Assembly: GCA_018652595.1 (NCBI GenBank) | Contig: JABIBU010000001.1 | Location: forward strand, 1 to 54,364 | DNA from: Candidatus Magasanikiibacteriota bacterium | Lineage (GTDB): Bacteria; Patescibacteriota; Patescibacteriia; Magasanikbacterales; UBA922 | Length of the DNA: 54,364 nucleotides | Reading direction: 5' to 3' | Shown: in pieces, positions 1-54,364 of the stretch | Numbering within the stretch: the first letter of the stretch is position 1 | Layout: each line of letters starts with the position of its first letter | Program-made: the position numbers and the translations under genes | Notes under the pieces: generated by a model | Database searches by the model: none | Told to the model about the DNA's origin: nothing | The model's input: the letters and a program-made list of their open reading frames with translations, nothing else

Positions 1-1023
1 GTTTTTATTTTTGGCATGATGATAAGCAGTAACTGCGATCATCGTTGCATTGTCCATGGAATAAGAAGGCTGAGGAACAAGGAAAGTATACCCACAGGGC
101 ATCCCTCTTCGGGGAGAAGTTGAAAATTGTTTCTTTATTGCTTCTTCCAATGTGTCGCGTAATTTTTTGTTTGCAGATACGCCACCACCGAGAATCACTG
201 TTTTTGGTTTATATTGCTTTACAGCTTTAATTGTTTTGTGTACAAGTAGGTCAACAATGGCTTGTTCAAAACTCGCGCAGAAATCTTTTAAGGTTTTAGG
301 TTTTAGGTTATAGGTATTAGCATCTTTATTTTTTTTGGCATTATCTTGTAGCCAATATAATGCCGAGGTTTTTAGACCAGAAAAACTAAAATCAAAATCT
401 TTTGAGTTAATCATAGGACGAGGGAATTCTATTGCCTCAGGATTTCCTTTTTCTGCGTACTTAGAAATTTTTGGTCCACCCGGATAATCAAAGCCTAGTA
501 ATTTTGCAACTTTGTCAAAACACTCTCCAGCGGCATCATCGCGTGTTCCGCCTACTCGTTCATACTTACTCTCTTCAGTACTTAAAATAAGTTCTGAGTG
601 ACCTCCAGACGCTACCAAAGATAAGATAGGGTATTCAGTTTTACCCACTTTTTCGTCTTTTTGTATTTTTACACTATAGATATGACCTTCAATATGATTT
701 ATACTCACAATAGGAACATTCCAGAGATGGGATAGTGTCTTAGCTGTCTCAACACCAACAAGTAGGCCGGTAATTAATCCCGGCCCTGAAGTTACAGCAA
801 TAATGTCAGGGTTGTCTTGATTTTTCATTACTTCTTCAATCACAGGCAATATTTTTTCGGCATGAAGTCGGCCGGCAATCTCTGGGACCACGCCACCATA
901 TTTTTTGTGTATTTCAATTTGGCTAGCAGTTTTTTCAGCTAGTATTTCAATCTTTTCTTCTGTTATATCTATCAAGGCGACAGAGGTGTCGTCACATGAG
1001 GATTCAATACCTAAAATAATCAT
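1..1023 (-). CDS. tsaD: TsaD, tRNA threonylcarbamoyladenosine transferase (C-terminus cut by window edge)
   Basis: TsaD transfers the threonylcarbamoyl group to A37 of ANN-decoding tRNAs, working with TsaB and TsaE in the cytoplasm. Reading the minus strand from the ATG at 1023-1021 gives a protein starting MIILGIESSCDDTSVAL, the usual TsaD start, with the metal-binding NHIEGHIY (HxxxH) and the SGGHSEL and GGVSANKKLRD motifs. About 340 codons are visible with no stop before base 1, so only the last few residues are missing. It has its own promoter between it and the nad operon terminator. A short repeat at 291-320 is read in frame as NLKPKT-type residues and looks inserted in a loop. A short TsaB lies at 13.8 kb. 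Confidence 0.95.
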   Translation of the reverse strand, partial: MIILGIESSCDDTSVALIDITEEKIEILAEKTASQIEIHKKYGGVVPEIAGRLHAEKILPVIEEVMKNQDNPDIIAVTSGPGLITGLLVGVETAKTLSHLWNVPIVSINHIEGHIYSVKIQKDEKVGKTEYPILSLVASGGHSELILSTEESKYERVGGTRDDAAGECFDKVAKLLGFDYPGGPKISKYAEKGNPEAIEFPRPMINSKDFDFSFSGLKTSALYWLQDNAKKNKDANTYNLKPKTLKDFCASFEQAIVDLLVHKTIKAVKQYKPKTVILGGGVSANKKLRDTLEEAIKKQFSTSPRRGMPCGYTFLVPQPSYSMDNATMIAVTAYHHAKNKN

Positions 1024-1031
1024 ATAGTTAT

Positions 1032-1060
1032 ATTCTAGCTCAATTTAGGTTAAAAATCAA
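1032..1060 (-). promoter_or_regulatory. Promoter of tsaD
   Basis: On the minus strand, TTGATT (1060-1055), a 17-bp spacer and TAGAAT (1037-1032) lie just upstream of the tsaD start and downstream of the nad terminator. Confidence 0.55.
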
Positions 1061-1068
1061 GTATCAAA

Positions 1069-1091
1069 AAACAGCTGATTAGCTGTTTATT
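1069..1091 (-). terminator. Intrinsic terminator of the nad operon
   Basis: AAACAGCT-gatt-AGCTGTTT forms an 8-bp stem followed on the minus strand by a T run. It overlaps the nadB stop codon (1089-1087). Confidence 0.75.
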
Positions 1092-2589
1092 TTTTCTTGA
1101 TAAAATGGCATCCAATACTTTCTTTTCTGTCTAGTGCTGCTTGGGTAATGAGCATTGCATTTATACACAAGCTTTTTAATTCAATAATTTCCTTACCGAT
1201 ATCTTTTTTATATACCTCCTCTATCTGAGTATTATATTTGTTCAGATTGTCCAGAGTTTGTTTTAGGTTTTTTTGATTTCTGATGATACCTACGTTTTTC
1301 CACATTAATTTTTGTATTTGGTTTTTTATATTTAAAATTTGCCTTGTGTTTGGCGAGCACACCCCAGTATTTCGTGACTTTTCATTCTCAATAGGGGATT
1401 TCTTATTCTTCTTTACATACTCTTTTGCGGATTCAATAGCTTTGGAACTAAAAACCATACATTCTAGTAGGGAATTAGAAGCTAAACGATTGGCACCATG
1501 AACCCCAGTATGGGCTACTTCTCCAAAGGCAAAAAGTCCAGGAATATTTGTTTCACCTTTTAAATTGGTGTGTACACCTCCACAGACAAAGTGAGCGGCT
1601 GGGGAAATTGGAATTAGGTCGCGATCTATTTTTATACCATGCCACCATAGGTTTTCAAAAAGATATGGAAAACGTTTTTTTATAAAACTGCTACCTTTGT
1701 GTCTGATATCCAAAAATACTTTTCCATTTTTTAGTTCTTCAAAAATAGCTCGAGAAACAATATCACGAGGAGCCAAATCAGCAAGCTTGTGATATTTTGA
1801 CATGAATTTTTCTCCTTTATCATTTACCAAAAAACCACCCTCACCACGAACAGTTTCCGATATTAGTAAAGCCGGTTTATTTTTTTTATCCAATGCTGTC
1901 GGGTGAAATTGAATAAATTCCATACCTCTAATTTCTGCACCAGCCTCGTGTGCCATGGCGACCCCGTCTCCTGTGGCAATTTTTGGGTTTGAATTGCGCA
2001 AATATACCTGTCCTGCTCCACCAGTGGCTAAGATTGTGGCTTTTGCAGAAAAATTTAATATTTTATTTTGTTCAGTATCTAAAACTAGTGTTCCTATACA
2101 TTTTTCGTTCTTTATTAATAGCTTATAAGCCAAGTGTGATTCAAAAATATTTATATTTTTGTTGTGCCTTACTTGGTGGATCAGCGCTCGTTCTATTTCT
2201 TTTCCAGTAGTGTCGTGAGAGTGGGCGATTCTTTTTGCGCTATGGCCCCCTTCTTTGCTTAGGCAAAGCTTGTCTTGTTTTTTGCTAAAGCCAACACCTA
2301 GATCGATTAGGCGCTTTATCTCTTTTGGGGCTTGTTTTATCATTAGTTCCACTGCTTTTTTGTTATTCAAATTGCAACCTGCCTTTAGTGTGTCCTCAAT
2401 GTGTTTATCAAAGCTGTCATACTTATCAAGTACAGCTGCGATACCACCCTGGGCATAGTTGGAATTACTTTCCATTAATTCTTTTTTGGTGACAATAGCG
2501 ACGGTTCCATATTTACTAGCTTGCAAAGCAAAATTAAGCCCAGCGATACCGGAGCCTATTACGAGGAAGTCATAATTAAATTCGTTCAT
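1087..2589 (-). CDS. nadB: L-aspartate oxidase NadB
   Basis: NadB oxidises L-aspartate to iminoaspartate with FAD, the first step of de novo NAD synthesis. The 500-residue length is normal. The N-terminus has the dinucleotide motif VIGSGIAGLNFAL; next comes SNYAQGGIAA; the substrate region carries EGGHS and RIAHSHDTTG; the C-terminal FAD motif reads GEVAHTGVHGANRLASNSLLE, as in the E. coli enzyme. The C-terminal three-helix domain is present. It is the last gene of the nadE > nadMA > nadC > nadB operon and is followed at once by a terminator. Its product feeds NadA two genes upstream, so the pathway is complete within the operon. Confidence 0.96.
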   Translation of the reverse strand: MNEFNYDFLVIGSGIAGLNFALQASKYGTVAIVTKKELMESNSNYAQGGIAAVLDKYDSFDKHIEDTLKAGCNLNNKKAVELMIKQAPKEIKRLIDLGVGFSKKQDKLCLSKEGGHSAKRIAHSHDTTGKEIERALIHQVRHNKNINIFESHLAYKLLIKNEKCIGTLVLDTEQNKILNFSAKATILATGGAGQVYLRNSNPKIATGDGVAMAHEAGAEIRGMEFIQFHPTALDKKNKPALLISETVRGEGGFLVNDKGEKFMSKYHKLADLAPRDIVSRAIFEELKNGKVFLDIRHKGSSFIKKRFPYLFENLWWHGIKIDRDLIPISPAAHFVCGGVHTNLKGETNIPGLFAFGEVAHTGVHGANRLASNSLLECMVFSSKAIESAKEYVKKNKKSPIENEKSRNTGVCSPNTRQILNIKNQIQKLMWKNVGIIRNQKNLKQTLDNLNKYNTQIEEVYKKDIGKEIIELKSLCINAMLITQAALDRKESIGCHFIKKK

Positions 2590-2671
2590 ATCCGTCTAAT
2601 CAGTTTGATTCGTGTATCTATTTGGTAGATTGTTTAATAGATACACGGATTCAACAGATATAACGGATTAG
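2588..2671. repeat. Imperfect inverted repeat, 'GATACACGGAT' family, copy 1
   Basis: Between nadB and nadC, ATTCGTGTATCTAT on the left pairs with ATAGATACACGGAT on the right, with outer matching CCGT/ACGG words. The same words recur in a longer palindrome at 53055-53165, so this is a dispersed repeat family and not an operator unique to nadB. Confidence 0.7.
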
Positions 2672-2680
2672 AACTAATTT

Positions 2681-3544
2681 TTATAAAATATTTAAAGAAA
2701 TGTCCAAAGACTTAACTGAATGCGTCAAACTACCCAAAGAAATAATATCAACACCAGTCTTTTGGTATTCACGAATATTTTTTTCTGTTATTCCACCAGA
2801 TGCTTCTATAATGATGTCCGGATTTGTTTTTTTGATCTGCTTTATTATTTTTTTGATCTTTTCTGGTCTCATATTGTCTAGCATTATTGCACCAGGATTT
2901 AGTTTGGCGAATTCAAAAACCTGTTTTTCTGTCTTACACTCTATTTCGTAGAAAGAAGTTATGGGTTTTAGGTTATGGGTTTTAGTATTGGCGATGTGAT
3001 TGTCTTTTATCAAGATCCAGTCGTAGAGTCCTAGTCTGTGTGTTCCACCACCACCGAGTGCCACAGCTTTTTTGTCTAAGAGCCCCCATTGTGTTTTGCG
3101 AGTAGAGCAGAGGAGGGGGTTGTTTTTAGTTATGAGTTTATTAGTCTGTGTTGCAATTCCAGACATTCGTTGAAGAATATTTAAGATAGTTCGTTCTAGT
3201 TTTAATATGTCTTTGATTTTTCCTGATAGCTTAATTATTTTTTCATTCTTTTTAATTTTCTGCCCATCTTTTTTATAGGTTTTAGGTTTTAGGTTGTAGG
3301 TATTTAGGATGCTTTCAACTTCTTCTAATCCAGCCAAAATACAGTTTTCTTTGACGGTGATGATTGCTGTAACTTTTGGATTGGATTTTATAATGGTGTC
3401 TGTTGTGATATCACCCTTGGTATCTAAATCTTCTTGTAGCATAAAATCTACCAACCATTTTACTTGGGTGTTATATTTTTTATTTTTGAGAGACAATTTT
3501 TCTTTTTGATTGAAATATTTTTTTATGGTTTGATTTTTGGTCAT
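2681..3544 (-). CDS. nadC: Nicotinate-nucleotide pyrophosphorylase (quinolinate phosphoribosyltransferase) NadC
   Basis: NadC converts quinolinate and PRPP to nicotinate mononucleotide, CO2 and PPi. The 287 residues carry the family motifs in order: GDITTDTI, ERTILNILQRMSGIA, TRKTQWGLLDKKAV, GGGGTHRLGLYDWILIKDNH, the acidic pocket IECKTEKQ and LDNM, and the C-terminal EASGGI and GVDIISLGSLTHS. The TRKT loop has WGLLDKKAV where many enzymes have PGLR..EKYAV. Two short in-frame insertions (3274-3308 and 2961-2990) encode NLKPKT/NLKPIT-like words copied from a repeat also seen in tsaD. It starts one base after the nadMA stop, so it is probably translationally coupled. Confidence 0.95.
   Translation of the reverse strand: MTKNQTIKKYFNQKEKLSLKNKKYNTQVKWLVDFMLQEDLDTKGDITTDTIIKSNPKVTAIITVKENCILAGLEEVESILNTYNLKPKTYKKDGQKIKKNEKIIKLSGKIKDILKLERTILNILQRMSGIATQTNKLITKNNPLLCSTRKTQWGLLDKKAVALGGGGTHRLGLYDWILIKDNHIANTKTHNLKPITSFYEIECKTEKQVFEFAKLNPGAIMLDNMRPEKIKKIIKQIKKTNPDIIIEASGGITEKNIREYQKTGVDIISLGSLTHSVKSLDISLNIL
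3274..3308. repeat. In-frame iterated 7-mer repeat inside nadC (with a second copy at 2961-2990)
   Basis: The plus strand reads (TTTTAGG)n-like words; on the coding strand these translate as YNLKPKT. A near-identical tract sits inside tsaD at 291-320. The tract preserves the reading frame and lies between conserved NadC motifs, consistent with insertion in a surface loop. Confidence 0.75.
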
Positions 3545-3545
3545 A

Positions 3546-4826
3546 TTAGTTTTTTATCATTTTGTCTAGTGCTTTTTTTGCTTTTATTTTAATATCTTCG
3601 CCTACTTCAATAACATGCTTTTCTTGCTCTAGAGATTCTAATACATTTTCTAGTGTATTTTTTTTCATTTGTATGCAAACACTGCCGACTGAGTAGAATT
3701 TTTTATTCGGAACTTCGATTTGTAGTCTTTCTATCATTCCCATTTCCGTGGCAATAATAAATTCTTGGGCATCACTTTCTTTTGCATAGGTAATCATTCC
3801 AGATGTTGAGGTCACGTGGTCAGCTTGCTCAATTATTTCCATTGGACACTCTGGGTGAACTACTACTTTTGCATCTGGGTGAAGTTCTTTTCCTTTTTTT
3901 AATTTTTCAATTAAAATTTTTGAGTGAACATAACAAAATCCATCCCAAGGAATTATTTGTTTTTCAGGTAATTTTGATTGGACATAGTTTGCTAGATTTT
4001 TATCAGGAAGAAAAATTATTTGTTTTGCATCTAGATTTTTTACTATTTCCACAGCATTGGCAGAAGTGCAACAGACATCACAGTGAGCTTTTGTTTCGGC
4101 TGTAGTATTTACATAGCAAACAGTTTTTGCTTCTGGATATTTGGCCTGCATCTGTTTCAGTTCTTCTGTATCAACCATACCTGCCATTGGGCACCTAGCT
4201 TCGTAAGTTGGGAGCAAGACTGTTTTGTCTGGGTTTAGTATTTTTGCAGTTTCTGCCATAAAGTCGACCCCACAAAATAGGATGATTTTTGCATCTGTTT
4301 CTACAGCACGCTTTGCTAGTTCTAGTGAATCACCAATAAAGTCAGCAATTTGATAAATTTCTGGGCGTTGGTAGTTGTGTACCAAAATAACAGCCTGCTT
4401 TTCTTTTTTTAAATTATTAATTTTATCTACTAGTTTTTTCATATTTCTTATTTTGGTGCCAGAAATGTTGATATTGATTTTTAATTTTTTTACTTGTATA
4501 TTTTTTTCTTCAAATAATTCTTCGACCCAATCATTGCCAGTGTAGACTACATCGAAATTGCCGGCTATGTTTTTTACATGATCTATCCAGTTGTTTTCAT
4601 CATGAATATCTGGAATTGCAATTATTTTGTAATTTGTGTTTGAGTTTTGTAGAGACTTTTCAATCATACTTTTTCTCTCTTTAAAACTATGTGGATTTTC
4701 ACTAGTATCACTATATTGAGAGCTTCCAATGCCAATAATAATCTCGTCTTCAGAGATTTGTTTTATTGCGTCTAAATGTCCCTCGTGAAAGGGTTGGAAT
4801 CTTCCTATAAATAATGCTGTTTTCAT
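3546..4826 (-). CDS. nadA: Bifunctional NadM-type NMN/NaMN adenylyltransferase fused to quinolinate synthase NadA
   Basis: A single 426-residue reading frame joins two NAD enzymes. Residues 1-128 are a nucleotidyltransferase of the archaeal NadM type: GRFQPFHEGHL at 8-18 (the HxGH adenylylation motif) and ISGTKIR at 121-127. Residues about 131-426 are NadA, which condenses iminoaspartate and DHAP to quinolinate on a [4Fe-4S] cluster: HNYQRPE, FCGVDFMAETAKIL (C185), CCTSANAV (C252/C253), ATEMGMI and SVCIQMKKNTLE (C384). All three cluster cysteines are present. NadM normally continues some 40 residues past SGTxIR; here NadA begins at once, so the NMNAT domain is short. The fusion supplies the second and fourth steps of the pathway. 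No internal start or frameshift is needed. Confidence 0.93.
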   Translation of the reverse strand: MKTALFIGRFQPFHEGHLDAIKQISEDEIIIGIGSSQYSDTSENPHSFKERKSMIEKSLQNSNTNYKIIAIPDIHDENNWIDHVKNIAGNFDVVYTGNDWVEELFEEKNIQVKKLKININISGTKIRNMKKLVDKINNLKKEKQAVILVHNYQRPEIYQIADFIGDSLELAKRAVETDAKIILFCGVDFMAETAKILNPDKTVLLPTYEARCPMAGMVDTEELKQMQAKYPEAKTVCYVNTTAETKAHCDVCCTSANAVEIVKNLDAKQIIFLPDKNLANYVQSKLPEKQIIPWDGFCYVHSKILIEKLKKGKELHPDAKVVVHPECPMEIIEQADHVTSTSGMITYAKESDAQEFIIATEMGMIERLQIEVPNKKFYSVGSVCIQMKKNTLENVLESLEQEKHVIEVGEDIKIKAKKALDKMIKN

Positions 4827-4845
4827 AACACTGATTACGTTGATT

Positions 4846-5610
4846 TTATTGGATTACACAGATTGGTAAAGGTTTTCTTTTGTGTTCTGAATTTTTTATT
4901 AAATTTTGCACTAGTTTCACATCGGTATCAACAAAATTATTTAAACTTTCATTATTTTCTCCACCCGAGGCGGATCTGTCTTGGTCGGAAATTGCCATCA
5001 AGATTTTATCTAATTTATCATAAGTTATTCCCAATTCATCTTCATCAGTCTGTCCTTCCCAAAGCCCAGCAGTTGGCGGGCGATCAATAATTTCTTGTGG
5101 AATACCAATATATTTTGCTAGTTCGCGTTCTTCTGTTTTGTATAGATCTCCAATTGGCAAAAGATCTGCTCCACCATCACCGTGTTTGGTAAAGTAGCCT
5201 GTCATTATTTCAGTTTTGTTTCCAGTGCCGAGTACTAGTCCATTTATTTCATTTGCCTTTGAATACAGCAGTGTCATTCGAATTCTGGTCTTGAGGTTGC
5301 CAAGGGTTTGTCTACCGAGTTCGAAATCTAGTGTTTCAGTGTAGCTTTTTAAAATAGGATCAAGCTGTAAGTTGTAAGTTGTAAGTCGTAAGTTTTTTGC
5401 TACCAATATTGCTAAGTCGAGATCTTCTGTGGTGTTGGTGGAGGAGGGGAGGATAAAGGTATGCACTTTGTCGGCCCCAAGGGCTTCTACGGCCAAATAT
5501 GCGACTACAGAGGAGTCTAGACCACCACTAAGACCCAAAACAACCGGTTTGTCGCCAGCCTGGATTTTGATAAAATTTATGAGTTTTTGCTTAATTTGCT
5601 CTAATTTCAT
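4846..5610 (-). CDS. nadE: NH3-dependent NAD+ synthetase NadE
   Basis: NadE amidates deamido-NAD to NAD+ with ATP. The 254-residue protein has the PP-loop SGGLDSS at 28-34, GNLKTRIRM, GTGNKTEIMTGYFTKHGDG and DLYKTEERELA, all typical of the short ammonia-dependent form. The N-terminal glutaminase domain of the long form is absent. It is the promoter-proximal gene of the operon; the fusion gene starts 20 bases downstream. A short iterated repeat (5363-5396, GTAAGTT words) is read in frame as RLTTYNLQLD in the segment after residue 73, another case of repeat insertion into a conserved gene. Confidence 0.95.
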   Translation of the reverse strand: MKLEQIKQKLINFIKIQAGDKPVVLGLSGGLDSSVVAYLAVEALGADKVHTFILPSSTNTTEDLDLAILVAKNLRLTTYNLQLDPILKSYTETLDFELGRQTLGNLKTRIRMTLLYSKANEINGLVLGTGNKTEIMTGYFTKHGDGGADLLPIGDLYKTEERELAKYIGIPQEIIDRPPTAGLWEGQTDEDELGITYDKLDKILMAISDQDRSASGGENNESLNNFVDTDVKLVQNLIKNSEHKRKPLPICVIQ

Positions 5611-5621
5611 ATATAAGTCTT

Positions 5622-5650
5622 ATTCTAACAAAAAAATGGCTTTTTGACCA
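5622..5650 (-). promoter_or_regulatory. Candidate promoter of the nad operon
   Basis: On the minus strand, TGGTCA (5650-5645), 17 bp, then TAGAAT (5627-5622), 11 bases from the nadE start. The -35 is weak and lies inside a small AATGG/CCATT hairpin. A second candidate -35, TTGACT (5678-5673), lacks a good -10. Confidence 0.4.
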
Positions 5651-5684
5651 TTTTTTGAAGATTACTTTTATTAGTCAAAATGAT

Positions 5685-5702
5685 CCATTATCTAGATAAT
5701 GG
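5685..5702. promoter_or_regulatory. Perfect 18-bp palindrome upstream of the nad operon (possible operator)
   Basis: CCATTATCTAGATAATGG is a perfect dyad located 75-92 bp upstream of nadE, in the divergence-free gap between the nad operon and the preceding terminator. Position and symmetry suit a dimeric regulator. No cognate regulator can be named from the window. Confidence 0.35.
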
Positions 5703-5736
5703 TACTATATAATGTTACAGAAGTCAAAAAGTAAAA

Positions 5737-5766
5737 CAACCTGCAAAATTGGCAGGTTGTTTTTTA
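5737..5766. terminator. Bidirectional terminator after the secreted-protein gene
   Basis: ACAACCTGC-caaaattgg-GCAGGTTGT type stem with T-rich tracts on both strands, between the 3' end of the 5794-6798 gene and the nad promoter region. Confidence 0.7.
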
Positions 5767-5793
5767 ATAAATATTTTTTTAGTCTACTTCTAA

Positions 5794-6798
5794 TTAGTTA
5801 CATCCAGTTATTATTCCATTGACAACTACTGTGGTAGAAGCTGCTCCACAAGTACCAGTCCAACCAGCGTTTGCACCAACAAAAATACCACTATCAAATC
5901 TTACTACGCCATCAACCTCTAGCTGGTCTACAATATATAAACTGGAACTAGTTAAACTTAGCCCAGGAACAGCAAGTTCAGATGCCCCTATCTGCACACG
6001 ACCATCGCGAACTCCATTATTGTTAACACCAGCGTAAAGTTTTAAATCTGGTCCAGACCCATCTTCATCTGTATCTTTTAGTGCATAAATAGAAGCTGTA
6101 TAATCTTCGAATACAATATCTCCTCCTTCAGTAGATAGTGCCTTTCCAAAACCAGATGCCATCACTATTCCATTTGCAAGAGCAGATCCTCCCGGAGTGT
6201 TATAAACCAATTGGAGAGCTCTATATTCATGTGTCTGAGTATCATTATCATCTCCAGTAAAACTAATTGACAGGCCTCTGGTAGTATTCTCTTGGGTGTG
6301 ACCAGCAGTGGCACCTGTCATGTTAATTCTCATACCTGTGGTGTCTTGATCATCTGTTGCACTCTTTACCTCTAAGTGCACTATTTCTGAAGCGGAAGAA
6401 TTATTCGTTGTGGATGCATCAATATATACATAGTCAGTAGCTCCTAGAGTAGTTGTTACTTGGCCATTTGAAATAATTGTTCCCAAATAAGCTGTACCAG
6501 AAGCAAATACATTCCCCCAGGCAGATCCCGAAGCACCTAAATCGTAGGTATTATTGGCACTAGGTAAGATATTACTAGCTACATCAGCTGTGACAACCAT
6601 TTTATCAGTAGCTGCATTTCCAATGGTGGTGGTAGTACCATTGACTGTGAGATTGCCTGTTAAGGTGGAGTTTCCTGTGACTCCCAATGTTCCGCCAACA
6701 GATACATTGTTTGCTATTGTAGTAGCTGCAAAAACAACTACAGGGGCCATCAATAGGCCAATAGCGAGGGAAAGAAAAAACAGTGTTCTTTTTTTCAT
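5794..6798 (-). CDS. Secreted repeat-rich surface protein
   Basis: The 334-residue product begins with a signal peptide (KKR, a hydrophobic stretch to about residue 24, cleavage near VFA-AT). It is followed by short beta-type repeats rich in G, N, T, such as GGTLGVTGNSTLTGNLTVNG, then a DLGASGSAWGNVFASGT segment like those of phage tail fibres and other CPR surface proteins. The C-terminus has two cysteines (GTCGAAS and GCN at the end). No catalytic motif is visible. It shares orientation with the next secreted-protein gene upstream at 6866-8164 and is probably exported to the cell surface. The exact function is unknown. Confidence 0.8.
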   Translation of the reverse strand: MKKRTLFFLSLAIGLLMAPVVVFAATTIANNVSVGGTLGVTGNSTLTGNLTVNGTTTTIGNAATDKMVVTADVASNILPSANNTYDLGASGSAWGNVFASGTAYLGTIISNGQVTTTLGATDYVYIDASTTNNSSASEIVHLEVKSATDDQDTTGMRINMTGATAGHTQENTTRGLSISFTGDDNDTQTHEYRALQLVYNTPGGSALANGIVMASGFGKALSTEGGDIVFEDYTASIYALKDTDEDGSGPDLKLYAGVNNNGVRDGRVQIGASELAVPGLSLTSSSLYIVDQLEVDGVVRFDSGIFVGANAGWTGTCGAASTTVVVNGIITGCN

Positions 6799-6865
6799 AT
6801 GAGTTAGATTAGATTAATTTATTATATAAAATTATTTAATTAAGACTACTTTTGATTATTTATTA

Positions 6866-8164
6866 TTAATCCAACACTGTGCCATCGGGATATATTTCTG
6901 CTTCATCTATTGTGACAATTCTATCCCATCTAAAATTAAGACTCTCAAAAGCTGTTTCGTCTTTGACATGTCTCTTTTTGCCATCTTCTAGCCTGTATAC
7001 TTTGGGGTCATTTTCATATTTAATTATAGTGTAGTTGGGATGGCGGTCTGTATAGTCAATTTCAGAGCCAACGCTATATTTATCAAGTAAAGCCTCATCA
7101 ATATCTTCTATCCAGTCCCATGAATAGTTGAGAGAGTTAAATATACTTTCGGCAGTGATCCAATACTTTTCTGTACCCAAGAGTAGATAAACTTTTGGAT
7201 CGGTCACTGTCTTTACTAATGCACCATATTTTGGGTCGTACTTTGGGCCCCATGGCATGAAACCAAGGGCGTCATCTTTTGTGGAGTCTAGCTGGGTCTC
7301 ACTTACCAATACGACATCTGACCATGAATCAAAGTAGGTAAAAAAGACATCAGAGCGCTTGAATGCGCGTTTGGCACAATCTTTTGTTACATAGTATACC
7401 GCACTGTCATTTTCATTTTTGTAGGCTTGTCCCGTCTCTAGATTGCAGTCTGTTGTATCGTTGCCATAGTATGCACTATCATGTTCTTGGTCAGTTAGCT
7501 CAATGCTATCTGATACAATGATAGAGCCTCCTGATTCACCCATGATTTTGGTGTAGACTTGTTTAATACCATTGCCCAATTCTAATTTCCACTCCTTTCC
7601 ACTTGCGTAATCTTCGAAACTAACACCTTCAAATGAATTGGAATTGGAAATTGCAATTTTATCAGCATCTTTGTAGTTAAAATTGAGAGTAACTGAAGTT
7701 GTATCAGTCTTTTGGGCACCAGCGTCAATAGCAAAACCATCAATTCCTTCTTTGTCTATGCTTGGGAGCAAAATGATCGAATAGCCACTTATACTAGAAC
7801 ATGTACCGCTTGGAGTTAGCGTGATTGTGTGTTGAGATACATCACCACTACAAGTTAGTGTTATAGATGAGGCAGAATTAGTACAAGTAGATGCTGTTGA
7901 ACATCTATTGTTGCTGGTTACAGCGAAACCACTACGATTGGAAGAAGTGAGGGATACAACCGAATTAGCTTCTACGATAAATTGTACATTATTAGTATCT
8001 ACTGTAAAGGATTGAACTGAGGTATTTGTGCCTAGAGTAAAATTATTACCACCTATAGTAAGGATAGCACCCGACCCAGCACCAACGTCGTTTGCAGCAA
8101 GTGTATATAGTGGAGTCAGTATTGTGATACACAAAAACAACAAACTAAATTTTATTTTATTCAT
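6866..8164 (-). CDS. Secreted protein with two C-terminal VYxL/W repeats
   Basis: A 432-residue exported protein with an N-terminal signal peptide ending near TLA-AN. Residues up to about 170 are Ser/Thr-rich and beta-like, with paired cysteines (CSTASTC). The C-terminal 110 residues hold two copies of a repeat: DPKVYLLLGTEKYWI..FNSLNYSWDWIEDIDE and DPKVYRLEDGKKRHV..FESLNFRWDRIVTIDE. Such repeats occur in many secreted Patescibacteria proteins; whether they bind the wall or a polymer is not known. It has a good promoter upstream, then the 5794-6798 gene follows in the same direction. Confidence 0.8.
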   Translation of the reverse strand: MNKIKFSLLFLCITILTPLYTLAANDVGAGSGAILTIGGNNFTLGTNTSVQSFTVDTNNVQFIVEANSVVSLTSSNRSGFAVTSNNRCSTASTCTNSASSITLTCSGDVSQHTITLTPSGTCSSISGYSIILLPSIDKEGIDGFAIDAGAQKTDTTSVTLNFNYKDADKIAISNSNSFEGVSFEDYASGKEWKLELGNGIKQVYTKIMGESGGSIIVSDSIELTDQEHDSAYYGNDTTDCNLETGQAYKNENDSAVYYVTKDCAKRAFKRSDVFFTYFDSWSDVVLVSETQLDSTKDDALGFMPWGPKYDPKYGALVKTVTDPKVYLLLGTEKYWITAESIFNSLNYSWDWIEDIDEALLDKYSVGSEIDYTDRHPNYTIIKYENDPKVYRLEDGKKRHVKDETAFESLNFRWDRIVTIDEAEIYPDGTVLD

Positions 8165-8194
8165 ACAAAATTATCTACTAATATTTATTGATAT

Positions 8195-8223
8195 ATTATA
8201 CTCCTTTTTTGTGTGTTAATCAA
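8195..8223 (-). promoter_or_regulatory. Promoter of the 6866-8164 gene
   Basis: Minus strand TTGATT (8223-8218), 17-bp spacer, TATAAT (8200-8195), about 31 bases before the start codon. Confidence 0.7.
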
Positions 8224-8281
8224 AAAAAAATAGGAAATTGTGGATAAGTGGACCAACTTAATTTTGAGGATAAATTAACTC

Positions 8282-8310
8282 TTGACTTATCTTTCAAAAT
8301 ATAGTATAAT
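8282..8310 (+). promoter_or_regulatory. Promoter of tRNA-Glu
   Basis: TTGACT (8282-8287), 17-bp spacer, TATAAT (8305-8310), 15 bases upstream of the tRNA. Confidence 0.8.
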
Positions 8311-8325
8311 ATTCCCGTCATTTAT

Positions 8326-8397
8326 GGCCCGTTCGTCTAGTGGTTAGGATTCCAGGTTTTCATCCTGGCGACAGGGGTTCGATTCCCCTACGGGCTA
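8326..8397 (+). tRNA. tRNA-Glu (TTC)
   Basis: Cloverleaf with acceptor GGCCCGT/ACGGGCT, anticodon stem CCAGG/CCTGG with loop TTTTCAT (anticodon TTC) and T arm AGGGG-TTCGATT-CCCCT. No CCA is encoded. The first acceptor pair is a G-U wobble. Confidence 0.95.
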
Positions 8398-8401
8398 CAA
8401 A

Positions 8402-8459
8402 GCAGAATTTGGAGATTCTGTTTTTTGTTTACAGGGCGTAGCTTAGCGAAGCCCTGTTT
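8402..8459 (+). terminator. Two consecutive hairpins after tRNA-Glu
   Basis: AGAAT-ttggag-ATTCT followed by a T run (8404-8426) is a plausible terminator. ACAGGGC/GCCCTGT with a TTTT tail (8431-8460) follows; its loop contains the GCGTAGC/GCGAAG-like words common in CPR intergenic palindromes. Confidence 0.6.
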
Positions 8460-8473
8460 TCCACACCCGTGTA

Positions 8474-8502
8474 TTGACAGTTTTTTCAGTCTATGATATT
8501 AT
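8474..8502 (+). promoter_or_regulatory. Promoter of the rplJL operon
   Basis: TTGACA (8474-8479), 17-bp spacer, TATTAT (8497-8502), directly upstream of the L10 leader. Confidence 0.75.
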
Positions 8503-8507
8503 ATGTG

Positions 8508-8640
8508 CATCCACAGACAGTAGCTCCTAGTCATTCGACCGGGTTAAATATGCTACCGAGGAATCTAATTTCAGCTATATGCTGGAGAAGGTCGAAGATT
8601 CTCTTGAGATTGTGGTGAAAACCACATTTTTTGTTTGATA
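8508..8640 (+). promoter_or_regulatory. Ribosomal protein L10 leader with attenuator
   Basis: The untranslated region before rplJ carries the CCACAGACAGTAG and GCTACCGAGGAA words that define the L10-binding kink-turn leader. TTCGACC (8534-8540) can pair with GGTCGAA (8590-8596). The leader ends in an intrinsic terminator, TGTGGT-gaaa-ACCACA plus six T (8611-8632). This arrangement supports autogenous control: excess L10(L12)n binds the leader and favours termination before rplJ. The motif match is direct; the switching mechanism is taken from the known family. Confidence 0.85.
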
Positions 8641-8690
8641 AATTAACCTAGGTAATACAAGTTAATTAATCAACATAGTTATTTAGAATT

Positions 8691-9212
8691 ATGCCTAAAA
8701 CAAAACAACAAAAAGAAGAAGCGATCAAGGTGTTGACTGATAATATCAAAAATGCCAAGTCAGTTATCTTTGCTAATTTTCAGGGTTTGAAGGTATCAGA
8801 GTCTGAAGAATTACGCCAGAAATGTCGTGAGCAAAATATTGGTATTGTTGCCAGCAAAAAGACCTTGGTAAAGAAGGCCTTAGCTGACGCTGGTTTTGAT
8901 GTTGATACAAAATCTTTTGAAGGTGGTGTATCAGCCTTGTTTGGTCTAGAAGATGAAGTTGCTCCTGCCCAGGTATTGAGTAATTTTGCCAAAGATCATG
9001 ATGTAGTCAGTTTCTTTGGTGGAGTACTCGAAGGAAACTTCATTGATGCTGCCAAAGTTACAGAATTATCAAAACTACCAAGCAAACAAGAACTTTATGC
9101 CAAATTGGTTGGCTCTATCAACGCTCCAGTTTCTGGCTTTGTAAATGTACTAGCTGGTAACTTGCGCGGATTGGTAAATGTCCTAAATGCAGTAAAAGAT
9201 GCTAAAGCGTAG
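8691..9212 (+). CDS. rplJ: 50S ribosomal protein L10
   Basis: L10 anchors the L7/L12 stalk on 23S rRNA. The 173 residues have the family pattern: N-terminal RNA-binding region with VIFANFQGLKVSE, IGIVASKKTLVKKAL, and the C-terminal helix ALVG/NAVKDAKA that binds L7/L12 dimers. Length is normal. The ATG has no clear SD (TTTAGAATT precedes it), as in most AT-rich genes here. It is co-transcribed with rplL; rplK and rplA are not in this window. Confidence 0.96.
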   Translation: MPKTKQQKEEAIKVLTDNIKNAKSVIFANFQGLKVSESEELRQKCREQNIGIVASKKTLVKKALADAGFDVDTKSFEGGVSALFGLEDEVAPAQVLSNFAKDHDVVSFFGGVLEGNFIDAAKVTELSKLPSKQELYAKLVGSINAPVSGFVNVLAGNLRGLVNVLNAVKDAKA

Positions 9213-9264
9213 ATTGCGGATTTAGCACGAATTAAAAAATTAATCACGAATAATAATAAATATT

Positions 9265-9732
9265 ATGACTGAAGAAAACGTAAAACCAGAGGATACAAAA
9301 GAAGAAGCTCCTAAGGTAGAAGAAACAAAAGAAGAAAGCAAGGACGTGGAAGTTCCTGCAAAATTCAAATCTCTAGTAGAAGAGATTGAAAAAATGTCTG
9401 TTCTAGATTTGGCAGAACTTGTCAAAATCTTGGAAGATAAGTTTGGTGTATCGGCTGCTGCTCCTGCCATGATGATGGCTGGCGCTCCTGCTGCTGGTGG
9501 CGAAGCTGCTGCAGAAGAAAAAAGTGAATTCGATGTAGAGCTAGTAGATGCTGGTGGTACAAAGATCGCTGTTATCAAAGCAGTAAAAGAAATCACTGGT
9601 CTTGGGCTTGCTGATGCCAAAGCTATGGTAGACGGTGCTCCAAAAGTGATCAAAGAAGCTGTTAAGAAAGAAGAAGCAGAAGAAATGAAGAAGAAGCTTG
9701 AAGAAGCTGGTGCTGCTGTTGAACTTAAATAA
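9265..9732 (+). CDS. rplL: 50S ribosomal protein L7/L12 with acidic N-terminal extension
   Basis: L7/L12 is the flexible stalk protein that recruits translation GTPases. The core starts near residue 33: [31 protein letters not shown], then an Ala/Gly hinge, then the conserved C-terminal domain with [33 protein letters not shown] and [13 protein letters not shown]. The protein is 155 residues against the usual 120-130 because of a charged Glu/Lys-rich extension of about 30 residues before the dimerisation domain. A strong terminator follows. Confidence 0.96.
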
Positions 9733-9755
9733 TAGCATTGATTTTATCGATTTAA

Positions 9756-9785
9756 AAACACTCCCAATTAGGGAGTGTTTTTTTG
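9756..9785 (+). terminator. Terminator of rplJL
   Basis: AAACACTCCC-aatta-GGGAGTGTTT, 10-bp stem, followed by T residues. Confidence 0.9.
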
Positions 9786-9798
9786 TTTTGGGTTTCTT

Positions 9799-10713
9799 TT
9801 ATTGTGTAATAGCTGCTTTCAATCTACTCACCATAACAATGGCAAACAGTAGGATTGCTGCGCCAATGAATTGGGTGGTGTTCATGAGCTTTCCGTGGAC
9901 AAAATATTCAAATACAACAGCAGACAAGGGGAGTCCTAGCTCGGCGATAGTAGAGACAGAAGCTTTAGTATGTTTTAGACCAAAATAGTAGAGGAACATG
10001 GCGACACCTCCAGAGCTAAAAATAATTATAAAAAGATAGCTCCATTGTGTGCCTGTGACTGTGGGAATTGCAGTATGTCCTCCAGTACTTAGCATTATGA
10101 TAAGTACAATCAAAGATGTAAGTCCAAAACGGATGTAAGTTCCAACACGGAAATTAGTGTCCTTTAGAGCGCCTTTACTAAATACAGTAGATGCTCCCCA
10201 GCACAACGCAGCTAATAGTCCAAACATGGCTGCGACTGTAGTCTTGTCGCCAGTATCAAAGTTTGGTACTAGTTCTGGAAAGGCGACAGCGTAGGCACCA
10301 ATAATTGCCAATATTGCGTAGACAAAGAATTTTTTTGGTAGTCGTTCTTTCAATATCAGCCAAGCTAGAAAAATGGCAAAAATCGGTTGAACTTTTTGCA
10401 TCAAGATAACGGCTGACAAATTGGCAAAGTTTACATAAAATAAACCTTTTGTAATAGCCAATGTTCCCAGGGCTCCACCAAATAGAGCGACTAAGAAAAA
10501 ATAAAAATAACCTTGCTTGGTTATTCTGCCCAGTTTTTTTCGTTCATAAATCAAAAATGGAACCATAATTACAAAAGCAATTGCATGTTCCAAAAATACT
10601 ACGGTGGCTACTGGCAATGAATAAAGTGCGGGGCGTAGTACTACGCCATCCAAGCCCCAGAGAATAGCTGCCAGAGCTATCATTGCTGGGAAGATCCAGA
10701 GGTGTTTTTTCAT
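9799..10713 (-). CDS. EamA/DMT-family transporter
   Basis: A 304-residue integral membrane protein with ten predicted helices arranged as two EamA halves. The first half contains ALYSLPVATVVFLEHAIAF and ILMQKVQPIFAIFLAWLILKERL, the usual DMT hairpin; the second repeats the pattern with STIAELGLPLSAVVFEYF. The substrate cannot be told from sequence. It is transcribed convergently with rplL and shares the intergenic space with that terminator. A second, distinct EamA protein lies at 52132-53040. Confidence 0.88.
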   Translation of the reverse strand: MKKHLWIFPAMIALAAILWGLDGVVLRPALYSLPVATVVFLEHAIAFVIMVPFLIYERKKLGRITKQGYFYFFLVALFGGALGTLAITKGLFYVNFANLSAVILMQKVQPIFAIFLAWLILKERLPKKFFVYAILAIIGAYAVAFPELVPNFDTGDKTTVAAMFGLLAALCWGASTVFSKGALKDTNFRVGTYIRFGLTSLIVLIIMLSTGGHTAIPTVTGTQWSYLFIIIFSSGGVAMFLYYFGLKHTKASVSTIAELGLPLSAVVFEYFVHGKLMNTTQFIGAAILLFAIVMVSRLKAAITQ

Positions 10714-10727
10714 ATATATAAAAATAA

Positions 10728-10754
10728 AGAGAGGGTTTTCCTCTAAACCTCTCT
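10728..10754 (-). terminator. Terminator after the 10760-12988 gene
   Basis: AGAGAGGGTTT/AAACCTCTCT stem; on the minus strand it is followed by a TTTATTTTT tract. Confidence 0.65.
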
Positions 10755-10759
10755 ATTAA

Positions 10760-12988
10760 TTAGTAGTTAAATTTGTAAATTTTGTTACTATCCAAGATGT
10801 ATATTGTTTTGCTTTCTTCTTCTACTATCATACTGGTTGGGCTCTGCCAAGAGTTTGATGTATATTGATTTAGCATCTTTCCTTCTTTGTCCAATATGAT
10901 TACACGCTTGTTGGTTGGCTCCAATATATAGATATTTTGCAGGCCATTGTAAGTCCAGATTTGGGTTGGGTTGTCTAATGCTGGATCTAGGCCTGTGATA
11001 TTAAATTCTTGTTTTTTTCCTGCGGTAAGTTTTATTATTTCACCACTAGATTTCAAAACAAATAGATCACCATCAATAGCAATAGATACGCCATCTGTTA
11101 TATCTATATCGCCATCCTTTATCCACGATGCTCCTTTGTCATATCCGGTCTGAGTTTGGCTATGGCGATAGATTTGATTGTTTTTTGTGTCTAGAGAGTA
11201 AAGTTTTCTATTGTAGACAAAGATACCCGATAGTACCACTTCTTCATTTTCAAAGCCTATATCTTTGGTAGAAAGTAGGGAAGATTCTTTGTTATATTCT
11301 GATACGCTAGAATCACCACTGACAAATACAATTTTGTCTTGCTCCTTTGGTGTAGAGGAATATACTAAGTTAGTAATATTATTATGATCCTTTGTCTCTA
11401 TGCTATTGCCGTTTAAATTTATTTTATAAAATGAAACGTCTTTTTCTCCATACGCTAGCAGGATGTTATCGATCTTCGCAAGTTTTATTGTGTCCACATT
11501 AGAATTTATTTGCGATAGGTCTGCTATGGTTTCTGGTTCAACCACTGATAGTTTTCTTAGTTTCATGAGTACGGAATCAACCTCATTTGATAGTTCTAAT
11601 ATTTTATCCTTTTCTTTTTTGCTATTATTTGGAAGCTTTGTGACTATTTGTTCAGCTTCTTGTAATAGGCTTAGAGCTCTTTCGTTATTTCCATAAATAA
11701 TACTAGCGTCAGCTGCATTTTTTTTGTCTATTACAGATTGTATTTGGTTGTGGTAGGCTTGTTTTTCTGCTTGCCAGTTTTCTTTTACCTTATATGTTGT
11801 AATGCTACCCAAAAAGACTATTGCCAGTACTATTGAGCTAACAAAAAGCATCTTGCTAAGTATGGGGAGTTTGTAGAATGCTTCTTTCTTTTCGTGTATA
11901 TTGTTTTTTATATTTCTTACAACATCATGACGTTTTTTGTCTTTGTTGGTTATTAGAAGAAAAAGTAAGATGCTTCCTCGTCCTAATTTTATTAATATTC
12001 TTTTTAGTAGTCTAAAAAGCCCGAGTGTTCCCAAAACAAGAGTTTTGCCAAGTGTAATTAAAATAGTATTAAAAATAGATTGCTGTCCTTTGTCTTGGCG
12101 CCTACGAAAGTTTGTTTCTATTGTGCCTTTTTTCTTTTTTACTATGCTTTCTGGGCTTTTTTCTTCTTTTGATCTATATTCTTTTATTTTTTTCTTGACA
12201 CCCTTTAAAATTGGAGGAGATAGTATTTCTTTGGTGTTTTTTTCTTGGGCTACAAGTTTATTGATAGATGCATCAGAGCCCTTTTCTTGGTAGATAGAAG
12301 AACGACCAGTTTTTGGTATATCGCTTGGGTAGTGCATTAATATTCCACCAAATGATATGTCGCTGTCTAGATCTTTTAAAACTTTTTGTATGTGTCCGGC
12401 ACTTTGGGAGGTGTCTCTGGTGTTGATAATTTTTTGGACACGATCGTGTGTAAAATAATCAGTAACGTGTGGGGTGGATATATAAAGATAGTCATTAATA
12501 TTTACATTTCCTTGTATGATAGAAGAGAATAGGTGATCGGTGCCTTTTTCTGATTCTTGTCCTTCCATTATGTCGATTTGTTCTAGATCACCTTCTTTGT
12601 TTTTAAAAAATAAAATTACATTTGGATTTCCGTGATATGCAAAAGAGACTTCATGATTTCTCATGACGCCAACCAGACAATTTACAACTGAGTTTTTGTA
12701 TTGCAAAATATGATGTCCGCGTCTATTGATATATTCTAGCGTTGCTTCAAAAGGATCTTTGTCTCCATTTGCGTCAGTCTCATAGTAACCAGATTCTAGA
12801 TCATCAATCATTTGTTGGAGATGTTCAATTTGTTCTAAGGGTCCATTATTGATTTCGGCCAAAGCAAAAAAATAGCCTTTTTTTCTTTCTTCGGCGTTAC
12901 TAGGTTCTGTAATATGGAGTAGAACATGAGATCTCTCTTGGTTGCTACCCTCGACAAAAAATTCTTCCAATTCTAGTATATCTGGCAT
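10760..12988 (-). CDS. Membrane protein with divergent PP2C-like N-terminal domain and propeller-like C-terminal domain
   Basis: The 742-residue product has three parts. Residues 1-220 resemble a PP2C/SpoIIE fold by pattern (YFFALAEI, VVNCLVGVMRNHEVSFAYHGNPNVILF, DYLYISTPHVTDYF), but I do not see the aspartates that bind metal, so it may be an inactive sensor. A basic linker (230-300) leads to hydrophobic segments near 305-350 and 375-400. A helical coiled part (410-470) precedes blades such as KLYSLDTKNNQIYRH, DLFVLKSSGEIIKL, IYILEPTNKRVIIL and IYILDSNKIYKF, a beta-propeller-like repeat outside the membrane. It probably works in envelope signalling. Fold assignments are inference. Confidence 0.6.
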   Translation of the reverse strand: MPDILELEEFFVEGSNQERSHVLLHITEPSNAEERKKGYFFALAEINNGPLEQIEHLQQMIDDLESGYYETDANGDKDPFEATLEYINRRGHHILQYKNSVVNCLVGVMRNHEVSFAYHGNPNVILFFKNKEGDLEQIDIMEGQESEKGTDHLFSSIIQGNVNINDYLYISTPHVTDYFTHDRVQKIINTRDTSQSAGHIQKVLKDLDSDISFGGILMHYPSDIPKTGRSSIYQEKGSDASINKLVAQEKNTKEILSPPILKGVKKKIKEYRSKEEKSPESIVKKKKGTIETNFRRRQDKGQQSIFNTILITLGKTLVLGTLGLFRLLKRILIKLGRGSILLFLLITNKDKKRHDVVRNIKNNIHEKKEAFYKLPILSKMLFVSSIVLAIVFLGSITTYKVKENWQAEKQAYHNQIQSVIDKKNAADASIIYGNNERALSLLQEAEQIVTKLPNNSKKEKDKILELSNEVDSVLMKLRKLSVVEPETIADLSQINSNVDTIKLAKIDNILLAYGEKDVSFYKINLNGNSIETKDHNNITNLVYSSTPKEQDKIVFVSGDSSVSEYNKESSLLSTKDIGFENEEVVLSGIFVYNRKLYSLDTKNNQIYRHSQTQTGYDKGASWIKDGDIDITDGVSIAIDGDLFVLKSSGEIIKLTAGKKQEFNITGLDPALDNPTQIWTYNGLQNIYILEPTNKRVIILDKEGKMLNQYTSNSWQSPTSMIVEEESKTIYILDSNKIYKFNY

Positions 12989-13045
12989 ATATGATTTGGT
13001 GTGACTTTTGACTTTATCTTATATACATATTATACTATATATCGC

Positions 13046-13170
13046 AAAAGCTGAAAAGGCCTATCCGAATATTGGAAAGGCTCAAAGGGTCTAAAAGCCC
13101 TAAAATGCTTTTTAAAACTATTCTAAGCTTTTCTGGCCTTTTGGGCCTTTTAAGCTTTTTAAGCTTTTCA
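13046..13170. repeat. Iterated inverted-word repeat in the 13.0-kb intergenic region
   Basis: AAAAGCTGAAAAGGCC at 13046-13061 is nearly the reverse complement of GGCCTTTTAAGCTTTT further right. Between them GGCCTTTT/AAAGGC/AAGCTTTT words are iterated in both orientations. It separates the divergent genes at 12988 (minus) and 13175 (plus). Confidence 0.7.
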
Positions 13171-13174
13171 TATT

Positions 13175-13768
13175 ATGCTTGAACAACTATTTGGTTCAAA
13201 GACCAGATTCAATTTATTAAAAGTATTGTTTCGTCAGGCCGACAATCCGTTTTATGTAAGGGAGTTGGCTAGGCTCATAGATACACAGATAAATGCTATT
13301 AGGCGTGAGCTTGAGCTTTTGCTAAAGCTCGGAATTGTAAAAGAGGAAGAAGTGGATACTAGTGAAAAAACTACCCAAGGAGCCAAGCTTCGCAAGTACT
13401 ATATTTTGGACAAAGAATCACTTCTATATCCTGAATTACAAGCCCTACTTCTAAAGGCAAAAATTTTGGGTGAAAAAGAATTTATAAAAGAGATCACCAA
13501 GAGAGCCGGGGACATTTCTTTGTTTTTGCTTACTGGCAAGTTTACTAGTCGCGAGGGAATGTCTAGCGACCTGCTTCTAGTTGGTAAGATAAAAGAACGA
13601 ACTCTTGCCAAGATTATATCTCAATATGAAAAAGATTTTGGGTTTGAGATAATGTACACCACTATGACTGACCAAGAGTTCAAGGACCGTCGTCATGTGA
13701 TGGATAAATTTCTGTATTCTCTATTTGAGGCGGATAATTTGAAGGTTATCAATAAATTAAATGTCTAA
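13175..13768 (+). CDS. Winged-helix DNA-binding protein
   Basis: A 197-residue protein with an N-terminal winged helix-turn-helix: SKTRFNLLKVLFRQ, then FYVRELARLIDTQINAIRRE as recognition helix region, LLKLGIV and a wing with KLRKYYIL. The C-terminal half (DISLFLLTGKF...DLLLVGKI...) resembles the nucleotidyltransferase-like ligand part found in this CPR regulator type; no catalytic residues are evident. It overlaps the tsaB start by eight bases, so the two are translated together. Target genes are unknown. Confidence 0.75.
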   Translation: MLEQLFGSKTRFNLLKVLFRQADNPFYVRELARLIDTQINAIRRELELLLKLGIVKEEEVDTSEKTTQGAKLRKYYILDKESLLYPELQALLLKAKILGEKEFIKEITKRAGDISLFLLTGKFTSREGMSSDLLLVGKIKERTLAKIISQYEKDFGFEIMYTTMTDQEFKDRRHVMDKFLYSLFEADNLKVINKLNV

Positions 13769-14156
13769 TATGTATTTGCTTTTTGATCTATCATCCAGAG
13801 ATATTGTTCATCTGGCTTTGTTTGATTCAGGTTCTATTGAACACAAAAAGTACTCTGGAATGAATAGAGAGCTATTGAGTTCTGTAGATGATTTTTTGAA
13901 ATTGCAAAATATTAAAAAAGAAGATGTAGGAGGAATAATGGTAGTCGTGGGTGCTGGTAGTTTTACGAGTACTCGAATTGCTTGTGTTGTGGCCAATACT
14001 TTCGCCTATGTTTTACAGGTTCCACTTTTGGCTATTGGAGAAGATAAGATTGATAGTGCGCAAGACTTAATTCCAGAGCTTTTGAAACAGACTAAAGGAC
14101 AATATATTTCAGCGACCTATTCAGGTGAGCCGAATATTGGGAAGAAGAAAAAATAA
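13761..14156 (+). CDS. tsaB: TsaB-like protein, N-terminal ASKHA domain only
   Basis: TsaB is the non-catalytic partner of TsaD in making t6A37. The 131 residues match the first TsaB domain: LLFDLSSRDIVHLALFD, KLQNIKKEDVGGIMVVVGAGSFTSTRIACVVANTFA, VPLLAIG. The usual GPGSFTGLRIG is GAGSFTSTRIA here. Full TsaB is about 220-230 residues; the C-terminal domain is missing and a normal stop follows with no remnant downstream, so this seems to be a minimal form and not a recent frameshift. tsaD is at the left end of the window. Confidence 0.75.
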   Translation: MSNMYLLFDLSSRDIVHLALFDSGSIEHKKYSGMNRELLSSVDDFLKLQNIKKEDVGGIMVVVGAGSFTSTRIACVVANTFAYVLQVPLLAIGEDKIDSAQDLIPELLKQTKGQYISATYSGEPNIGKKKK

Positions 14157-14172
14157 TTTTAATTTTTAAGAT

Positions 14173-14925
14173 ATGCATAAAAAAGAAGGTGTAATTAGGC
14201 AACCTGATCTTTTTCTTGAAAATGATCCAGAACTAAAAAGAAAATCAGAGAAAGTAAATTTTCGGGTGAGTATTTTGGGTGGTAAATCTGGTGAGCAGGA
14301 TGCAGATGAACTTGGGTATGAGTTAACCAAAGATTTTTTTTCAATACAAACTGGAGGATATAATAGGGGGGCGATGAAAAGTGGTCTAGAGGGGGCTGAT
14401 AGGGCACTAAAGGAGATGAAGGAAGATGCCCAAACTAAAAGAATATTGGGTCATATATGCCCCACCCCAAAAGGTATAGGGATGGAGAGAATATCTCCCG
14501 ACGAGGTGTTTAAGGGTGAACATACCCATTCGGAACTTCTGGGTGGTGGTGTTATGGATCACTATTTAAGATTGGGTAAGTTAATAGAAGAATCTTCCGC
14601 AAATATTGTTCTTGCTGGTGGTACCGGTACCGAAGTGGAATTTTTAGCTGATTTTAGGTTTAATAAGCAAATGTATAAAAAACAGGTAGAAGGTTTCAGT
14701 CATAAGCCTTTGATTTTTGTTGGTGATCATCATGATTCTATATTAAAAGATAAATTTGGTTCAGAAATTAATAAAAGCGATTTTGTTTATAAGACAGATA
14801 CAGCCAAAGAGGCTGTTGAGTTAGTGAAAGTTCTTGAATTGTTAGAAAATACAGAAGAAGAATTGAAAGATGATGAGTTGGAAAGGTTAAAAGAATTTAA
14901 GAGAAGTCATTTACTAAGAATTTAA
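14173..14925 (+). CDS. LOG/SLOG-family Rossmann protein
   Basis: A 250-residue cytoplasmic protein of the lysine-decarboxylase-like (LOG) superfamily. It shows VSILGGKSGEQD at the start of the fold, IQTGGYNRGAMKSGLEGA (the GGG..GxM..G nucleotide loop) and LAGGTGTEVEF in place of PGGxGTxxE. LOG enzymes cleave nucleoside 5'-monophosphates to base and ribose 5-phosphate; related SLOG proteins bind NAD-like ligands. The Pro-to-Ala change in the PGG motif and extra N- and C-terminal helices make catalysis uncertain. It is followed 23 bases later by a nicotinate phosphoribosyltransferase and then a P-loop kinase, suggesting a nucleotide-salvage role. Confidence 0.75.
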   Translation: MHKKEGVIRQPDLFLENDPELKRKSEKVNFRVSILGGKSGEQDADELGYELTKDFFSIQTGGYNRGAMKSGLEGADRALKEMKEDAQTKRILGHICPTPKGIGMERISPDEVFKGEHTHSELLGGGVMDHYLRLGKLIEESSANIVLAGGTGTEVEFLADFRFNKQMYKKQVEGFSHKPLIFVGDHHDSILKDKFGSEINKSDFVYKTDTAKEAVELVKVLELLENTEEELKDDELERLKEFKRSHLLRI

Positions 14926-14948
14926 AAAATATCTAATATTAAAAATAT

Positions 14949-16361
14949 ATGACCAACAAAACTATTAACAAAAAGAGGATGTTACATTTTTTGTTGCCAG
15001 AAGATCAGTCTCTTTTTGATTATGATTATATTTTTTCAGCCTCTGCATTATGGGCAGAATTGGATATGGAAAATGTTACAGCAACTTTCGATCTCACTGT
15101 TAGAGACTTACCCCGAAATAGAAACTTCTTAGTGTTTAATGGGTTAGAAGAAATGCTGACAGGCATCTTGTCTTGGAATTTCACAAAAGAAGACGTTAGT
15201 TTTTTATTAAAAAGAAAAATTATAACCAAAAAATTTGCAAAGTTGTTGAGTAATTTTAAATTTGATGGTGATGTCTGGGCTATGCCAGAAGGGAGTATCT
15301 TTTTTCAAGGTGAGTCAGTTTTGAGAATTACAGGTAAATTGTGGCAAATAAATTTATTTACTTTCTTTTTGATAAATTCTTTAACCTCAAATGTTGTCTT
15401 TTCTAGTAAGCTGGCCCGTTGTTTTTTGGCTGCTGGAGGTAAAACTTATGTGGCTACTTGTCCACCTGTCAGAGGTCATGCTCATGAGGCATCTCTAAAA
15501 TTTGGCAGATCAGCCTATCTGTTTGGATCTGCTTCAGGCATGGTACCTGCGTTTGCCAGAAAGTTTGATATTCCATACGAAAGCAAGGCCAGGGGTTTCC
15601 ATGCTTTTATAAAATCATTTCCATATGAGCTTACAGCAATGAGGGAGTTGGCCAGAGTTTTCCCTGATGCTTCTCTTATGGTAGATACTTATGGTTTTGA
15701 GAGTGGTGTTGATAATGCTATCAAGGTTGCTTTGGAACAAAAAAGTAATAATAAACCAGTATTTTCAGCTATTTTTATTGATAGCGGTAAAGATGTAGAA
15801 GAATTTTCTGATAGAGCCAAATATGCTCGTAAAAAGATGGATAGAGCCGGATTAAAGAGTATTCAAATTACAGTAGCAGGCAACTTCGATGAATATAAGA
15901 TTAAAAAATTGGTCGATCTCAAGGCACCAGTTGATAAAGTCATATTAGGCACGGAAGCAATAACTCCCGCCGATGATCCTAAGCTTGAGACAGTTTTAAA
16001 AATGTCTCAATTTGTTAAGGAAGGAAAAATAACTAATACTGCCAAGCTGTCAAAAGGTAAATCTAGTTATCCTGGTATAAAGCAAGTTTTTAGAAAATAT
16101 AATAAAAATGGTCAAATGGTAGAAGACACCATAGGTTTGCATAACGAAAAATTGGGAGGGGCTTTATTAAAGCAATATATCAAGAGGGGTAAATTGAGTA
16201 GAAAATTACCAAGTATAGATGAAATTAAAAAATATCAAGAAAAAGAATTCAAAACTTTAAGTCCAAAATTAAAGAAAATTGATAAAAGTGCTGGTTATAT
16301 TGTGAAAAATAGTAAAAAATTAGAAAAATTGATGTTGGAAGTTAGTAAAAAACATTTGTAG
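14949..16361 (+). CDS. pncB: Nicotinate phosphoribosyltransferase family protein
   Basis: The enzyme family joins nicotinate (or nicotinamide) with PRPP to the mononucleotide, a salvage entry to NAD. The 470 residues show the N-terminal LLPEDQSLFDYDYIFSAS region, FEGES-like FFQGESVLRITG, HAHEASLKFGRSAYLFGSASG (FGxRR-like core), ARGFHAFI with the family His, and VDTYGFESGVDNAI followed by the barrel strands IFIDSGKD, IQITVAGNFDEYKIKKL and VILGTEAIT. It lies between a LOG protein and a kinase. With a complete de novo pathway at 1-5.6 kb, this genome appears able both to make and to salvage NAD. Substrate choice is not decidable by eye. Confidence 0.85.
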   Translation: MTNKTINKKRMLHFLLPEDQSLFDYDYIFSASALWAELDMENVTATFDLTVRDLPRNRNFLVFNGLEEMLTGILSWNFTKEDVSFLLKRKIITKKFAKLLSNFKFDGDVWAMPEGSIFFQGESVLRITGKLWQINLFTFFLINSLTSNVVFSSKLARCFLAAGGKTYVATCPPVRGHAHEASLKFGRSAYLFGSASGMVPAFARKFDIPYESKARGFHAFIKSFPYELTAMRELARVFPDASLMVDTYGFESGVDNAIKVALEQKSNNKPVFSAIFIDSGKDVEEFSDRAKYARKKMDRAGLKSIQITVAGNFDEYKIKKLVDLKAPVDKVILGTEAITPADDPKLETVLKMSQFVKEGKITNTAKLSKGKSSYPGIKQVFRKYNKNGQMVEDTIGLHNEKLGGALLKQYIKRGKLSRKLPSIDEIKKYQEKEFKTLSPKLKKIDKSAGYIVKNSKKLEKLMLEVSKKHL

Positions 16362-16365
16362 TCAT

Positions 16366-17022
16366 ATGGGTAAACTAATAATAATCTATGGTGTAAATGG
16401 TGTGGGCAAAGATGCTATCGCCCTAAGTTTAAGTCGAGAATACACGAATAGTGTTGTGGTTAGTGATCAGAGAATTTTGATGTATCATTTGGGAATTATA
16501 GATAGTTATGACAATAGTCTTAAAATAGACAAAGAAAAGTATAAGAAGCTTGAAGATACCTCAAATGAAAAATTTATAGATATTTATCAAAATAAATTTA
16601 TTCAAACACTGTCTGAAATTAAAAGTAATTATGATATTGTATTTTTGATATCCCATTTGGTTATTAGTTTGCATACGGATAAAGAAAGTCCATTATATAT
16701 GGATACAGAATCTATAAATATCAATTTAGAAAATCTTTTGTCAGGAATCGCAGATGGTGTTTTTTATATAAAAAGTGATTGTAAAGATATTTTAAAGAGA
16801 AGAGAGGTGGACGCAAAAAAATATGATAGACAAAGACCGCTTAGGTTGGAAGATATAAAACAACACCAATACTTGAATGATAAAAAATGGGATGAGATTT
16901 CAAAATATGTATCAGAAAACAAGAAAATTACTATTTTAAATGACGAAGGTAAATTGGACAAAGCTATTTCTACGGCGAGAGATTTTATAGATAATATATT
17001 GTCTGATGTGAGTAAATTATGA
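16366..17022 (+). CDS. P-loop nucleotide kinase of AMP-kinase-like type
   Basis: A 218-residue P-loop NTPase starting KLIIIYGVNGVGKDAIA (Walker A, GxxGxGKD), with a YDIVFLISHLVI strand as Walker B region and a lid-like arginine-rich stretch KRREVDAKKYDRQRP near residue 150. This resembles archaeal-type adenylate kinases and small-molecule kinases more than the bacterial Adk. It starts four bases after pncB and overlaps the acylphosphatase gene by ATGA. The substrate might be a nucleotide or nucleoside linked to the upstream salvage genes; that is inference. Confidence 0.7.
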   Translation: MGKLIIIYGVNGVGKDAIALSLSREYTNSVVVSDQRILMYHLGIIDSYDNSLKIDKEKYKKLEDTSNEKFIDIYQNKFIQTLSEIKSNYDIVFLISHLVISLHTDKESPLYMDTESININLENLLSGIADGVFYIKSDCKDILKRREVDAKKYDRQRPLRLEDIKQHQYLNDKKWDEISKYVSENKKITILNDEGKLDKAISTARDFIDNILSDVSKL

Positions 17023-17291
17023 AACACCTAAATCTAAAAATCCACGGTAAAGTTCAAGGAGTTTTTTTTCGTGAAAAAACAAAACAGCTTGCACAAGAAT
17101 TGGGTTTAAATGGTTATGTGAAGAATACTTCAGATAATTGTGTGGAGGTCGTAGTTGAAGGTGATGAATTAGCTTTGAAAAAGCTGCTTGATTGGTGTAA
17201 AATAGGAACAGAGTATGCCGAGGTCGGTGAAGTTGAAGAAAAATGGAGCGATGAAGTGGGGGAGTTTGAAGAATTTAAAATAGTTTATTAA
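17019..17291 (+). CDS. acyP: Acylphosphatase
   Basis: Acylphosphatase hydrolyses acyl phosphates such as carbamoyl phosphate. The 90-residue protein has the signature KIHGKVQGVFFREKTKQLA with the catalytic Arg in FFRE, and LNGYVKNTSDNCVEVVVEG with the catalytic Asn in VKN. Length and fold pattern are standard. The start codon overlaps the upstream kinase stop as ATGA, so the genes are translationally coupled. Confidence 0.92.
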   Translation: MKHLNLKIHGKVQGVFFREKTKQLAQELGLNGYVKNTSDNCVEVVVEGDELALKKLLDWCKIGTEYAEVGEVEEKWSDEVGEFEEFKIVY

Positions 17292-17294
17292 ATT

Positions 17295-18782
17295 ATGTTA
17301 TCAGACTATCAACGTTACAGACTATACGAAATGTTACCAGGTCTATCTATCTGGCTTACTTTGATTTTGAGTATAGTATTATCTTTTATTCGTCCAATGT
17401 GGATGATATATTTTATAATTTTATTTGATATCTATTGGGTGTTAAAAGTCGCTAATTTTGCTTTTTATCTTACCTTGTCTTGGTCACGTTTTCGTGTTAC
17501 AAAGAAGATTGATTGGAAAGACAAGCTAAGTCATGATCTAGATAATTATCAAGATAAATATCACGTTGTTTTTCTTACTCTATATAATGAAGGTTGGGAT
17601 GTAGTGGAGACGGCTGTCCAGAGTGTGTGTGATGCAGTCTATGATAGGTCAAAATTTGTTATTGTGGTGGCTGGAGAGGCTAGAAAAGAAGATCATTACA
17701 ATGATATTTTGTCGAGAATACAAAATAAATTTGGAAATTGCTTTGGTGATGTTGTAGGTACTTTGCATCCAGTAGATTTGTCAGGAGAAATTTCGGGTAA
17801 AGGCTCCAATCTAAACTATGCTGAGATTGAGATGAAAAAATATATTGATAATAAAGGTTGGAATTATGACAATGTAATAACAACTATTTTTGATATCGAT
17901 ACAGTCTGTCATTCGCAGTATTTTGCATATCTCACTTATCTGTATTGCACACACCCAAATCCTACTCGCAGTTCTTATCAGCCTATTGCGCTCTACAATA
18001 ATAATATGTGGGAGTCCCCAGCAGTTTTGCGTATTATGGCTTTTGGTACTACTTTTTGGACTATGACTAGCCTGGCTAGGCAAGATGCTCTTGTGACTTT
18101 TTCATCTCACTCTATGAGCTTTCGTGCTATAGTGGATGCAGGATTTCATGAGAGGCGTATTGTCAGTGAAGACTCTAGAATCTTTTATCAATGTTTGTTG
18201 GTCTATAATGGAAATTATGAAGTAACACCAATGTATTTACCGGTATCTATGGATACAGTGCGTGATGAAAACTGGGGACAGAGCGTAAAAAATCTTTATC
18301 GCCAGCAGCGACGTTGGGCTTGGGGTGTGGAGCATGTCCCATATCTTATAAATGAATTTAGAAAAAAGGGTAAGCTAATTCCTTTTTGGAAAAAGTTTAA
18401 ATGGGTATTTATAGAGTGGGAAGGGAAGTGGTCTTGGTCATTAGTCGCTCTTATTATTACAATATTAGGCCGACTTCCTATGTGGGTAGCACCAGACTAT
18501 GTGAGACAGAGTGCCTTGTTTTTTAATGCTCCGCATATTCTAGAAGTTCTTATGATTATGGCTATGACGGGTATGCTTTTGTCAGCGGTTTTGAGTATTC
18601 CTCTTCTCCCAAAAAAACCAGACTCGCATCCTCATCATAAATATATTATAATGGTATTGCAGTGGTTACTATTGCCGATAACTTTAATTTTTATCTCAGC
18701 GATCCCAGCGATTGACGCTGTTACACACTTGATGTTTGGAAAGTATCTAGGTTTTAATATCTCACAAAAAAAGAGAGCTTAA
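17295..18782 (+). CDS. Membrane-bound family 2 glycosyltransferase
   Basis: A 495-residue processive-type GT2. Two N-terminal helices (SIWLTLILSIVLSFI and MIYFIILFDIYWVL) precede the GT-A domain: VFLTLYNEGWDVVETAVQS, FVIVVAGEARK, GKGSNLNYA, TTIFDIDTVCHSQYF (the DxD), SEDSRIFYQ and the acceptor motif QQRRWAWG (Q/RxxRW). Four helices follow. This order is that of synthase-type enzymes which polymerise and export a polysaccharide. It opens the envelope gene block with the DUF4012 gene 10 bases downstream. The sugar is unknown. Confidence 0.88.
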   Translation: MLSDYQRYRLYEMLPGLSIWLTLILSIVLSFIRPMWMIYFIILFDIYWVLKVANFAFYLTLSWSRFRVTKKIDWKDKLSHDLDNYQDKYHVVFLTLYNEGWDVVETAVQSVCDAVYDRSKFVIVVAGEARKEDHYNDILSRIQNKFGNCFGDVVGTLHPVDLSGEISGKGSNLNYAEIEMKKYIDNKGWNYDNVITTIFDIDTVCHSQYFAYLTYLYCTHPNPTRSSYQPIALYNNNMWESPAVLRIMAFGTTFWTMTSLARQDALVTFSSHSMSFRAIVDAGFHERRIVSEDSRIFYQCLLVYNGNYEVTPMYLPVSMDTVRDENWGQSVKNLYRQQRRWAWGVEHVPYLINEFRKKGKLIPFWKKFKWVFIEWEGKWSWSLVALIITILGRLPMWVAPDYVRQSALFFNAPHILEVLMIMAMTGMLLSAVLSIPLLPKKPDSHPHHKYIIMVLQWLLLPITLIFISAIPAIDAVTHLMFGKYLGFNISQKKRA

Positions 18783-18792
18783 TTTTAAAACT

Positions 18793-20244
18793 ATGTTTAA
18801 ACGATTTTTTCTAAAACTTTCTATATTATTTTTTCTGATACTCGTTGCCGCTGGTGTATATGGATATTTTTGGGTAAAAAATTTAACTCCAGAAAAATTA
18901 TTGCAATCTAGTTTTGTTCAGGATCAGGTCAAAGAAAAATTGGGTGATGAGAATACAGAATTATTTAATTTGTTACCAAGATTCTTAGGATTCACTCAGC
19001 CGGTAAATTATTTATTATTATTCCAAAACAATACCGAGATTCGTCCTAGTGGTGGTTTTCTCGGAGTTTACGCAGTGGTTAGGGTAGATAAGGGTAAGAT
19101 GGAAGTTTTAAAAGTGGAGGGCACAGAGATTTTAGATAGAAATACACCAGAAGATTGGAAGCCAACCCCACCAAAAGTAATTTCTGAGCATCTAGATGTA
19201 GATCGTTGGTATTTTCGTGATGCCAATTGGTCACCAGATTATGTAGAGAGTGTAAAAAATGTACTAAAATTATACAAAGGTGAAGAAGGATTACTTGCAG
19301 ATGAGATTAATGCGGTTGTTGCCATTACGCCCACGGTATTAGAAAAATTTATAGAAAAAATTGGTCCTGTAGTTGTTCAAGATATAGAATTCACAGCTGA
19401 AAATGTAACTGAAAAATTGGAATACGAAGTAGAGTATGGTTATGACGATAAAGGAATTTCATTTCACGAGCGAAAGCAAATTATAGAGCCGTTTATGCTA
19501 GAGCTATTGAGTAGGTTAAAAATTAATAGCCTAACAAAAATACAAGATTATTTTGAAATAATTGAAGATTTAACAAAAGAAAAACATATTTTGATGTATA
19601 GTTTTGACGAAGATACACAAAAAGAATTTGATGATAGGGGTTGGTCTGGTCGAGTTGAAAAAACAGAAGGAGACTATCTAATGTGGGTGGATGCAAATTT
19701 GGCAGCTCTAAAAACTGACCACGCAATGGAAAGGGTTTTGAGCTACTCATTTGAACCTCGAGAAGACGGTGGGATACTCGCCACGGCTGAGATGGAATAT
19801 ATACATAATGGTAGTTTTGATTGGCGTACTAGTCGTTACCGAACTTATGCGCGTATCTATGTGCCAGTTGGTTCTGAATTTATTGATTCAGCTGGGTCAA
19901 TGGCTTGGGATAGGACTGATAAACTAGGCACAATTGATCAAGGCGAAGAATTGGGTAAGCAGTGGTTTGGTGCTTTTATTTCTATTGAACCAGGTAAGAC
20001 TGGGAAATTATCTTTTTCTTATCTTTTGCCCGAGTCAGTTTCCAAACAAATTGAAAACGGTTCGTATACATTATTTGTTCAAAAGCAGGCTGGTACAATT
20101 GATCACGGTTTGACTTTGGGGCTGAAATTTGGTAATAATATAGTGGCGGCTTCCCCAGAAGAAATTGAGTTAGAGTGGGGTGATTCAGTCTATAAGCGCT
20201 CTGATGACCTTAGAGTGGATAGGGAGTTTGAAGTCATCCTTTAA
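18793..20244 (+). CDS. DUF4012 domain protein
   Basis: A 483-residue protein with one N-terminal membrane anchor (FFLKLSILFFLILVAAGVYGYFW) and the DUF4012 signature NYLLLFQNNTEIRPSGGFLG, followed by RDANWSPDYVESVKN and AVVAITPTVLEKFIEKIGP. DUF4012 proteins are common in Patescibacteria and Actinobacteria next to polysaccharide glycosyltransferases; their biochemical role is not established. The C-terminal part (SFDWRTSRYRTYARIYVP...FGAFISIEPGKTGKLSFSY) is beta-rich and extracellular. The gene lies between a GT2 and mreB, consistent with a role in the cell envelope. Confidence 0.88.
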   Translation: MFKRFFLKLSILFFLILVAAGVYGYFWVKNLTPEKLLQSSFVQDQVKEKLGDENTELFNLLPRFLGFTQPVNYLLLFQNNTEIRPSGGFLGVYAVVRVDKGKMEVLKVEGTEILDRNTPEDWKPTPPKVISEHLDVDRWYFRDANWSPDYVESVKNVLKLYKGEEGLLADEINAVVAITPTVLEKFIEKIGPVVVQDIEFTAENVTEKLEYEVEYGYDDKGISFHERKQIIEPFMLELLSRLKINSLTKIQDYFEIIEDLTKEKHILMYSFDEDTQKEFDDRGWSGRVEKTEGDYLMWVDANLAALKTDHAMERVLSYSFEPREDGGILATAEMEYIHNGSFDWRTSRYRTYARIYVPVGSEFIDSAGSMAWDRTDKLGTIDQGEELGKQWFGAFISIEPGKTGKLSFSYLLPESVSKQIENGSYTLFVQKQAGTIDHGLTLGLKFGNNIVAASPEEIELEWGDSVYKRSDDLRVDREFEVIL

Positions 20245-20253
20245 TTTTCAAGT

Positions 20254-21261
20254 ATGTTAATAAAAAAAGTTGCAATTGATTTGGGAACAACAAATATCCT
20301 GGTACATGTACCTAGGCGTGGTATTGTGATTAATGAACCTTCAGTCGTAGCAGTCTCCAAAGGAGATAAGAAGATTTTGGCAGTTGGCGTAGAGGCAAAA
20401 GAGATGATTGGTAGAACACCTGACACTATTGTGGCAGAGAGACCTCTAAAGGATGGTGTAATTGCGAATTATCACACAACTGAGGCCATGATTAGGTACT
20501 TTATAAATAAAGCCCTAGGTGGTGTGAGACTCTTTCGTCCAGAAGTGATGATTGCTGTGCCTGCTGGTATTACATCTACAGAGAGACGTGCTGTGATTGA
20601 TGCTGCTGTTGCAGCTGGAGCACGCGCAGCTTATATTATAAAAGAACCTGTGGTGGCTGCAATTGGAGCTGATATTCCGATTGGTAGTGCATCAGGTCAC
20701 ATGATCATTGATATTGGTGGTGGTACTGCCGAGATTGCTGTGATTTCTCTAGGTGGAATAGTGTCAGTTGGCTCAGTTAGAATTGGTGGTAATAAATTTG
20801 ACGCATCAATTGCCGAGCATATTCGTCGAAAATATGGCCTAGCCATTGGTGAACAGCGCGCAGAAGAAGTAAAAATAAAAGTTGGTTCAGCTATGTTTAT
20901 GGATAAGCCACTTGTCATGGAAGTAAAAGGACGTGATGTAATTTCGGGTCTACCAAAAATAATAAAAGTAAGCTCAGAAGATGTCACCGAAGCTTTGCAA
21001 AATGATTTGCAAGGTTTGGTAGAAGCTGTAAAACAGGTTTTGCACGATACTCCTCCAGAATTATCCGCCGATGTGATGGACAAGGGGATTGTAATGTCTG
21101 GAGGTTCTAGTCAACTTCGTAATTTGGACGAACTATTCGCTGAGACTACTGGTGTGGCTTGTTATGTAGCAGACGAACCCATGCTTTGTGTGGCAAAGGG
21201 GACTGGTATTGCACTAGAAAATCTTGATAGTTACAAACGTTCAATATTGGCTACTAAATAA
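20254..21261 (+). CDS. mreB: Rod-shape determining protein MreB
   Basis: MreB is the actin homologue that organises elongation of the wall. The 335 residues show the phosphate 1 motif AIDLGTTNILVHV, VINEPSVVAVSKG, the connect region RPEVMIAVPAG and TERRAVIDAA, phosphate 2 IIDIGGGTAEIAVISLGGIV, and the adenosine motif IVMSGGSSQLRNLDEL. Length is standard. mreC and mreD do not follow; instead a GT4 gene starts five bases downstream. Confidence 0.96.
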   Translation: MLIKKVAIDLGTTNILVHVPRRGIVINEPSVVAVSKGDKKILAVGVEAKEMIGRTPDTIVAERPLKDGVIANYHTTEAMIRYFINKALGGVRLFRPEVMIAVPAGITSTERRAVIDAAVAAGARAAYIIKEPVVAAIGADIPIGSASGHMIIDIGGGTAEIAVISLGGIVSVGSVRIGGNKFDASIAEHIRRKYGLAIGEQRAEEVKIKVGSAMFMDKPLVMEVKGRDVISGLPKIIKVSSEDVTEALQNDLQGLVEAVKQVLHDTPPELSADVMDKGIVMSGGSSQLRNLDELFAETTGVACYVADEPMLCVAKGTGIALENLDSYKRSILATK

Positions 21262-21265
21262 TCCT

Positions 21266-22369
21266 ATGATAGTAGGTATTGATGCATCACGAGCAAACGA
21301 CGATAAAAAGACTGGCGTAGGCTGGTATGCATACCATACAATTCAAGAGTTTAAGAAAATAATACCCGACAATGTTCGGGTTGTTTTATATTCTAGAGAA
21401 AAATTAAAAGGTGAGTTGGCAATATTACCAGAAAATTGGGAAAGCAAAGTTTTGAAATGGTTACCAGGAAGACTGTGGACACAATTTAGACTGAGTCTCG
21501 AAATGCTTGTTTCTGCGCCTGATCTTTTATTTATTCCTGCTCATGTCTTTCCAATTATCCATCCCAAAAAAACTGTTATGGCACTGCATGATATTGCAGC
21601 CGTTAAGTTTCCAGAAGCTTACAATTGGTTTGAAAGGTGGTATACATTGTGGAGCGGAAGAGTTGCTTTGAAAAAATTATGGAGAGTAATTACAATAAGT
21701 CAATTTACAAAAAATGAATTAAAAAATGAATTTGGTGCTACAAATTTGGAAAAAGTAAAAATAACATATCTTGGCTATAATAAAGAGTGCGAAGAGATAG
21801 TAGAAAATGGTGTTGAAGTATTAAAGAAATATAAAATTGAAAAACCTTATTTGCTTTCAATTGGGAGATTGGAAGAGAAAAAGAATACAGTGAGGATAGT
21901 TAAAGCTTTTGAAAAAATAAAAAATAGACCCCAGACCCCAGACCCCAGACTCCAATTAGTTTTGGTAGGGTTAGAAGGCTTTGGTTATGAAAAAGTAAAA
22001 GATGTAATTGAAAATAGTGCATATAAAGACGATATTATTGTTCTGGGTTGGGTAGAAAATCAAGATTTACCAGCTTTGATGCAAAGTGCGGGTGTGTTTG
22101 TTTTTCCAAGTCTGTACGAAGGTTTTGGGATCCCTGTTTTGGAGGCTTTTGTATCTGGAACGCCAGTTGTGGCTTCTTCTGGCGGAGCTTCGCAAGAGAT
22201 AGGGGGAGATGCTTGTGAATATGTGGATCCGATGAGTGTAGGTGATATTGTCAGAGGGGTTGAAAAGGCTATACAGGGAAATAATATAGAAAAAGGAAAA
22301 GAGCGAGTGAAAAATTTTAGTTGGGAAAAGTGTGCTAGGGAAACATGGGAAGTTTTGAATTCTAACTAG
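21266..22369 (+). CDS. Family 4 glycosyltransferase
   Basis: I use the ATG at 21266, five bases after the mreB stop, because MIVGIDASRANDDKKTGVGWYAY is the normal GT4 start; an upstream in-frame start would overlap mreB. The 367-residue GT-B enzyme has VMALHDIAAVKFPEAY, WRVITISQFTKNEL, PYLLSIGRLEEKKN and the donor-binding FPSLYEGFGIPVLEAFVSG (EX7E). It transfers a nucleotide-activated sugar at the cytoplasmic face. An iterated word CCAGACCC (21927-21953) is read in frame as RPQTPDPRLQL, an inserted micro-repeat in the loop after the GRLEEKKN motif. Confidence 0.9.
   Translation: MIVGIDASRANDDKKTGVGWYAYHTIQEFKKIIPDNVRVVLYSREKLKGELAILPENWESKVLKWLPGRLWTQFRLSLEMLVSAPDLLFIPAHVFPIIHPKKTVMALHDIAAVKFPEAYNWFERWYTLWSGRVALKKLWRVITISQFTKNELKNEFGATNLEKVKITYLGYNKECEEIVENGVEVLKKYKIEKPYLLSIGRLEEKKNTVRIVKAFEKIKNRPQTPDPRLQLVLVGLEGFGYEKVKDVIENSAYKDDIIVLGWVENQDLPALMQSAGVFVFPSLYEGFGIPVLEAFVSGTPVVASSGGASQEIGGDACEYVDPMSVGDIVRGVEKAIQGNNIEKGKERVKNFSWEKCARETWEVLNSN
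21927..21953. repeat. In-frame CCAGACCC micro-repeat in the GT4 gene
   Basis: AGACCCC is iterated three times and then degenerates; it encodes alternating Pro, Arg, Gln, Asp and Thr. It lies between GT4 motifs where family members have a loop, so it probably does not break the enzyme. Confidence 0.7.
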
Positions 22370-22391
22370 TTTTATGCTATTATAACTATAT

Positions 22392-23279
22392 ATGAATGAA
22401 ATTATCGGACATGACAAGATCCTAAATTTTTTTGATAGAGTAATGGAAAACGGCAATCTCAGTCATGCCTATTTATTTGTGGGGCCAGATCAGGTGGGCA
22501 AAAAGACAGTAGCTCAGGAAATGGGCTCTAAGATTTTGAAAGTGTCTAGAGATAAATTAAAGACTAGTCCTGATTATAGTTTTACCACCCAATTGTTTGA
22601 TGAAAAGACTGGTAAGACAAAAAAGAACATTATTATTGCTCAGATGAGAGAGCTTAGAGAGAATTTGGCTCGTCGATCGTATATGGGTGGCTATAAAATT
22701 GCTATAATAGACAGTGCTGACAAGATGAATATAGAAGCAGCCAATGCGTTACTTAAAACCTTGGAAGAGCCAAGTGAAAAGACAATTTTGTTTTTGATCA
22801 CAGATAATGATGTCGCTTTGCCCGCTACAATCAGATCGCGTTGTCAGATAATTCACTTTTCTTTGATACCAGAAGAATTATTAAAAAGTATTGCATCTGA
22901 TGAAGAAAAAATTAAATTATCACAAGGTAGGTCCGGTAGATTAATTGATTGGCAGAAAGACGAAGAAGAGTTTGTAAATTATAAAAAAGAAATAGATAGA
23001 TTTAATTCATTGTTTGATAGGCCTTTTTTTGAAAAATTAAAAAAAGTAGAAGAATTATTTGGTGATAAGAGCGATCATATTGGAACTAGAGAAAAATTGG
23101 ATAGCGCGCTATCTATCTGGCAGTCACAGGTTCGTGAAAGAGTGTTGATAGATTTGAATAGTAAAGAAAATAGAAATTTCTTACAAGTAGAAAAAAACAT
23201 CTTAAAGGCTAGAATGCTTTTGAAGCAAAATATCCATCCTAGGCTTTTGGTAGAAAATATTTTACTTTTAATACCATAA
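22392..23279 (+). CDS. holB: DNA polymerase III delta' subunit
   Basis: Delta' is a clamp-loader AAA+ subunit. The 295 residues begin IIGHDKILNFFDRVMENGNLSHAYLFVGPDQVGKKTVAQEM (degenerate Walker A), then KIAIIDSADKMNIEAANALLKTLEEPSEKTILFLITDN, and LPATIRSRCQIIHFSL (the SRC sensor motif). The zinc-finger cysteines of the DnaX/HolB fold are missing in the 60-80 region. The C-terminal collar is short. It follows the GT4 gene by 22 bases. Confidence 0.9.
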   Translation: MNEIIGHDKILNFFDRVMENGNLSHAYLFVGPDQVGKKTVAQEMGSKILKVSRDKLKTSPDYSFTTQLFDEKTGKTKKNIIIAQMRELRENLARRSYMGGYKIAIIDSADKMNIEAANALLKTLEEPSEKTILFLITDNDVALPATIRSRCQIIHFSLIPEELLKSIASDEEKIKLSQGRSGRLIDWQKDEEEFVNYKKEIDRFNSLFDRPFFEKLKKVEELFGDKSDHIGTREKLDSALSIWQSQVRERVLIDLNSKENRNFLQVEKNILKARMLLKQNIHPRLLVENILLLIP

Positions 23280-23316
23280 TTAGTTTATAAACTTTATAAT
23301 TTTTTAATAATAATCT

Positions 23317-24429
23317 ATGCGTAAAAATATATTTTTCTTGGTGGTGATTAGCTTTGCAATTTTGACAATGGGTGCTGGGTGTCTGTCTTTGTCTAATAGT
23401 AGTGCCGGTACGACTGGGCCAGCCGGGATGTTTGCTTCTACAGATAGGGGTGAGACTTGGCAACAGATTACGACTTGGCCAACAGTAGAAGGTGTAAAGA
23501 GTATTGCAGGTGTAAATGTATACCGAGTATTCGAAGATCCTCAAGACATAAAGACAATGTATTTGGCTAGTAGAAATGCAGGACTTTTTTATACCTATGA
23601 TGAGGGTCGCACTTGGCAACAAGAAGATTCTCCGCTAAATGCCGGATTTGTTTACAGTGTGGCTGTACATCCACAAAATAAATGTATTGTATACGCCACC
23701 AACGGAAGACAGGTTTTTAGGACAGATGATTGTTCACGCACATGGGTAGAGATGTATCGCGAATCTCGTAGTAGCGTTTCAATTAACAGCTTGGGCTTTA
23801 ATCAGTTTTCTCCATATCAGATATATGTAGGTCAATCCAACGGAGATTTATTACGTAGTTATGATAGTGGGAATAGTTGGAGTGTTGTCCATAGATTTGG
23901 CAATAGGGTAATGTATATTGTTAGTAGCCCTCTTCGTGAGAATTTGTCCTATGTAATAACAGCCAAAAAAGGACTTTTCCGGTCCGAAGACGGTGGTTCT
24001 ACTTGGGTATCCTTAAAGGATGGATTAAGTAAATTTTCTGGTGGTTCAGAGTATAGAAGACATTTATTGCATCCCACTGATCCAGACAGCTTTTATTGGA
24101 TCTCTACTTATGGAATTTTGCGAACACAAGATAGGGGGGAGACTTGGGAATCATACAGTTTGATTCATCCACCTGGAAGTGCTGATATATACGCATTTGC
24201 AGTGGACCCTACAGACGATAACAAGATGTATTACACTGCTACCATCGGTGTTAGGTCTACTTTTTATAAGAGTCTAGATGGTGGTAAAAATTGGATTACC
24301 AAAAAATTACCCTCTGGTCAGTATCCAATAGTATTACGAGTGCATCCAGAAAATACCAATATTCTATATCTTGGTTTTACTGTTCCGCCTCAAGCCAAAA
24401 AAACAGCACCTAAATTATATAATAATTAA
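23317..24429 (+). CDS. Exported lipoprotein with BNR/Asp-box beta-propeller
   Basis: The signal peptide ends in a lipobox, TMGAGC, with Cys22 as the lipidated residue. The mature 349 residues form repeats of the Asp-box type: DRGETWQQI, DEGRTWQQE, DDCSRTWVEM, DSGNSWSVV, DGGSTWVSL, DRGETWESY and DGGKNWITK, seven blades, like Vps10/sortilin and photosystem II assembly factor Ycf48. Such propellers bind proteins or sugars. No catalytic sialidase residues are seen. It probably sits on the outer face of the membrane and may assist folding of envelope proteins, which is inference. Confidence 0.85.
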   Translation: MRKNIFFLVVISFAILTMGAGCLSLSNSSAGTTGPAGMFASTDRGETWQQITTWPTVEGVKSIAGVNVYRVFEDPQDIKTMYLASRNAGLFYTYDEGRTWQQEDSPLNAGFVYSVAVHPQNKCIVYATNGRQVFRTDDCSRTWVEMYRESRSSVSINSLGFNQFSPYQIYVGQSNGDLLRSYDSGNSWSVVHRFGNRVMYIVSSPLRENLSYVITAKKGLFRSEDGGSTWVSLKDGLSKFSGGSEYRRHLLHPTDPDSFYWISTYGILRTQDRGETWESYSLIHPPGSADIYAFAVDPTDDNKMYYTATIGVRSTFYKSLDGGKNWITKKLPSGQYPIVLRVHPENTNILYLGFTVPPQAKKTAPKLYNN

Positions 24430-24438
24430 TTTAATACT

Positions 24439-24990
24439 ATGAGTTTTGTAGAACAGCGTAAGGAGGATTTTGAAAAGACGATTATTCATTTTAGGCAAGA
24501 GATTACATCTTTACGTACGGGACGTGCTACACCTGCCCTAGTAGAGGACATCGCAGTAGAATCTTATGGTACCAAACAGCCAATGAAGGCGGTTGCTTCA
24601 ATTTCTGTACAAGATGCCAAGACTATTGTAGTGGATCCATGGGATAAGGGTCTAGTACAAGCCGTAGAGACTGCGATTCGCAATTCTCAGCTCGGGATTA
24701 ATCCAGTAAACGATGGTAAGGTAATTCGTCTACCGCTTCCTGATCTTACCCAAGAGCGCCGTCAGGAACTTATAAAAGTACTTCATCAAAAACTGGAAAG
24801 TGCTCGTGTGTCTATAAGAAAAATTAGAGAAGATATTCGTGATGAGATTGATAAGCAGTTCAAGAATAATGATATTGGTGAAGATGATAAATACAAGCTA
24901 CAAGAAGAGCTGGATAAGATTGTAAAGGATTATAATGAGAAAGTAAAAGCGATTGGAGAAGATAAGGAAAAGGAAATAAATACTATATAA
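24439..24990 (+). CDS. frr: Ribosome recycling factor
   Basis: RRF splits post-termination ribosomes together with EF-G. The 183 residues match throughout: IIHFRQEITSLRTGRATPALVEDI, VASISVQDAKTIVVDPWDKGLVQAVETAI, IRNSQLGINPVNDGKVIRLPLPDLTQERRQEL and the C-terminal helix VSIRKIREDIRDE. Length is normal. A terminator follows 30 bases downstream. Confidence 0.97.
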   Translation: MSFVEQRKEDFEKTIIHFRQEITSLRTGRATPALVEDIAVESYGTKQPMKAVASISVQDAKTIVVDPWDKGLVQAVETAIRNSQLGINPVNDGKVIRLPLPDLTQERRQELIKVLHQKLESARVSIRKIREDIRDEIDKQFKNNDIGEDDKYKLQEELDKIVKDYNEKVKAIGEDKEKEINTI

Positions 24991-25020
24991 TTTCAGATAA
25001 TAGTTTTGTAGACAACAGAC

Positions 25021-25050
25021 AACAATCCCACGAAAGTGGGGTTGTTTTTT
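25021..25050 (+). terminator. Terminator of frr
   Basis: AACAATCCCAC-gaaa-GTGGGGTTGTT with a following T run (25045-25050). Confidence 0.9.
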
Positions 25051-25051
25051 A

Positions 25052-25152
25052 TCCCCTCTTGAGAGGGGTGCCCGAAGGGTGGGGTGTGCTGTCCAACGTT
25101 CGCCAACACACCTAGGCACTCGTTCCTCGTGTTCACCCCTCTCAAGAGGGGA
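25052..25152. mobile_element. 101-bp gene-less element with perfect 19-bp terminal inverted repeats
   Basis: The left end TCCCCTCTTGAGAGGGGTG (25052-25070) and the right end CACCCCTCTCAAGAGGGGA (25134-25152) are exact reverse complements, and each end is itself a palindrome. Inside, GGGGTGTG (25081-25088) faces CACACC. The design matches the flanks of the DUF559 gene at 40811-41317, so it may be a non-autonomous (MITE-like) relative. Confidence 0.65.
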
Positions 25153-25270
25153 ACTAATATCAGATCTCTTGATTTTTTTGTAATAGTATGTAATAATTGT
25201 TGTAGTTTATTTTTGATCAACTTTGATCAGCATAACTGCCCCTATGCTAGGTGGGGCGAGGAGAGGTTAG

Positions 25271-25996
25271 ATGCGTGAGGAGAAAGGATTTAAGTTTACT
25301 GGTCTGTTAGCGAGTCGACCAAAGCAGTTTGTTTTGTGCGCCTTGGCGCTTTTAGTGGCATCTTCTTTGATTGGAGTGGCCATATGGCATAAGATTACCT
25401 ATGGCTCTATCCTTAATAAGGAAGACAGTGCGAAACCGAAACAATCTCAAGTCGAAATCATTGTAGAGGTAGACGAAGAGATGACAGAAGCTTTTCTTCA
25501 GAAGATCCGAAGAGAGGAGCGGGAAAACGGCCGAAGGGTTCAAGAACTTCTCGGATGTGGATTTGACCAGTGCGAAGAGTACTGCCTTTTGGATTTTCCC
25601 CACGAGCTCGTCAATGAGTTTGAGGTGAATGAGAAGGAAATACTCCAAAAGTTCTGGGAATCAGCTGGGGACATGGATGTCTGGGAGGATGACGGATTTT
25701 ACTATCGCCGCAGGGTGATGGCGGTGATGAAGATCATGCGTGAGAAGGACGCGGAGATTGATCGGCTTCGTCCTGCAGGTGATCCTGTCATAGAGGAGAG
25801 GAAGGCGTTTTTCAAGGAGCAATGTAGTCTCTGCCACATAGTGGATGATCGAACACTGGATCGATGGTCTCTTTTAGAGGAGGTAGAGAGTAGTTCTCGT
25901 GGTGGATTGGATGCTTTACCAGAAGGCGAGGAGGCTCCTCCCGGACATAAGTACCCGCCTCGGATTCGTAAAGAGGTGGGTACCGGCCCGCTGTAG
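25271..25996 (+). CDS. G+C-rich orphan gene: membrane-anchored protein with CxxCH motif
   Basis: A 241-residue protein I do not recognise. It has a basic N-terminus, one membrane helix (residues 20-40, FVLCALALLVASSLIGVAIW), a Glu/Lys/Arg-rich helical region, C96/C101/C105, a CSLCH motif at 185-189 and a Pro-rich tail. CxxCH can bind haem c, but no distal Met pattern or c-type maturation genes are seen, so that is only possible. Codon use is C/G-ending, unlike frr and glyS on either side. A clear SD (GAGGAGAGG, 25258-25266) precedes the ATG, and a strong 3' hairpin follows. It looks like an acquired single-gene unit. Confidence 0.6.
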   Translation: MREEKGFKFTGLLASRPKQFVLCALALLVASSLIGVAIWHKITYGSILNKEDSAKPKQSQVEIIVEVDEEMTEAFLQKIRREERENGRRVQELLGCGFDQCEEYCLLDFPHELVNEFEVNEKEILQKFWESAGDMDVWEDDGFYYRRRVMAVMKIMREKDAEIDRLRPAGDPVIEERKAFFKEQCSLCHIVDDRTLDRWSLLEEVESSSRGGLDALPEGEEAPPGHKYPPRIRKEVGTGPL

Positions 25997-26020
25997 CTGG
26001 ACCTGCAACAAAGGGGGGAA

Positions 26021-26051
26021 GTCTGGTCGGTGTTCTAGCCACTGACCAGAC
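26021..26051 (+). terminator. Hairpin downstream of the 25271-25996 gene
   Basis: GTCTGGTC-g-GTG...CAC-t-GACCAGAC, a stem of 11 pairs. It lacks a T run, so it may stabilise the 3' end or only weakly terminate. A purine tract AAAGGGGGGAAG precedes it. Confidence 0.55.
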
Positions 26052-26056
26052 AACCC

Positions 26057-26085
26057 TTGACTTCTACTACGAAAAATAGTATATT
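26057..26085 (+). promoter_or_regulatory. Promoter of the glyS leader
   Basis: TTGACT (26057-26062), 17-bp spacer, TATATT (26080-26085). Confidence 0.7.
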
Positions 26086-26099
26086 ATATCTATCCAATA

Positions 26100-26276
26100 T
26101 TGATCAGGAGATTGGCAACTTGGGAGTTGGATACAAATCTAACGAGTGGTCCGCCCTGGGCGGATAACCCGGGTGGAACCGTCCTTCGCTCTTCGCTACG
26201 CTCAGAGCTACGGACGGCAGGCCTCAAGCTTGTCGTTTAGAAGGACCCCGAGACCGATTTTTACGGTCTTTTTATT
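26100..26276 (+). promoter_or_regulatory. T-box-like leader of glyS
   Basis: The untranslated region before glycyl-tRNA synthetase holds GGGTGGAACCGTCC (26171-26184), a close match to the T-box core; its TGGAACC would pair with the NCCA end of a tRNA-Gly with U73. It is preceded by TCCGCC/GGCGGA hairpin (26150-26164) and by a short stem AACT-tggg-AGTT inside GATT/AATC, whose internal loop holds GGA (26129-26131), a possible Gly specifier. GTCCTT (26181-26186) can pair with AAGGAC (26241-26246). A terminator, AGACCG-attttta-CGGTCT plus T run (26251-26273), closes the leader. Stem I would be unusually short, so the class is uncertain. Confidence 0.6.
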
Positions 26277-26334
26277 TTGTTTAAAATTTGTTATAATTAG
26301 CAATAAGAAAAAAGGAAATTAATCTTAAAATTGT

Positions 26335-27714
26335 ATGTCAAAATTAGAATCTCTCGAACATATCGTATCCTTTGCAAAACGGCGTGGTTTTATATTTCAA
26401 TCCTCAGAAATTTATGGAGGCTTGTCATCTTGTTATGATTACGGTCCACTTGGAGTTGAGCTAAAAAACAATGTAAAAAAGGCTTGGTGGAAGGCCATGG
26501 TGCAAGACAGAAATGATGTAGTCGGACTAGACGCATCAATCTTGATGCATCCCAAAGTTTGGGAAGCTAGTGGACATTTAGAGGGTTTTACAGATCCTTT
26601 GGTTGATTGCAAAGAATGCAAAAAACGTTGGCGAGCTGATCATTTGCTAGAAGCAAAAGGTATTAAGCCGACTTTTGAGCCAGGTGACTGGGGAAATCAC
26701 AAAGTAAGATGTCCAGAGTGTGAGGGTGAGCTTACTGAAGTGAGAAAGTTCAATCTAATGTTCAAGACTCAGATGGGTGCACTTGAGGATGAGGCTGATG
26801 AAGTATATCTTCGTCCAGAGACTTGTCAGGGTATTTATACCAATTTTTTAAATGTTCAAAATACAATGAGAAAAAAACTTCCATTTGGTATTGCCCAGAT
26901 TGGAAAGGCTTTTCGAAATGAAATTACTCCGGGTCATTTTACTTTCAGAACTCGTGAGTTTGAGCAGATGGAACAGCAGTATTTTTCTCATCCAGATGAC
27001 AAAAAGAAGATATTTGATATGTGGCAAGAGGCAAGAATGAAATGGTATTTAGATCTAGGAATAAAAAAAGAAAATCTTCAATTTCGCGAACATGATCCTG
27101 ATGAGCTAGCCCACTATGCTTCCAGAGCTCTCGACATTGAATATAATTATCCTGGTATGGGATTTAGTGAATTGGCAGGTATTCACGATCGTGGTGATTG
27201 GGATCTTACCCGCCATAGTGAATTTAGCGGTGAGAAGCTAGAATATTTTGATCAGCAAGAAAATAAAAAATACATTCCACATATTATCGAGACTTCAGAT
27301 GGAGCTGACAGGGCTACACTAGCATTTTTGGTAGATGCTTATGACGAAGTAGAGACTAGAAGTGGTGAAGAGGGTGGTAAACATGAAAAAGAAGTGGTGC
27401 TTAGACTTCATAAAAGCCTAGCTCCAATTAAAGTCGCTATTCTACCATTATCCAAAAAAGAACCTTTACAAAAATTGTCAGACGAAATTCAGACTGAGCT
27501 TCGTCAGAATTTAATGACAATGTACGATGAAACAGGTTCAATTGGAAAAAGATACAGAAGACAAGATGAGATTGGAACTCCTTATTGTGTGACAGTTGAC
27601 TTCGATAGTTTGGAAGACAAGGCGGTGACAGTGAGAGATAGAGATACAATGGAGCAAGAGAGAATTAAGATTGGTGAATTAGACCGGTGGTTCAAAGAAA
27701 AATTTAATTTTTAG
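26335..27714 (+). CDS. glyS: Glycyl-tRNA synthetase (dimeric, class II)
   Basis: GlyRS charges tRNA-Gly. The 459-residue alpha2-type enzyme starts [34 protein letters not shown], with [29 protein letters not shown] (class II motif 2), [11 protein letters not shown], and the C-terminal anticodon-binding domain ending [18 protein letters not shown] and [14 protein letters not shown]. Two CxxC pairs near 90-130 ([14 protein letters not shown]) form a zinc site seen in many bacterial and archaeal-type GlyRS. It is controlled by the T-box-like leader. Confidence 0.96.
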
Positions 27715-27718
27715 TTAT

Positions 27719-27985
27719 ATGGATAAGCGATTACTTTCACGAGAAGGGCAAATTGATTTAATGCGCGAGGAGGGGCTTTTGGCTAAACCAGGTAGAGAAA
27801 AAAAGAAGTTAGAAAAGACCTCAAAAGAAAAGAAAGAACATGAACCCCAAAAGCTCACATTTGATAAAGAGACCGGTATTGCTATTTGTGAAGATTGCAA
27901 TAAACCTATAACTGACGCAAGAGGCTGTCCAAATTGTATACATAACGCTTATAGAGATGAGAATCCTTTTGAGCCGAATGAATAG
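27719..27985 (+). CDS. Small zinc-ribbon protein
   Basis: An 88-residue hypothetical protein four bases after glyS. The N-terminal part is charged (Lys/Glu-rich). The C-terminal half has two Cys pairs, ICEDCNKPI and GCPNCIHN, a zinc ribbon of the rubredoxin-like type. The ATG follows the glyS stop closely and no separate promoter is visible, so it is co-transcribed with glyS and the M16 peptidase. Function is unknown; similar ribbons occur in translation-associated proteins. Confidence 0.7.
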   Translation: MDKRLLSREGQIDLMREEGLLAKPGREKKKLEKTSKEKKEHEPQKLTFDKETGIAICEDCNKPITDARGCPNCIHNAYRDENPFEPNE

Positions 27986-27991
27986 TTATTT

Positions 27992-29266
27992 ATGAAACAA
28001 AAAAACATGTTCAAAAAAACCCAACTTAAAAATAAGACAAATCTATTTTTAGTCCCGCTTGAAAATACACAGGCGGTGACTGTTTTGGTAATGTATCCTG
28101 TTGGTTCTCGTTATGAATCAGAAAAGTTATCAGGCGTGTCTCACTATATTGAACATCTAATGTTTAAGGGGACAAAAAAACGTCCAACCACACTAAAGTT
28201 GACTCGAGAGATTGATCGGCTTGGTGCACACTATAATGCTTTTACTAGTAAAGAATATACTGGATATTATATTACAACTGATAAGAAATATACTGATAAA
28301 TCTTTAGATATTTTGTCAGATATGTTGTATGGATCACTTTTTGATAAAAAAGAAATGGAAAGAGAAAAAGGTCCCATTGTTGAAGAGATTAGAATGTACA
28401 AAGATAACCCAATCATGAATATTAATAATATTTTTGAGGAATTAATGTACGATGGTTCTCCACTTGGGCGCGATATTGCAGGTACAGAAAAACATGTACT
28501 AAGCTATAAGCGAGATGATGTTTTGAAATTTCGAGATAAATACTACAGTCCAGCAAATATGACACTCGTGGTTGCTGGGGCAATAGATGATAGTACCAAA
28601 AAACTTATTGAACAATATTTTGGTTTAGAAAAAAATGGAAAAAATATATCAAAAGTGTTTAAACCATTTTGCTTTGGTTCTGGTATAAAAAAAGATAGAA
28701 TCAGAGTAGAACATAAAAAAACAGATCAAGCACAGCTAATGCTTGGTTTTCCGGGTTTCAAATATACTGACAAAGAAAATACAGTGGATACGCTTATGAA
28801 TACTATTTTGGGTGGTACGATGAGTTCCCGTTTATTTATTCAAATTCGTGAGAGAAGAGGGTTGGCATATTTTATTCGCAGTGGCTCTGATAATTTTAGA
28901 GATACAGGGTACTCATATGTTCGTGTTGCTCTAGAAGCAAAAAATATCAACAAAGCAATATCTGTGATCAAAAAAGAAATAGAAAAATTAATAGAAAAAG
29001 GACCCACAAAAAAAGAATTAGAAGATGCAAAGACACATATCCGCGGTTCAATGACACTTTCCTTGGAAAGTTCTAGTGCTCAAGCTAGTTGGTATGCACA
29101 TCGAGCATTATTTGCGGATAAAATTCAGACACCCGAAGAAAAATTAGCAGAATTAGAAAAAGTAACCATTGAAGATATTAAACGCGTAGCAAAGAAAATA
29201 TTTAAGTGGGATAAGATGAGAGTGGCAATTATAGGGGATGTGAAGAGAGGGGAAATAGAGTTTTAA
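27992..29266 (+). CDS. M16-family zinc metallopeptidase
   Basis: A 424-residue peptidase of the mitochondrial-processing-peptidase/PqqF type. The inverted zinc motif HYIEHLMFKGT (HxxEH) is near residue 50 and the distal Glu is in KGPIVEEIRMYKDNP. The second domain has NTILGGTMSSRLFIQIRERRGLAYFI, the conserved R/Y pair of the M16 half. Both halves of one M16 unit are present. It may start at 27992 or at the ATG at 28007; either gives a full catalytic domain. It has no signal peptide, so it is probably cytoplasmic. Confidence 0.92.
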   Translation: MKQKNMFKKTQLKNKTNLFLVPLENTQAVTVLVMYPVGSRYESEKLSGVSHYIEHLMFKGTKKRPTTLKLTREIDRLGAHYNAFTSKEYTGYYITTDKKYTDKSLDILSDMLYGSLFDKKEMEREKGPIVEEIRMYKDNPIMNINNIFEELMYDGSPLGRDIAGTEKHVLSYKRDDVLKFRDKYYSPANMTLVVAGAIDDSTKKLIEQYFGLEKNGKNISKVFKPFCFGSGIKKDRIRVEHKKTDQAQLMLGFPGFKYTDKENTVDTLMNTILGGTMSSRLFIQIRERRGLAYFIRSGSDNFRDTGYSYVRVALEAKNINKAISVIKKEIEKLIEKGPTKKELEDAKTHIRGSMTLSLESSSAQASWYAHRALFADKIQTPEEKLAELEKVTIEDIKRVAKKIFKWDKMRVAIIGDVKRGEIEF

Positions 29267-29324
29267 ATTTGTAATTATAAATTTTCAGGGTACACTGATG
29301 CCTTGAAGGTATAAATAAAAAATT

Positions 29325-30065
29325 ATGAAATATGTTTTTGGAAATTGGAAAATGTATCTTGATTTCGATGAATCGAATATTTTAATTAATGGATTGCTAC
29401 AAGAAAAATTCGATAGTGAAAAAGTTGGTTTGGCAGTTTTTCCATCTACCTTGGCTTTGCGTGAAGTCACCATGTCTGCAAAAGATACAGAATTTGCAGT
29501 TGGTGCCCAAAATGTGGCTTGGGTCCCCAAGGGAGCTTATACTGGAGCAGTTTCCGCCCAGATGTTTTCTGATGTTGGCTGTCACTATGCTTTGGTGGGT
29601 CATTCAGAGCGACGCCATGTCTTTGGTGAGACCAACGACGATGTTAGAAAAAAAATAGAAGCTTGTCTTGAGACTAATTTGATCCCAGTAGTTTGTATTG
29701 GTGAGACAGAAGATGATTTGGAAGCTGGAAAGCGTGAATACAGACTAAAGAAACAATTAATGAAGGCATTTGAAAATCTGGAATTAAATGGTGGTAAAGT
29801 AGTAGTTGCTTACGAACCAGTCTGGGCAATTGGCACTGGAAAGGCTTGTGATCCAGCTACTGCACAAGAGGTTCATGCTTTTTTAAAGACAGAGTTAAAA
29901 CAGTACTTTGATGCAGATATTACAGTCCTGTACGGTGGTAGTGTAAAAGCAGAAAATGTGGTATCATATGTAGCACTTGGTGCAATAGACGGTGTCTTAG
30001 TTGGGGGAGCATCAGCAAGGCTAGATAGTTTTACAGAGTTAATTAGGGCTGTTGAAGGTGTTTAA
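29325..30065 (+). CDS. tpiA: Triosephosphate isomerase
   Basis: Interconverts DHAP and glyceraldehyde 3-phosphate. The 246 residues have the catalytic Lys in FGNWKMY, His in VGHSERRHVFGE, Glu in AYEPVWAIGTGKACDP, and the phosphate loop YGGSVKAENV and GVLVGGASA. Length is normal. DHAP is also the second substrate of NadA, encoded at 3546-4826. Confidence 0.97.
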   Translation: MKYVFGNWKMYLDFDESNILINGLLQEKFDSEKVGLAVFPSTLALREVTMSAKDTEFAVGAQNVAWVPKGAYTGAVSAQMFSDVGCHYALVGHSERRHVFGETNDDVRKKIEACLETNLIPVVCIGETEDDLEAGKREYRLKKQLMKAFENLELNGGKVVVAYEPVWAIGTGKACDPATAQEVHAFLKTELKQYFDADITVLYGGSVKAENVVSYVALGAIDGVLVGGASARLDSFTELIRAVEGV

Positions 30066-30069
30066 ATTT

Positions 30070-30999
30070 ATGTATAGTATTTTACCATTTATTCTAATTT
30101 TATTTTCACTAGCAGTGATGATTTTTGTGATTGTGAGGAAGTTTCCACAACTGACATTGCTAGATGTGGAAACTATACCTGAGGTTAAGGTAGAAAAAAA
30201 GAAAGACGAGTTTCTCAAGAAAAAAGCAGAAAAGCGTGCTGATAGTGTTGCTGAAAAGCAAAAAGAAATGTTAAAACCATTATTCAAGAAATTAAAAGAA
30301 TTTCAGGCTTGGTTTAGAAAAATGGTTTTGGATGTTTATAAAAAGACGGTAATTAAAGCGGAAGCTTCTAAACGTAAAAAACGCACAATTAGTTCTGGTG
30401 CCAGTAATTTAAAAAAGGAAGAGTCCGAAGCTGAAAAGAAAGTGGATATTAAAAAAATAATAAGTGAGGGTGGTGTTGCTTTGCAAAATGATGATTTAGA
30501 TAGCGCTGAGGCAAAATTTATAAATGCAATAAGAATTGATTCAAAAAACGAAGAAGCTTATTTTGGTCTGGCCAGTGTGTATATAAAAAAAGAAGAGTTG
30601 AGCGATGCAGGCGATACATTGGAGTTTTTATTGAAGATCAATCCTCAAAACGCAAAAGCTTTGCTTACCCTGGCAGAAGTTTATGAAAAAAAGGAAGATT
30701 TGCAAAAAGCAGTAGAGTGCTATGAAAAAGCAGCTATTGCAGATGATGGCAGGGCAGAAACCTTTGCCAAAATAGGGGACTTGCTATTAGATATCAATCA
30801 GTGTGAGGGTGCCCTGGAAGCTGCGGTACAAGCAGGTGAATTGGAACCAGAAAACAAGGTATACCTTGACAAAATAGTGGATATTAGTGTAAAATGTGGT
30901 AACAAAGATTCGGCCGAAGAATACTATCAAAAGCTAAGAATGTTAGACCCAGAGAATAGCAGATTAGATGTTTTGAGGGGCAAGATTGACTCTTTGTAG
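30070..30999 (+). CDS. Membrane-anchored TPR protein
   Basis: I use the ATG at 30070 (MYSILPFILILF), because an earlier in-frame start would overlap tpiA. The 309-residue product has one N-terminal membrane helix, a basic Lys-rich linker (to about 140) and five or so tetratricopeptide repeats from residue 140, for example GVALQNDDLDSAEAKFINAI, EAYFGLASVYIKKEELSDAG and KALLTLAEVYEKKEDLQKAV. TPRs bind partner proteins; partners are unknown. The promoter of the downstream tRNA locus begins inside its last codons. Confidence 0.85.
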   Translation: MYSILPFILILFSLAVMIFVIVRKFPQLTLLDVETIPEVKVEKKKDEFLKKKAEKRADSVAEKQKEMLKPLFKKLKEFQAWFRKMVLDVYKKTVIKAEASKRKKRTISSGASNLKKEESEAEKKVDIKKIISEGGVALQNDDLDSAEAKFINAIRIDSKNEEAYFGLASVYIKKEELSDAGDTLEFLLKINPQNAKALLTLAEVYEKKEDLQKAVECYEKAAIADDGRAETFAKIGDLLLDINQCEGALEAAVQAGELEPENKVYLDKIVDISVKCGNKDSAEEYYQKLRMLDPENSRLDVLRGKIDSL

Positions 31000-31014
31000 T
31001 CTTTAGTGTATAAT
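30986..31014 (+). promoter_or_regulatory. Promoter of the tRNA-Thr/GIY-YIG locus
   Basis: TTGACT (30986-30991), 17-bp spacer, TATAAT (31009-31014), overlapping the end of the TPR gene. The first tRNA-Thr fragment starts 15 bases downstream, the same spacing as at tRNA-Glu. Confidence 0.8.
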
Positions 31015-31029
31015 GCTGTCGTTATATAT

Positions 31030-31090
31030 GCCAACTTAGTCCGCCCGGCAATCGCCTACGGCTCAAGCCGTTGGCGGACGGGCTCAGCTG
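31030..31090 (+). repeat. tRNA-Thr 5' fragment split by a 43-bp palindromic insertion (copy 1)
   Basis: GCCAACTTAG (31030-31039) is the first ten bases of the intact tRNA-Thr at 31445. A 43-bp insert follows (31040-31082) with outer CCGCC/GGCGG and inner ACGGCT-ca-AGCCGT arms. CTCAGCTG (31083-31090), tRNA positions 11-18, then resumes. Confidence 0.85.
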
Positions 31091-31110
31091 TTTGTCACTC
31101 GTCATTTTAT

Positions 31111-31347
31111 ATGTTTTATACTTACGTTTTAAAAAGTAATAAAGATGATAAGTTGTATATCGGTTTTACTGATGATTTGAAGCGTAGATTCACTGAACAT
31201 AATGATGGTTTAGTAAAATCCACAAGAGATAGAAGGCCTTTTGAATTAATCTATTATGAGGCATGTTGTAAAAAAGATAAAGCTTTAAAACGGGAAAAAT
31301 ATTTTAAAACTGGTTTTGGAAGACGTTTTTTAAAAGATAGAATATAA
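31111..31347 (+). CDS. GIY-YIG single-domain endonuclease
   Basis: A 78-residue protein of the small GIY-YIG (UPF0213/YhbQ-like) family: YTYVLKSNKDDKLYIGFTDD carries the two GIY-YIG strands, DLKRRFTEHN the conserved Arg, and the C-terminal LKREKYFKTGFGRRFLKD the basic helix. These nucleases cut DNA with one catalytic domain. The start at 31111 (MFYTYVLKS) is the family start. The gene lies between two interrupted copies of the tRNA-Thr 5' end, followed by an intact tRNA, which suggests that its product acts on tRNA-gene DNA and that the whole is a mobile element. The stop codon is one base before the second fragment. Confidence 0.88.
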   Translation: MFYTYVLKSNKDDKLYIGFTDDLKRRFTEHNDGLVKSTRDRRPFELIYYEACCKKDKALKREKYFKTGFGRRFLKDRI

Positions 31348-31348
31348 T

Positions 31349-31415
31349 GCCAACTTAGCCCGCCCGGCAGTCGCCTGAGGCTCCAGCCAATGGCGGACGG
31401 GCTCAGCTGGTAGAG
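31349..31415 (+). repeat. tRNA-Thr 5' fragment split by a 43-bp palindromic insertion (copy 2)
   Basis: GCCAACTTAG (31349-31358), a 43-bp insert (31359-31401) with the same outer arms but divergent centre, and CTCAGCTGGTAGAG (31402-31415). The break point, after tRNA base 10, is the same as in copy 1. Confidence 0.85.
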
Positions 31416-31444
31416 TATTTTATAATCGAGATATATTTATACAT

Positions 31445-31518
31445 GCCAACTTAGCTCAGCTGGTTAGAGCAACGGTTTTGTAAACCGTAGGTCCGGGGTT
31501 CGACTCCCCGAGTTGGCT
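31445..31518 (+). tRNA. tRNA-Thr (TGT)
   Basis: Acceptor GCCAACT/AGTTGGC, D arm GCTC-AGCTGGTTA-GAGC, anticodon stem ACGGT/ACCGT with loop TTTGTAA (anticodon TGT), T arm CGGGG-TTCGACT-CCCCG. No CCA is encoded. It is the intact member of three tandem 5' copies. Confidence 0.96.
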
Positions 31519-31522
31519 CAGA

Positions 31523-31590
31523 AAAAGTAGAAAGGTAAAAGTATAAAGTAGAAAGTCTACAAAAAATACTTTTAACTTTATACTTTTTAC
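31523..31590. repeat. Iterated AAAGTA-word inverted repeat between two tRNAs
   Basis: AAAGTAGAAAGGTAAAAGT words on the left face ACTTTTAACTTTATACTTTT on the right. The type (short word iterated, then inverted) is the same as at 13046 and 33117. Confidence 0.65.
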
Positions 31591-31596
31591 TAATAT

Positions 31597-31678
31597 GGGC
31601 AGGTTCTCGAGTGGTCAAAGAGGACAGACTGTAAATCTGTTGGCTCCGCCTTCGAAGGTTCGAATCCTTCTCTGCCCA
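31597..31678 (+). tRNA. tRNA-Tyr (GTA)
   Basis: Class II tRNA with long variable arm. Acceptor GGGCAGG/TCTGCCC, anticodon stem ACAGA/TCTGT with loop CTGTAAA (anticodon GTA), T arm AAGG-TTCGAAT-CCTT. No CCA is encoded. Confidence 0.95.
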
Positions 31679-31691
31679 CACAAAAACGGCT

Positions 31692-31720
31692 TTGACGCTG
31701 TTTTTTATTTGTGGTAAGAT
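31692..31720 (+). promoter_or_regulatory. Promoter of the 31764-32021 gene
   Basis: TTGACG (31692-31697), 17-bp spacer, TAAGAT (31715-31720). Confidence 0.6.
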
Positions 31721-31763
31721 GGATATATCTTTCAACCTATAGTACTTTCATCTGGAGGAGACC

Positions 31764-32021
31764 ATGAGTCGAAAATTTCCCGCTCACTTTCCGAAGGTTG
31801 GTGATGTCGTTACTATGAGGGAGGTGGAGAATGAAGATGTTCTTGTGGAGGTCCAAGTAGCAGGACGTCGTTGGTTTCAAGCTGATCCTATGCTTGTATT
31901 TAGTGACGGCACTGTTGGTATCCTCATCTCTACTGATGATGGTGAGTGGAAGTGGAATTGGATGCGATTTCCTGGTTCTTCTTGTGATGGCGACAAAATC
32001 TTGTGGTTGCTTTCCTATTAG
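31764..32021 (+). CDS. G+C-rich orphan small gene, unknown function
   Basis: An 85-residue soluble protein I do not recognise, with several Trp residues (RRWFQADP, DGEWKWNWMRFPG) and an SH3-like beta pattern. It is led by a strong SD (CTGGAGGAG, 31751-31759) that backbone genes here lack, with its own promoter and a 10-bp 3' hairpin plus terminator. Codon use favours C/G at the third base more than mutM downstream. Size, GC and arrangement link it to the units at 25271, 39858, 45455 and 46014, though the proteins are not alike. Confidence 0.6.
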   Translation: MSRKFPAHFPKVGDVVTMREVENEDVLVEVQVAGRRWFQADPMLVFSDGTVGILISTDDGEWKWNWMRFPGSSCDGDKILWLLSY

Positions 32022-32043
32022 TACATCGCGATGAGAGGGGGTA

Positions 32044-32113
32044 ACCCGACTACACACAAAGAAAGGAGAAGTAGTCGGGTGTAGTCAAAAACAGCTCAGA
32101 TTGGGCTGTTTTT
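32044..32113 (+). terminator. 3' hairpin and terminator of the 31764 unit
   Basis: ACCCGACTAC (32044-32053) pairs perfectly with GTAGTCGGGT (32071-32080); the loop holds AAAGGAGAA. A separate terminator, AAAACAGC/GCTGTTTT with T run, follows at 32087-32113. Confidence 0.75.
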
Positions 32114-32253
32114 GTGTTTTTTGTTGTGATGTATTATACTAATAACCCAATTAATTTTTTGGTTCCCCAATCTTTTTGTAGTCAACTGTTCTAACTCTTC
32201 GAAAGATCCTTCACCCATCGCTTACGCTCCGGGTTCAGGATTATGAGAACTAT

Positions 32254-33114
32254 ATGCCAGAGCTCCCCGAAGTAGAAACAATTCGTCGTGATTTGAAAAA
32301 GAAAATCTTGAATAAAAAAATCAAGCAAGTCTTGGTTACCGGAAAAGCTAGAGTAAATTTAGATCACAAAGGATTTGTCAAAGTTTTGAAAAATAGAAAG
32401 TTTGTAAATATAGATAGAGTAGGGAAGTTACTCATTTTTGATATTGATTTGAAAAACAGATTTTTGTTAGTACATTTGAAGATGACAGGCCAACTTATTT
32501 ATACCCGAGGCCAACAAGTTACAGCTGGAGGACATTCAGATGTAAAATATAATTTTAATCTTCCAGATAAGTCAACCAGAGTTACATTTGAATTTGTTGA
32601 TGGGAGAAAACTGTTTTTTAATGATAGTCGTCGATTTGGATATTTGAGAATTGTAAATGCAACTGAGTTGCAAAAAGTGAAAGAAAAATTTGGCATAGAG
32701 CCTTTGGTTAAAAATTTTACATTAGAGAATTTTGAGAAAATCTTACAGGGTAGAAAGACAAATATAAAAGCCATTTTATTAAATCAGCAATTAATTGCTG
32801 GAATTGGTAATATTTATGCTGATGAGGCTTGTTTTGATGCGCGTGTTTTACCTGGTACACAAGTTAGTGAGTTAACAAGTGGGCAAGTCCTGAAATTGCA
32901 CAGGGCAGTAGAAAAAGTGATAAAAAAAGCAATTGAAGAACGAGGGACAACATTTAATAATTATAGAGATAGCGAAGGTAAAAGAGGAAATTTCCTTAAA
33001 TTTTTAAAAGTCTATGGGCGAGTTGGGTTGAAATGCAAACGATGTTCGGGTATAATAGAGAAAACTAAGGTTGCAGGGAGAGGAACACATTTTTGTTCTA
33101 AGTGTCAGAAATAG
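32254..33114 (+). CDS. mutM: Formamidopyrimidine-DNA glycosylase (Fpg)
   Basis: Fpg removes 8-oxoguanine and formamidopyrimidines and nicks the strand by beta/delta elimination. The 286 residues start PELPEVETIRRDL (Pro1 nucleophile after Met removal, Glu2), have LKMTGQL, the H2TH region KAILLNQQLIAGIGNIYADEACF, and the zinc finger CKRC...FCSKC at the C-terminus with GRGTHFC. All key elements are intact. It stands alone between a repeat-rich spacer and mscS. Confidence 0.96.
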   Translation: MPELPEVETIRRDLKKKILNKKIKQVLVTGKARVNLDHKGFVKVLKNRKFVNIDRVGKLLIFDIDLKNRFLLVHLKMTGQLIYTRGQQVTAGGHSDVKYNFNLPDKSTRVTFEFVDGRKLFFNDSRRFGYLRIVNATELQKVKEKFGIEPLVKNFTLENFEKILQGRKTNIKAILLNQQLIAGIGNIYADEACFDARVLPGTQVSELTSGQVLKLHRAVEKVIKKAIEERGTTFNNYRDSEGKRGNFLKFLKVYGRVGLKCKRCSGIIEKTKVAGRGTHFCSKCQK

Positions 33115-33116
33115 TG

Positions 33117-33190
33117 TACAAGCTAGCAAGTCAGCAAGTTTGCAAGTAAAAAATTTGTAAACTTGAGTACTTGTTAACTTGTAAACTTTG
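33117..33190. repeat. Iterated CAAGT-word inverted repeat upstream of mscS
   Basis: AGCAAGTCAGCAAGTTTGCAAGT faces AACTTG-agt-ACTTGTTAACTTGTAAACTT. It fills almost the whole mutM-mscS gap. Confidence 0.7.
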
Positions 33191-33194
33191 GGTT

Positions 33195-34262
33195 ATGGAA
33201 AATTACATCGCATTTCTAAAAAATTATACTTACGCTGGTAATACCTTGTGGGATTATTGGTGGGCATTGGTAATATTTTTTGCAGTTTTGGTTGTCTTAA
33301 AGTTTATTCAGCTTGTCGTAATAGTCCGCTTAAAAAAACTTGCCAAAAAGACTATTACTGAGATAGACGACACTGTGATTGCTATTTTTGGTAGTATCAA
33401 GCCTTGGTTTTATTTACTAGTATCAGTTTTTGTTGCAATAAAGTATTTGAGTTTGCCAGATTTGGTTGGAAAAGTGGTTTATGTACTTTTGGTAGTGGCA
33501 GTAGTGTATGAAGTAGTTAGAGCTTTTGAAAAAGTTTTAGATTATTGGCTCTATAGGCAAATGCAAAAAAGTGAAGCTGGAAATGCTGAGCAATCCAAAT
33601 CAATGATGAGAATTTTGAAATTAATAGCCCAGGCAATTTTGTGGTTAATTGCACTTCTAATGATCATGTCAAACTTGGGAATAAATATTACTTCACTTGT
33701 GGCGAGTCTGGGTATTGGTGGTATCGCAGTAGCACTTGCATTACAAAATGTATTAAGTGATTTGTTTTCCAGCTTTTCTATCTTTATGGATAAGCCGTTT
33801 GAAGCAGGGGATTATATACAGGTCGGTACTGATTCTGGTACCGTTGAGCGTATTGGTATGAAGACTACAAGAGTCCGTACTTTACTTGGTGAAGAATTGG
33901 TAATTTCCAACAAAGAATTAACATCTGCACGAGTGCAAAATTTCAAACGCATGGAAAAACGTCGCGAAGCTATTACTCTAGGTCTAACTTATGAAACTCC
34001 AAAAGAAAAACTAGAAAAAATTCCTGAATTAATAAAGAAGGTAGTGGATGAAGTTGAATTAGCTACATATGATCGTTGTCACTTTTCTACTTATGGTGAT
34101 TTTAGTTTAAATTTTGATATTGTTTATTATATTGACGAACCAGATTATGGATTGTATATGAGTGTGAAGCAAAAAGTTAATCTGGGTATTTTTGATGAGT
34201 TTGCAAAGGCGGGGATTGAGTTTGCTTATCCTACACAGTTGGTTTATACAAAGAAAGGTTAA
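33195..34262 (+). CDS. mscS: MscS-family mechanosensitive channel
   Basis: Small-conductance channel that releases solutes on osmotic downshock. I start it at the ATG 33195 (MENYIAFLKN); the earlier TTG start would read through the repeat. The 355 residues have four membrane helices, the last being the pore: GINITSLVASLGIGGIAVALALQNVLSDLFSSFSIF (TM3), followed by FEAGDYIQVG and GTVERIGMKTTRVRTLLGEELVISN of the beta domain, and an alpha/beta C-terminus. The next gene starts three bases downstream. Confidence 0.93.
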   Translation: MENYIAFLKNYTYAGNTLWDYWWALVIFFAVLVVLKFIQLVVIVRLKKLAKKTITEIDDTVIAIFGSIKPWFYLLVSVFVAIKYLSLPDLVGKVVYVLLVVAVVYEVVRAFEKVLDYWLYRQMQKSEAGNAEQSKSMMRILKLIAQAILWLIALLMIMSNLGINITSLVASLGIGGIAVALALQNVLSDLFSSFSIFMDKPFEAGDYIQVGTDSGTVERIGMKTTRVRTLLGEELVISNKELTSARVQNFKRMEKRREAITLGLTYETPKEKLEKIPELIKKVVDEVELATYDRCHFSTYGDFSLNFDIVYYIDEPDYGLYMSVKQKVNLGIFDEFAKAGIEFAYPTQLVYTKKG

Positions 34263-34265
34263 AAT

Positions 34266-34916
34266 ATGAATGAACAAAAATATAGAGTCAATTATTTAGG
34301 ATTTACAGTTAACACAAAAAAAGAATCCATAATGATCGGTGTTGGCATGTTGATAATTTTATTGAATCGTTTGATTACTCAAATTGCGTTGGATGTTTTT
34401 TCTTCATTGGAAGTGGTAACAGGTGTGGCCGTGATTACAGGGCTGGTAGGATTTTTACTAGCTTCTTTGGGGATTTTTTTAATTAGGCAAAATAAAGTTT
34501 TTTTAGAAGTGACCTCCAGTGGGTTTATCATCTCACGTTTTCATAAGAACCAATTAAAAGAGCAAAAGGTAATAAGTACGGCTGAAATCAAAAAAGTGAA
34601 ATTAGAAGCATCCAGATTTACAGTTGCTGGTGGTGGAGTAGGGGCCAGAAGATTTATTTTAAACTTTTTACTAGAAAATGGCGAATCAGATGCTGTTTTT
34701 ATCAATCCTAAGGGGGTGTCAGATTTGAAAGAAAGTTTGTTATATTATGATCATGTTGAAAAAACAGAATTGACTGAAGTGGAAGAAAATATATTAAAAG
34801 TAAAAAAAATAGAAAAAGACACGAACTCTTTTATATTGAAGGGTGTTATTGTAATGATTTTGGCTATAATATTGTTTGCTGGTATTATAGTTTATTTCCT
34901 TTTATTTTATAAATAG
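34266..34916 (+). CDS. Membrane protein of unknown function with PH-like middle domain
   Basis: A 216-residue protein with two helices near the N-terminus (residues 22-40 and 52-78), a soluble beta-rich segment (85-165, FLEVTSSGFIISRFHKNQLKEQKVISTAEIKKVKLEA) resembling bacterial PH domains, and a C-terminal helix (190-214). It is co-transcribed with mscS at a three-base gap and ends in a bidirectional terminator. I do not recognise a named family. Confidence 0.65.
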   Translation: MNEQKYRVNYLGFTVNTKKESIMIGVGMLIILLNRLITQIALDVFSSLEVVTGVAVITGLVGFLLASLGIFLIRQNKVFLEVTSSGFIISRFHKNQLKEQKVISTAEIKKVKLEASRFTVAGGGVGARRFILNFLLENGESDAVFINPKGVSDLKESLLYYDHVEKTELTEVEENILKVKKIEKDTNSFILKGVIVMILAIILFAGIIVYFLLFYK

Positions 34917-34918
34917 TA

Positions 34919-34943
34919 AAATCACCCTCAAGGGTGATTTTTT
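34919..34943. terminator. Bidirectional terminator between 34916 and tRNA-Thr
   Basis: AAATCACCC-tcaa-GGGTGATTT with A/T runs at both ends; it serves the plus-strand operon and the minus-strand tRNA. Confidence 0.85.
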
Positions 34944-34947
34944 CCTG

Positions 34948-35021
34948 AGCCGTCTTCCGGAATCGAACCGGAGACCTCAGCCTTACCATGGCTGCGCTCT
35001 AACCAACTGAGCTAAGACGGC
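34948..35021 (-). tRNA. tRNA-Thr (GGT)
   Basis: Minus strand: acceptor GCCGTCT/AGACGGC, D arm GCTC-AGTTGGTTA-GAGC, anticodon stem CAGCC/GGCTG with loop ATGGTAA (anticodon GGT), T arm CCGG-TTCGATT-CCGG. No CCA is encoded. Confidence 0.95.
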
Positions 35022-35086
35022 ATTTGACGTTGGCATTATAAAGCATATTTAATTTTTTGTCAATTGATATTATTAACAATTAATCT

Positions 35087-35491
35087 ATGTCATTTTTAAA
35101 TTATATTAAGATTTTTTTGCTATCTCTGGTTAGTTTTTTGTTACTAGATGGACTCTGGTTATTGGTTGTGGCTAAAAATTTCTATAAAAAATATTTAGGA
35201 TTTATAATGGGCCCAGTCAATTGGGTGCCTGTTATGATTTTTTATCCATTATATATTATTGGGCTAGTCTTTTTGGTAATTGTGCCGGCTATAGAGAGCG
35301 GTTCGTGGGTGAGGCTGTTGTTTGGGGCGGCGTTATTTGGGCTTTGTGCTTATGGGGCCTATGACCTAACTAATCAGGCTACAATAAAAGATTGGCCATG
35401 GATCGTTACCATAGTTGATATTTTATGGGGAATGATTGGGGCTGTGATTGTGTCCTCTGTAACTTTTTTTATAATTAATAAATTTTTCTAA
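35087..35491 (+). CDS. DUF2177 membrane protein
   Basis: A 134-residue protein with four membrane helices and the DUF2177 pattern: LLDGLWLLVVAKNFYKKYLG, MIFYPLYIIGLVFLVI, LFGLCAYGAYDLTNQATI and a final helix after DILWGMIGAVIVS. Function is not known. It precedes tspO by two bases, so the two are co-transcribed. Confidence 0.85.
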   Translation: MSFLNYIKIFLLSLVSFLLLDGLWLLVVAKNFYKKYLGFIMGPVNWVPVMIFYPLYIIGLVFLVIVPAIESGSWVRLLFGAALFGLCAYGAYDLTNQATIKDWPWIVTIVDILWGMIGAVIVSSVTFFIINKFF

Positions 35492-35493
35492 AT

Positions 35494-35988
35494 ATGTTTA
35501 AAAAAAAGAAACGAAATCTCAAAAAATTAATAATTGCCCTAATTATTCCACAGTTGGCTGGATTTATTGGTTCTATTGCCAATTTTACATCACTAGATAC
35601 CTGGTACGAAGGAATTGTAAAGCCAAGTTTCAATCCACCCAATTGGATATTTGGTCCAGTTTGGACCGGATTGTTTCTTCTAATGGGCTATGCGTTGTAT
35701 ATCATTTGGGAGAAAAAACCAAAGTGGGGGAAAAATAAAAAGAGTGACTTTGCATTATTAATATTTTACACCCAACTGGGTTTTAATGTGATTTGGTCTT
35801 ATTTATTTTTTGGATTGCAAAATCCCTTGTTTGCTCTGGGTGAGATATTGGTTTTGTGGGCTGTAATTGTCCTAAATATCGTGCTTTTTTGGCGTTTGGA
35901 TCGCCGTGCTGGATTATTACTCTTTCCGTATATATTATGGGTAACATTTGCTATTTTCCTAAATTATGCCATTTTTATACTTAATTAA
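35494..35988 (+). CDS. tspO: TspO/MBR family protein
   Basis: TspO binds porphyrins and other hydrophobic ligands in the membrane. The 164-residue protein has five helices and the family words LAGFIGSIANFTSLDTWYEGIVKPSFNPP (split by me for length: LAGFIGSIANF, WYEGIVKPSFNPPNWIFGPV), WTGLFLLMGYALY and RRAGLLLFPYILWVTFAIFLN. It has a somewhat basic N-terminus. The ligand here is unknown. Confidence 0.92.
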   Translation: MFKKKKRNLKKLIIALIIPQLAGFIGSIANFTSLDTWYEGIVKPSFNPPNWIFGPVWTGLFLLMGYALYIIWEKKPKWGKNKKSDFALLIFYTQLGFNVIWSYLFFGLQNPLFALGEILVLWAVIVLNIVLFWRLDRRAGLLLFPYILWVTFAIFLNYAIFILN

Positions 35989-35998
35989 CAGTATGCCA

Positions 35999-36027
35999 TT
36001 GACAAAATTTTGGATTTGATGTATTAT
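35999..36027 (+). promoter_or_regulatory. Promoter of rpmG
   Basis: TTGACA (35999-36004), 17-bp spacer, TATTAT (36022-36027). Confidence 0.75.
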
Positions 36028-36064
36028 GTAGAGGTCTTAAATTTACTATAAAACTATCAAATAT

Positions 36065-36232
36065 ATGGCCAAATCAAGAGAAAGAGAGAATATGATCAAG
36101 ATGCAGTGTACTGAGTGCAAGCACACTAACTATTTTTCCCACAAGAACAAGAGAACTTTGAAAGATAGATTGGAGCTTAGCAAACATTGTAAATTTTGCA
36201 AAAAGCATACTCCTCATAAAGAGACAAAATAA
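36065..36232 (+). CDS. rpmG: 50S ribosomal protein L33
   Basis: A 55-residue L33 with two zinc-binding pairs: [12 protein letters not shown] and [13 protein letters not shown]. The sequence [15 protein letters not shown] is a little longer at the N-terminus than the usual start. It has a clean promoter upstream and a terminator 14 bases after the stop. Confidence 0.9.
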
Positions 36233-36245
36233 GCATAACAAAATA

Positions 36246-36272
36246 AAAATCCTCTGAATAAGCGGATTTTTT
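36246..36272. terminator. Terminator of rpmG
   Basis: AAAATCC-tctgaataagc-GGATTTT plus T run. Confidence 0.65.
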
Positions 36273-36276
36273 GTTG

Positions 36277-36347
36277 CAGGCGCGGAAGGAATCGAACCTA
36301 CGCTAGAGGTTTTGGAGACCCCTGTACTACCATTATACCACGCGCCC
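36277..36347 (-). tRNA. tRNA-Trp (CCA)
   Basis: Minus strand: acceptor GGGCGCG/CGCGCCT with U8 following, anticodon loop CTCCAAA (anticodon CCA), T arm AGG-TTCGATT-CCT, discriminator G. The first acceptor pair is a G-U wobble, as in tRNA-Glu. No CCA is encoded. Confidence 0.92.
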
Positions 36348-36417
36348 TTGTAAATTCAGTGGATATTATACACTATATTGGGAAATAAATCAAGACCTCC
36401 TACTTCAAACTGTTACA

Positions 36418-36600
36418 CTTTGCCTATTTCCACGTCTACTATAGTATAAAGCAGTAATTCTCAAAAATATGTGGAATAAACTGGGTAAAATTTTGAGAGG
36501 AAAAAATTCTGGCAGACGTTGCGTGAGTCTGAATGTATTTCTTAAGTATGGCCTTTCATGGAGAGAGTTGAATTAAAAAATACATAGTTTTCCTAGCAGG
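36418..36600 (+). other. Gap between tRNA-Trp and the BaiN-like gene: possible 35-residue small ORF or RNA
   Basis: The 363-base gap (36348-36710) holds a TTGCCT...TAGTAT promoter-like pair at 36420-36447 and an ORF at 36469-36576 encoding a basic 35-residue peptide (MWNKLGKILRGKNSGRRC start). There is no SD, no family match and no terminator, so it may be a small protein, an sRNA or chance. Confidence 0.2.
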
Positions 36601-36615
36601 GTGAGTTAAACATGT

Positions 36616-36644
36616 TTGACTTGTCTTGTTTGGTATAATATTAT
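36616..36644 (+). promoter_or_regulatory. Candidate promoter of the flavoprotein-msr operon
   Basis: TTGACT (36616-36621), 17-bp spacer, TATTAT (36639-36644). A second TATAAT (36702-36707) lies directly before the start codon. Confidence 0.5.
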
Positions 36645-36710
36645 TTATGATTTTAAAATAGCTCAGTAGGGGCTGTTTTTGTTTTGGTCAAATTGTGTTA
36701 GAATATAATC

Positions 36711-37952
36711 ATGTCTGAAATATACGATCTAGTAGTAATAGGAGGTGGACCAGCTGGAATTATGTCAGCTGGGATAGCGGGCTCACACGGTGCGCGGGTT
36801 TTGCTATTGGAAAAAAACAAAGATCTAGGCAAAAAGATTCTTATCACTGGTAAAGGAAGGTGTAATATTACACAGGCAGAATTTGATTTGCGTAAGCTGG
36901 TCGAGACTTATGGAAAGACAGGAAAATTTTTGTTTTCATCTTTTCATCGATTTGGTCCGAGAGAGATAATGGACTTTTTTGAAAACAGAGGTGTAGAACT
37001 AAAGACCGAGAGAGGTGGAAGAGTTTTCCCTGTTAGTGACAATGCTCGTGATGTGGTAAGTGCTCTCAAAAAGTTTCTAAAAGAAAATAAGGTTGAGATT
37101 ATGTACGGAGCATGTGTTTCTGGTTTTGAACATGAAGACGGAGAAATAAAGGCAGTAAAGCTGGGTAGTAAAAAAATAAAAACAAAAAATTTGCTTATTG
37201 CAACTGGAGGCCTATCCTATCCTGTCACTGGGTGTACTGGAGATGGCTTTACTTGGGCAAAGGATTTGGGTCATTCTGTTACAGAGCCAGCCCCGGCACT
37301 CGTTCCTCTCAAAATAAAAGAACCTTGGACAAAGAAGTTGCAGGGATTAACTCTAAAAAATGTTGGTCTGGTAGCCAAGCAAGGAAAAAATAAAATTACC
37401 GATAGACAGGGTGACATGCTATTTACTCACTTCGGTATTACTGGTCCAATAGTTTTGGACATGAGTAAAGAGGTTATTGGGGCTGATAAAAAAGGAAAGA
37501 TTGAATTATTTCTCAATTTAAAACCCGCCCTTGGTCGTGAGCAATTGGATGCTCGTATTCAGAGAGACTTCAAAAAATATTCTAATAAAGTTTTTAAGAA
37601 TGCTTTGGGAGATCTACTAGCCAAGAAAATGATCCCAATAATTATTGAGCAGTCTGGCATTGATCCAGAAAAAAAAGTAAATAGTATTACCAAAGCAGAG
37701 CGTTTGAAATTTCTTGAATTAATACAAAATATAAAAATGACAGTGACAGGTAACACAGGATATATCCAAGCAATTGTAACTAGTGGGGGAGTGAGCTTAA
37801 AAGAAATCGACCCAAAGACAATGAGATCCAAAATAATACCAAATCTATACTTTGCCGGGGAAGTATTAGACATAGACGGTCCGACTGGTGGGTATAATTT
37901 GCACGTGGCTTGGAGCACTGGATTTAGTGTAGGTAGTCAATTTAATAAATAA
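36711..37952 (+). CDS. BaiN/HI0933-family flavoprotein
   Basis: A 413-residue FAD-dependent oxidoreductase: [18 protein letters not shown] (FAD-binding loop), [80 protein letters not shown], and [26 protein letters not shown] at the C-terminus. The family (formerly YhiN) lacks a firm physiological role. It heads a run of redox genes, msrB, msrA and VKOR, with short gaps. Confidence 0.9.
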
Positions 37953-37956
37953 GAGT

Positions 37957-38322
37957 ATGAAACTAAATAAATTGACTGAAAAAGAAAAAAAGGTAATTAT
38001 TGATAAAGGAACCGAACGGCCTTTTACTGGCGAGTACGATAAGTTTTTTGAGTCTGGTAAATATGTTTGTCGTCAGTGTGGAGCAGATCTCTATCGTTCG
38101 GAAGATAAGTTTGATGCTCGCTGTGGCTGGCCTGCATTTGACGATGAGGTGCCTGGTGCCATAAAGCATTTGCCAGATGCCGATGGATCGCGTACTGAGA
38201 TACGATGTAATAAATGCGATGCTCATCTGGGACATGTATTTCAAAATGAAAAGCATACCCCAAAAAATGTTCGTCATTGTGTCAATTCAATTTCATTAAA
38301 ATTTGTACCTTATGAAAAATAA
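37957..38322 (+). CDS. msrB: Peptide methionine (R)-S-oxide reductase MsrB
   Basis: Repairs methionine-R-sulfoxide. The 121 residues have the zinc pairs CRQCGADLY and [10 protein letters not shown], the substrate motif GWPAFDDE, and the catalytic cysteine in [11 protein letters not shown]. No signal peptide is present, so the enzyme acts in the cytoplasm. The msrA start overlaps its last codons. Confidence 0.95.
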
Positions 38323-38923
38323 GGGAGTGTCAACCTCGTATTATCATCGTTCGCTCGGTCATAAAAAAACTCGCTTGAGCTCGTCTTTTCACGACTCTCA
38401 CTCACTCGATAATAAAACCATAGTTCTCGGTGGTGGATGTTTTTGGTGTACTGAGGCTACCTTTTTACTTTTGCCTGGTGTTACCAAAGTTGAACCAGGT
38501 TATGCTGGTGGAGATGTACCAGATCCTACTTACGAGCAAGTTTCAGCGGGGGATACTGGTCATGCAGAAGTAATACGTGTCGAATATGATTCAAAAAAAA
38601 CTGATTTAGATAATATATTTGAATTATTTTTTACAGTGCATGATCCAACTACGCTTGATAGGCAGGGGGCTGATGTTGGTACTCAGTATCGCTCAATTGT
38701 GCTTTATGAGGATGAAGGACAAAGACAATCAACTGAAGATTATATTGCAAAAATCCAAGATAATTATAAGGATAAAATTGTAACTGAGATAAAAAAACTA
38801 GATAAATTTTATCTAGCCGAAGATTATCATAAAAATTATTTTGAAAAAAATCCTAATGCTGGTTATTGTCGAGTAGTTATTGCGCCAAAAGTTGAAAAAG
38901 CCAAAAAAATAATTAATAAATAA
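38312..38923 (+). CDS. msrA: Peptide methionine (S)-S-oxide reductase MsrA, N-terminus extended by a repeat
   Basis: Repairs methionine-S-sulfoxide. From [17 protein letters not shown] (catalytic Cys in GCFWC) the protein is normal: [47 protein letters not shown] and [12 protein letters not shown]. Before this, about 34 residues ([20 protein letters not shown]...) are encoded by a palindromic segment (about 38335-38415) with TATTATC...CGATAATA ends. The ATG at 38312 overlaps msrB by 11 bases; a GTG at codon 6 is another option. The extension seems to be a repeat inserted between the old start and the gene body. Confidence 0.92.
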
Positions 38924-38927
38924 TTCT

Positions 38928-39332
38928 ATGCTTTATATTATTTTATTCGTACTAAGTATTGCTGGGATGATAGATAGCCTATATATCTATCACAAGAACA
39001 AACAAGTAGCACCAATGACATGTCCGATAAATAGTGATTGCAATGCAGTGTTAAAAAGTAAGTGGAATAAGTTTCTAGGAGTAAAAAATGAAGTCTGGGG
39101 ATTTTTATACTTTTTATTTATTTTTTGCCTAAGTACTTTTTATATTTTTGGTTTGTTTGATCTTCTAAATTTTGATCTGATTGTGTTTTTTACAGTTGCT
39201 TTTGGATTTCTTTATTCTCTGTTTTTAATATATGTGCAGATTTTCAAAATTAAGGAATACTGCCTGTATTGCCTGTATTCAGCTGGGATAAATTTATTAA
39301 TGTTTTTATTTACTATATATTTTGTTTTATGA
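38928..39332 (+). CDS. Vitamin K epoxide reductase (VKOR) family protein
   Basis: VKOR homologues oxidise DsbA-like partners through a quinone, making disulfides outside the membrane. The 134 residues have four helices, the loop cysteines C-PINSD-CNAV, and the active-site pair CLYC before the last helix. No thioredoxin domain is fused. It sits after msrB-msrA and overlaps the next gene by ATGA. That the redox partner is the cysteine-containing lipoprotein that follows is inference. Confidence 0.88.
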   Translation: MLYIILFVLSIAGMIDSLYIYHKNKQVAPMTCPINSDCNAVLKSKWNKFLGVKNEVWGFLYFLFIFCLSTFYIFGLFDLLNFDLIVFFTVAFGFLYSLFLIYVQIFKIKEYCLYCLYSAGINLLMFLFTIYFVL

Positions 39333-39784
39333 AAAAAATATTTCTTTTATCTTTTCTAATTCTTCCTTTGCTTTTATTTACCGGAGCAGGGTGTAGTGAT
39401 AGTCTTCCAGAAGATCAACAAGTTGATTACGAAGAAGATGTAGCGCCTTTGATAGAGGAAGTAGATGGGGATTATAAAGTCCGTGGTAGCTGTAATGTGG
39501 TCGCAGAAAAAAGTACTTGTATAGATTATGTGGGATCTCTTTGGGATCAGCCAGAGCAGAAAGAATTAAATTGTAGTAATGTGGGAGTGTATTCCGATAA
39601 TACTTGCCCATATTCTGAGCTAGGCGGTTGTCAGATGGGTGGTGGGACATTTACAGAGGTTATTACATGGCACTATGGCACTGGTGGCCAGGCATTCACT
39701 GCTGAGGACGCATATTATGCTGCTCAGGCCTGTAATACACTTCCTATGGGGACATGGGTTGGATCGGATCATTTTTTACAATAA
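39329..39784 (+). CDS. Exported cysteine-containing lipoprotein
   Basis: The start at 39329 (MKKIFLLSFLILP) overlaps the VKOR stop as ATGA; an earlier in-frame start lies inside VKOR. The 151-residue product has a lipoprotein signal with lipobox FTGAGC (Cys22) and a mature domain of about 130 residues with seven or so cysteines (RGSCNVV, KSTCIDY, LNCSN, NTCPYSELGGCQMGG, QACNT). The cysteines suit disulfide formation by the coupled VKOR. The fold is unknown. Confidence 0.75.
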   Translation: MKKIFLLSFLILPLLLFTGAGCSDSLPEDQQVDYEEDVAPLIEEVDGDYKVRGSCNVVAEKSTCIDYVGSLWDQPEQKELNCSNVGVYSDNTCPYSELGGCQMGGGTFTEVITWHYGTGGQAFTAEDAYYAAQACNTLPMGTWVGSDHFLQ

Positions 39785-39799
39785 TATAAGCAATAAATA

Positions 39800-39826
39800 A
39801 AAACAGCCTTTCAAAGGCTGTTTTTG
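39800..39826. terminator. Bidirectional terminator
   Basis: AAAACAGCCTT-tc-AAAGGCTGTTTT, shared by the msr operon and the minus-strand gene at 39858. Confidence 0.9.
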
Positions 39827-39857
39827 GTTTGTTAGGGGTTGGGTGGCGTCCCCCTTG

Positions 39858-40127
39858 TCATGCGACAGTTGGTTTTTGGTCATTTTTCGAGGTTGTTGCC
39901 TCGAGGCGTCCGAGAATATCGACCTCTGGCATTTTTCCTGCGATGAGCAGGTCGATTGCCTCAGGGTCAAGCCCTTTGTAGCGAAGTAGATGATTCCGAA
40001 TTTCTTCATCATCCCAATCAGAACTTCGTTGTTGTGGAATCCACATTTCCAGCAGAAAGGTATATGCTTCGCACATGTTCTTTTCTGCTTCCAAGATTAC
40101 TCCCGGTAAGCTTTTATCTTTCGCCAT
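39858..40127 (-). CDS. G+C-rich orphan small gene, unknown function
   Basis: I start this gene at 40127 (MAKDKSLPGVILE), because AAAAGGAGG (40139-40131) lies just before that ATG. The 89-residue, mainly helical protein (ILEAEKNMCEAYTFLLEMW, DDEEIRNHLLRYKGLDPEAIDLLI) matches nothing I know. Promoter TTGCCC-17-TAGGAT precedes it. A purine tract AAGGGGGAC follows the stop, then the shared terminator. Like the other orphan units it is richer in G+C than its neighbours and has a clear SD. Confidence 0.6.
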   Translation of the reverse strand: MAKDKSLPGVILEAEKNMCEAYTFLLEMWIPQQRSSDWDDEEIRNHLLRYKGLDPEAIDLLIAGKMPEVDILGRLEATTSKNDQKPTVA

Positions 40128-40151
40128 GTTCCTCCTTTTGCCACCCACTTT

Positions 40152-40180
40152 ATCCTAGCATGTTTATTGGTTTTGGGCAA
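40152..40180 (-). promoter_or_regulatory. Promoter of the 39858-40127 gene
   Basis: Minus strand TTGCCC (40180-40175), 17-bp spacer, TAGGAT (40157-40152). Confidence 0.5.
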
Positions 40181-40289
40181 GATTGTTTAATAATATTATT
40201 TTAATGTATATTACTTATCCACAATAATTTTTTATATTAAAATATTTTTCTGCTATACTTTAAAGATAATAATTTTTTAATTAAACAAT

Positions 40290-40799
40290 ATGAAGAAAAA
40301 AGGATGGGGCATAGCTGCTATTTTGGGAATCGCAGTTTTTTTATTTACGGTCTTTGCCTATAGTTGGGTTTATGATCGTCTTGAATTGGTAAGTGAGGGG
40401 TTGGCTAATCCAAAATTTCCTTATCCGAAATATTCACAAGAAGATTTGAGTAAAATGTTTCCGCAATATGTAAATGAAGATGTGGTCACTACTCAGAGTC
40501 CAGAAGAGACTCATGAAATTTTTCTAAGTCACTTAAAAGCTGGGAATATTAATGAGGCAGTTGAATGTTGTTTTGTGAAGGGGGATTGGGAAGACCAGAA
40601 AGAGTTTTTTCAAGGTGTAAAGGATAAAGATATGTGGGATGTGATGGTGGCGGATTTGAGTGAGATTGAGAAGGATTTATTTTTGGGTACAAAAATAACC
40701 TATGTGTACAGTGGTACTTGGGAAGGCGGAAAGAAAATAGCTAATGTGATAACATTTATAAAAAATTCAAAAGGTGTTTGGTTGATTGATAGTTTGTAG
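40290..40799 (+). CDS. Membrane-anchored protein of unknown function
   Basis: A 169-residue protein with one N-terminal helix (GIAAILGIAVFLFTVFAYSWVY) and an exported domain with THEIFLSHLKAGNINEAVECCF and a final beta part (ITYVYSGTWEGGKKIANVITFI). The pattern resembles the cystatin-like/NTF2-like DUF4878 type, in which a helical stretch precedes a curved sheet. No catalytic residues stand out. It is the only gene between the orphan unit and the DUF559 element. Confidence 0.6.
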   Translation: MKKKGWGIAAILGIAVFLFTVFAYSWVYDRLELVSEGLANPKFPYPKYSQEDLSKMFPQYVNEDVVTTQSPEETHEIFLSHLKAGNINEAVECCFVKGDWEDQKEFFQGVKDKDMWDVMVADLSEIEKDLFLGTKITYVYSGTWEGGKKIANVITFIKNSKGVWLIDSL

Positions 40800-40810
40800 A
40801 TTATAATTTG

Positions 40811-41317
40811 TCCCCTCCTTTTCAAGGAGGGGTAATACATGAGCCCGAGCAAAGCGAAGAGGTGATTGAGGGGGTGGTTATAACGCTATATTAGCTATGT
40901 CAAAAATATTCAATCAAAAAAGACAAAAGCATTTGAGGAAAGAATTACGAGGAACTCTGGTAAAAAGTGAGGCTGCTCTTTGGAAGAAGTTACGTGGTAG
41001 TCAGATAGGTTTTAAATTTCGTCGCCAGCATGGTATTTGGCCTTATATTGTAGATTTTTATTGTCCCAGGGTTAAATTGGTTGTGGAAATTGATGGCTAT
41101 ACTCACATTGATGAAGAAGATTATAAAGAAGATTTAAAAAGAGAAAAATATTTAAGATCTTTGGATCTGAATATAAAAAGATACTCCAGTGGTTTTGTGT
41201 TGAAAAACATAAAAGAAACCTGCTTTGATATTTATGGTAAGTGTGTGGAGCTTAAAGGTGATTCTGAGTACACCACCCCGCCACTTCGTGTGCGCCCCTC
41301 CTCCGAAAGGAGGGGGC
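40811..41317 (+). mobile_element. DUF559-nuclease element bounded by palindromic inverted repeats
   Basis: The left end has CCCCTCCTT-ttc-AAGGAGGGG (40812-40832) and, 40 bases on, GAGGGGGTGG. The right end mirrors this: CACCACCCC (41271-41279), then CCCCTCCT-ccga-AAGGAGGGG. The nuclease gene fills the interior, and its last 18 or so codons run into the right repeat. The architecture equals the small element at 25052-25152. Confidence 0.65.
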
Positions 41318-41325
41318 AAATATAA
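40897..41325 (+). CDS. DUF559 endonuclease-like protein
   Basis: A 142-residue protein of the Vsr-like PD-(D/E)xK superfamily: SEAALWKKLRGSQIGFKFRRQ, then YIVDFYCPRVKLVVEIDGYTH containing the D...ExD-type active site, EDYKEDLKREKYLRSLDLNI and RYSS. These residues are those of a competent nuclease. The C-terminal tail (TTPPLRVRPSSERRGQI) is translated from the repeat and is not part of the fold. It probably cuts or nicks DNA for the movement of its own element, which is inference. Confidence 0.85.
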   Translation: MSKIFNQKRQKHLRKELRGTLVKSEAALWKKLRGSQIGFKFRRQHGIWPYIVDFYCPRVKLVVEIDGYTHIDEEDYKEDLKREKYLRSLDLNIKRYSSGFVLKNIKETCFDIYGKCVELKGDSEYTTPPLRVRPSSERRGQI

Positions 41326-41378
41326 TATTACCCTTCGTAAGGGGGATCAAATGTGAATTAACTTTTTAAAAAAACAGT

Positions 41379-44300
41379 ATGAACAAAAAAAGGGGGAATA
41401 TTTTTGGTATAAGTTTGGGTATTATAATTGTTTTATTTTTGGGCACTATTACTATTCGTAATAGTGTTTTTTCTTATGACACAACAGTAGCCCATCCTAA
41501 TATTGTGGACCTGGCTGCTAAAGTTTATAATGAGGATTCTTTTGAGAAATTGACTGATCAGCAAATTACTTGGATGAGACAAGGTGCAGAAGATGAGGAT
41601 ATGCCGATTCGATGGATGAATCATTTTTATGATCCAGTTTATAATGTTGGTTTTAAGTCATCATACCTAACTGCAAAAGATTGGTCAGGGGCTAGTGAAA
41701 AACAGCGCGATTATTCTCTAGGTGACAAATCATGGCAAAGAGCAATAAGTGATTATCAAGATGGTAATAGCGAGGAAGCTTTTCAGGCTTTGGGCCATGT
41801 CTTACATCTTATAGCTGATATGAGTGTGCCTGCACATACTCGCGATGATGCTCATCCAGAGGGAGATTCGCTGGAGCAGTTTATAAAATACAATTGGGAT
41901 ATTTTGTACGCTGGGTTGCAAGAAATTGATATGGATTTAACTTATTATTCTAGATTGGATTATTATTTTGATAATTTGGCAAATTATTCTAATAATAATT
42001 TTTATAGCGATGATACTATTGAAAGCGATAAATATAAGAACATAATTATTGATTATTATAATGAAAAAATTAATGATAATGGTAATAGTATTATATTGGC
42101 AATTTCTGATCAAGATATTTATGCCCATGTACAGCGAGGTACTTTGTGGAAAGGTGATTTGGAAAAGAGCTTAAAAAACCAAATAGTCCTAGCCGACTAC
42201 ACTAAACACCTCCTTCCAAAAGCAGTTAGTCATAGTGCTGGTGTTATAAAGTTATTTTTTAAAGAAGTAGAAAAGGAGCATGATTTTGATTTGAATAAAA
42301 ATAAAATTAGTTTTGTCGGTAAAATGGGAAATATGCTTGGTTGGGGAGTAGAAAAATTAGCTGGTCTTAAGCAATATTTTGGTGGTGGAAAAGAAGTGGT
42401 AAGAGCAGATGAAAATACTGTTTTGTCGGTAATGAATCCAGGCTCCGCTAAAGCTATGCCGGACAAGGTGATTACGAAAGAGATAGATGTCGTAGAACCA
42501 ATTTACTACGGACCACCAAAGCCAACAATTGTTTATACCGCTCTAGAACCGGAAATCGAGGTAAAAGAGCCGGAAGCGCTAGTAAACATTCCAGTACCAC
42601 CAAGTTTTCCTAAGATTGATATCGAGACAGAAATAGTAGTGGATGCGGAAGTGATTGACGAAGTGGAGGAAAACGAGGTTGTTGAAGAGAAAAAAGTTTA
42701 TCATTATGGAGGTGGTGGAGGATATTCTGCTCCAGTAGTCGAACCAGACACAGAACCAGTTCTTGATCCTATAACACCAACATCTACATCCACTAGCACG
42801 CCTTCAGATGATGGAGAGGGATCAAGTGATGGTGGGGAGGAAGATGAGGAAGTTGTAACTTCTACTTTACCAACTATTCAGATAACCAGTCATCAGGCTT
42901 CAAGTTATACCAATGTAACATCTACAATTATTACAGGTACTAGTAGTGAAAGCATGGTGCGAGTTTTTATAAATACCAGCACAGTAGAGGTAGGTACCAG
43001 TTCTACCTGGCAAGTGGAAGTTGATTTAGTAGAAGGAGAAAATAGTTTTGAAATTTTTGGAGAAGATAGTGTTGAATTACGGAGTGTTACTAGTACAATA
43101 GAAATTATTTTGGATACCACTGCGCCAGAAGTTTTGAGTGTTGAAACAGCGCAGACTGAGTTTGCTACACCGACAATCCGAGTTAGTTGGATTGTTGAGG
43201 ATGTGGGTGTAGGTATATCTTATTATGATTTGGAATATAATACAGATTCTGGTGATTGGTTAGGGTTGGCAACTAGCACCACCAGTACGACCTATGATTT
43301 TATTGGTGAAAATTTACACGAGTATAATTTCCGTATTAAGGCTTATGACAGTTTTGATTATGTATCTGAGTGGGTTACAAGTAGTTCAACTCTTACTGAT
43401 TGGCCTAAGAGTGTAGTTGTTAATGAAATCGCTTGGATGGGTACTTCTGTGGCAAAGACTTCAGATGAGTGGTTGGAATTATACAATAATACTGATGAAA
43501 CGATTGACCTGACTGGTTGGAGAATATTGGTTTCTGGCGATGAGATAAATTGGGATAATACGGATCATGTTATTCCAGCCAAAGGTTATTATTTATTAGA
43601 GAGAAGCGATGATGATACTGTTTTTGGTGTTGATGCAGATGGTATTTTTACTTTATCTGGTGGATTAGGTAACAGCGGAGAGAATGTAGTTCTCATGAAC
43701 AGTGTTAGTTCTACTATAGATCAGGTTGATTGCTCTTCTGGTTGGTTTGCAGGTGTTACAAATAATGGTTATCGCTCCATGGAGCGTTTGAATCCGAGTG
43801 ACCCTGGTAGTATAAGTGGTAATTGGCAAACCAGTGAGTCGGTCGCGCCAAAAGGAAGACCATATGGCGGAGATGTTATTTATGGCTCTCCAGGCTACCA
43901 GAATACTGCTTATTGGTTTCTAAAAGGTGATCTAAGCTTCCATTATGCAGATTTGATAGTTGATAACAAATTAACTCTAACTAAGGCTAGCAGTCCTTAT
44001 TTAATAGATTATTCAACTGAAATTCTAGGTGGTTTGAAAGTAGAAGTAGAGCCAGGAGTGGTTTTGATGGGAATAGATAGGAGTTCTTATATTAATATAA
44101 AAGGCGATTTGATTTTAAATGGTACAGCAGAGGATCCGATTATATTTACCTCAGCTTTGGATACAAATTATGTTCAACAAAATTTAACAACTTTGACTGA
44201 TGAAACTCCACAGGCGGGTGATTGGTCGAGAATTGAAATAGAAGAAGGTGGTAGTCTGCAGGCTGAGAGTGTTAAGTTTTTTTATGGTGGGCAGACTTTT

Positions 44301-45320
44301 ACAAAAGGAACAGGGTGGGTTTATGGTACCAAGTGGATATCCCAGGTTTTGCGTAATACTGGTGGCACAGCTAATTTGAATAATGTTGAATTTGCGAATA
44401 ATTATATTGATGGAGTAAATCCAGATTACAATACAGTTGTTTGGGTCGAGGCACCTCTGGGCTATAGCGCTAGCACTACGATTGAAAATAGTATTTTGGA
44501 TGCAGGTTACACAGCTGTTAATTTTTATGGACAAAATAATGGACAGACAGTTTCGGGTGTCCTTGAGAATAATGTATTGAAAAACTTTACTGATCCAGAA
44601 GCAATTATAAAGGTTAGTAATAGTGAACCAAAGATTAATGGTAATTTTTTAGAAAATAACACAAGTGATTATATTGATATGGGTGGTTTTGTCTTGAGCA
44701 GTGACTTTACTTTGAAGCAAGATCAAAAATATTTATTTTCTAATATTGAAGTGCCCGTGGACAAGATATTAACAATTGAACCAGGGGTTGATGTTAAATT
44801 GAGTGGCTATATAAAAGTAGATGGTAGTCTACAAGCCAATGGCGAAGTAGGTAATCCAATCAATTTTATACCTAGAGATAATTATTGGAATATAATGTTG
44901 TTTAATAATTCTAGCTCTAGTTTGTCTAACGTAAATATAACAAGGGGTAATGGTGGTGGAGGACTGCGCGCCCCAAACAAGCGCGGTATGGTGACTGCTG
45001 AAAATTCAACTGTCAGTTTTGATAGTGTTAATTTTATGGATGCAGAACGACCATATAATATGCTTTATCTAGAAAATTCAGATATAAATATCAAAGATAG
45101 CATCATTTCATGGACAGACAACTACACCGGATCAAAAAATATCGATGGAATAATGTTTAAGAGTGGAAAACTACATTTAGATAGCGTGACTTTTAATAAT
45201 ATGAAGCGAGGAGTTGAGATTATGAGTGGGGGAGTAATAACTATGGATAATATGAATCTCGGCCACTTCCAAAACATAGCAGACCTAAACTGGTGGCCGG
45301 CGAGTGCTCTGAGCATGTAA
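41379..45320 (+). CDS. Large secreted mosaic protein: PLC-like domain, Ig/Fn3-like, lamin-tail and beta-helix domains
   Basis: A 1313-residue secreted protein. Order: signal peptide (1-30); zinc-dependent phospholipase C/nuclease P1-like helical domain (30-300) with LGHVLHLIADMSVPAHTRDD and a later H near EGDSLEQF, the usual metal ligands; a Pro/Glu-rich linker (340-440); a Ser/Thr/Asp-rich linker (460-500); an Ig-like domain (505-575) with TVEVGTSSTWQVEVDL; an Fn3-like domain (580-670); a lamin-tail domain (685-805) with VVVNEIAWMGTS and DEWLELYNNTDETIDLTGWRI; and a parallel beta-helix (810-1313). The protein probably binds surfaces and cleaves a lipid or nucleotide target. No sortase motif is visible at the C-terminus. 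Confidence 0.8.
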   Translation: MNKKRGNIFGISLGIIIVLFLGTITIRNSVFSYDTTVAHPNIVDLAAKVYNEDSFEKLTDQQITWMRQGAEDEDMPIRWMNHFYDPVYNVGFKSSYLTAKDWSGASEKQRDYSLGDKSWQRAISDYQDGNSEEAFQALGHVLHLIADMSVPAHTRDDAHPEGDSLEQFIKYNWDILYAGLQEIDMDLTYYSRLDYYFDNLANYSNNNFYSDDTIESDKYKNIIIDYYNEKINDNGNSIILAISDQDIYAHVQRGTLWKGDLEKSLKNQIVLADYTKHLLPKAVSHSAGVIKLFFKEVEKEHDFDLNKNKISFVGKMGNMLGWGVEKLAGLKQYFGGGKEVVRADENTVLSVMNPGSAKAMPDKVITKEIDVVEPIYYGPPKPTIVYTALEPEIEVKEPEALVNIPVPPSFPKIDIETEIVVDAEVIDEVEENEVVEEKKVYHYGGGGGYSAPVVEPDTEPVLDPITPTSTSTSTPSDDGEGSSDGGEEDEEVVTSTLPTIQITSHQASSYTNVTSTIITGTSSESMVRVFINTSTVEVGTSSTWQVEVDLVEGENSFEIFGEDSVELRSVTSTIEIILDTTAPEVLSVETAQTEFATPTIRVSWIVEDVGVGISYYDLEYNTDSGDWLGLATSTTSTTYDFIGENLHEYNFRIKAYDSFDYVSEWVTSSSTLTDWPKSVVVNEIAWMGTSVAKTSDEWLELYNNTDETIDLTGWRILVSGDEINWDNTDHVIPAKGYYLLERSDDDTVFGVDADGIFTLSGGLGNSGENVVLMNSVSSTIDQVDCSSGWFAGVTNNGYRSMERLNPSDPGSISGNWQTSESVAPKGRPYGGDVIYGSPGYQNTAYWFLKGDLSFHYADLIVDNKLTLTKASSPYLIDYSTEILGGLKVEVEPGVVLMGIDRSSYINIKGDLILNGTAEDPIIFTSALDTNYVQQNLTTLTDETPQAGDWSRIEIEEGGSLQAESVKFFYGGQTFTKGTGWVYGTKWISQVLRNTGGTANLNNVEFANNYIDGVNPDYNTVVWVEAPLGYSASTTIENSILDAGYTAVNFYGQNNGQTVSGVLENNVLKNFTDPEAIIKVSNSEPKINGNFLENNTSDYIDMGGFVLSSDFTLKQDQKYLFSNIEVPVDKILTIEPGVDVKLSGYIKVDGSLQANGEVGNPINFIPRDNYWNIMLFNNSSSSLSNVNITRGNGGGGLRAPNKRGMVTAENSTVSFDSVNFMDAERPYNMLYLENSDINIKDSIISWTDNYTGSKNIDGIMFKSGKLHLDSVTFNNMKRGVEIMSGGVITMDNMNLGHFQNIADLNWWPASALSM

Positions 45321-45330
45321 CATATAACAT

Positions 45331-45356
45331 GACCTTCCTAAAGGAGGGTTTTTTTG
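45331..45356 (+). terminator. Terminator of the mosaic protein gene
   Basis: ACCTTCCT-aa-AGGAGGGT then a run of seven T. Confidence 0.7.
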
Positions 45357-45359
45357 TAC

Positions 45360-45388
45360 TTGACATTTTGGGGAAAATGGTATAGTAT
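45360..45388 (+). promoter_or_regulatory. Promoter of twin unit A
   Basis: TTGACA (45360-45365), 17-bp spacer, TAGTAT (45383-45388). Unit B has TTGACT-17-TAGTAT at the same distance from its leader. Confidence 0.75.
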
Positions 45389-45406
45389 GTTTATTATGTT
45401 CTATTT

Positions 45407-45431
45407 ACCTGAGTCCATGATGGGCGAAGGT
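45407..45431 (+). ncRNA. Structured 5' leader of unit A
   Basis: ACCT-ga-GTCCA-tga-TGGGC-ga-AGGT: a four-pair outer and five-pair inner stem around a small internal loop. The counterpart at 45967-45991 differs at three stem positions, all keeping pairing. SD-bearing sequence follows. Confidence 0.6.
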
Positions 45432-45454
45432 TTTTCACTGAAGGGGGAAGTTCG

Positions 45455-45769
45455 ATGACAAAGAGTGCACATGTGTTTAGGCTCCGGGAAGGAGTCGAAG
45501 TGGAAATTCCCAGGTGGATGTTCTTTACGGAGGCGAAGGAGCCTGATGCCGAGGGTGGTATCACCCCGATGATCACGCGTATCAAGGGTGTCGGCGGGGG
45601 CAAATTCACCTTCCGATCCATGTCGGAACTCGATCCGAGTGACGATGACCTGACTGGGATCGTGGGGTTCATCCCGCGTTTCGCCCCAGGTGACATTCTC
45701 GTGCTCAACCGTGTGGAGGTTGGTGGAGAGAAGGGGATCCGCAACTTGCGCTTCCTGCCCAAGACCTAG
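45455..45769 (+). CDS. Twin unit A: G+C-rich orphan protein
   Basis: A 104-residue soluble protein I do not recognise (VFRLREGVEVEIPRWMFF, MITRIKGVGGGKFTFRSM, GFIPRFAPGDILVLNRVEVGGE), compatible with a small beta-barrel. Codon use is dominated by ATC, CTC, GTC and CGC forms, strongly unlike the AT-rich genes around it. GGGGGAAG ends five bases before the ATG. Promoter, leader hairpin, stop-codon hairpin, 98-bp 3' block and terminator are all shared with unit B, but the protein is not. Confidence 0.65.
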   Translation: MTKSAHVFRLREGVEVEIPRWMFFTEAKEPDAEGGITPMITRIKGVGGGKFTFRSMSELDPSDDDLTGIVGFIPRFAPGDILVLNRVEVGGEKGIRNLRFLPKT

Positions 45770-45783
45770 AGACGCTCGTCTCT
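45768..45783 (+). other. Stop-codon hairpin of unit A
   Basis: AGAGAC-gctc-GTCTCT begins inside the TAG stop (45767-45769). The same stem with a different loop covers the stop of unit B. Confidence 0.65.
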
Positions 45784-45800
45784 CAAGCTCGTCCGGGCTA

Positions 45801-45898
45801 GGTTTCATCCGTTCATTAAGTAGTAGGAGGATAGGAGGTGGTCTTTGAGCCCAAGGCTCACTGTGTCCACCTCCTGAAATTGATTTTTTTATTCCACC
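45801..45898 (+). repeat. 98-bp direct repeat, copy 1 (3' region of unit A)
   Basis: Identical base for base to 46561-46658. It contains a purine tract GTAGTAGGAGGATAGG, the hairpin GGAGGTGG...CCACCTCC (45834-45874) with an inner GAGCC-caa-GGCTC stem, and the start of the terminator. Confidence 0.95.
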
Positions 45899-45915
45899 TG
45901 AGAGGTGGTTTTTTT
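45894..45915 (+). terminator. Terminator of unit A
   Basis: CCACCT-gag-AGGTGG plus seven T. Confidence 0.85.
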
Positions 45916-45919
45916 GTAC

Positions 45920-45948
45920 TTGACTTTTTGAAAAAAATAGTGTAGTAT
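45920..45948 (+). promoter_or_regulatory. Promoter of twin unit B
   Basis: TTGACT (45920-45925), 17-bp spacer, TAGTAT (45943-45948). Confidence 0.75.
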
Positions 45949-45966
45949 ATTTGCTATGCTATGTTT

Positions 45967-45991
45967 ACCTAAGCCTATGGTGGGTGAAGGT
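45967..45991 (+). ncRNA. Structured 5' leader of unit B
   Basis: ACCT-aa-GCCTA-tgg-TGGGT-ga-AGGT, same fold as in unit A. Confidence 0.6.
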
Positions 45992-46013
45992 TTTTTTCAA
46001 GGGGGTTTCTTTT

Positions 46014-46526
46014 ATGCCGATGAGAAATTTGGAGAATTGTTTGATTGCGTTTGAGTTCGGAACTGTAGAAGTCGGGTTCTGGAAGGGGGGTCGGGTTCGT
46101 GCTCTCAAGTCTGCATTCGTCGCTTGGGAGATGAGAAAAACGGAGATTCCGGAGGTTCCCATTTCTCCGGCACTCGGTGGTAAGGGATATTACACCCCGA
46201 TCGAGAATGTCCTCTGGGACAATCACGATGTCCTCAATGGGCAGTTCGGTTATCCCAAGGGGTTCGTTGCCATTCAGGCTTTTCAGCAGGAGGGTGGTTG
46301 CTCTTGCGGCTTCCCCGGTGCTGGATGCGGTGGTGGTGGTTGCGACGACTGCAACTGCGATCCATCTGTGGAGTTCGTCTCCACCGAGTCGAGTCATCGC
46401 GATGATGGTCCATGCGATGGGTGTGTGGCATGTCATGGTGGCGATGATTGTCCATGCGATGGGTGCGTCGATGACTTCTGTTCTGAGTGTGCTCACAATG
46501 TCCCGCAGCAGTCTGCTACGACCTAG
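46014..46526 (+). CDS. Twin unit B: G+C-rich cysteine-rich orphan protein
   Basis: I start it at 46014, where GGGGG (46001-46005) is a suitable SD. The 170-residue product has an N-terminal domain of about 95 residues (IAFEFGTVEVGFWKGG, YYTPIENVLWDN, GYPKGFVAIQAFQQE) and a C-terminal 75-residue region with 14 cysteines: CSCGFPGAGCGGGGCDDCNC, then two imperfect copies of DGPCDGCVACH and DCPCDGCVDDFCSEC. The DNA under these copies repeats (CCATGCGATGGGTG twice). Many CxxC pairs suggest metal binding; no signal peptide is seen. The longer ORF on the other strand is a shadow. Confidence 0.65.
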   Translation: MPMRNLENCLIAFEFGTVEVGFWKGGRVRALKSAFVAWEMRKTEIPEVPISPALGGKGYYTPIENVLWDNHDVLNGQFGYPKGFVAIQAFQQEGGCSCGFPGAGCGGGGCDDCNCDPSVEFVSTESSHRDDGPCDGCVACHGGDDCPCDGCVDDFCSECAHNVPQQSATT

Positions 46527-46541
46527 AGACATTTCGTCTCT
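46525..46541 (+). other. Stop-codon hairpin of unit B
   Basis: AGAGAC-atttc-GTCTCT begins inside the TAG stop (46524-46526). Confidence 0.65.
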
Positions 46542-46560
46542 CCTGTCCATCTCTGGGCTG

Positions 46561-46658
46561 GGTTTCATCCGTTCATTAAGTAGTAGGAGGATAGGAGGTG
46601 GTCTTTGAGCCCAAGGCTCACTGTGTCCACCTCCTGAAATTGATTTTTTTATTCCACC
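46561..46658 (+). repeat. 98-bp direct repeat, copy 2 (3' region of unit B)
   Basis: Exact copy of 45801-45898; divergence starts at the terminator loop. Confidence 0.95.
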
Positions 46659-46673
46659 AATAGGTGGTTTTTT
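46654..46673 (+). terminator. Terminator of unit B
   Basis: CCACC-aata-GGTGG plus six T. Confidence 0.85.
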
Positions 46674-46678
46674 GATAT

Positions 46679-46707
46679 TTGAATTAAACATCAAAAAATG
46701 TTAGTAT
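46679..46707 (+). promoter_or_regulatory. Promoter of the 7TM/ATP-grasp operon
   Basis: TTGAAT (46679-46684), 17-bp spacer, TAGTAT (46702-46707). Confidence 0.55.
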
Positions 46708-46735
46708 ATAGTCATGAATATTAATAAATAAATAT

Positions 46736-48259
46736 ATGAAAAAAGGTCTAATATCCTTAATTTTGGTAACCTTTGTTTTTGCTCCGGTTCTTGCATTGGC
46801 TCAAGCGGAGACTGCATTTGATGAGATACCAGAAGAAGAAAAAATGATTGAACCGATTATTACAGCAGAGGAATTTGTTCGAGTGGACAAGAAGCTTATT
46901 TTGGATGCATTTCAGTCTTTGGTAAACAAAGATATTTCTGGGACCGCTATATATACTTGGCAGTTTGGTGATGGTTTTTATGAATCAGCTGAGCAGGTCG
47001 TACATCAGTATTCAAAAGTTGGTACATATACTATCACCCTTACCATGAGACAGGGTGAGGAGACAGAAGAGGTGACAAAGGATATCTTTGTTTATGATAA
47101 AAAAGCCTTGCTCGTAACAGACAAATCAAAGGAAGAGGAGTTGACACTAATAGATGAGCAAGCCAGAGAGAACGGTGTAGGTTTGCAGACCTTGTCACTG
47201 CTCTCAAAGGACGGTGGTTTTTTGGCTGAAGATAAATTATTACAACAAATTAATGAACTAAGCGATTATATAAATGATTCGGACTTGCTGATCTTTTATA
47301 GTAGGTCCGCTACTGGTTTGCAGGTTTTTAGTCGGTTTTTTCAGGGTCTAAAGGCGGAAGACAAAAAAATTATTGCCAATAAATTTATTACTGTTTTGAC
47401 CGATACCAGTATGGATGTGACAGGTAATTTTGCATATCAGGCTTTCAAAATTATTCAACCAGATTTTATACTCCTTAGTCGTCCAGAGGCTTTTGGTCCG
47501 CTTTTTTCAGAAAAAGATTATGATGCTCTGCCTGACATCTTGCGTAGTCGAGGAGTAGAGTATAGGATGGTAGATGAAAAAGAAGAAAAAAATCCAGTAT
47601 TTGTCTTTTCTCATCTTAGTACTTGGCTTTTGAGTCGTGGTATTACACCTAGTACTATTTATTTGATACTGATGATTCCTTTCCTTAGTTTTTTTGTGAT
47701 ATTTTTTAGACAAGTCGTGGGTTTGAGTACATTTGGTGTGTATACCCCAATTATGATAGTGGCATCGTTTTTTATTCTAGGTATCGCATTGGGGCTTATC
47801 ACTTTTCTTTTTGCTGTAGTAACTAGTTATGCTGTGAAGCATATTATTAATAAATTTGATTTATTATATTTACCAAAAGTTGGTTTGAATCTGAGTGTTG
47901 TGTCCCTTTCATTTTTGTTGGTAATAGTTTTGGCAATTTTACTTGATTTCAATGTCTCCTTTTCTTTGGCAATATTCCCGATGCTTGTGATGTCCAATGT
48001 GGCAGAAAAGTTTATGGCAGCGCAGACCGAAGAAGGTTTTCGCGGAGCTTTGTTTGGTGTAATTGAGACTTTGGTGGTAGTGGTGGTATCATACTATATT
48101 ATAATCTGGCATTATTTTAATAATCTTATAATGTCTTGGCCAGAGCTTATACTGTTGCCAATGCTTTTGACTTTGCTTTTGGCCAAGTTTAGTGGTCTTA
48201 GACTTAGTGAGTATTTACGCTTTAGAAGCTTATTTTCTGAACACGCAGAAGAAGAATAA
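46736..48259 (+). CDS. PKD-domain 7TM protein (7TM_transglut-like)
   Basis: A 507-residue membrane protein. After a signal peptide (to about residue 22) comes a PKD domain (55-110, IYTWQFGDGFYESAEQVVHQYSKVG), a Rossmann-like soluble part (115-280) and seven helices from residue 300. The helices carry GLSTFGVYTPIMIVASFF and YLPKVGLNLSVVSLS, the pattern of the 7TM family usually fused to an inactive transglutaminase; here that domain is replaced by PKD. It is followed two bases later by the ATP-grasp gene, the usual partner of this 7TM family. Confidence 0.8.
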   Translation: MKKGLISLILVTFVFAPVLALAQAETAFDEIPEEEKMIEPIITAEEFVRVDKKLILDAFQSLVNKDISGTAIYTWQFGDGFYESAEQVVHQYSKVGTYTITLTMRQGEETEEVTKDIFVYDKKALLVTDKSKEEELTLIDEQARENGVGLQTLSLLSKDGGFLAEDKLLQQINELSDYINDSDLLIFYSRSATGLQVFSRFFQGLKAEDKKIIANKFITVLTDTSMDVTGNFAYQAFKIIQPDFILLSRPEAFGPLFSEKDYDALPDILRSRGVEYRMVDEKEEKNPVFVFSHLSTWLLSRGITPSTIYLILMIPFLSFFVIFFRQVVGLSTFGVYTPIMIVASFFILGIALGLITFLFAVVTSYAVKHIINKFDLLYLPKVGLNLSVVSLSFLLVIVLAILLDFNVSFSLAIFPMLVMSNVAEKFMAAQTEEGFRGALFGVIETLVVVVVSYYIIIWHYFNNLIMSWPELILLPMLLTLLLAKFSGLRLSEYLRFRSLFSEHAEEE

Positions 48260-48261
48260 TT

Positions 48262-50625
48262 ATGAAAAAGATATCCTTTATAGAAAAAGCTAGTGGAATA
48301 TTGGGAATGAACGCCCGTAATCTTTTGTATGTGGGTAGATACAATACTCGTGCGAGTAAAAAATTTGCGGATGATAAAATCTTTACAAAAAACTATCTTA
48401 ACTCTCGTGGAGTGGGTGTGGCTAAGATCTTTAATATAATCAAGAACCATAAGGAGCTCAGGACTTTTGATCCAAAAAGTTTACCAGATAGTTTTGTGAT
48501 AAAACCAAATCGTGGTTTTGGGGGAGAGGGAATAACCGTTATTGGTTCAAAAAAGGGAAATAAGTTTGTTAGCGTTAATGGTATTGAATATACTTGGCGT
48601 GATTTGTATCGTCAGCTCATTGCAATTTTGGATGGTAAGTACGCTATATCTGGTCTGTCCGATCAGGTCATTATAGAAGAGATGCTTATAATGCATGATA
48701 GTTTCAAGCGATTTACTTCGGTAGGTTTGCCTGATGTGCGTATTATCGTTTTCAACTATGTACCTATTATTGCAATGTTGCGTTTGCCTACAGAGGAGTC
48801 TGGTGGAAAAGCAAATCTGCATATGGGTGCAGTGGGTGTTGGAATTGATATTGCCACTGGCAAGGCTACATATGCTGTCCAGCGTAACAAATTTATTCAT
48901 CGCCTGCCAAATGGTGAAAAAATACGCGATATTCAGGTTCCCAATTGGAATGAGGTTTTGTTGACCGCTGCTCGAGCTCAGCATGCTAGTCAGATTGGTT
49001 TTTTGGCAGTCGACATTGTTATTACCACGACTGGTGTAAAAATTTTGGAACTCAATGCTAGGGCAGGACTTTCGGTACAGATTGCAAATCAGATTCCATT
49101 AAAAGCCAGACTAAAAAAGGTAGCAGATCTAAAAGTGCCTAGCCCAGAAAAAGGGGTAGAGGTCAGCAAGACCTTGTTTAGCTCTAATTTGCCAGAAGAA
49201 AAAAAAGAAGAAAAAAAAGAAGACAAGCCAACCATAGGGCTTTTTGAGTATATCAATGTCTTGAATACAAAGCATAAAAATTTGCTCGCAAAAATTGATC
49301 CTCATGCAGAAGATTCTTATCTAGATGATAGGTTTGATAATATAAAAAGTAAGGCTGGTTTTGTAGATATAAAAATGAAGCAAAGGAGAATTACTCTACC
49401 GCTAAAGTTCAAAGATCTGCAATCAGAAAAAGCCGATCTTATTATTGCTGGACGACATTTGACCGACTTTGTAATTGATCTAAATTTGAAGCAACCTCCG
49501 AAATTAAAAATAACAAATAAAAAAACAGACGAAGGTGCAGATGAAAAGATGATTCAAAATATTGATAAAAAGATTTTTGAGATTGAGAGTAAAATAAATA
49601 CAATTGGTGCTATTAGGCCGACTAATTTGGATCAGGAAAAAGCAAACTTTTTGGCAGACCCTACCAAGTCGCCAGTGTTTTTTTATAAAAAACCAGTAGA
49701 GAGTATTGAACAGCACAAACGCGAATTAAAGTCATTGCCTAGAGAGATTGATCATCCGCTGGCAAAAATTTATTTGAAAAAAATAGATGAAGTTAGAGCT
49801 AAATTGGATTTGATGGAAGCTGTGGATTCATCTAGATTCCAAGCTATTTCAGAGCGCCTTTATGGTAAGGCCGATAAACTGCTTTATGATAAGGCGGTTC
49901 GTTATATTCATGACAACCCTATTGAAGTAGATGAAAGCAAGATGTTAAGTACAAAAATAATTATAAAGCGGTTGGAGAAATTTTTAAAGGACAAAAAATT
50001 ATCAAAATGGAAATTGGTTTTGCGCGAAGATGCTACAGCTGATATAGCCGTTAATAAGAGTGGTACTATATTTTTGAGAGACGGGGTAGAATTTAGTGAA
50101 AATAGACTAAAGGCTATTATCGCTCATGAAATAGAGACTCATGTCTATCGATTGGAAAATGGACGCGAACAAAAGTATAAGATTTTTGAAAAAGGAACTG
50201 CGGGGTACCTTACTACCGAAGAAGGGTTGGCAATTTATAATCAAAAACAGTTGGGTATTCCTTTGGGTGAAAAAGATATTTGGCCAGCCTTGCGCGTGAT
50301 TGGGGCTTATTTGGCGGATGAGATGAGTTTTGTAGACTTGTTTCACTATATGAAGGAACACTATAGTTTGGATGATGAGTCGGCGTGGAAGACATGTGTA
50401 AAAGCAAAGAGAGGATTATCAGACACTTCGCAAAAACAAGCTTTTACCAGAGATGTAATTTATTTCCGTGGATTTTTGGCTGTGACAGAGTATTTGAAGC
50501 AAAATCCAGAAGAGGGGTTACACAACTTATATATTGGAAAGCTTGCTATAGTTGATCTACAGCTTTTGGGTGATTTGAAGGAGTATAAGGTGAAGTATAT
50601 GCCAGAAGAGATATTGAAGGAGTAG
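48262..50625 (+). CDS. ATP-grasp ligase fused to DUF1704 metallopeptidase-like domain
   Basis: A 787-residue fusion. Residues 1-300 are an ATP-grasp of the alpha-L-glutamate-ligase-like type: FVIKPNRGFGGEGITVIG, VIIEEMLIMHDSF, DIVITTTGVKILELNARAGLSVQIAN. A charged linker (310-330, EEKKEEKKEDK) leads to DUF1704 (340-787), with IIAHEIETHVYR (HExxxH, H622-H627), NGREQKYKIFEKGT and TTEEGLAIYNQ. The two domains are separate genes in many bacteria. The ATP-grasp would form an amide bond on a peptide, and the DUF1704 part may cut one; both are inference from family. It is coupled to the 7TM gene. Confidence 0.85.
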   Translation: MKKISFIEKASGILGMNARNLLYVGRYNTRASKKFADDKIFTKNYLNSRGVGVAKIFNIIKNHKELRTFDPKSLPDSFVIKPNRGFGGEGITVIGSKKGNKFVSVNGIEYTWRDLYRQLIAILDGKYAISGLSDQVIIEEMLIMHDSFKRFTSVGLPDVRIIVFNYVPIIAMLRLPTEESGGKANLHMGAVGVGIDIATGKATYAVQRNKFIHRLPNGEKIRDIQVPNWNEVLLTAARAQHASQIGFLAVDIVITTTGVKILELNARAGLSVQIANQIPLKARLKKVADLKVPSPEKGVEVSKTLFSSNLPEEKKEEKKEDKPTIGLFEYINVLNTKHKNLLAKIDPHAEDSYLDDRFDNIKSKAGFVDIKMKQRRITLPLKFKDLQSEKADLIIAGRHLTDFVIDLNLKQPPKLKITNKKTDEGADEKMIQNIDKKIFEIESKINTIGAIRPTNLDQEKANFLADPTKSPVFFYKKPVESIEQHKRELKSLPREIDHPLAKIYLKKIDEVRAKLDLMEAVDSSRFQAISERLYGKADKLLYDKAVRYIHDNPIEVDESKMLSTKIIIKRLEKFLKDKKLSKWKLVLREDATADIAVNKSGTIFLRDGVEFSENRLKAIIAHEIETHVYRLENGREQKYKIFEKGTAGYLTTEEGLAIYNQKQLGIPLGEKDIWPALRVIGAYLADEMSFVDLFHYMKEHYSLDDESAWKTCVKAKRGLSDTSQKQAFTRDVIYFRGFLAVTEYLKQNPEEGLHNLYIGKLAIVDLQLLGDLKEYKVKYMPEEILKE

Positions 50626-50650
50626 CTAGTTTATAAGATTTAAACAAAAA

Positions 50651-50672
50651 AACCACTAAGGGTGGTTTTTTT
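50651..50672 (+). terminator. Terminator of the 7TM/ATP-grasp operon
   Basis: AACCAC-taagg-GTGGTT plus T run. Confidence 0.8.
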
Positions 50673-50726
50673 GTTTGTGTTATATATGCTATAATGAATA
50701 TAGATATTATTCTGTTTATTATATAT

Positions 50727-52094
50727 ATGAAAAATAAAATTCACAAAAAAGCATACGTTGTGGCAGTAGACATGGGCTATGGTCATCAGCGAGCAGCCGA
50801 ACCTTTGCGTGATATTGCGACAGCACCAGAATTTATGGGGGGAGGCGAAGGGTATATTATCAATGCCAATAAGTATGCTGGTATTCCAAATTCTGATACA
50901 AGAAAGTGGGAAGGTGGTCGTAAGGTTTATGAGCGGATTTCACGTATGAAGCATTTGCCAATTGTGGGTGAATGGGTTTTTGGTATTTTAAATTATATTC
51001 AGAGAATTGAGCCATTTTATCCCAAGCGTGATTTGTCTGGTAGTACCTTGCAATTGAAGCAAATATATAAATGGATAAGAAAAGGTTGGGGAAAAGATTT
51101 GATAGAAAAATTAAATAAAAAGCCCTTGCCATTTATTGCTACTTTTTTTACTCCAGCATTTTTTGCTGAAGAACATGGTTATAAAGGTGAAATTTATTGT
51201 ATTTGTACCGATACAGATATTTCTAGAGCGTGGGCGCCACTAGAACCAGCCAAGACCAAAATAAAATATTTGGCCCCCAATCGTCGAGTCAAAGAACGTT
51301 TGCAAGAGTATGGTGTTCCAGCTAAACAAATTTTTGTGACAGGTTTTCCTTTACCCAAAGAAAATATTGGTGGTAAGAGTTTAAAAATTTTAAAACAAAG
51401 CATTGCTTCTAGAATTGCCAACCTTGATCCAGAAAAAAAATATCGCAAAAAATATCGCAAAACCATTGAACAGTTTTTGGGCGCTGAGTATTGCGATGAA
51501 AGTTGCATAGTAGAGCATCCATTGACTATTACTTTTGCAGTTGGTGGGGCTGGAGCACAAAGAGAGTTGGGGGTAGAGATTTTGACTAGCTTACGAGATT
51601 ATATTGACAAAGGTAAAATAAGACTGAATTTGGTGGCGGGTACTCACAATGATGTCTATCTTTATTATCAAAAGCATATAAAGAAGTTAGGATTATTAAA
51701 AAAACAAAATGGTCATGTAAATGTTTTGTATGCCAATAATAAATGGGAATATTTTACAGCCTTTAATCAATTACTATTGACTACTGATTTGCTCTGGACC
51801 AAGCCAAGTGAGCTGTCTTTTTATACTGGTCTAGGTATACCAATTATAATGGCACCGCCAATTGGTGCTCAAGAAGATTATAATCGTGCCTGGTTGGATT
51901 CAGTGGGTGGCGGTGTGGATCAGTTGGATCCCAAGTTCGCCAATGAATGGCTTTTTGATTGGCTAAAGTCTGGCTGGCTAGCAGAGGCTGCTATGGAAGG
52001 ATTTCTCGATGCGCCCAGAAATGGTGCTTATCATGTAGAAGAAGTGGTGTTGAAGGGCAAGAGGAGTGAGATTGAGGATTTGCACTTATTGTAA
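50727..52094 (+). CDS. GT-B-like glycosyltransferase-family protein
   Basis: I start it at 50727 (MKNKIHKKAYVVAVDMGYGHQRAAEPL). The 455-residue protein has an N-terminal GYGHQRAA loop like that of MurG/MGDG synthases, IYCICTDTDISRAWAP, FVTGFPLPKEN, and a C-terminal Rossmann half with ITFAVGGAGAQRELG, INVLYANNKWEYF-like strand and LWTKPSELSFYTGLGIPIIMAPPIGAQEDYNR, where donor binding would be. There is no signal peptide. It is likely a membrane-associated sugar transferase; donor and acceptor are unknown. Confidence 0.7.
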   Translation: MKNKIHKKAYVVAVDMGYGHQRAAEPLRDIATAPEFMGGGEGYIINANKYAGIPNSDTRKWEGGRKVYERISRMKHLPIVGEWVFGILNYIQRIEPFYPKRDLSGSTLQLKQIYKWIRKGWGKDLIEKLNKKPLPFIATFFTPAFFAEEHGYKGEIYCICTDTDISRAWAPLEPAKTKIKYLAPNRRVKERLQEYGVPAKQIFVTGFPLPKENIGGKSLKILKQSIASRIANLDPEKKYRKKYRKTIEQFLGAEYCDESCIVEHPLTITFAVGGAGAQRELGVEILTSLRDYIDKGKIRLNLVAGTHNDVYLYYQKHIKKLGLLKKQNGHVNVLYANNKWEYFTAFNQLLLTTDLLWTKPSELSFYTGLGIPIIMAPPIGAQEDYNRAWLDSVGGGVDQLDPKFANEWLFDWLKSGWLAEAAMEGFLDAPRNGAYHVEEVVLKGKRSEIEDLHLL

Positions 52095-52131
52095 TTTGAA
52101 AACAATTTTAAATTAATTAATTTAAAAAAAC

Positions 52132-53040
52132 ATGAGTTGGTTTTTAATAGCAATTTTGGGCTATGTTTTCTTAGCTATTGTCTTCATACTCGACAAAGTC
52201 GTAGTTAGTCAGTCCAAAGTAAAACCGGTGGTCTATACCTTTTATTCCACGATTTTTATGTTTGGGGCACTTGTCGCCCTGCCTTTTGTGGGTTGGGGTA
52301 TTTTGAGTGGATTGGATTGGTGGTGGGCTGTTGTGTCTGGTGTAGCTTTTGGATTGGCGCTCCTCACTTTTTATAAGGCAATACAGCATGGAGAAATTAG
52401 TCATATTGGACCATTCAATGGTGCTGCTATTACAGTCTTTTTATATATAACTGGCTATTATTTTTTGGCAGAAAAATTATCCACAACACAGATTATTGGA
52501 ATTGTTATTTTAATTCTATCTTCACTTTTGTTGGCATTTGAAAAGTCTAGAAAACACAGTGGTTTTCATGTTGGTTTTGTTTGGGCTATTGTTTCGGCGC
52601 TTTTGTTTGCTATATCACACACTAGTGCCAAGTATTTGTATGGAATATATTCATTTGAGATAGCTTTTATTTGGACGAGGGCTACCACAGGTTTGGTTGG
52701 CTTGTTTCTTTTATTTTTTCCATCTGTTAGAAAGACGTTTAAGAGAAAAAAGAACACAAAAAAAACTTATGCTGGGCGCCATGCTGTTGGTTTGGTAATA
52801 ACAGATAAGGTTTTGGGAGTTTTGTCTGTTGTCTGTATCCAGTATGCTATAGCTTTGGGTAGCCCGACATTGGTCCAAGCTTTGAGTGGTTTGCAGTTTG
52901 TCCTAATGTTTGTGTTTATTTATGTTCTAACTAAAATTTTACCTAGAGTTTTCAAGGAGTATTTTACCAAGAAGGAATTGAAGATAGAGTTTGTGGCAAT
53001 TTTATTGGTGTTGGTAGGTTCAGCCCTACTTGTTTTGTGA
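52132..53040 (+). CDS. EamA/DMT-family transporter
   Basis: A 302-residue protein with ten helices in two EamA halves; the first has FYKAIQHGEISHIGPFNGAAITVFLYITGYYFLAEKLS, given in parts here (FYKAIQHGEISHIGPFNGAA, YYFLAEKLSTTQ), and the second AIALGSPTLVQALSGLQFV. It differs from the EamA protein at 9799-10713 in having a longer basic central loop (KRKKNTKKTYAGRH). The substrate is not known. A palindromic repeat follows. Confidence 0.88.
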   Translation: MSWFLIAILGYVFLAIVFILDKVVVSQSKVKPVVYTFYSTIFMFGALVALPFVGWGILSGLDWWWAVVSGVAFGLALLTFYKAIQHGEISHIGPFNGAAITVFLYITGYYFLAEKLSTTQIIGIVILILSSLLLAFEKSRKHSGFHVGFVWAIVSALLFAISHTSAKYLYGIYSFEIAFIWTRATTGLVGLFLLFFPSVRKTFKRKKNTKKTYAGRHAVGLVITDKVLGVLSVVCIQYAIALGSPTLVQALSGLQFVLMFVFIYVLTKILPRVFKEYFTKKELKIEFVAILLVLVGSALLVL

Positions 53041-53054
53041 CGTAATACTAAACT

Positions 53055-53165
53055 ATGTTTATAGATACACAGATCTAACGAATTAAACTAATTTGAACGG
53101 ATTTATATATATTAAAAAATTCGTTATTATCCGTTAAATCAGTTTAATCCGTGTATCTGTAAACA
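53055..53165. repeat. Inverted repeat, 'GATACACGGAT' family, copy 2
   Basis: ATAGATACACAGAT, AACGAATT and AACGGATTT on the left answer AAATTCGTT, TCCGTT and AATCCGTGTATCTGT on the right, a hairpin over about 105 bases. The words match copy 1 at 2588-2671. The 3' part of the gap ends in TAATTCG iterations. Confidence 0.75.
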
Positions 53166-53219
53166 ATCTATCACGAAATTTGGTTATATTTGATTTTATA
53201 ATTCGTAATTCGTAATTCT

Positions 53220-54227
53220 GTGGTAAAAAAACACATACTATTATTTATACTCGTCGACATAATTATCGTACTAGTCGTATTTTATGTTGCTCTGTGGGCT
53301 ATTAGTTTCAAAAAATATCCAGTTGACTATGGTATTAGTTTTAATATTAACCATGCCAAGAGTTTAGATTTGGATTGGAAAGAGACATATTTGGCAATGT
53401 TGGACGATTTACAGCCCAAATATATTAGAATTTCGGCAACTTGGAGTGACGCTGAGGGTGTACGCGATTTGTTTGATTCAACGAATGTAGATTGGATGAT
53501 GCTTGAGGCCGGAAAAAGAAAGACCCGTGTGATTTTGGCAATTGGTCAAAAGGCACCACGTTGGCCAGAGTGCCATGTGCCTGATTGGACAAATGATTTA
53601 GAACAAGAAGAATATAGACAAGAATTAAAAAACTATGTGAGATATGTGGTAGAGCGTTATCGCAACCATCCTGCTTTAGATATTTGGCAGGTTGAAAATG
53701 AACCATTTATAAATTTTAGATTTGGCGATTGCGAACATTTCGATGAGGGGGTAGTAAAAGATGAGATTGAACTAGTTCAATCTTTGGATTCACAACACAA
53801 AGTATTAACAACTGACAGTGGTGAGCTCAGCACTTGGCGCAAGGCAATTGGGGCTGGAGATATTTTTGGTACGACAGTTTATCGGATTGTTATGACACCA
53901 AATGGGTTTTATTGGAATTATGATTGGTTACCAGCTGGATTTTACAAATTAAAATATAAGTTTTGGTTTCCTGGAGACAAACCATTTATTGTTTCGGAAC
54001 TGCAAGCAGAGCCATGGTTTACAGGCGAGGGTGCTGTATATACACCTGTTGAGGTTCAAGAAAAAAGTATGGATCCAGAAAGACTTCAAAAACATTTTGA
54101 TTTTGTAGAGAGAATGGGAGTGTCACGTGCGTATCTTTGGGGAGTGGAGTGGTGGTATTTTATGAAGGAAGTAAATGATGATGAGAGATATTGGGAGATG
54201 GTAAAACTAAAAATAAAGCAGATTTGA
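53220..54227 (+). CDS. Membrane-anchored clan-A glycoside hydrolase
   Basis: A 335-residue protein starting at a GTG, with one N-terminal helix (HILLFILVDIIIVLVVFYVALW) and a (beta/alpha)8 barrel. DIWQVENEPF holds the acid/base Glu (E161, after the conserved Asn) and FIVSELQAEPW the nucleophile Glu (E260) on strand 7, the clan-A arrangement of retaining glycosidases such as GH5/GH39. Other barrel strands are KYIRISATWSD, RVILAIGQKAPRWPE and AYLWGVEWWYF. The barrel is outside the cell. The sugar is unknown; it may trim the envelope polysaccharide. Confidence 0.82.
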   Translation: MVKKHILLFILVDIIIVLVVFYVALWAISFKKYPVDYGISFNINHAKSLDLDWKETYLAMLDDLQPKYIRISATWSDAEGVRDLFDSTNVDWMMLEAGKRKTRVILAIGQKAPRWPECHVPDWTNDLEQEEYRQELKNYVRYVVERYRNHPALDIWQVENEPFINFRFGDCEHFDEGVVKDEIELVQSLDSQHKVLTTDSGELSTWRKAIGAGDIFGTTVYRIVMTPNGFYWNYDWLPAGFYKLKYKFWFPGDKPFIVSELQAEPWFTGEGAVYTPVEVQEKSMDPERLQKHFDFVERMGVSRAYLWGVEWWYFMKEVNDDERYWEMVKLKIKQI

Positions 54228-54241
54228 TCGCTGGTTTACTA

Positions 54242-54270
54242 TTGACATTTTTTTTGATATCTTGTATAAT
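54242..54270 (+). promoter_or_regulatory. Promoter of tRNA-Val
   Basis: TTGACA (54242-54247), 17-bp spacer, TATAAT (54265-54270). Confidence 0.85.
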
Positions 54271-54287
54271 ATTTTCACAAATAAAAA

Positions 54288-54364
54288 GCGCGCCTAGCTC
54301 AGTTGGTTAGAGCACCTCGTTTACACCGAGGGGGTCAGGGGTTCGAATCCCTTGGCGCGCACCA
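54288..54364 (+). tRNA. tRNA-Val (TAC), at the right edge
   Basis: Acceptor GCGCGCC/GGCGCGC, D arm GCTC-AGTTGGTTA-GAGC, anticodon stem CCTCG/CGAGG with loop TTTACAC (anticodon TAC), T arm AGGGG-TTCGAAT-CCCTT. Discriminator A is followed by CCA, the only one of the six tRNAs here with CCA in the DNA. Confidence 0.96.

Follow-up and report, generated by a model that had tools for sequence, protein, structure and literature searches.

Twin one-gene units with common flanks and unrelated genes in a Magasanikbacterales genome, and a candidate terminator hairpin behind similar units

Introduction

How two adjacent genes that encode unrelated proteins came to lie between nearly identical flanks is the question raised by a locus in the genome of a Candidatus Magasanikiibacteriota bacterium. 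The bacteria under Patescibacteria have very small genomes, and the gain and expression of new genes in these bacteria are poorly known. The original prediction, made for the whole stretch of 54,364 nucleotides that was analysed here (the window), suggested that constant flanks surround a variable gene at this locus, either as a cassette or effector locus or as an RNA-controlled expression frame into which different genes are placed. In this work, the flanks, the proteins, and comparable units in related genomes were analysed.

Results

Layout of the twin units

The locus consists of two adjacent one-gene units (the twin), both of which lie where the original prediction had placed them. Both units exhibit the same order, which is promoter, leader hairpin with U run, Shine-Dalgarno (SD) sequence, gene, stop-codon helix, strong second hairpin, and simple terminator. 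The common promoter layout, the structured leader, the SD, the hairpin over the stop codon, and the terminator that had been described were thus all recovered in both units. The promoters given throughout this work are predictions from sequence. The coordinates of the features are shown in Table 1. The folding z-scores of the two 3' regions are -2.6 and -3.8 when compared with dinucleotide shuffles. The coding GC is 0.57 for P1 and 0.54-0.55 for P2 against a background of 0.365-0.37, which agrees with the description of GC-rich genes in AT-rich surroundings. Elsewhere in the window, two GC-rich direct repeats of 68 nt (88%) are located at 31024-31409, with tRNA genes and the unit at 31764 lying downstream of them.

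Table 1. Coordinates of the twin units and of further units in the window.
Feature	Positions	Strand	Basis or remark
Unit 1 predicted promoter (-35 TTGACA 45360-45365, 17-nt spacer, -10 TAGTAT 45383-45388)	45360-45388	+	Sequence reading
Unit 1 leader hairpin (ACCT-GA-GTCC-ATGAT-GGGC-GA-AGGT, 45407-45431), then U run	45407-45435	+	Sequence reading; inner pairs survive the changes in unit 2
Unit 1 Shine-Dalgarno AAGGGGG	45441-45447	+	Sequence reading
P1, 104 aa, GC 0.57, class-restricted, predicted all-beta family	45455-45769	+	Relatives, alignment, structure model
Unit 1 stop-codon helix (ACCTAG/CTAGGT around AGAGAC-loop-GTCTCT)	45764-45803	+	Sequence reading, folding, alignment
Unit 1 3' block, with hairpin AGGAGGTGG..CCACCTCCT	45792-45898	+	Comparison, folding, covariance model
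GGAGGATA then AGGAGGTGGTC in unit 1 3' block	45826-45843	+	Sequence reading; putative function
Unit 1 intrinsic terminator	45894-45915	+	Sequence reading, folding
Unit 2 predicted promoter (-35 TTGACT 45920-45925, 17-nt spacer, -10 TAGTAT 45943-45948)	45920-45948	+	Sequence reading
Unit 2 leader hairpin (ACCT..AGGT, 45967-45991) and U run	45967-45995	+	Sequence reading; comparison with unit 1
Unit 2 Shine-Dalgarno AAGGGGG	45999-46005	+	Sequence reading
P2, 170 aa, Cys-rich C-terminal half	46014-46526	+	No relative among 381 class genomes; unrelated to P1
Unit 2 stop-codon helix (ACCTAG/CTGGGT around AGAGAC-loop-GTCTCT)	46521-46563	+	Sequence reading, folding, alignment
Unit 2 3' block	46552-46658	+	Comparison, folding, covariance model
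Unit 2 intrinsic terminator	46654-46673	+	Sequence reading, folding
Other self-contained GC-rich unit, 85 aa, own promoter and terminator	31764-32021	+	
Probable further unit, 89 aa, GC 0.46, terminator present, promoter not clear	39858-40127	-	

Likeness between the flanks of the twin

The promoter and leader of unit 1 (45347-45447) and of unit 2 (45907-46005) are 79.2% identical over 101 nt (blastn E 5e-19), and their ungapped comparison gave 81% over 89 nt. In the 3' block, 105 of the 107 nt agree between the units (98%), and the exact identity of 98 nt within it that had been predicted (45801-45898 and 46561-46658) was reproduced. Divergence is about 20% in the leaders and zero in these 98 nt, which is a point absent from the original prediction. 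The two flanks therefore differ in history or in constraint, and the comparison suggests that the 3' end was exchanged later or is strongly constrained. The leader hairpin is kept in both units, where three of the four inner pairs differ and all of them are still standard pairs; these changes are weak evidence because they are mostly transitions.

Both 3' blocks contain GGAGGATA, at 45826 and at 46586. It is adjoined by AGGAGGTGGTC, which is complementary over 11 nt (with one G-U pair) to the 3' end of the 16S rRNA of the same genome, read as GGATGGATCACCTCCTTT. Judged by this complementarity, AGGAGGTGGTC could pair with the 16S rRNA 3' end. GGAGG, the SD-like motif of the 3' hairpin, may have a ribosome-related or protein-binding role.

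The proteins P1 and P2

The two proteins are not recognisable as homologs. Their local alignment score is 25 against a mean of 26.6 for shuffled sequences, the profile-profile comparison by hhalign gave a probability of 0.1, and the P1-family HMM at maximum sensitivity did not report P2. The original prediction of unrelated proteins of 104 and 170 residues is supported by these pairwise, HMM, and profile-profile comparisons, none of which detected the homology that would make the locus a simple tandem duplication. A kinship that was suggested by eye (GGK..YP) was ruled out by the HMM and the profile comparison.

The P1 family is patchily distributed and occurs in 17 of the 381 class genomes. 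Its members are recognisable across families of the class, and the relatives identified in a sample of 380 genomes of the phylum all belong to this class. In many members the C-terminus carries a motif like LFLPxGLKxGDxLxIxWxDxxCACA, of which P1 keeps only a part. The AlphaFold2 model of P1 is confident and all-beta (pLDDT 83), and it has no significant match in PDB or among viral structures. A likeness to small beta barrels was vague (Z below 5) and was not used. Designed SAKe beta-propellers that were listed in the PDB sequence search were taken as composition noise because no stretch passed on its own.

P2 has no relative in the 381 genomes of the class. Its matches in G167, G173, and G329 (E 0.001-0.003) are weak or short, and those in G167 and G173, whose sites were read, were attributed to chance. 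A search for related loci in genome_contigs, where the pattern step was probably too strict, found none. P1 and P2 have no match in Pfam, PHROGs, or PADLOC, and the twin unit has no match to phage DNA or protein.

Search for the flanks at other loci

The original prediction expected the same flanks at many loci with different ORFs, and this expectation failed for the exact flanks, which were recovered at the twin only. The whole-genome DNA search found no copy of the 3' block or leader outside the twin in its own genome, which is a draft of 27 contigs and the sole representative of its genus in this search. The leader pattern was not found in 45 other genomes of the family or in genome_contigs, and the flanks have no match in viral contigs or phages. 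The covariance model of the 3' block recovered the twin alone in 571 kb of sequence, and its match at L067 (E 0.16, covariance-model E-values being rough) was judged to be chance. The twin has no match among the 4227 models of Rfam. The reading of sequence covered about a third of the genome of the twin and the loci around matches in other genomes, all of which are drafts.

The gene pair to the right of the twin is conserved in eight relatives, of which seven were examined with upstream sequence. All seven have no unit upstream of this pair. The gene to the left of the twin is not conserved.

Population of one-gene units

Units of this kind recur in the genome of the twin. In 343 kb of this genome, self-contained units with promoter and terminator make up 8 of the 26 genes whose GC is 0.45 or higher and 9 of the 286 other genes (odds ratio 13.7, p 1e-5), a count that rests on crude gene calls. 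Among the predicted products of the units are a purine nucleoside phosphorylase and a VKOR-like protein, and many other products fall into no known family. Ten unit proteins, P1 and P2 included, have no match in PADLOC, and ten unit proteins have none in PHROGs.

In other genomes, each relative of P1 stands alone with unrelated genes on either side, and these relatives are mostly GC-rich. For most of them, a promoter, an SD, and a terminator that belong to the gene itself can be recognised. The flanks of these relatives differ from those of the twin, and gene and flank are therefore separable.

Other features were observed during the reading of these loci. Short ORFs that begin with MN(R/T)IR(G/A)P follow a AAGGAGAACC Shine-Dalgarno sequence at L054 6450-6560 and L049 3855-3890; they occur in two genomes behind unit genes and are possibly a conserved mini-ORF. 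A group I intron (Rfam, 78 bits) is located at L068 15439-15755 on contig C1 of the genome of the twin. On C25 (20001-40000) of the same genome, a short promoter-to-terminator stretch with strong hairpins and no obvious ORF (L063 7880-8115) has no match in Rfam, and the 32 nt upstream of it resemble the promoter of the twin at 91%.

A terminator element behind the units

The sequence GGAGGATA also sits in the internal loop of five unit terminators, from which a covariance model (R2) was built. The fold of R2 consists of two stacked helices and an asymmetric internal loop with GGAGGAU on its 3' side. R2 matches were identified in 46 of the 86 genomes of the order. These matches belong to two families, and none were identified in the 15 genomes of families f2, f3, f5, f6, f7, and f8. 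In the genome of the twin, 13 R2 sites were read. In the cases read, R2 is mostly located 13-100 nt behind the stop codon of a small and usually GC-rich ORF. The ORFs ahead of R2 are largely unrelated to each other, and a few matches lack a clear ORF. One member of the P1 family, in G075, has an R2 element 3' of the gene.

The structure of R2 was examined in an alignment of 29 matches, none of which had been used in building the model. Paired cells make up 96.4% of this alignment, both sides changed in 25 of the 27 pairs, and the covariation is 0.775 against 0.228 for shuffled sequences. The G-U pairs amount to 8%, and the U-tract side is fixed. The loop contains GGAG in 28 and GGAGG in 21 of the 29 matches, which were fitted to a model that itself favours GGAG. 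The R2 hairpins have no match among the 4227 Rfam models. R2 is a covarying terminator hairpin that is predicted from sequence and previously undescribed. A kink-turn reading of the internal loop, made by hand, was dropped because several members lack tandem G-A pairs. The 3' block of the twin is not matched by R2 despite containing GGAGGATA, and its fold differs.

Flank sharing and movement of units

Three cases of frame sharing emerged when GC-rich inserts were scanned for short direct repeats on either side, which are the twin, a pair on contig C24 of the same genome, and a pair in G008. The C24 pair repeats a promoter stretch (83% over 48 nt) and a terminator stretch (83% over 47 nt) around unrelated content, which is an ORF-less stretch in one frame and an ORF of 122 aa in the other. 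The G008 pair, in the same family as the twin, shares 64 nt of 98% identity, which precede an asparaginase in one unit and an unrelated protein of 121 aa in the other. The part of the original prediction in which one frame surrounds different genes is therefore upheld by these pairs, by R2 behind unrelated ORFs, and by the flanks of the P1 relatives, but not by the exact flanks of the twin, which were not found elsewhere.

The ORF-less frame on C24 (L080 1894-2375) lies beside a GC-rich unit and encloses about 430 nt with no sense ORF of 60 aa and no Rfam match; it is possibly a new small RNA. The asparaginase gene of G008 is full-length (L049 on C11, 2724-3821) and has a GC near 0.6, compared with 0.43 for the locus. 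It is a one-gene unit, and its promoter stretch recurs before the next unit.

Three tandem units in G073 have a common 3' element (70-84% over 57 nt). Their proteins look by eye like diverged paralogues, and some arrays therefore appear to arise by duplication and divergence. Next to a tRNA gene, the same chromosomal site is occupied by three R2-type units in G073 (L133 3124-4442) and by one in its congener G074 (L140 2398-2470). R2 hairpins are also clustered at L134 of G003 and L136 of G010, as they are at L133 of G073.

In G397, genes X and Y are separated by a unit of promoter, ORF, and terminator. In its congener G412, the gap between X and Y is 40 nt and a homologous unit lies after Y. 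The comparison indicates that one unit was relocated between these genomes as a whole piece of promoter, ORF, and terminator. The inserted cassette of the original prediction thus has a counterpart in this single unit, which lies in genomes of another family.

Discussion

The twin probably represents chromosomal moron-like expression units that were twinned by duplication of the frame, or by recombination, around different genes. Each unit would be an autonomous and monocistronic analogue of a phage moron in the chromosome. Most likely, the pair would stem from a tandem duplication of the frame or from homologous recombination that joined a second unit via the common 3' block, and the twin copies would afterwards have carried different genes. 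At the 3' end of the twin, exchange would have been latest or constraint strongest. The 3' blocks would end the transcript, and they may also stabilise or regulate it. Several points speak against this explanation. The flanks of the twin were found nowhere else, and with a single genome of the genus in the comparison and an unconserved gene on the left, the twin has no clean empty site to be compared with. A simple duplication followed by loss and replacement of one gene by other means would look alike, and the tandem units of G073 appear to encode paralogues.

The array of G073 shows what a plain tandem duplication may look like, with three units that have a common 3' element and paralogue-like proteins where G074 has a single unit. 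For the twin, such a duplication would require that one coding part diverged past recognition and that the flanks were kept by selection. This is unlikely, since relatives of P1 can be recognised in different families of the class and P2 is not recognised by pairwise, HMM, or profile-profile comparison. Moreover, the apparently unpaired spacer of the 3' block is 100% identical, yet the whole coding part would have to be randomised. The flanks could also be kept alike by one regulator, which may be a protein, a small RNA, or attenuation by the leader hairpin and U run, with the origin of the frame being secondary. The conservation of the leader hairpin with U run, of the stop-codon helix, and of the 98-nt block is in favour of such co-regulation, and R2 demonstrates that structural conservation is possible for the 3' elements of such units. 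However, the covariance model in the sequence sampled and the whole-genome DNA search found no further copy of leader or block in the genome of the twin, so any regulon would hold only two genes, and we consider this reading improbable.

The hairpin behind each variable gene, the R2 hairpins that lie close together at L133, L134, and L136, and the relocation of a whole unit between G397 and G412 are features that integron-like cassettes would also exhibit if the 3' hairpin were a site of site-specific recombination. The attC boxes have the consensus RYYYAAC / GTTRRRY. No such boxes were found in the blocks or leaders of the twin, and none of the 29 R2 elements has both boxes in the right order. 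The units also have their own promoters, the G-U pairs and fixed U-tract side of R2 fit selection on RNA, and no recombinase was noticed beside the twin; recombination cassettes are thus very improbable. An artefact of assembly or binning, in the form of a collapsed or chimeric repeat, might be suspected in a draft genome of 27 contigs. It is hardly credible given that the flanking gene pair is syntenic in genomes of the family, P1 relatives exist in the class, and such units are present in dozens of genomes.

Beyond the preferred reading of the twin as moron-like units, it is conceivable, if doubtful, that two families of the order keep exchangeable one-gene cassettes. The constant part of these cassettes would be a structured RNA at the end of the transcript (R2 and related forms, the 3' block of the twin among them), whose GGAGG would contact the 16S rRNA 3' end or a protein. 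Genes would be moved in and out of frames, and the basis of the system would be an expression frame instead of a site for a recombinase.

The units marked by R2 offer a direct way to list accessory genes in at least 46 genomes and to ask what functions these genes have. They also let the movement of units between related genomes be followed. R2 itself is a clear candidate RNA motif with an internal loop that is open to biochemical testing.

Phage morons are independent single-gene units in prophages. The units described here resemble them in the sequence signals for a promoter and a terminator that enclose a single gene, in the deviating GC of the twin (0.54-0.57 against 0.37 in the surroundings), and in being single foreign-looking genes between unrelated genes. 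These are the characteristics by which morons have been defined, together with hotspots that hold different genes (PMC2920897). Morons are also missing from between the same neighbours in relatives, which was seen here for the unit of G397 and G412. Unlike morons, the twin lies in a chromosome rather than a prophage, with chromosomal neighbours and a syntenic right-hand gene pair, and the unit proteins that were scanned have no PHROGs matches. Adjacent units with common flanks and a dedicated 3' RNA element in many units are further differences from morons. Integron gene cassettes are similar in having a variable gene with a structured 3' element, in forming arrays, and in changing position, but each twin unit has its own TTGACA/T-17-TAGTAT promoter and no integrase was noticed beside the twin. 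R2 resembles intrinsic (rho-independent) terminators in being a hairpin with a U tract, and it differs from them in its two stacked helices and its conserved asymmetric loop GGAGGAU.
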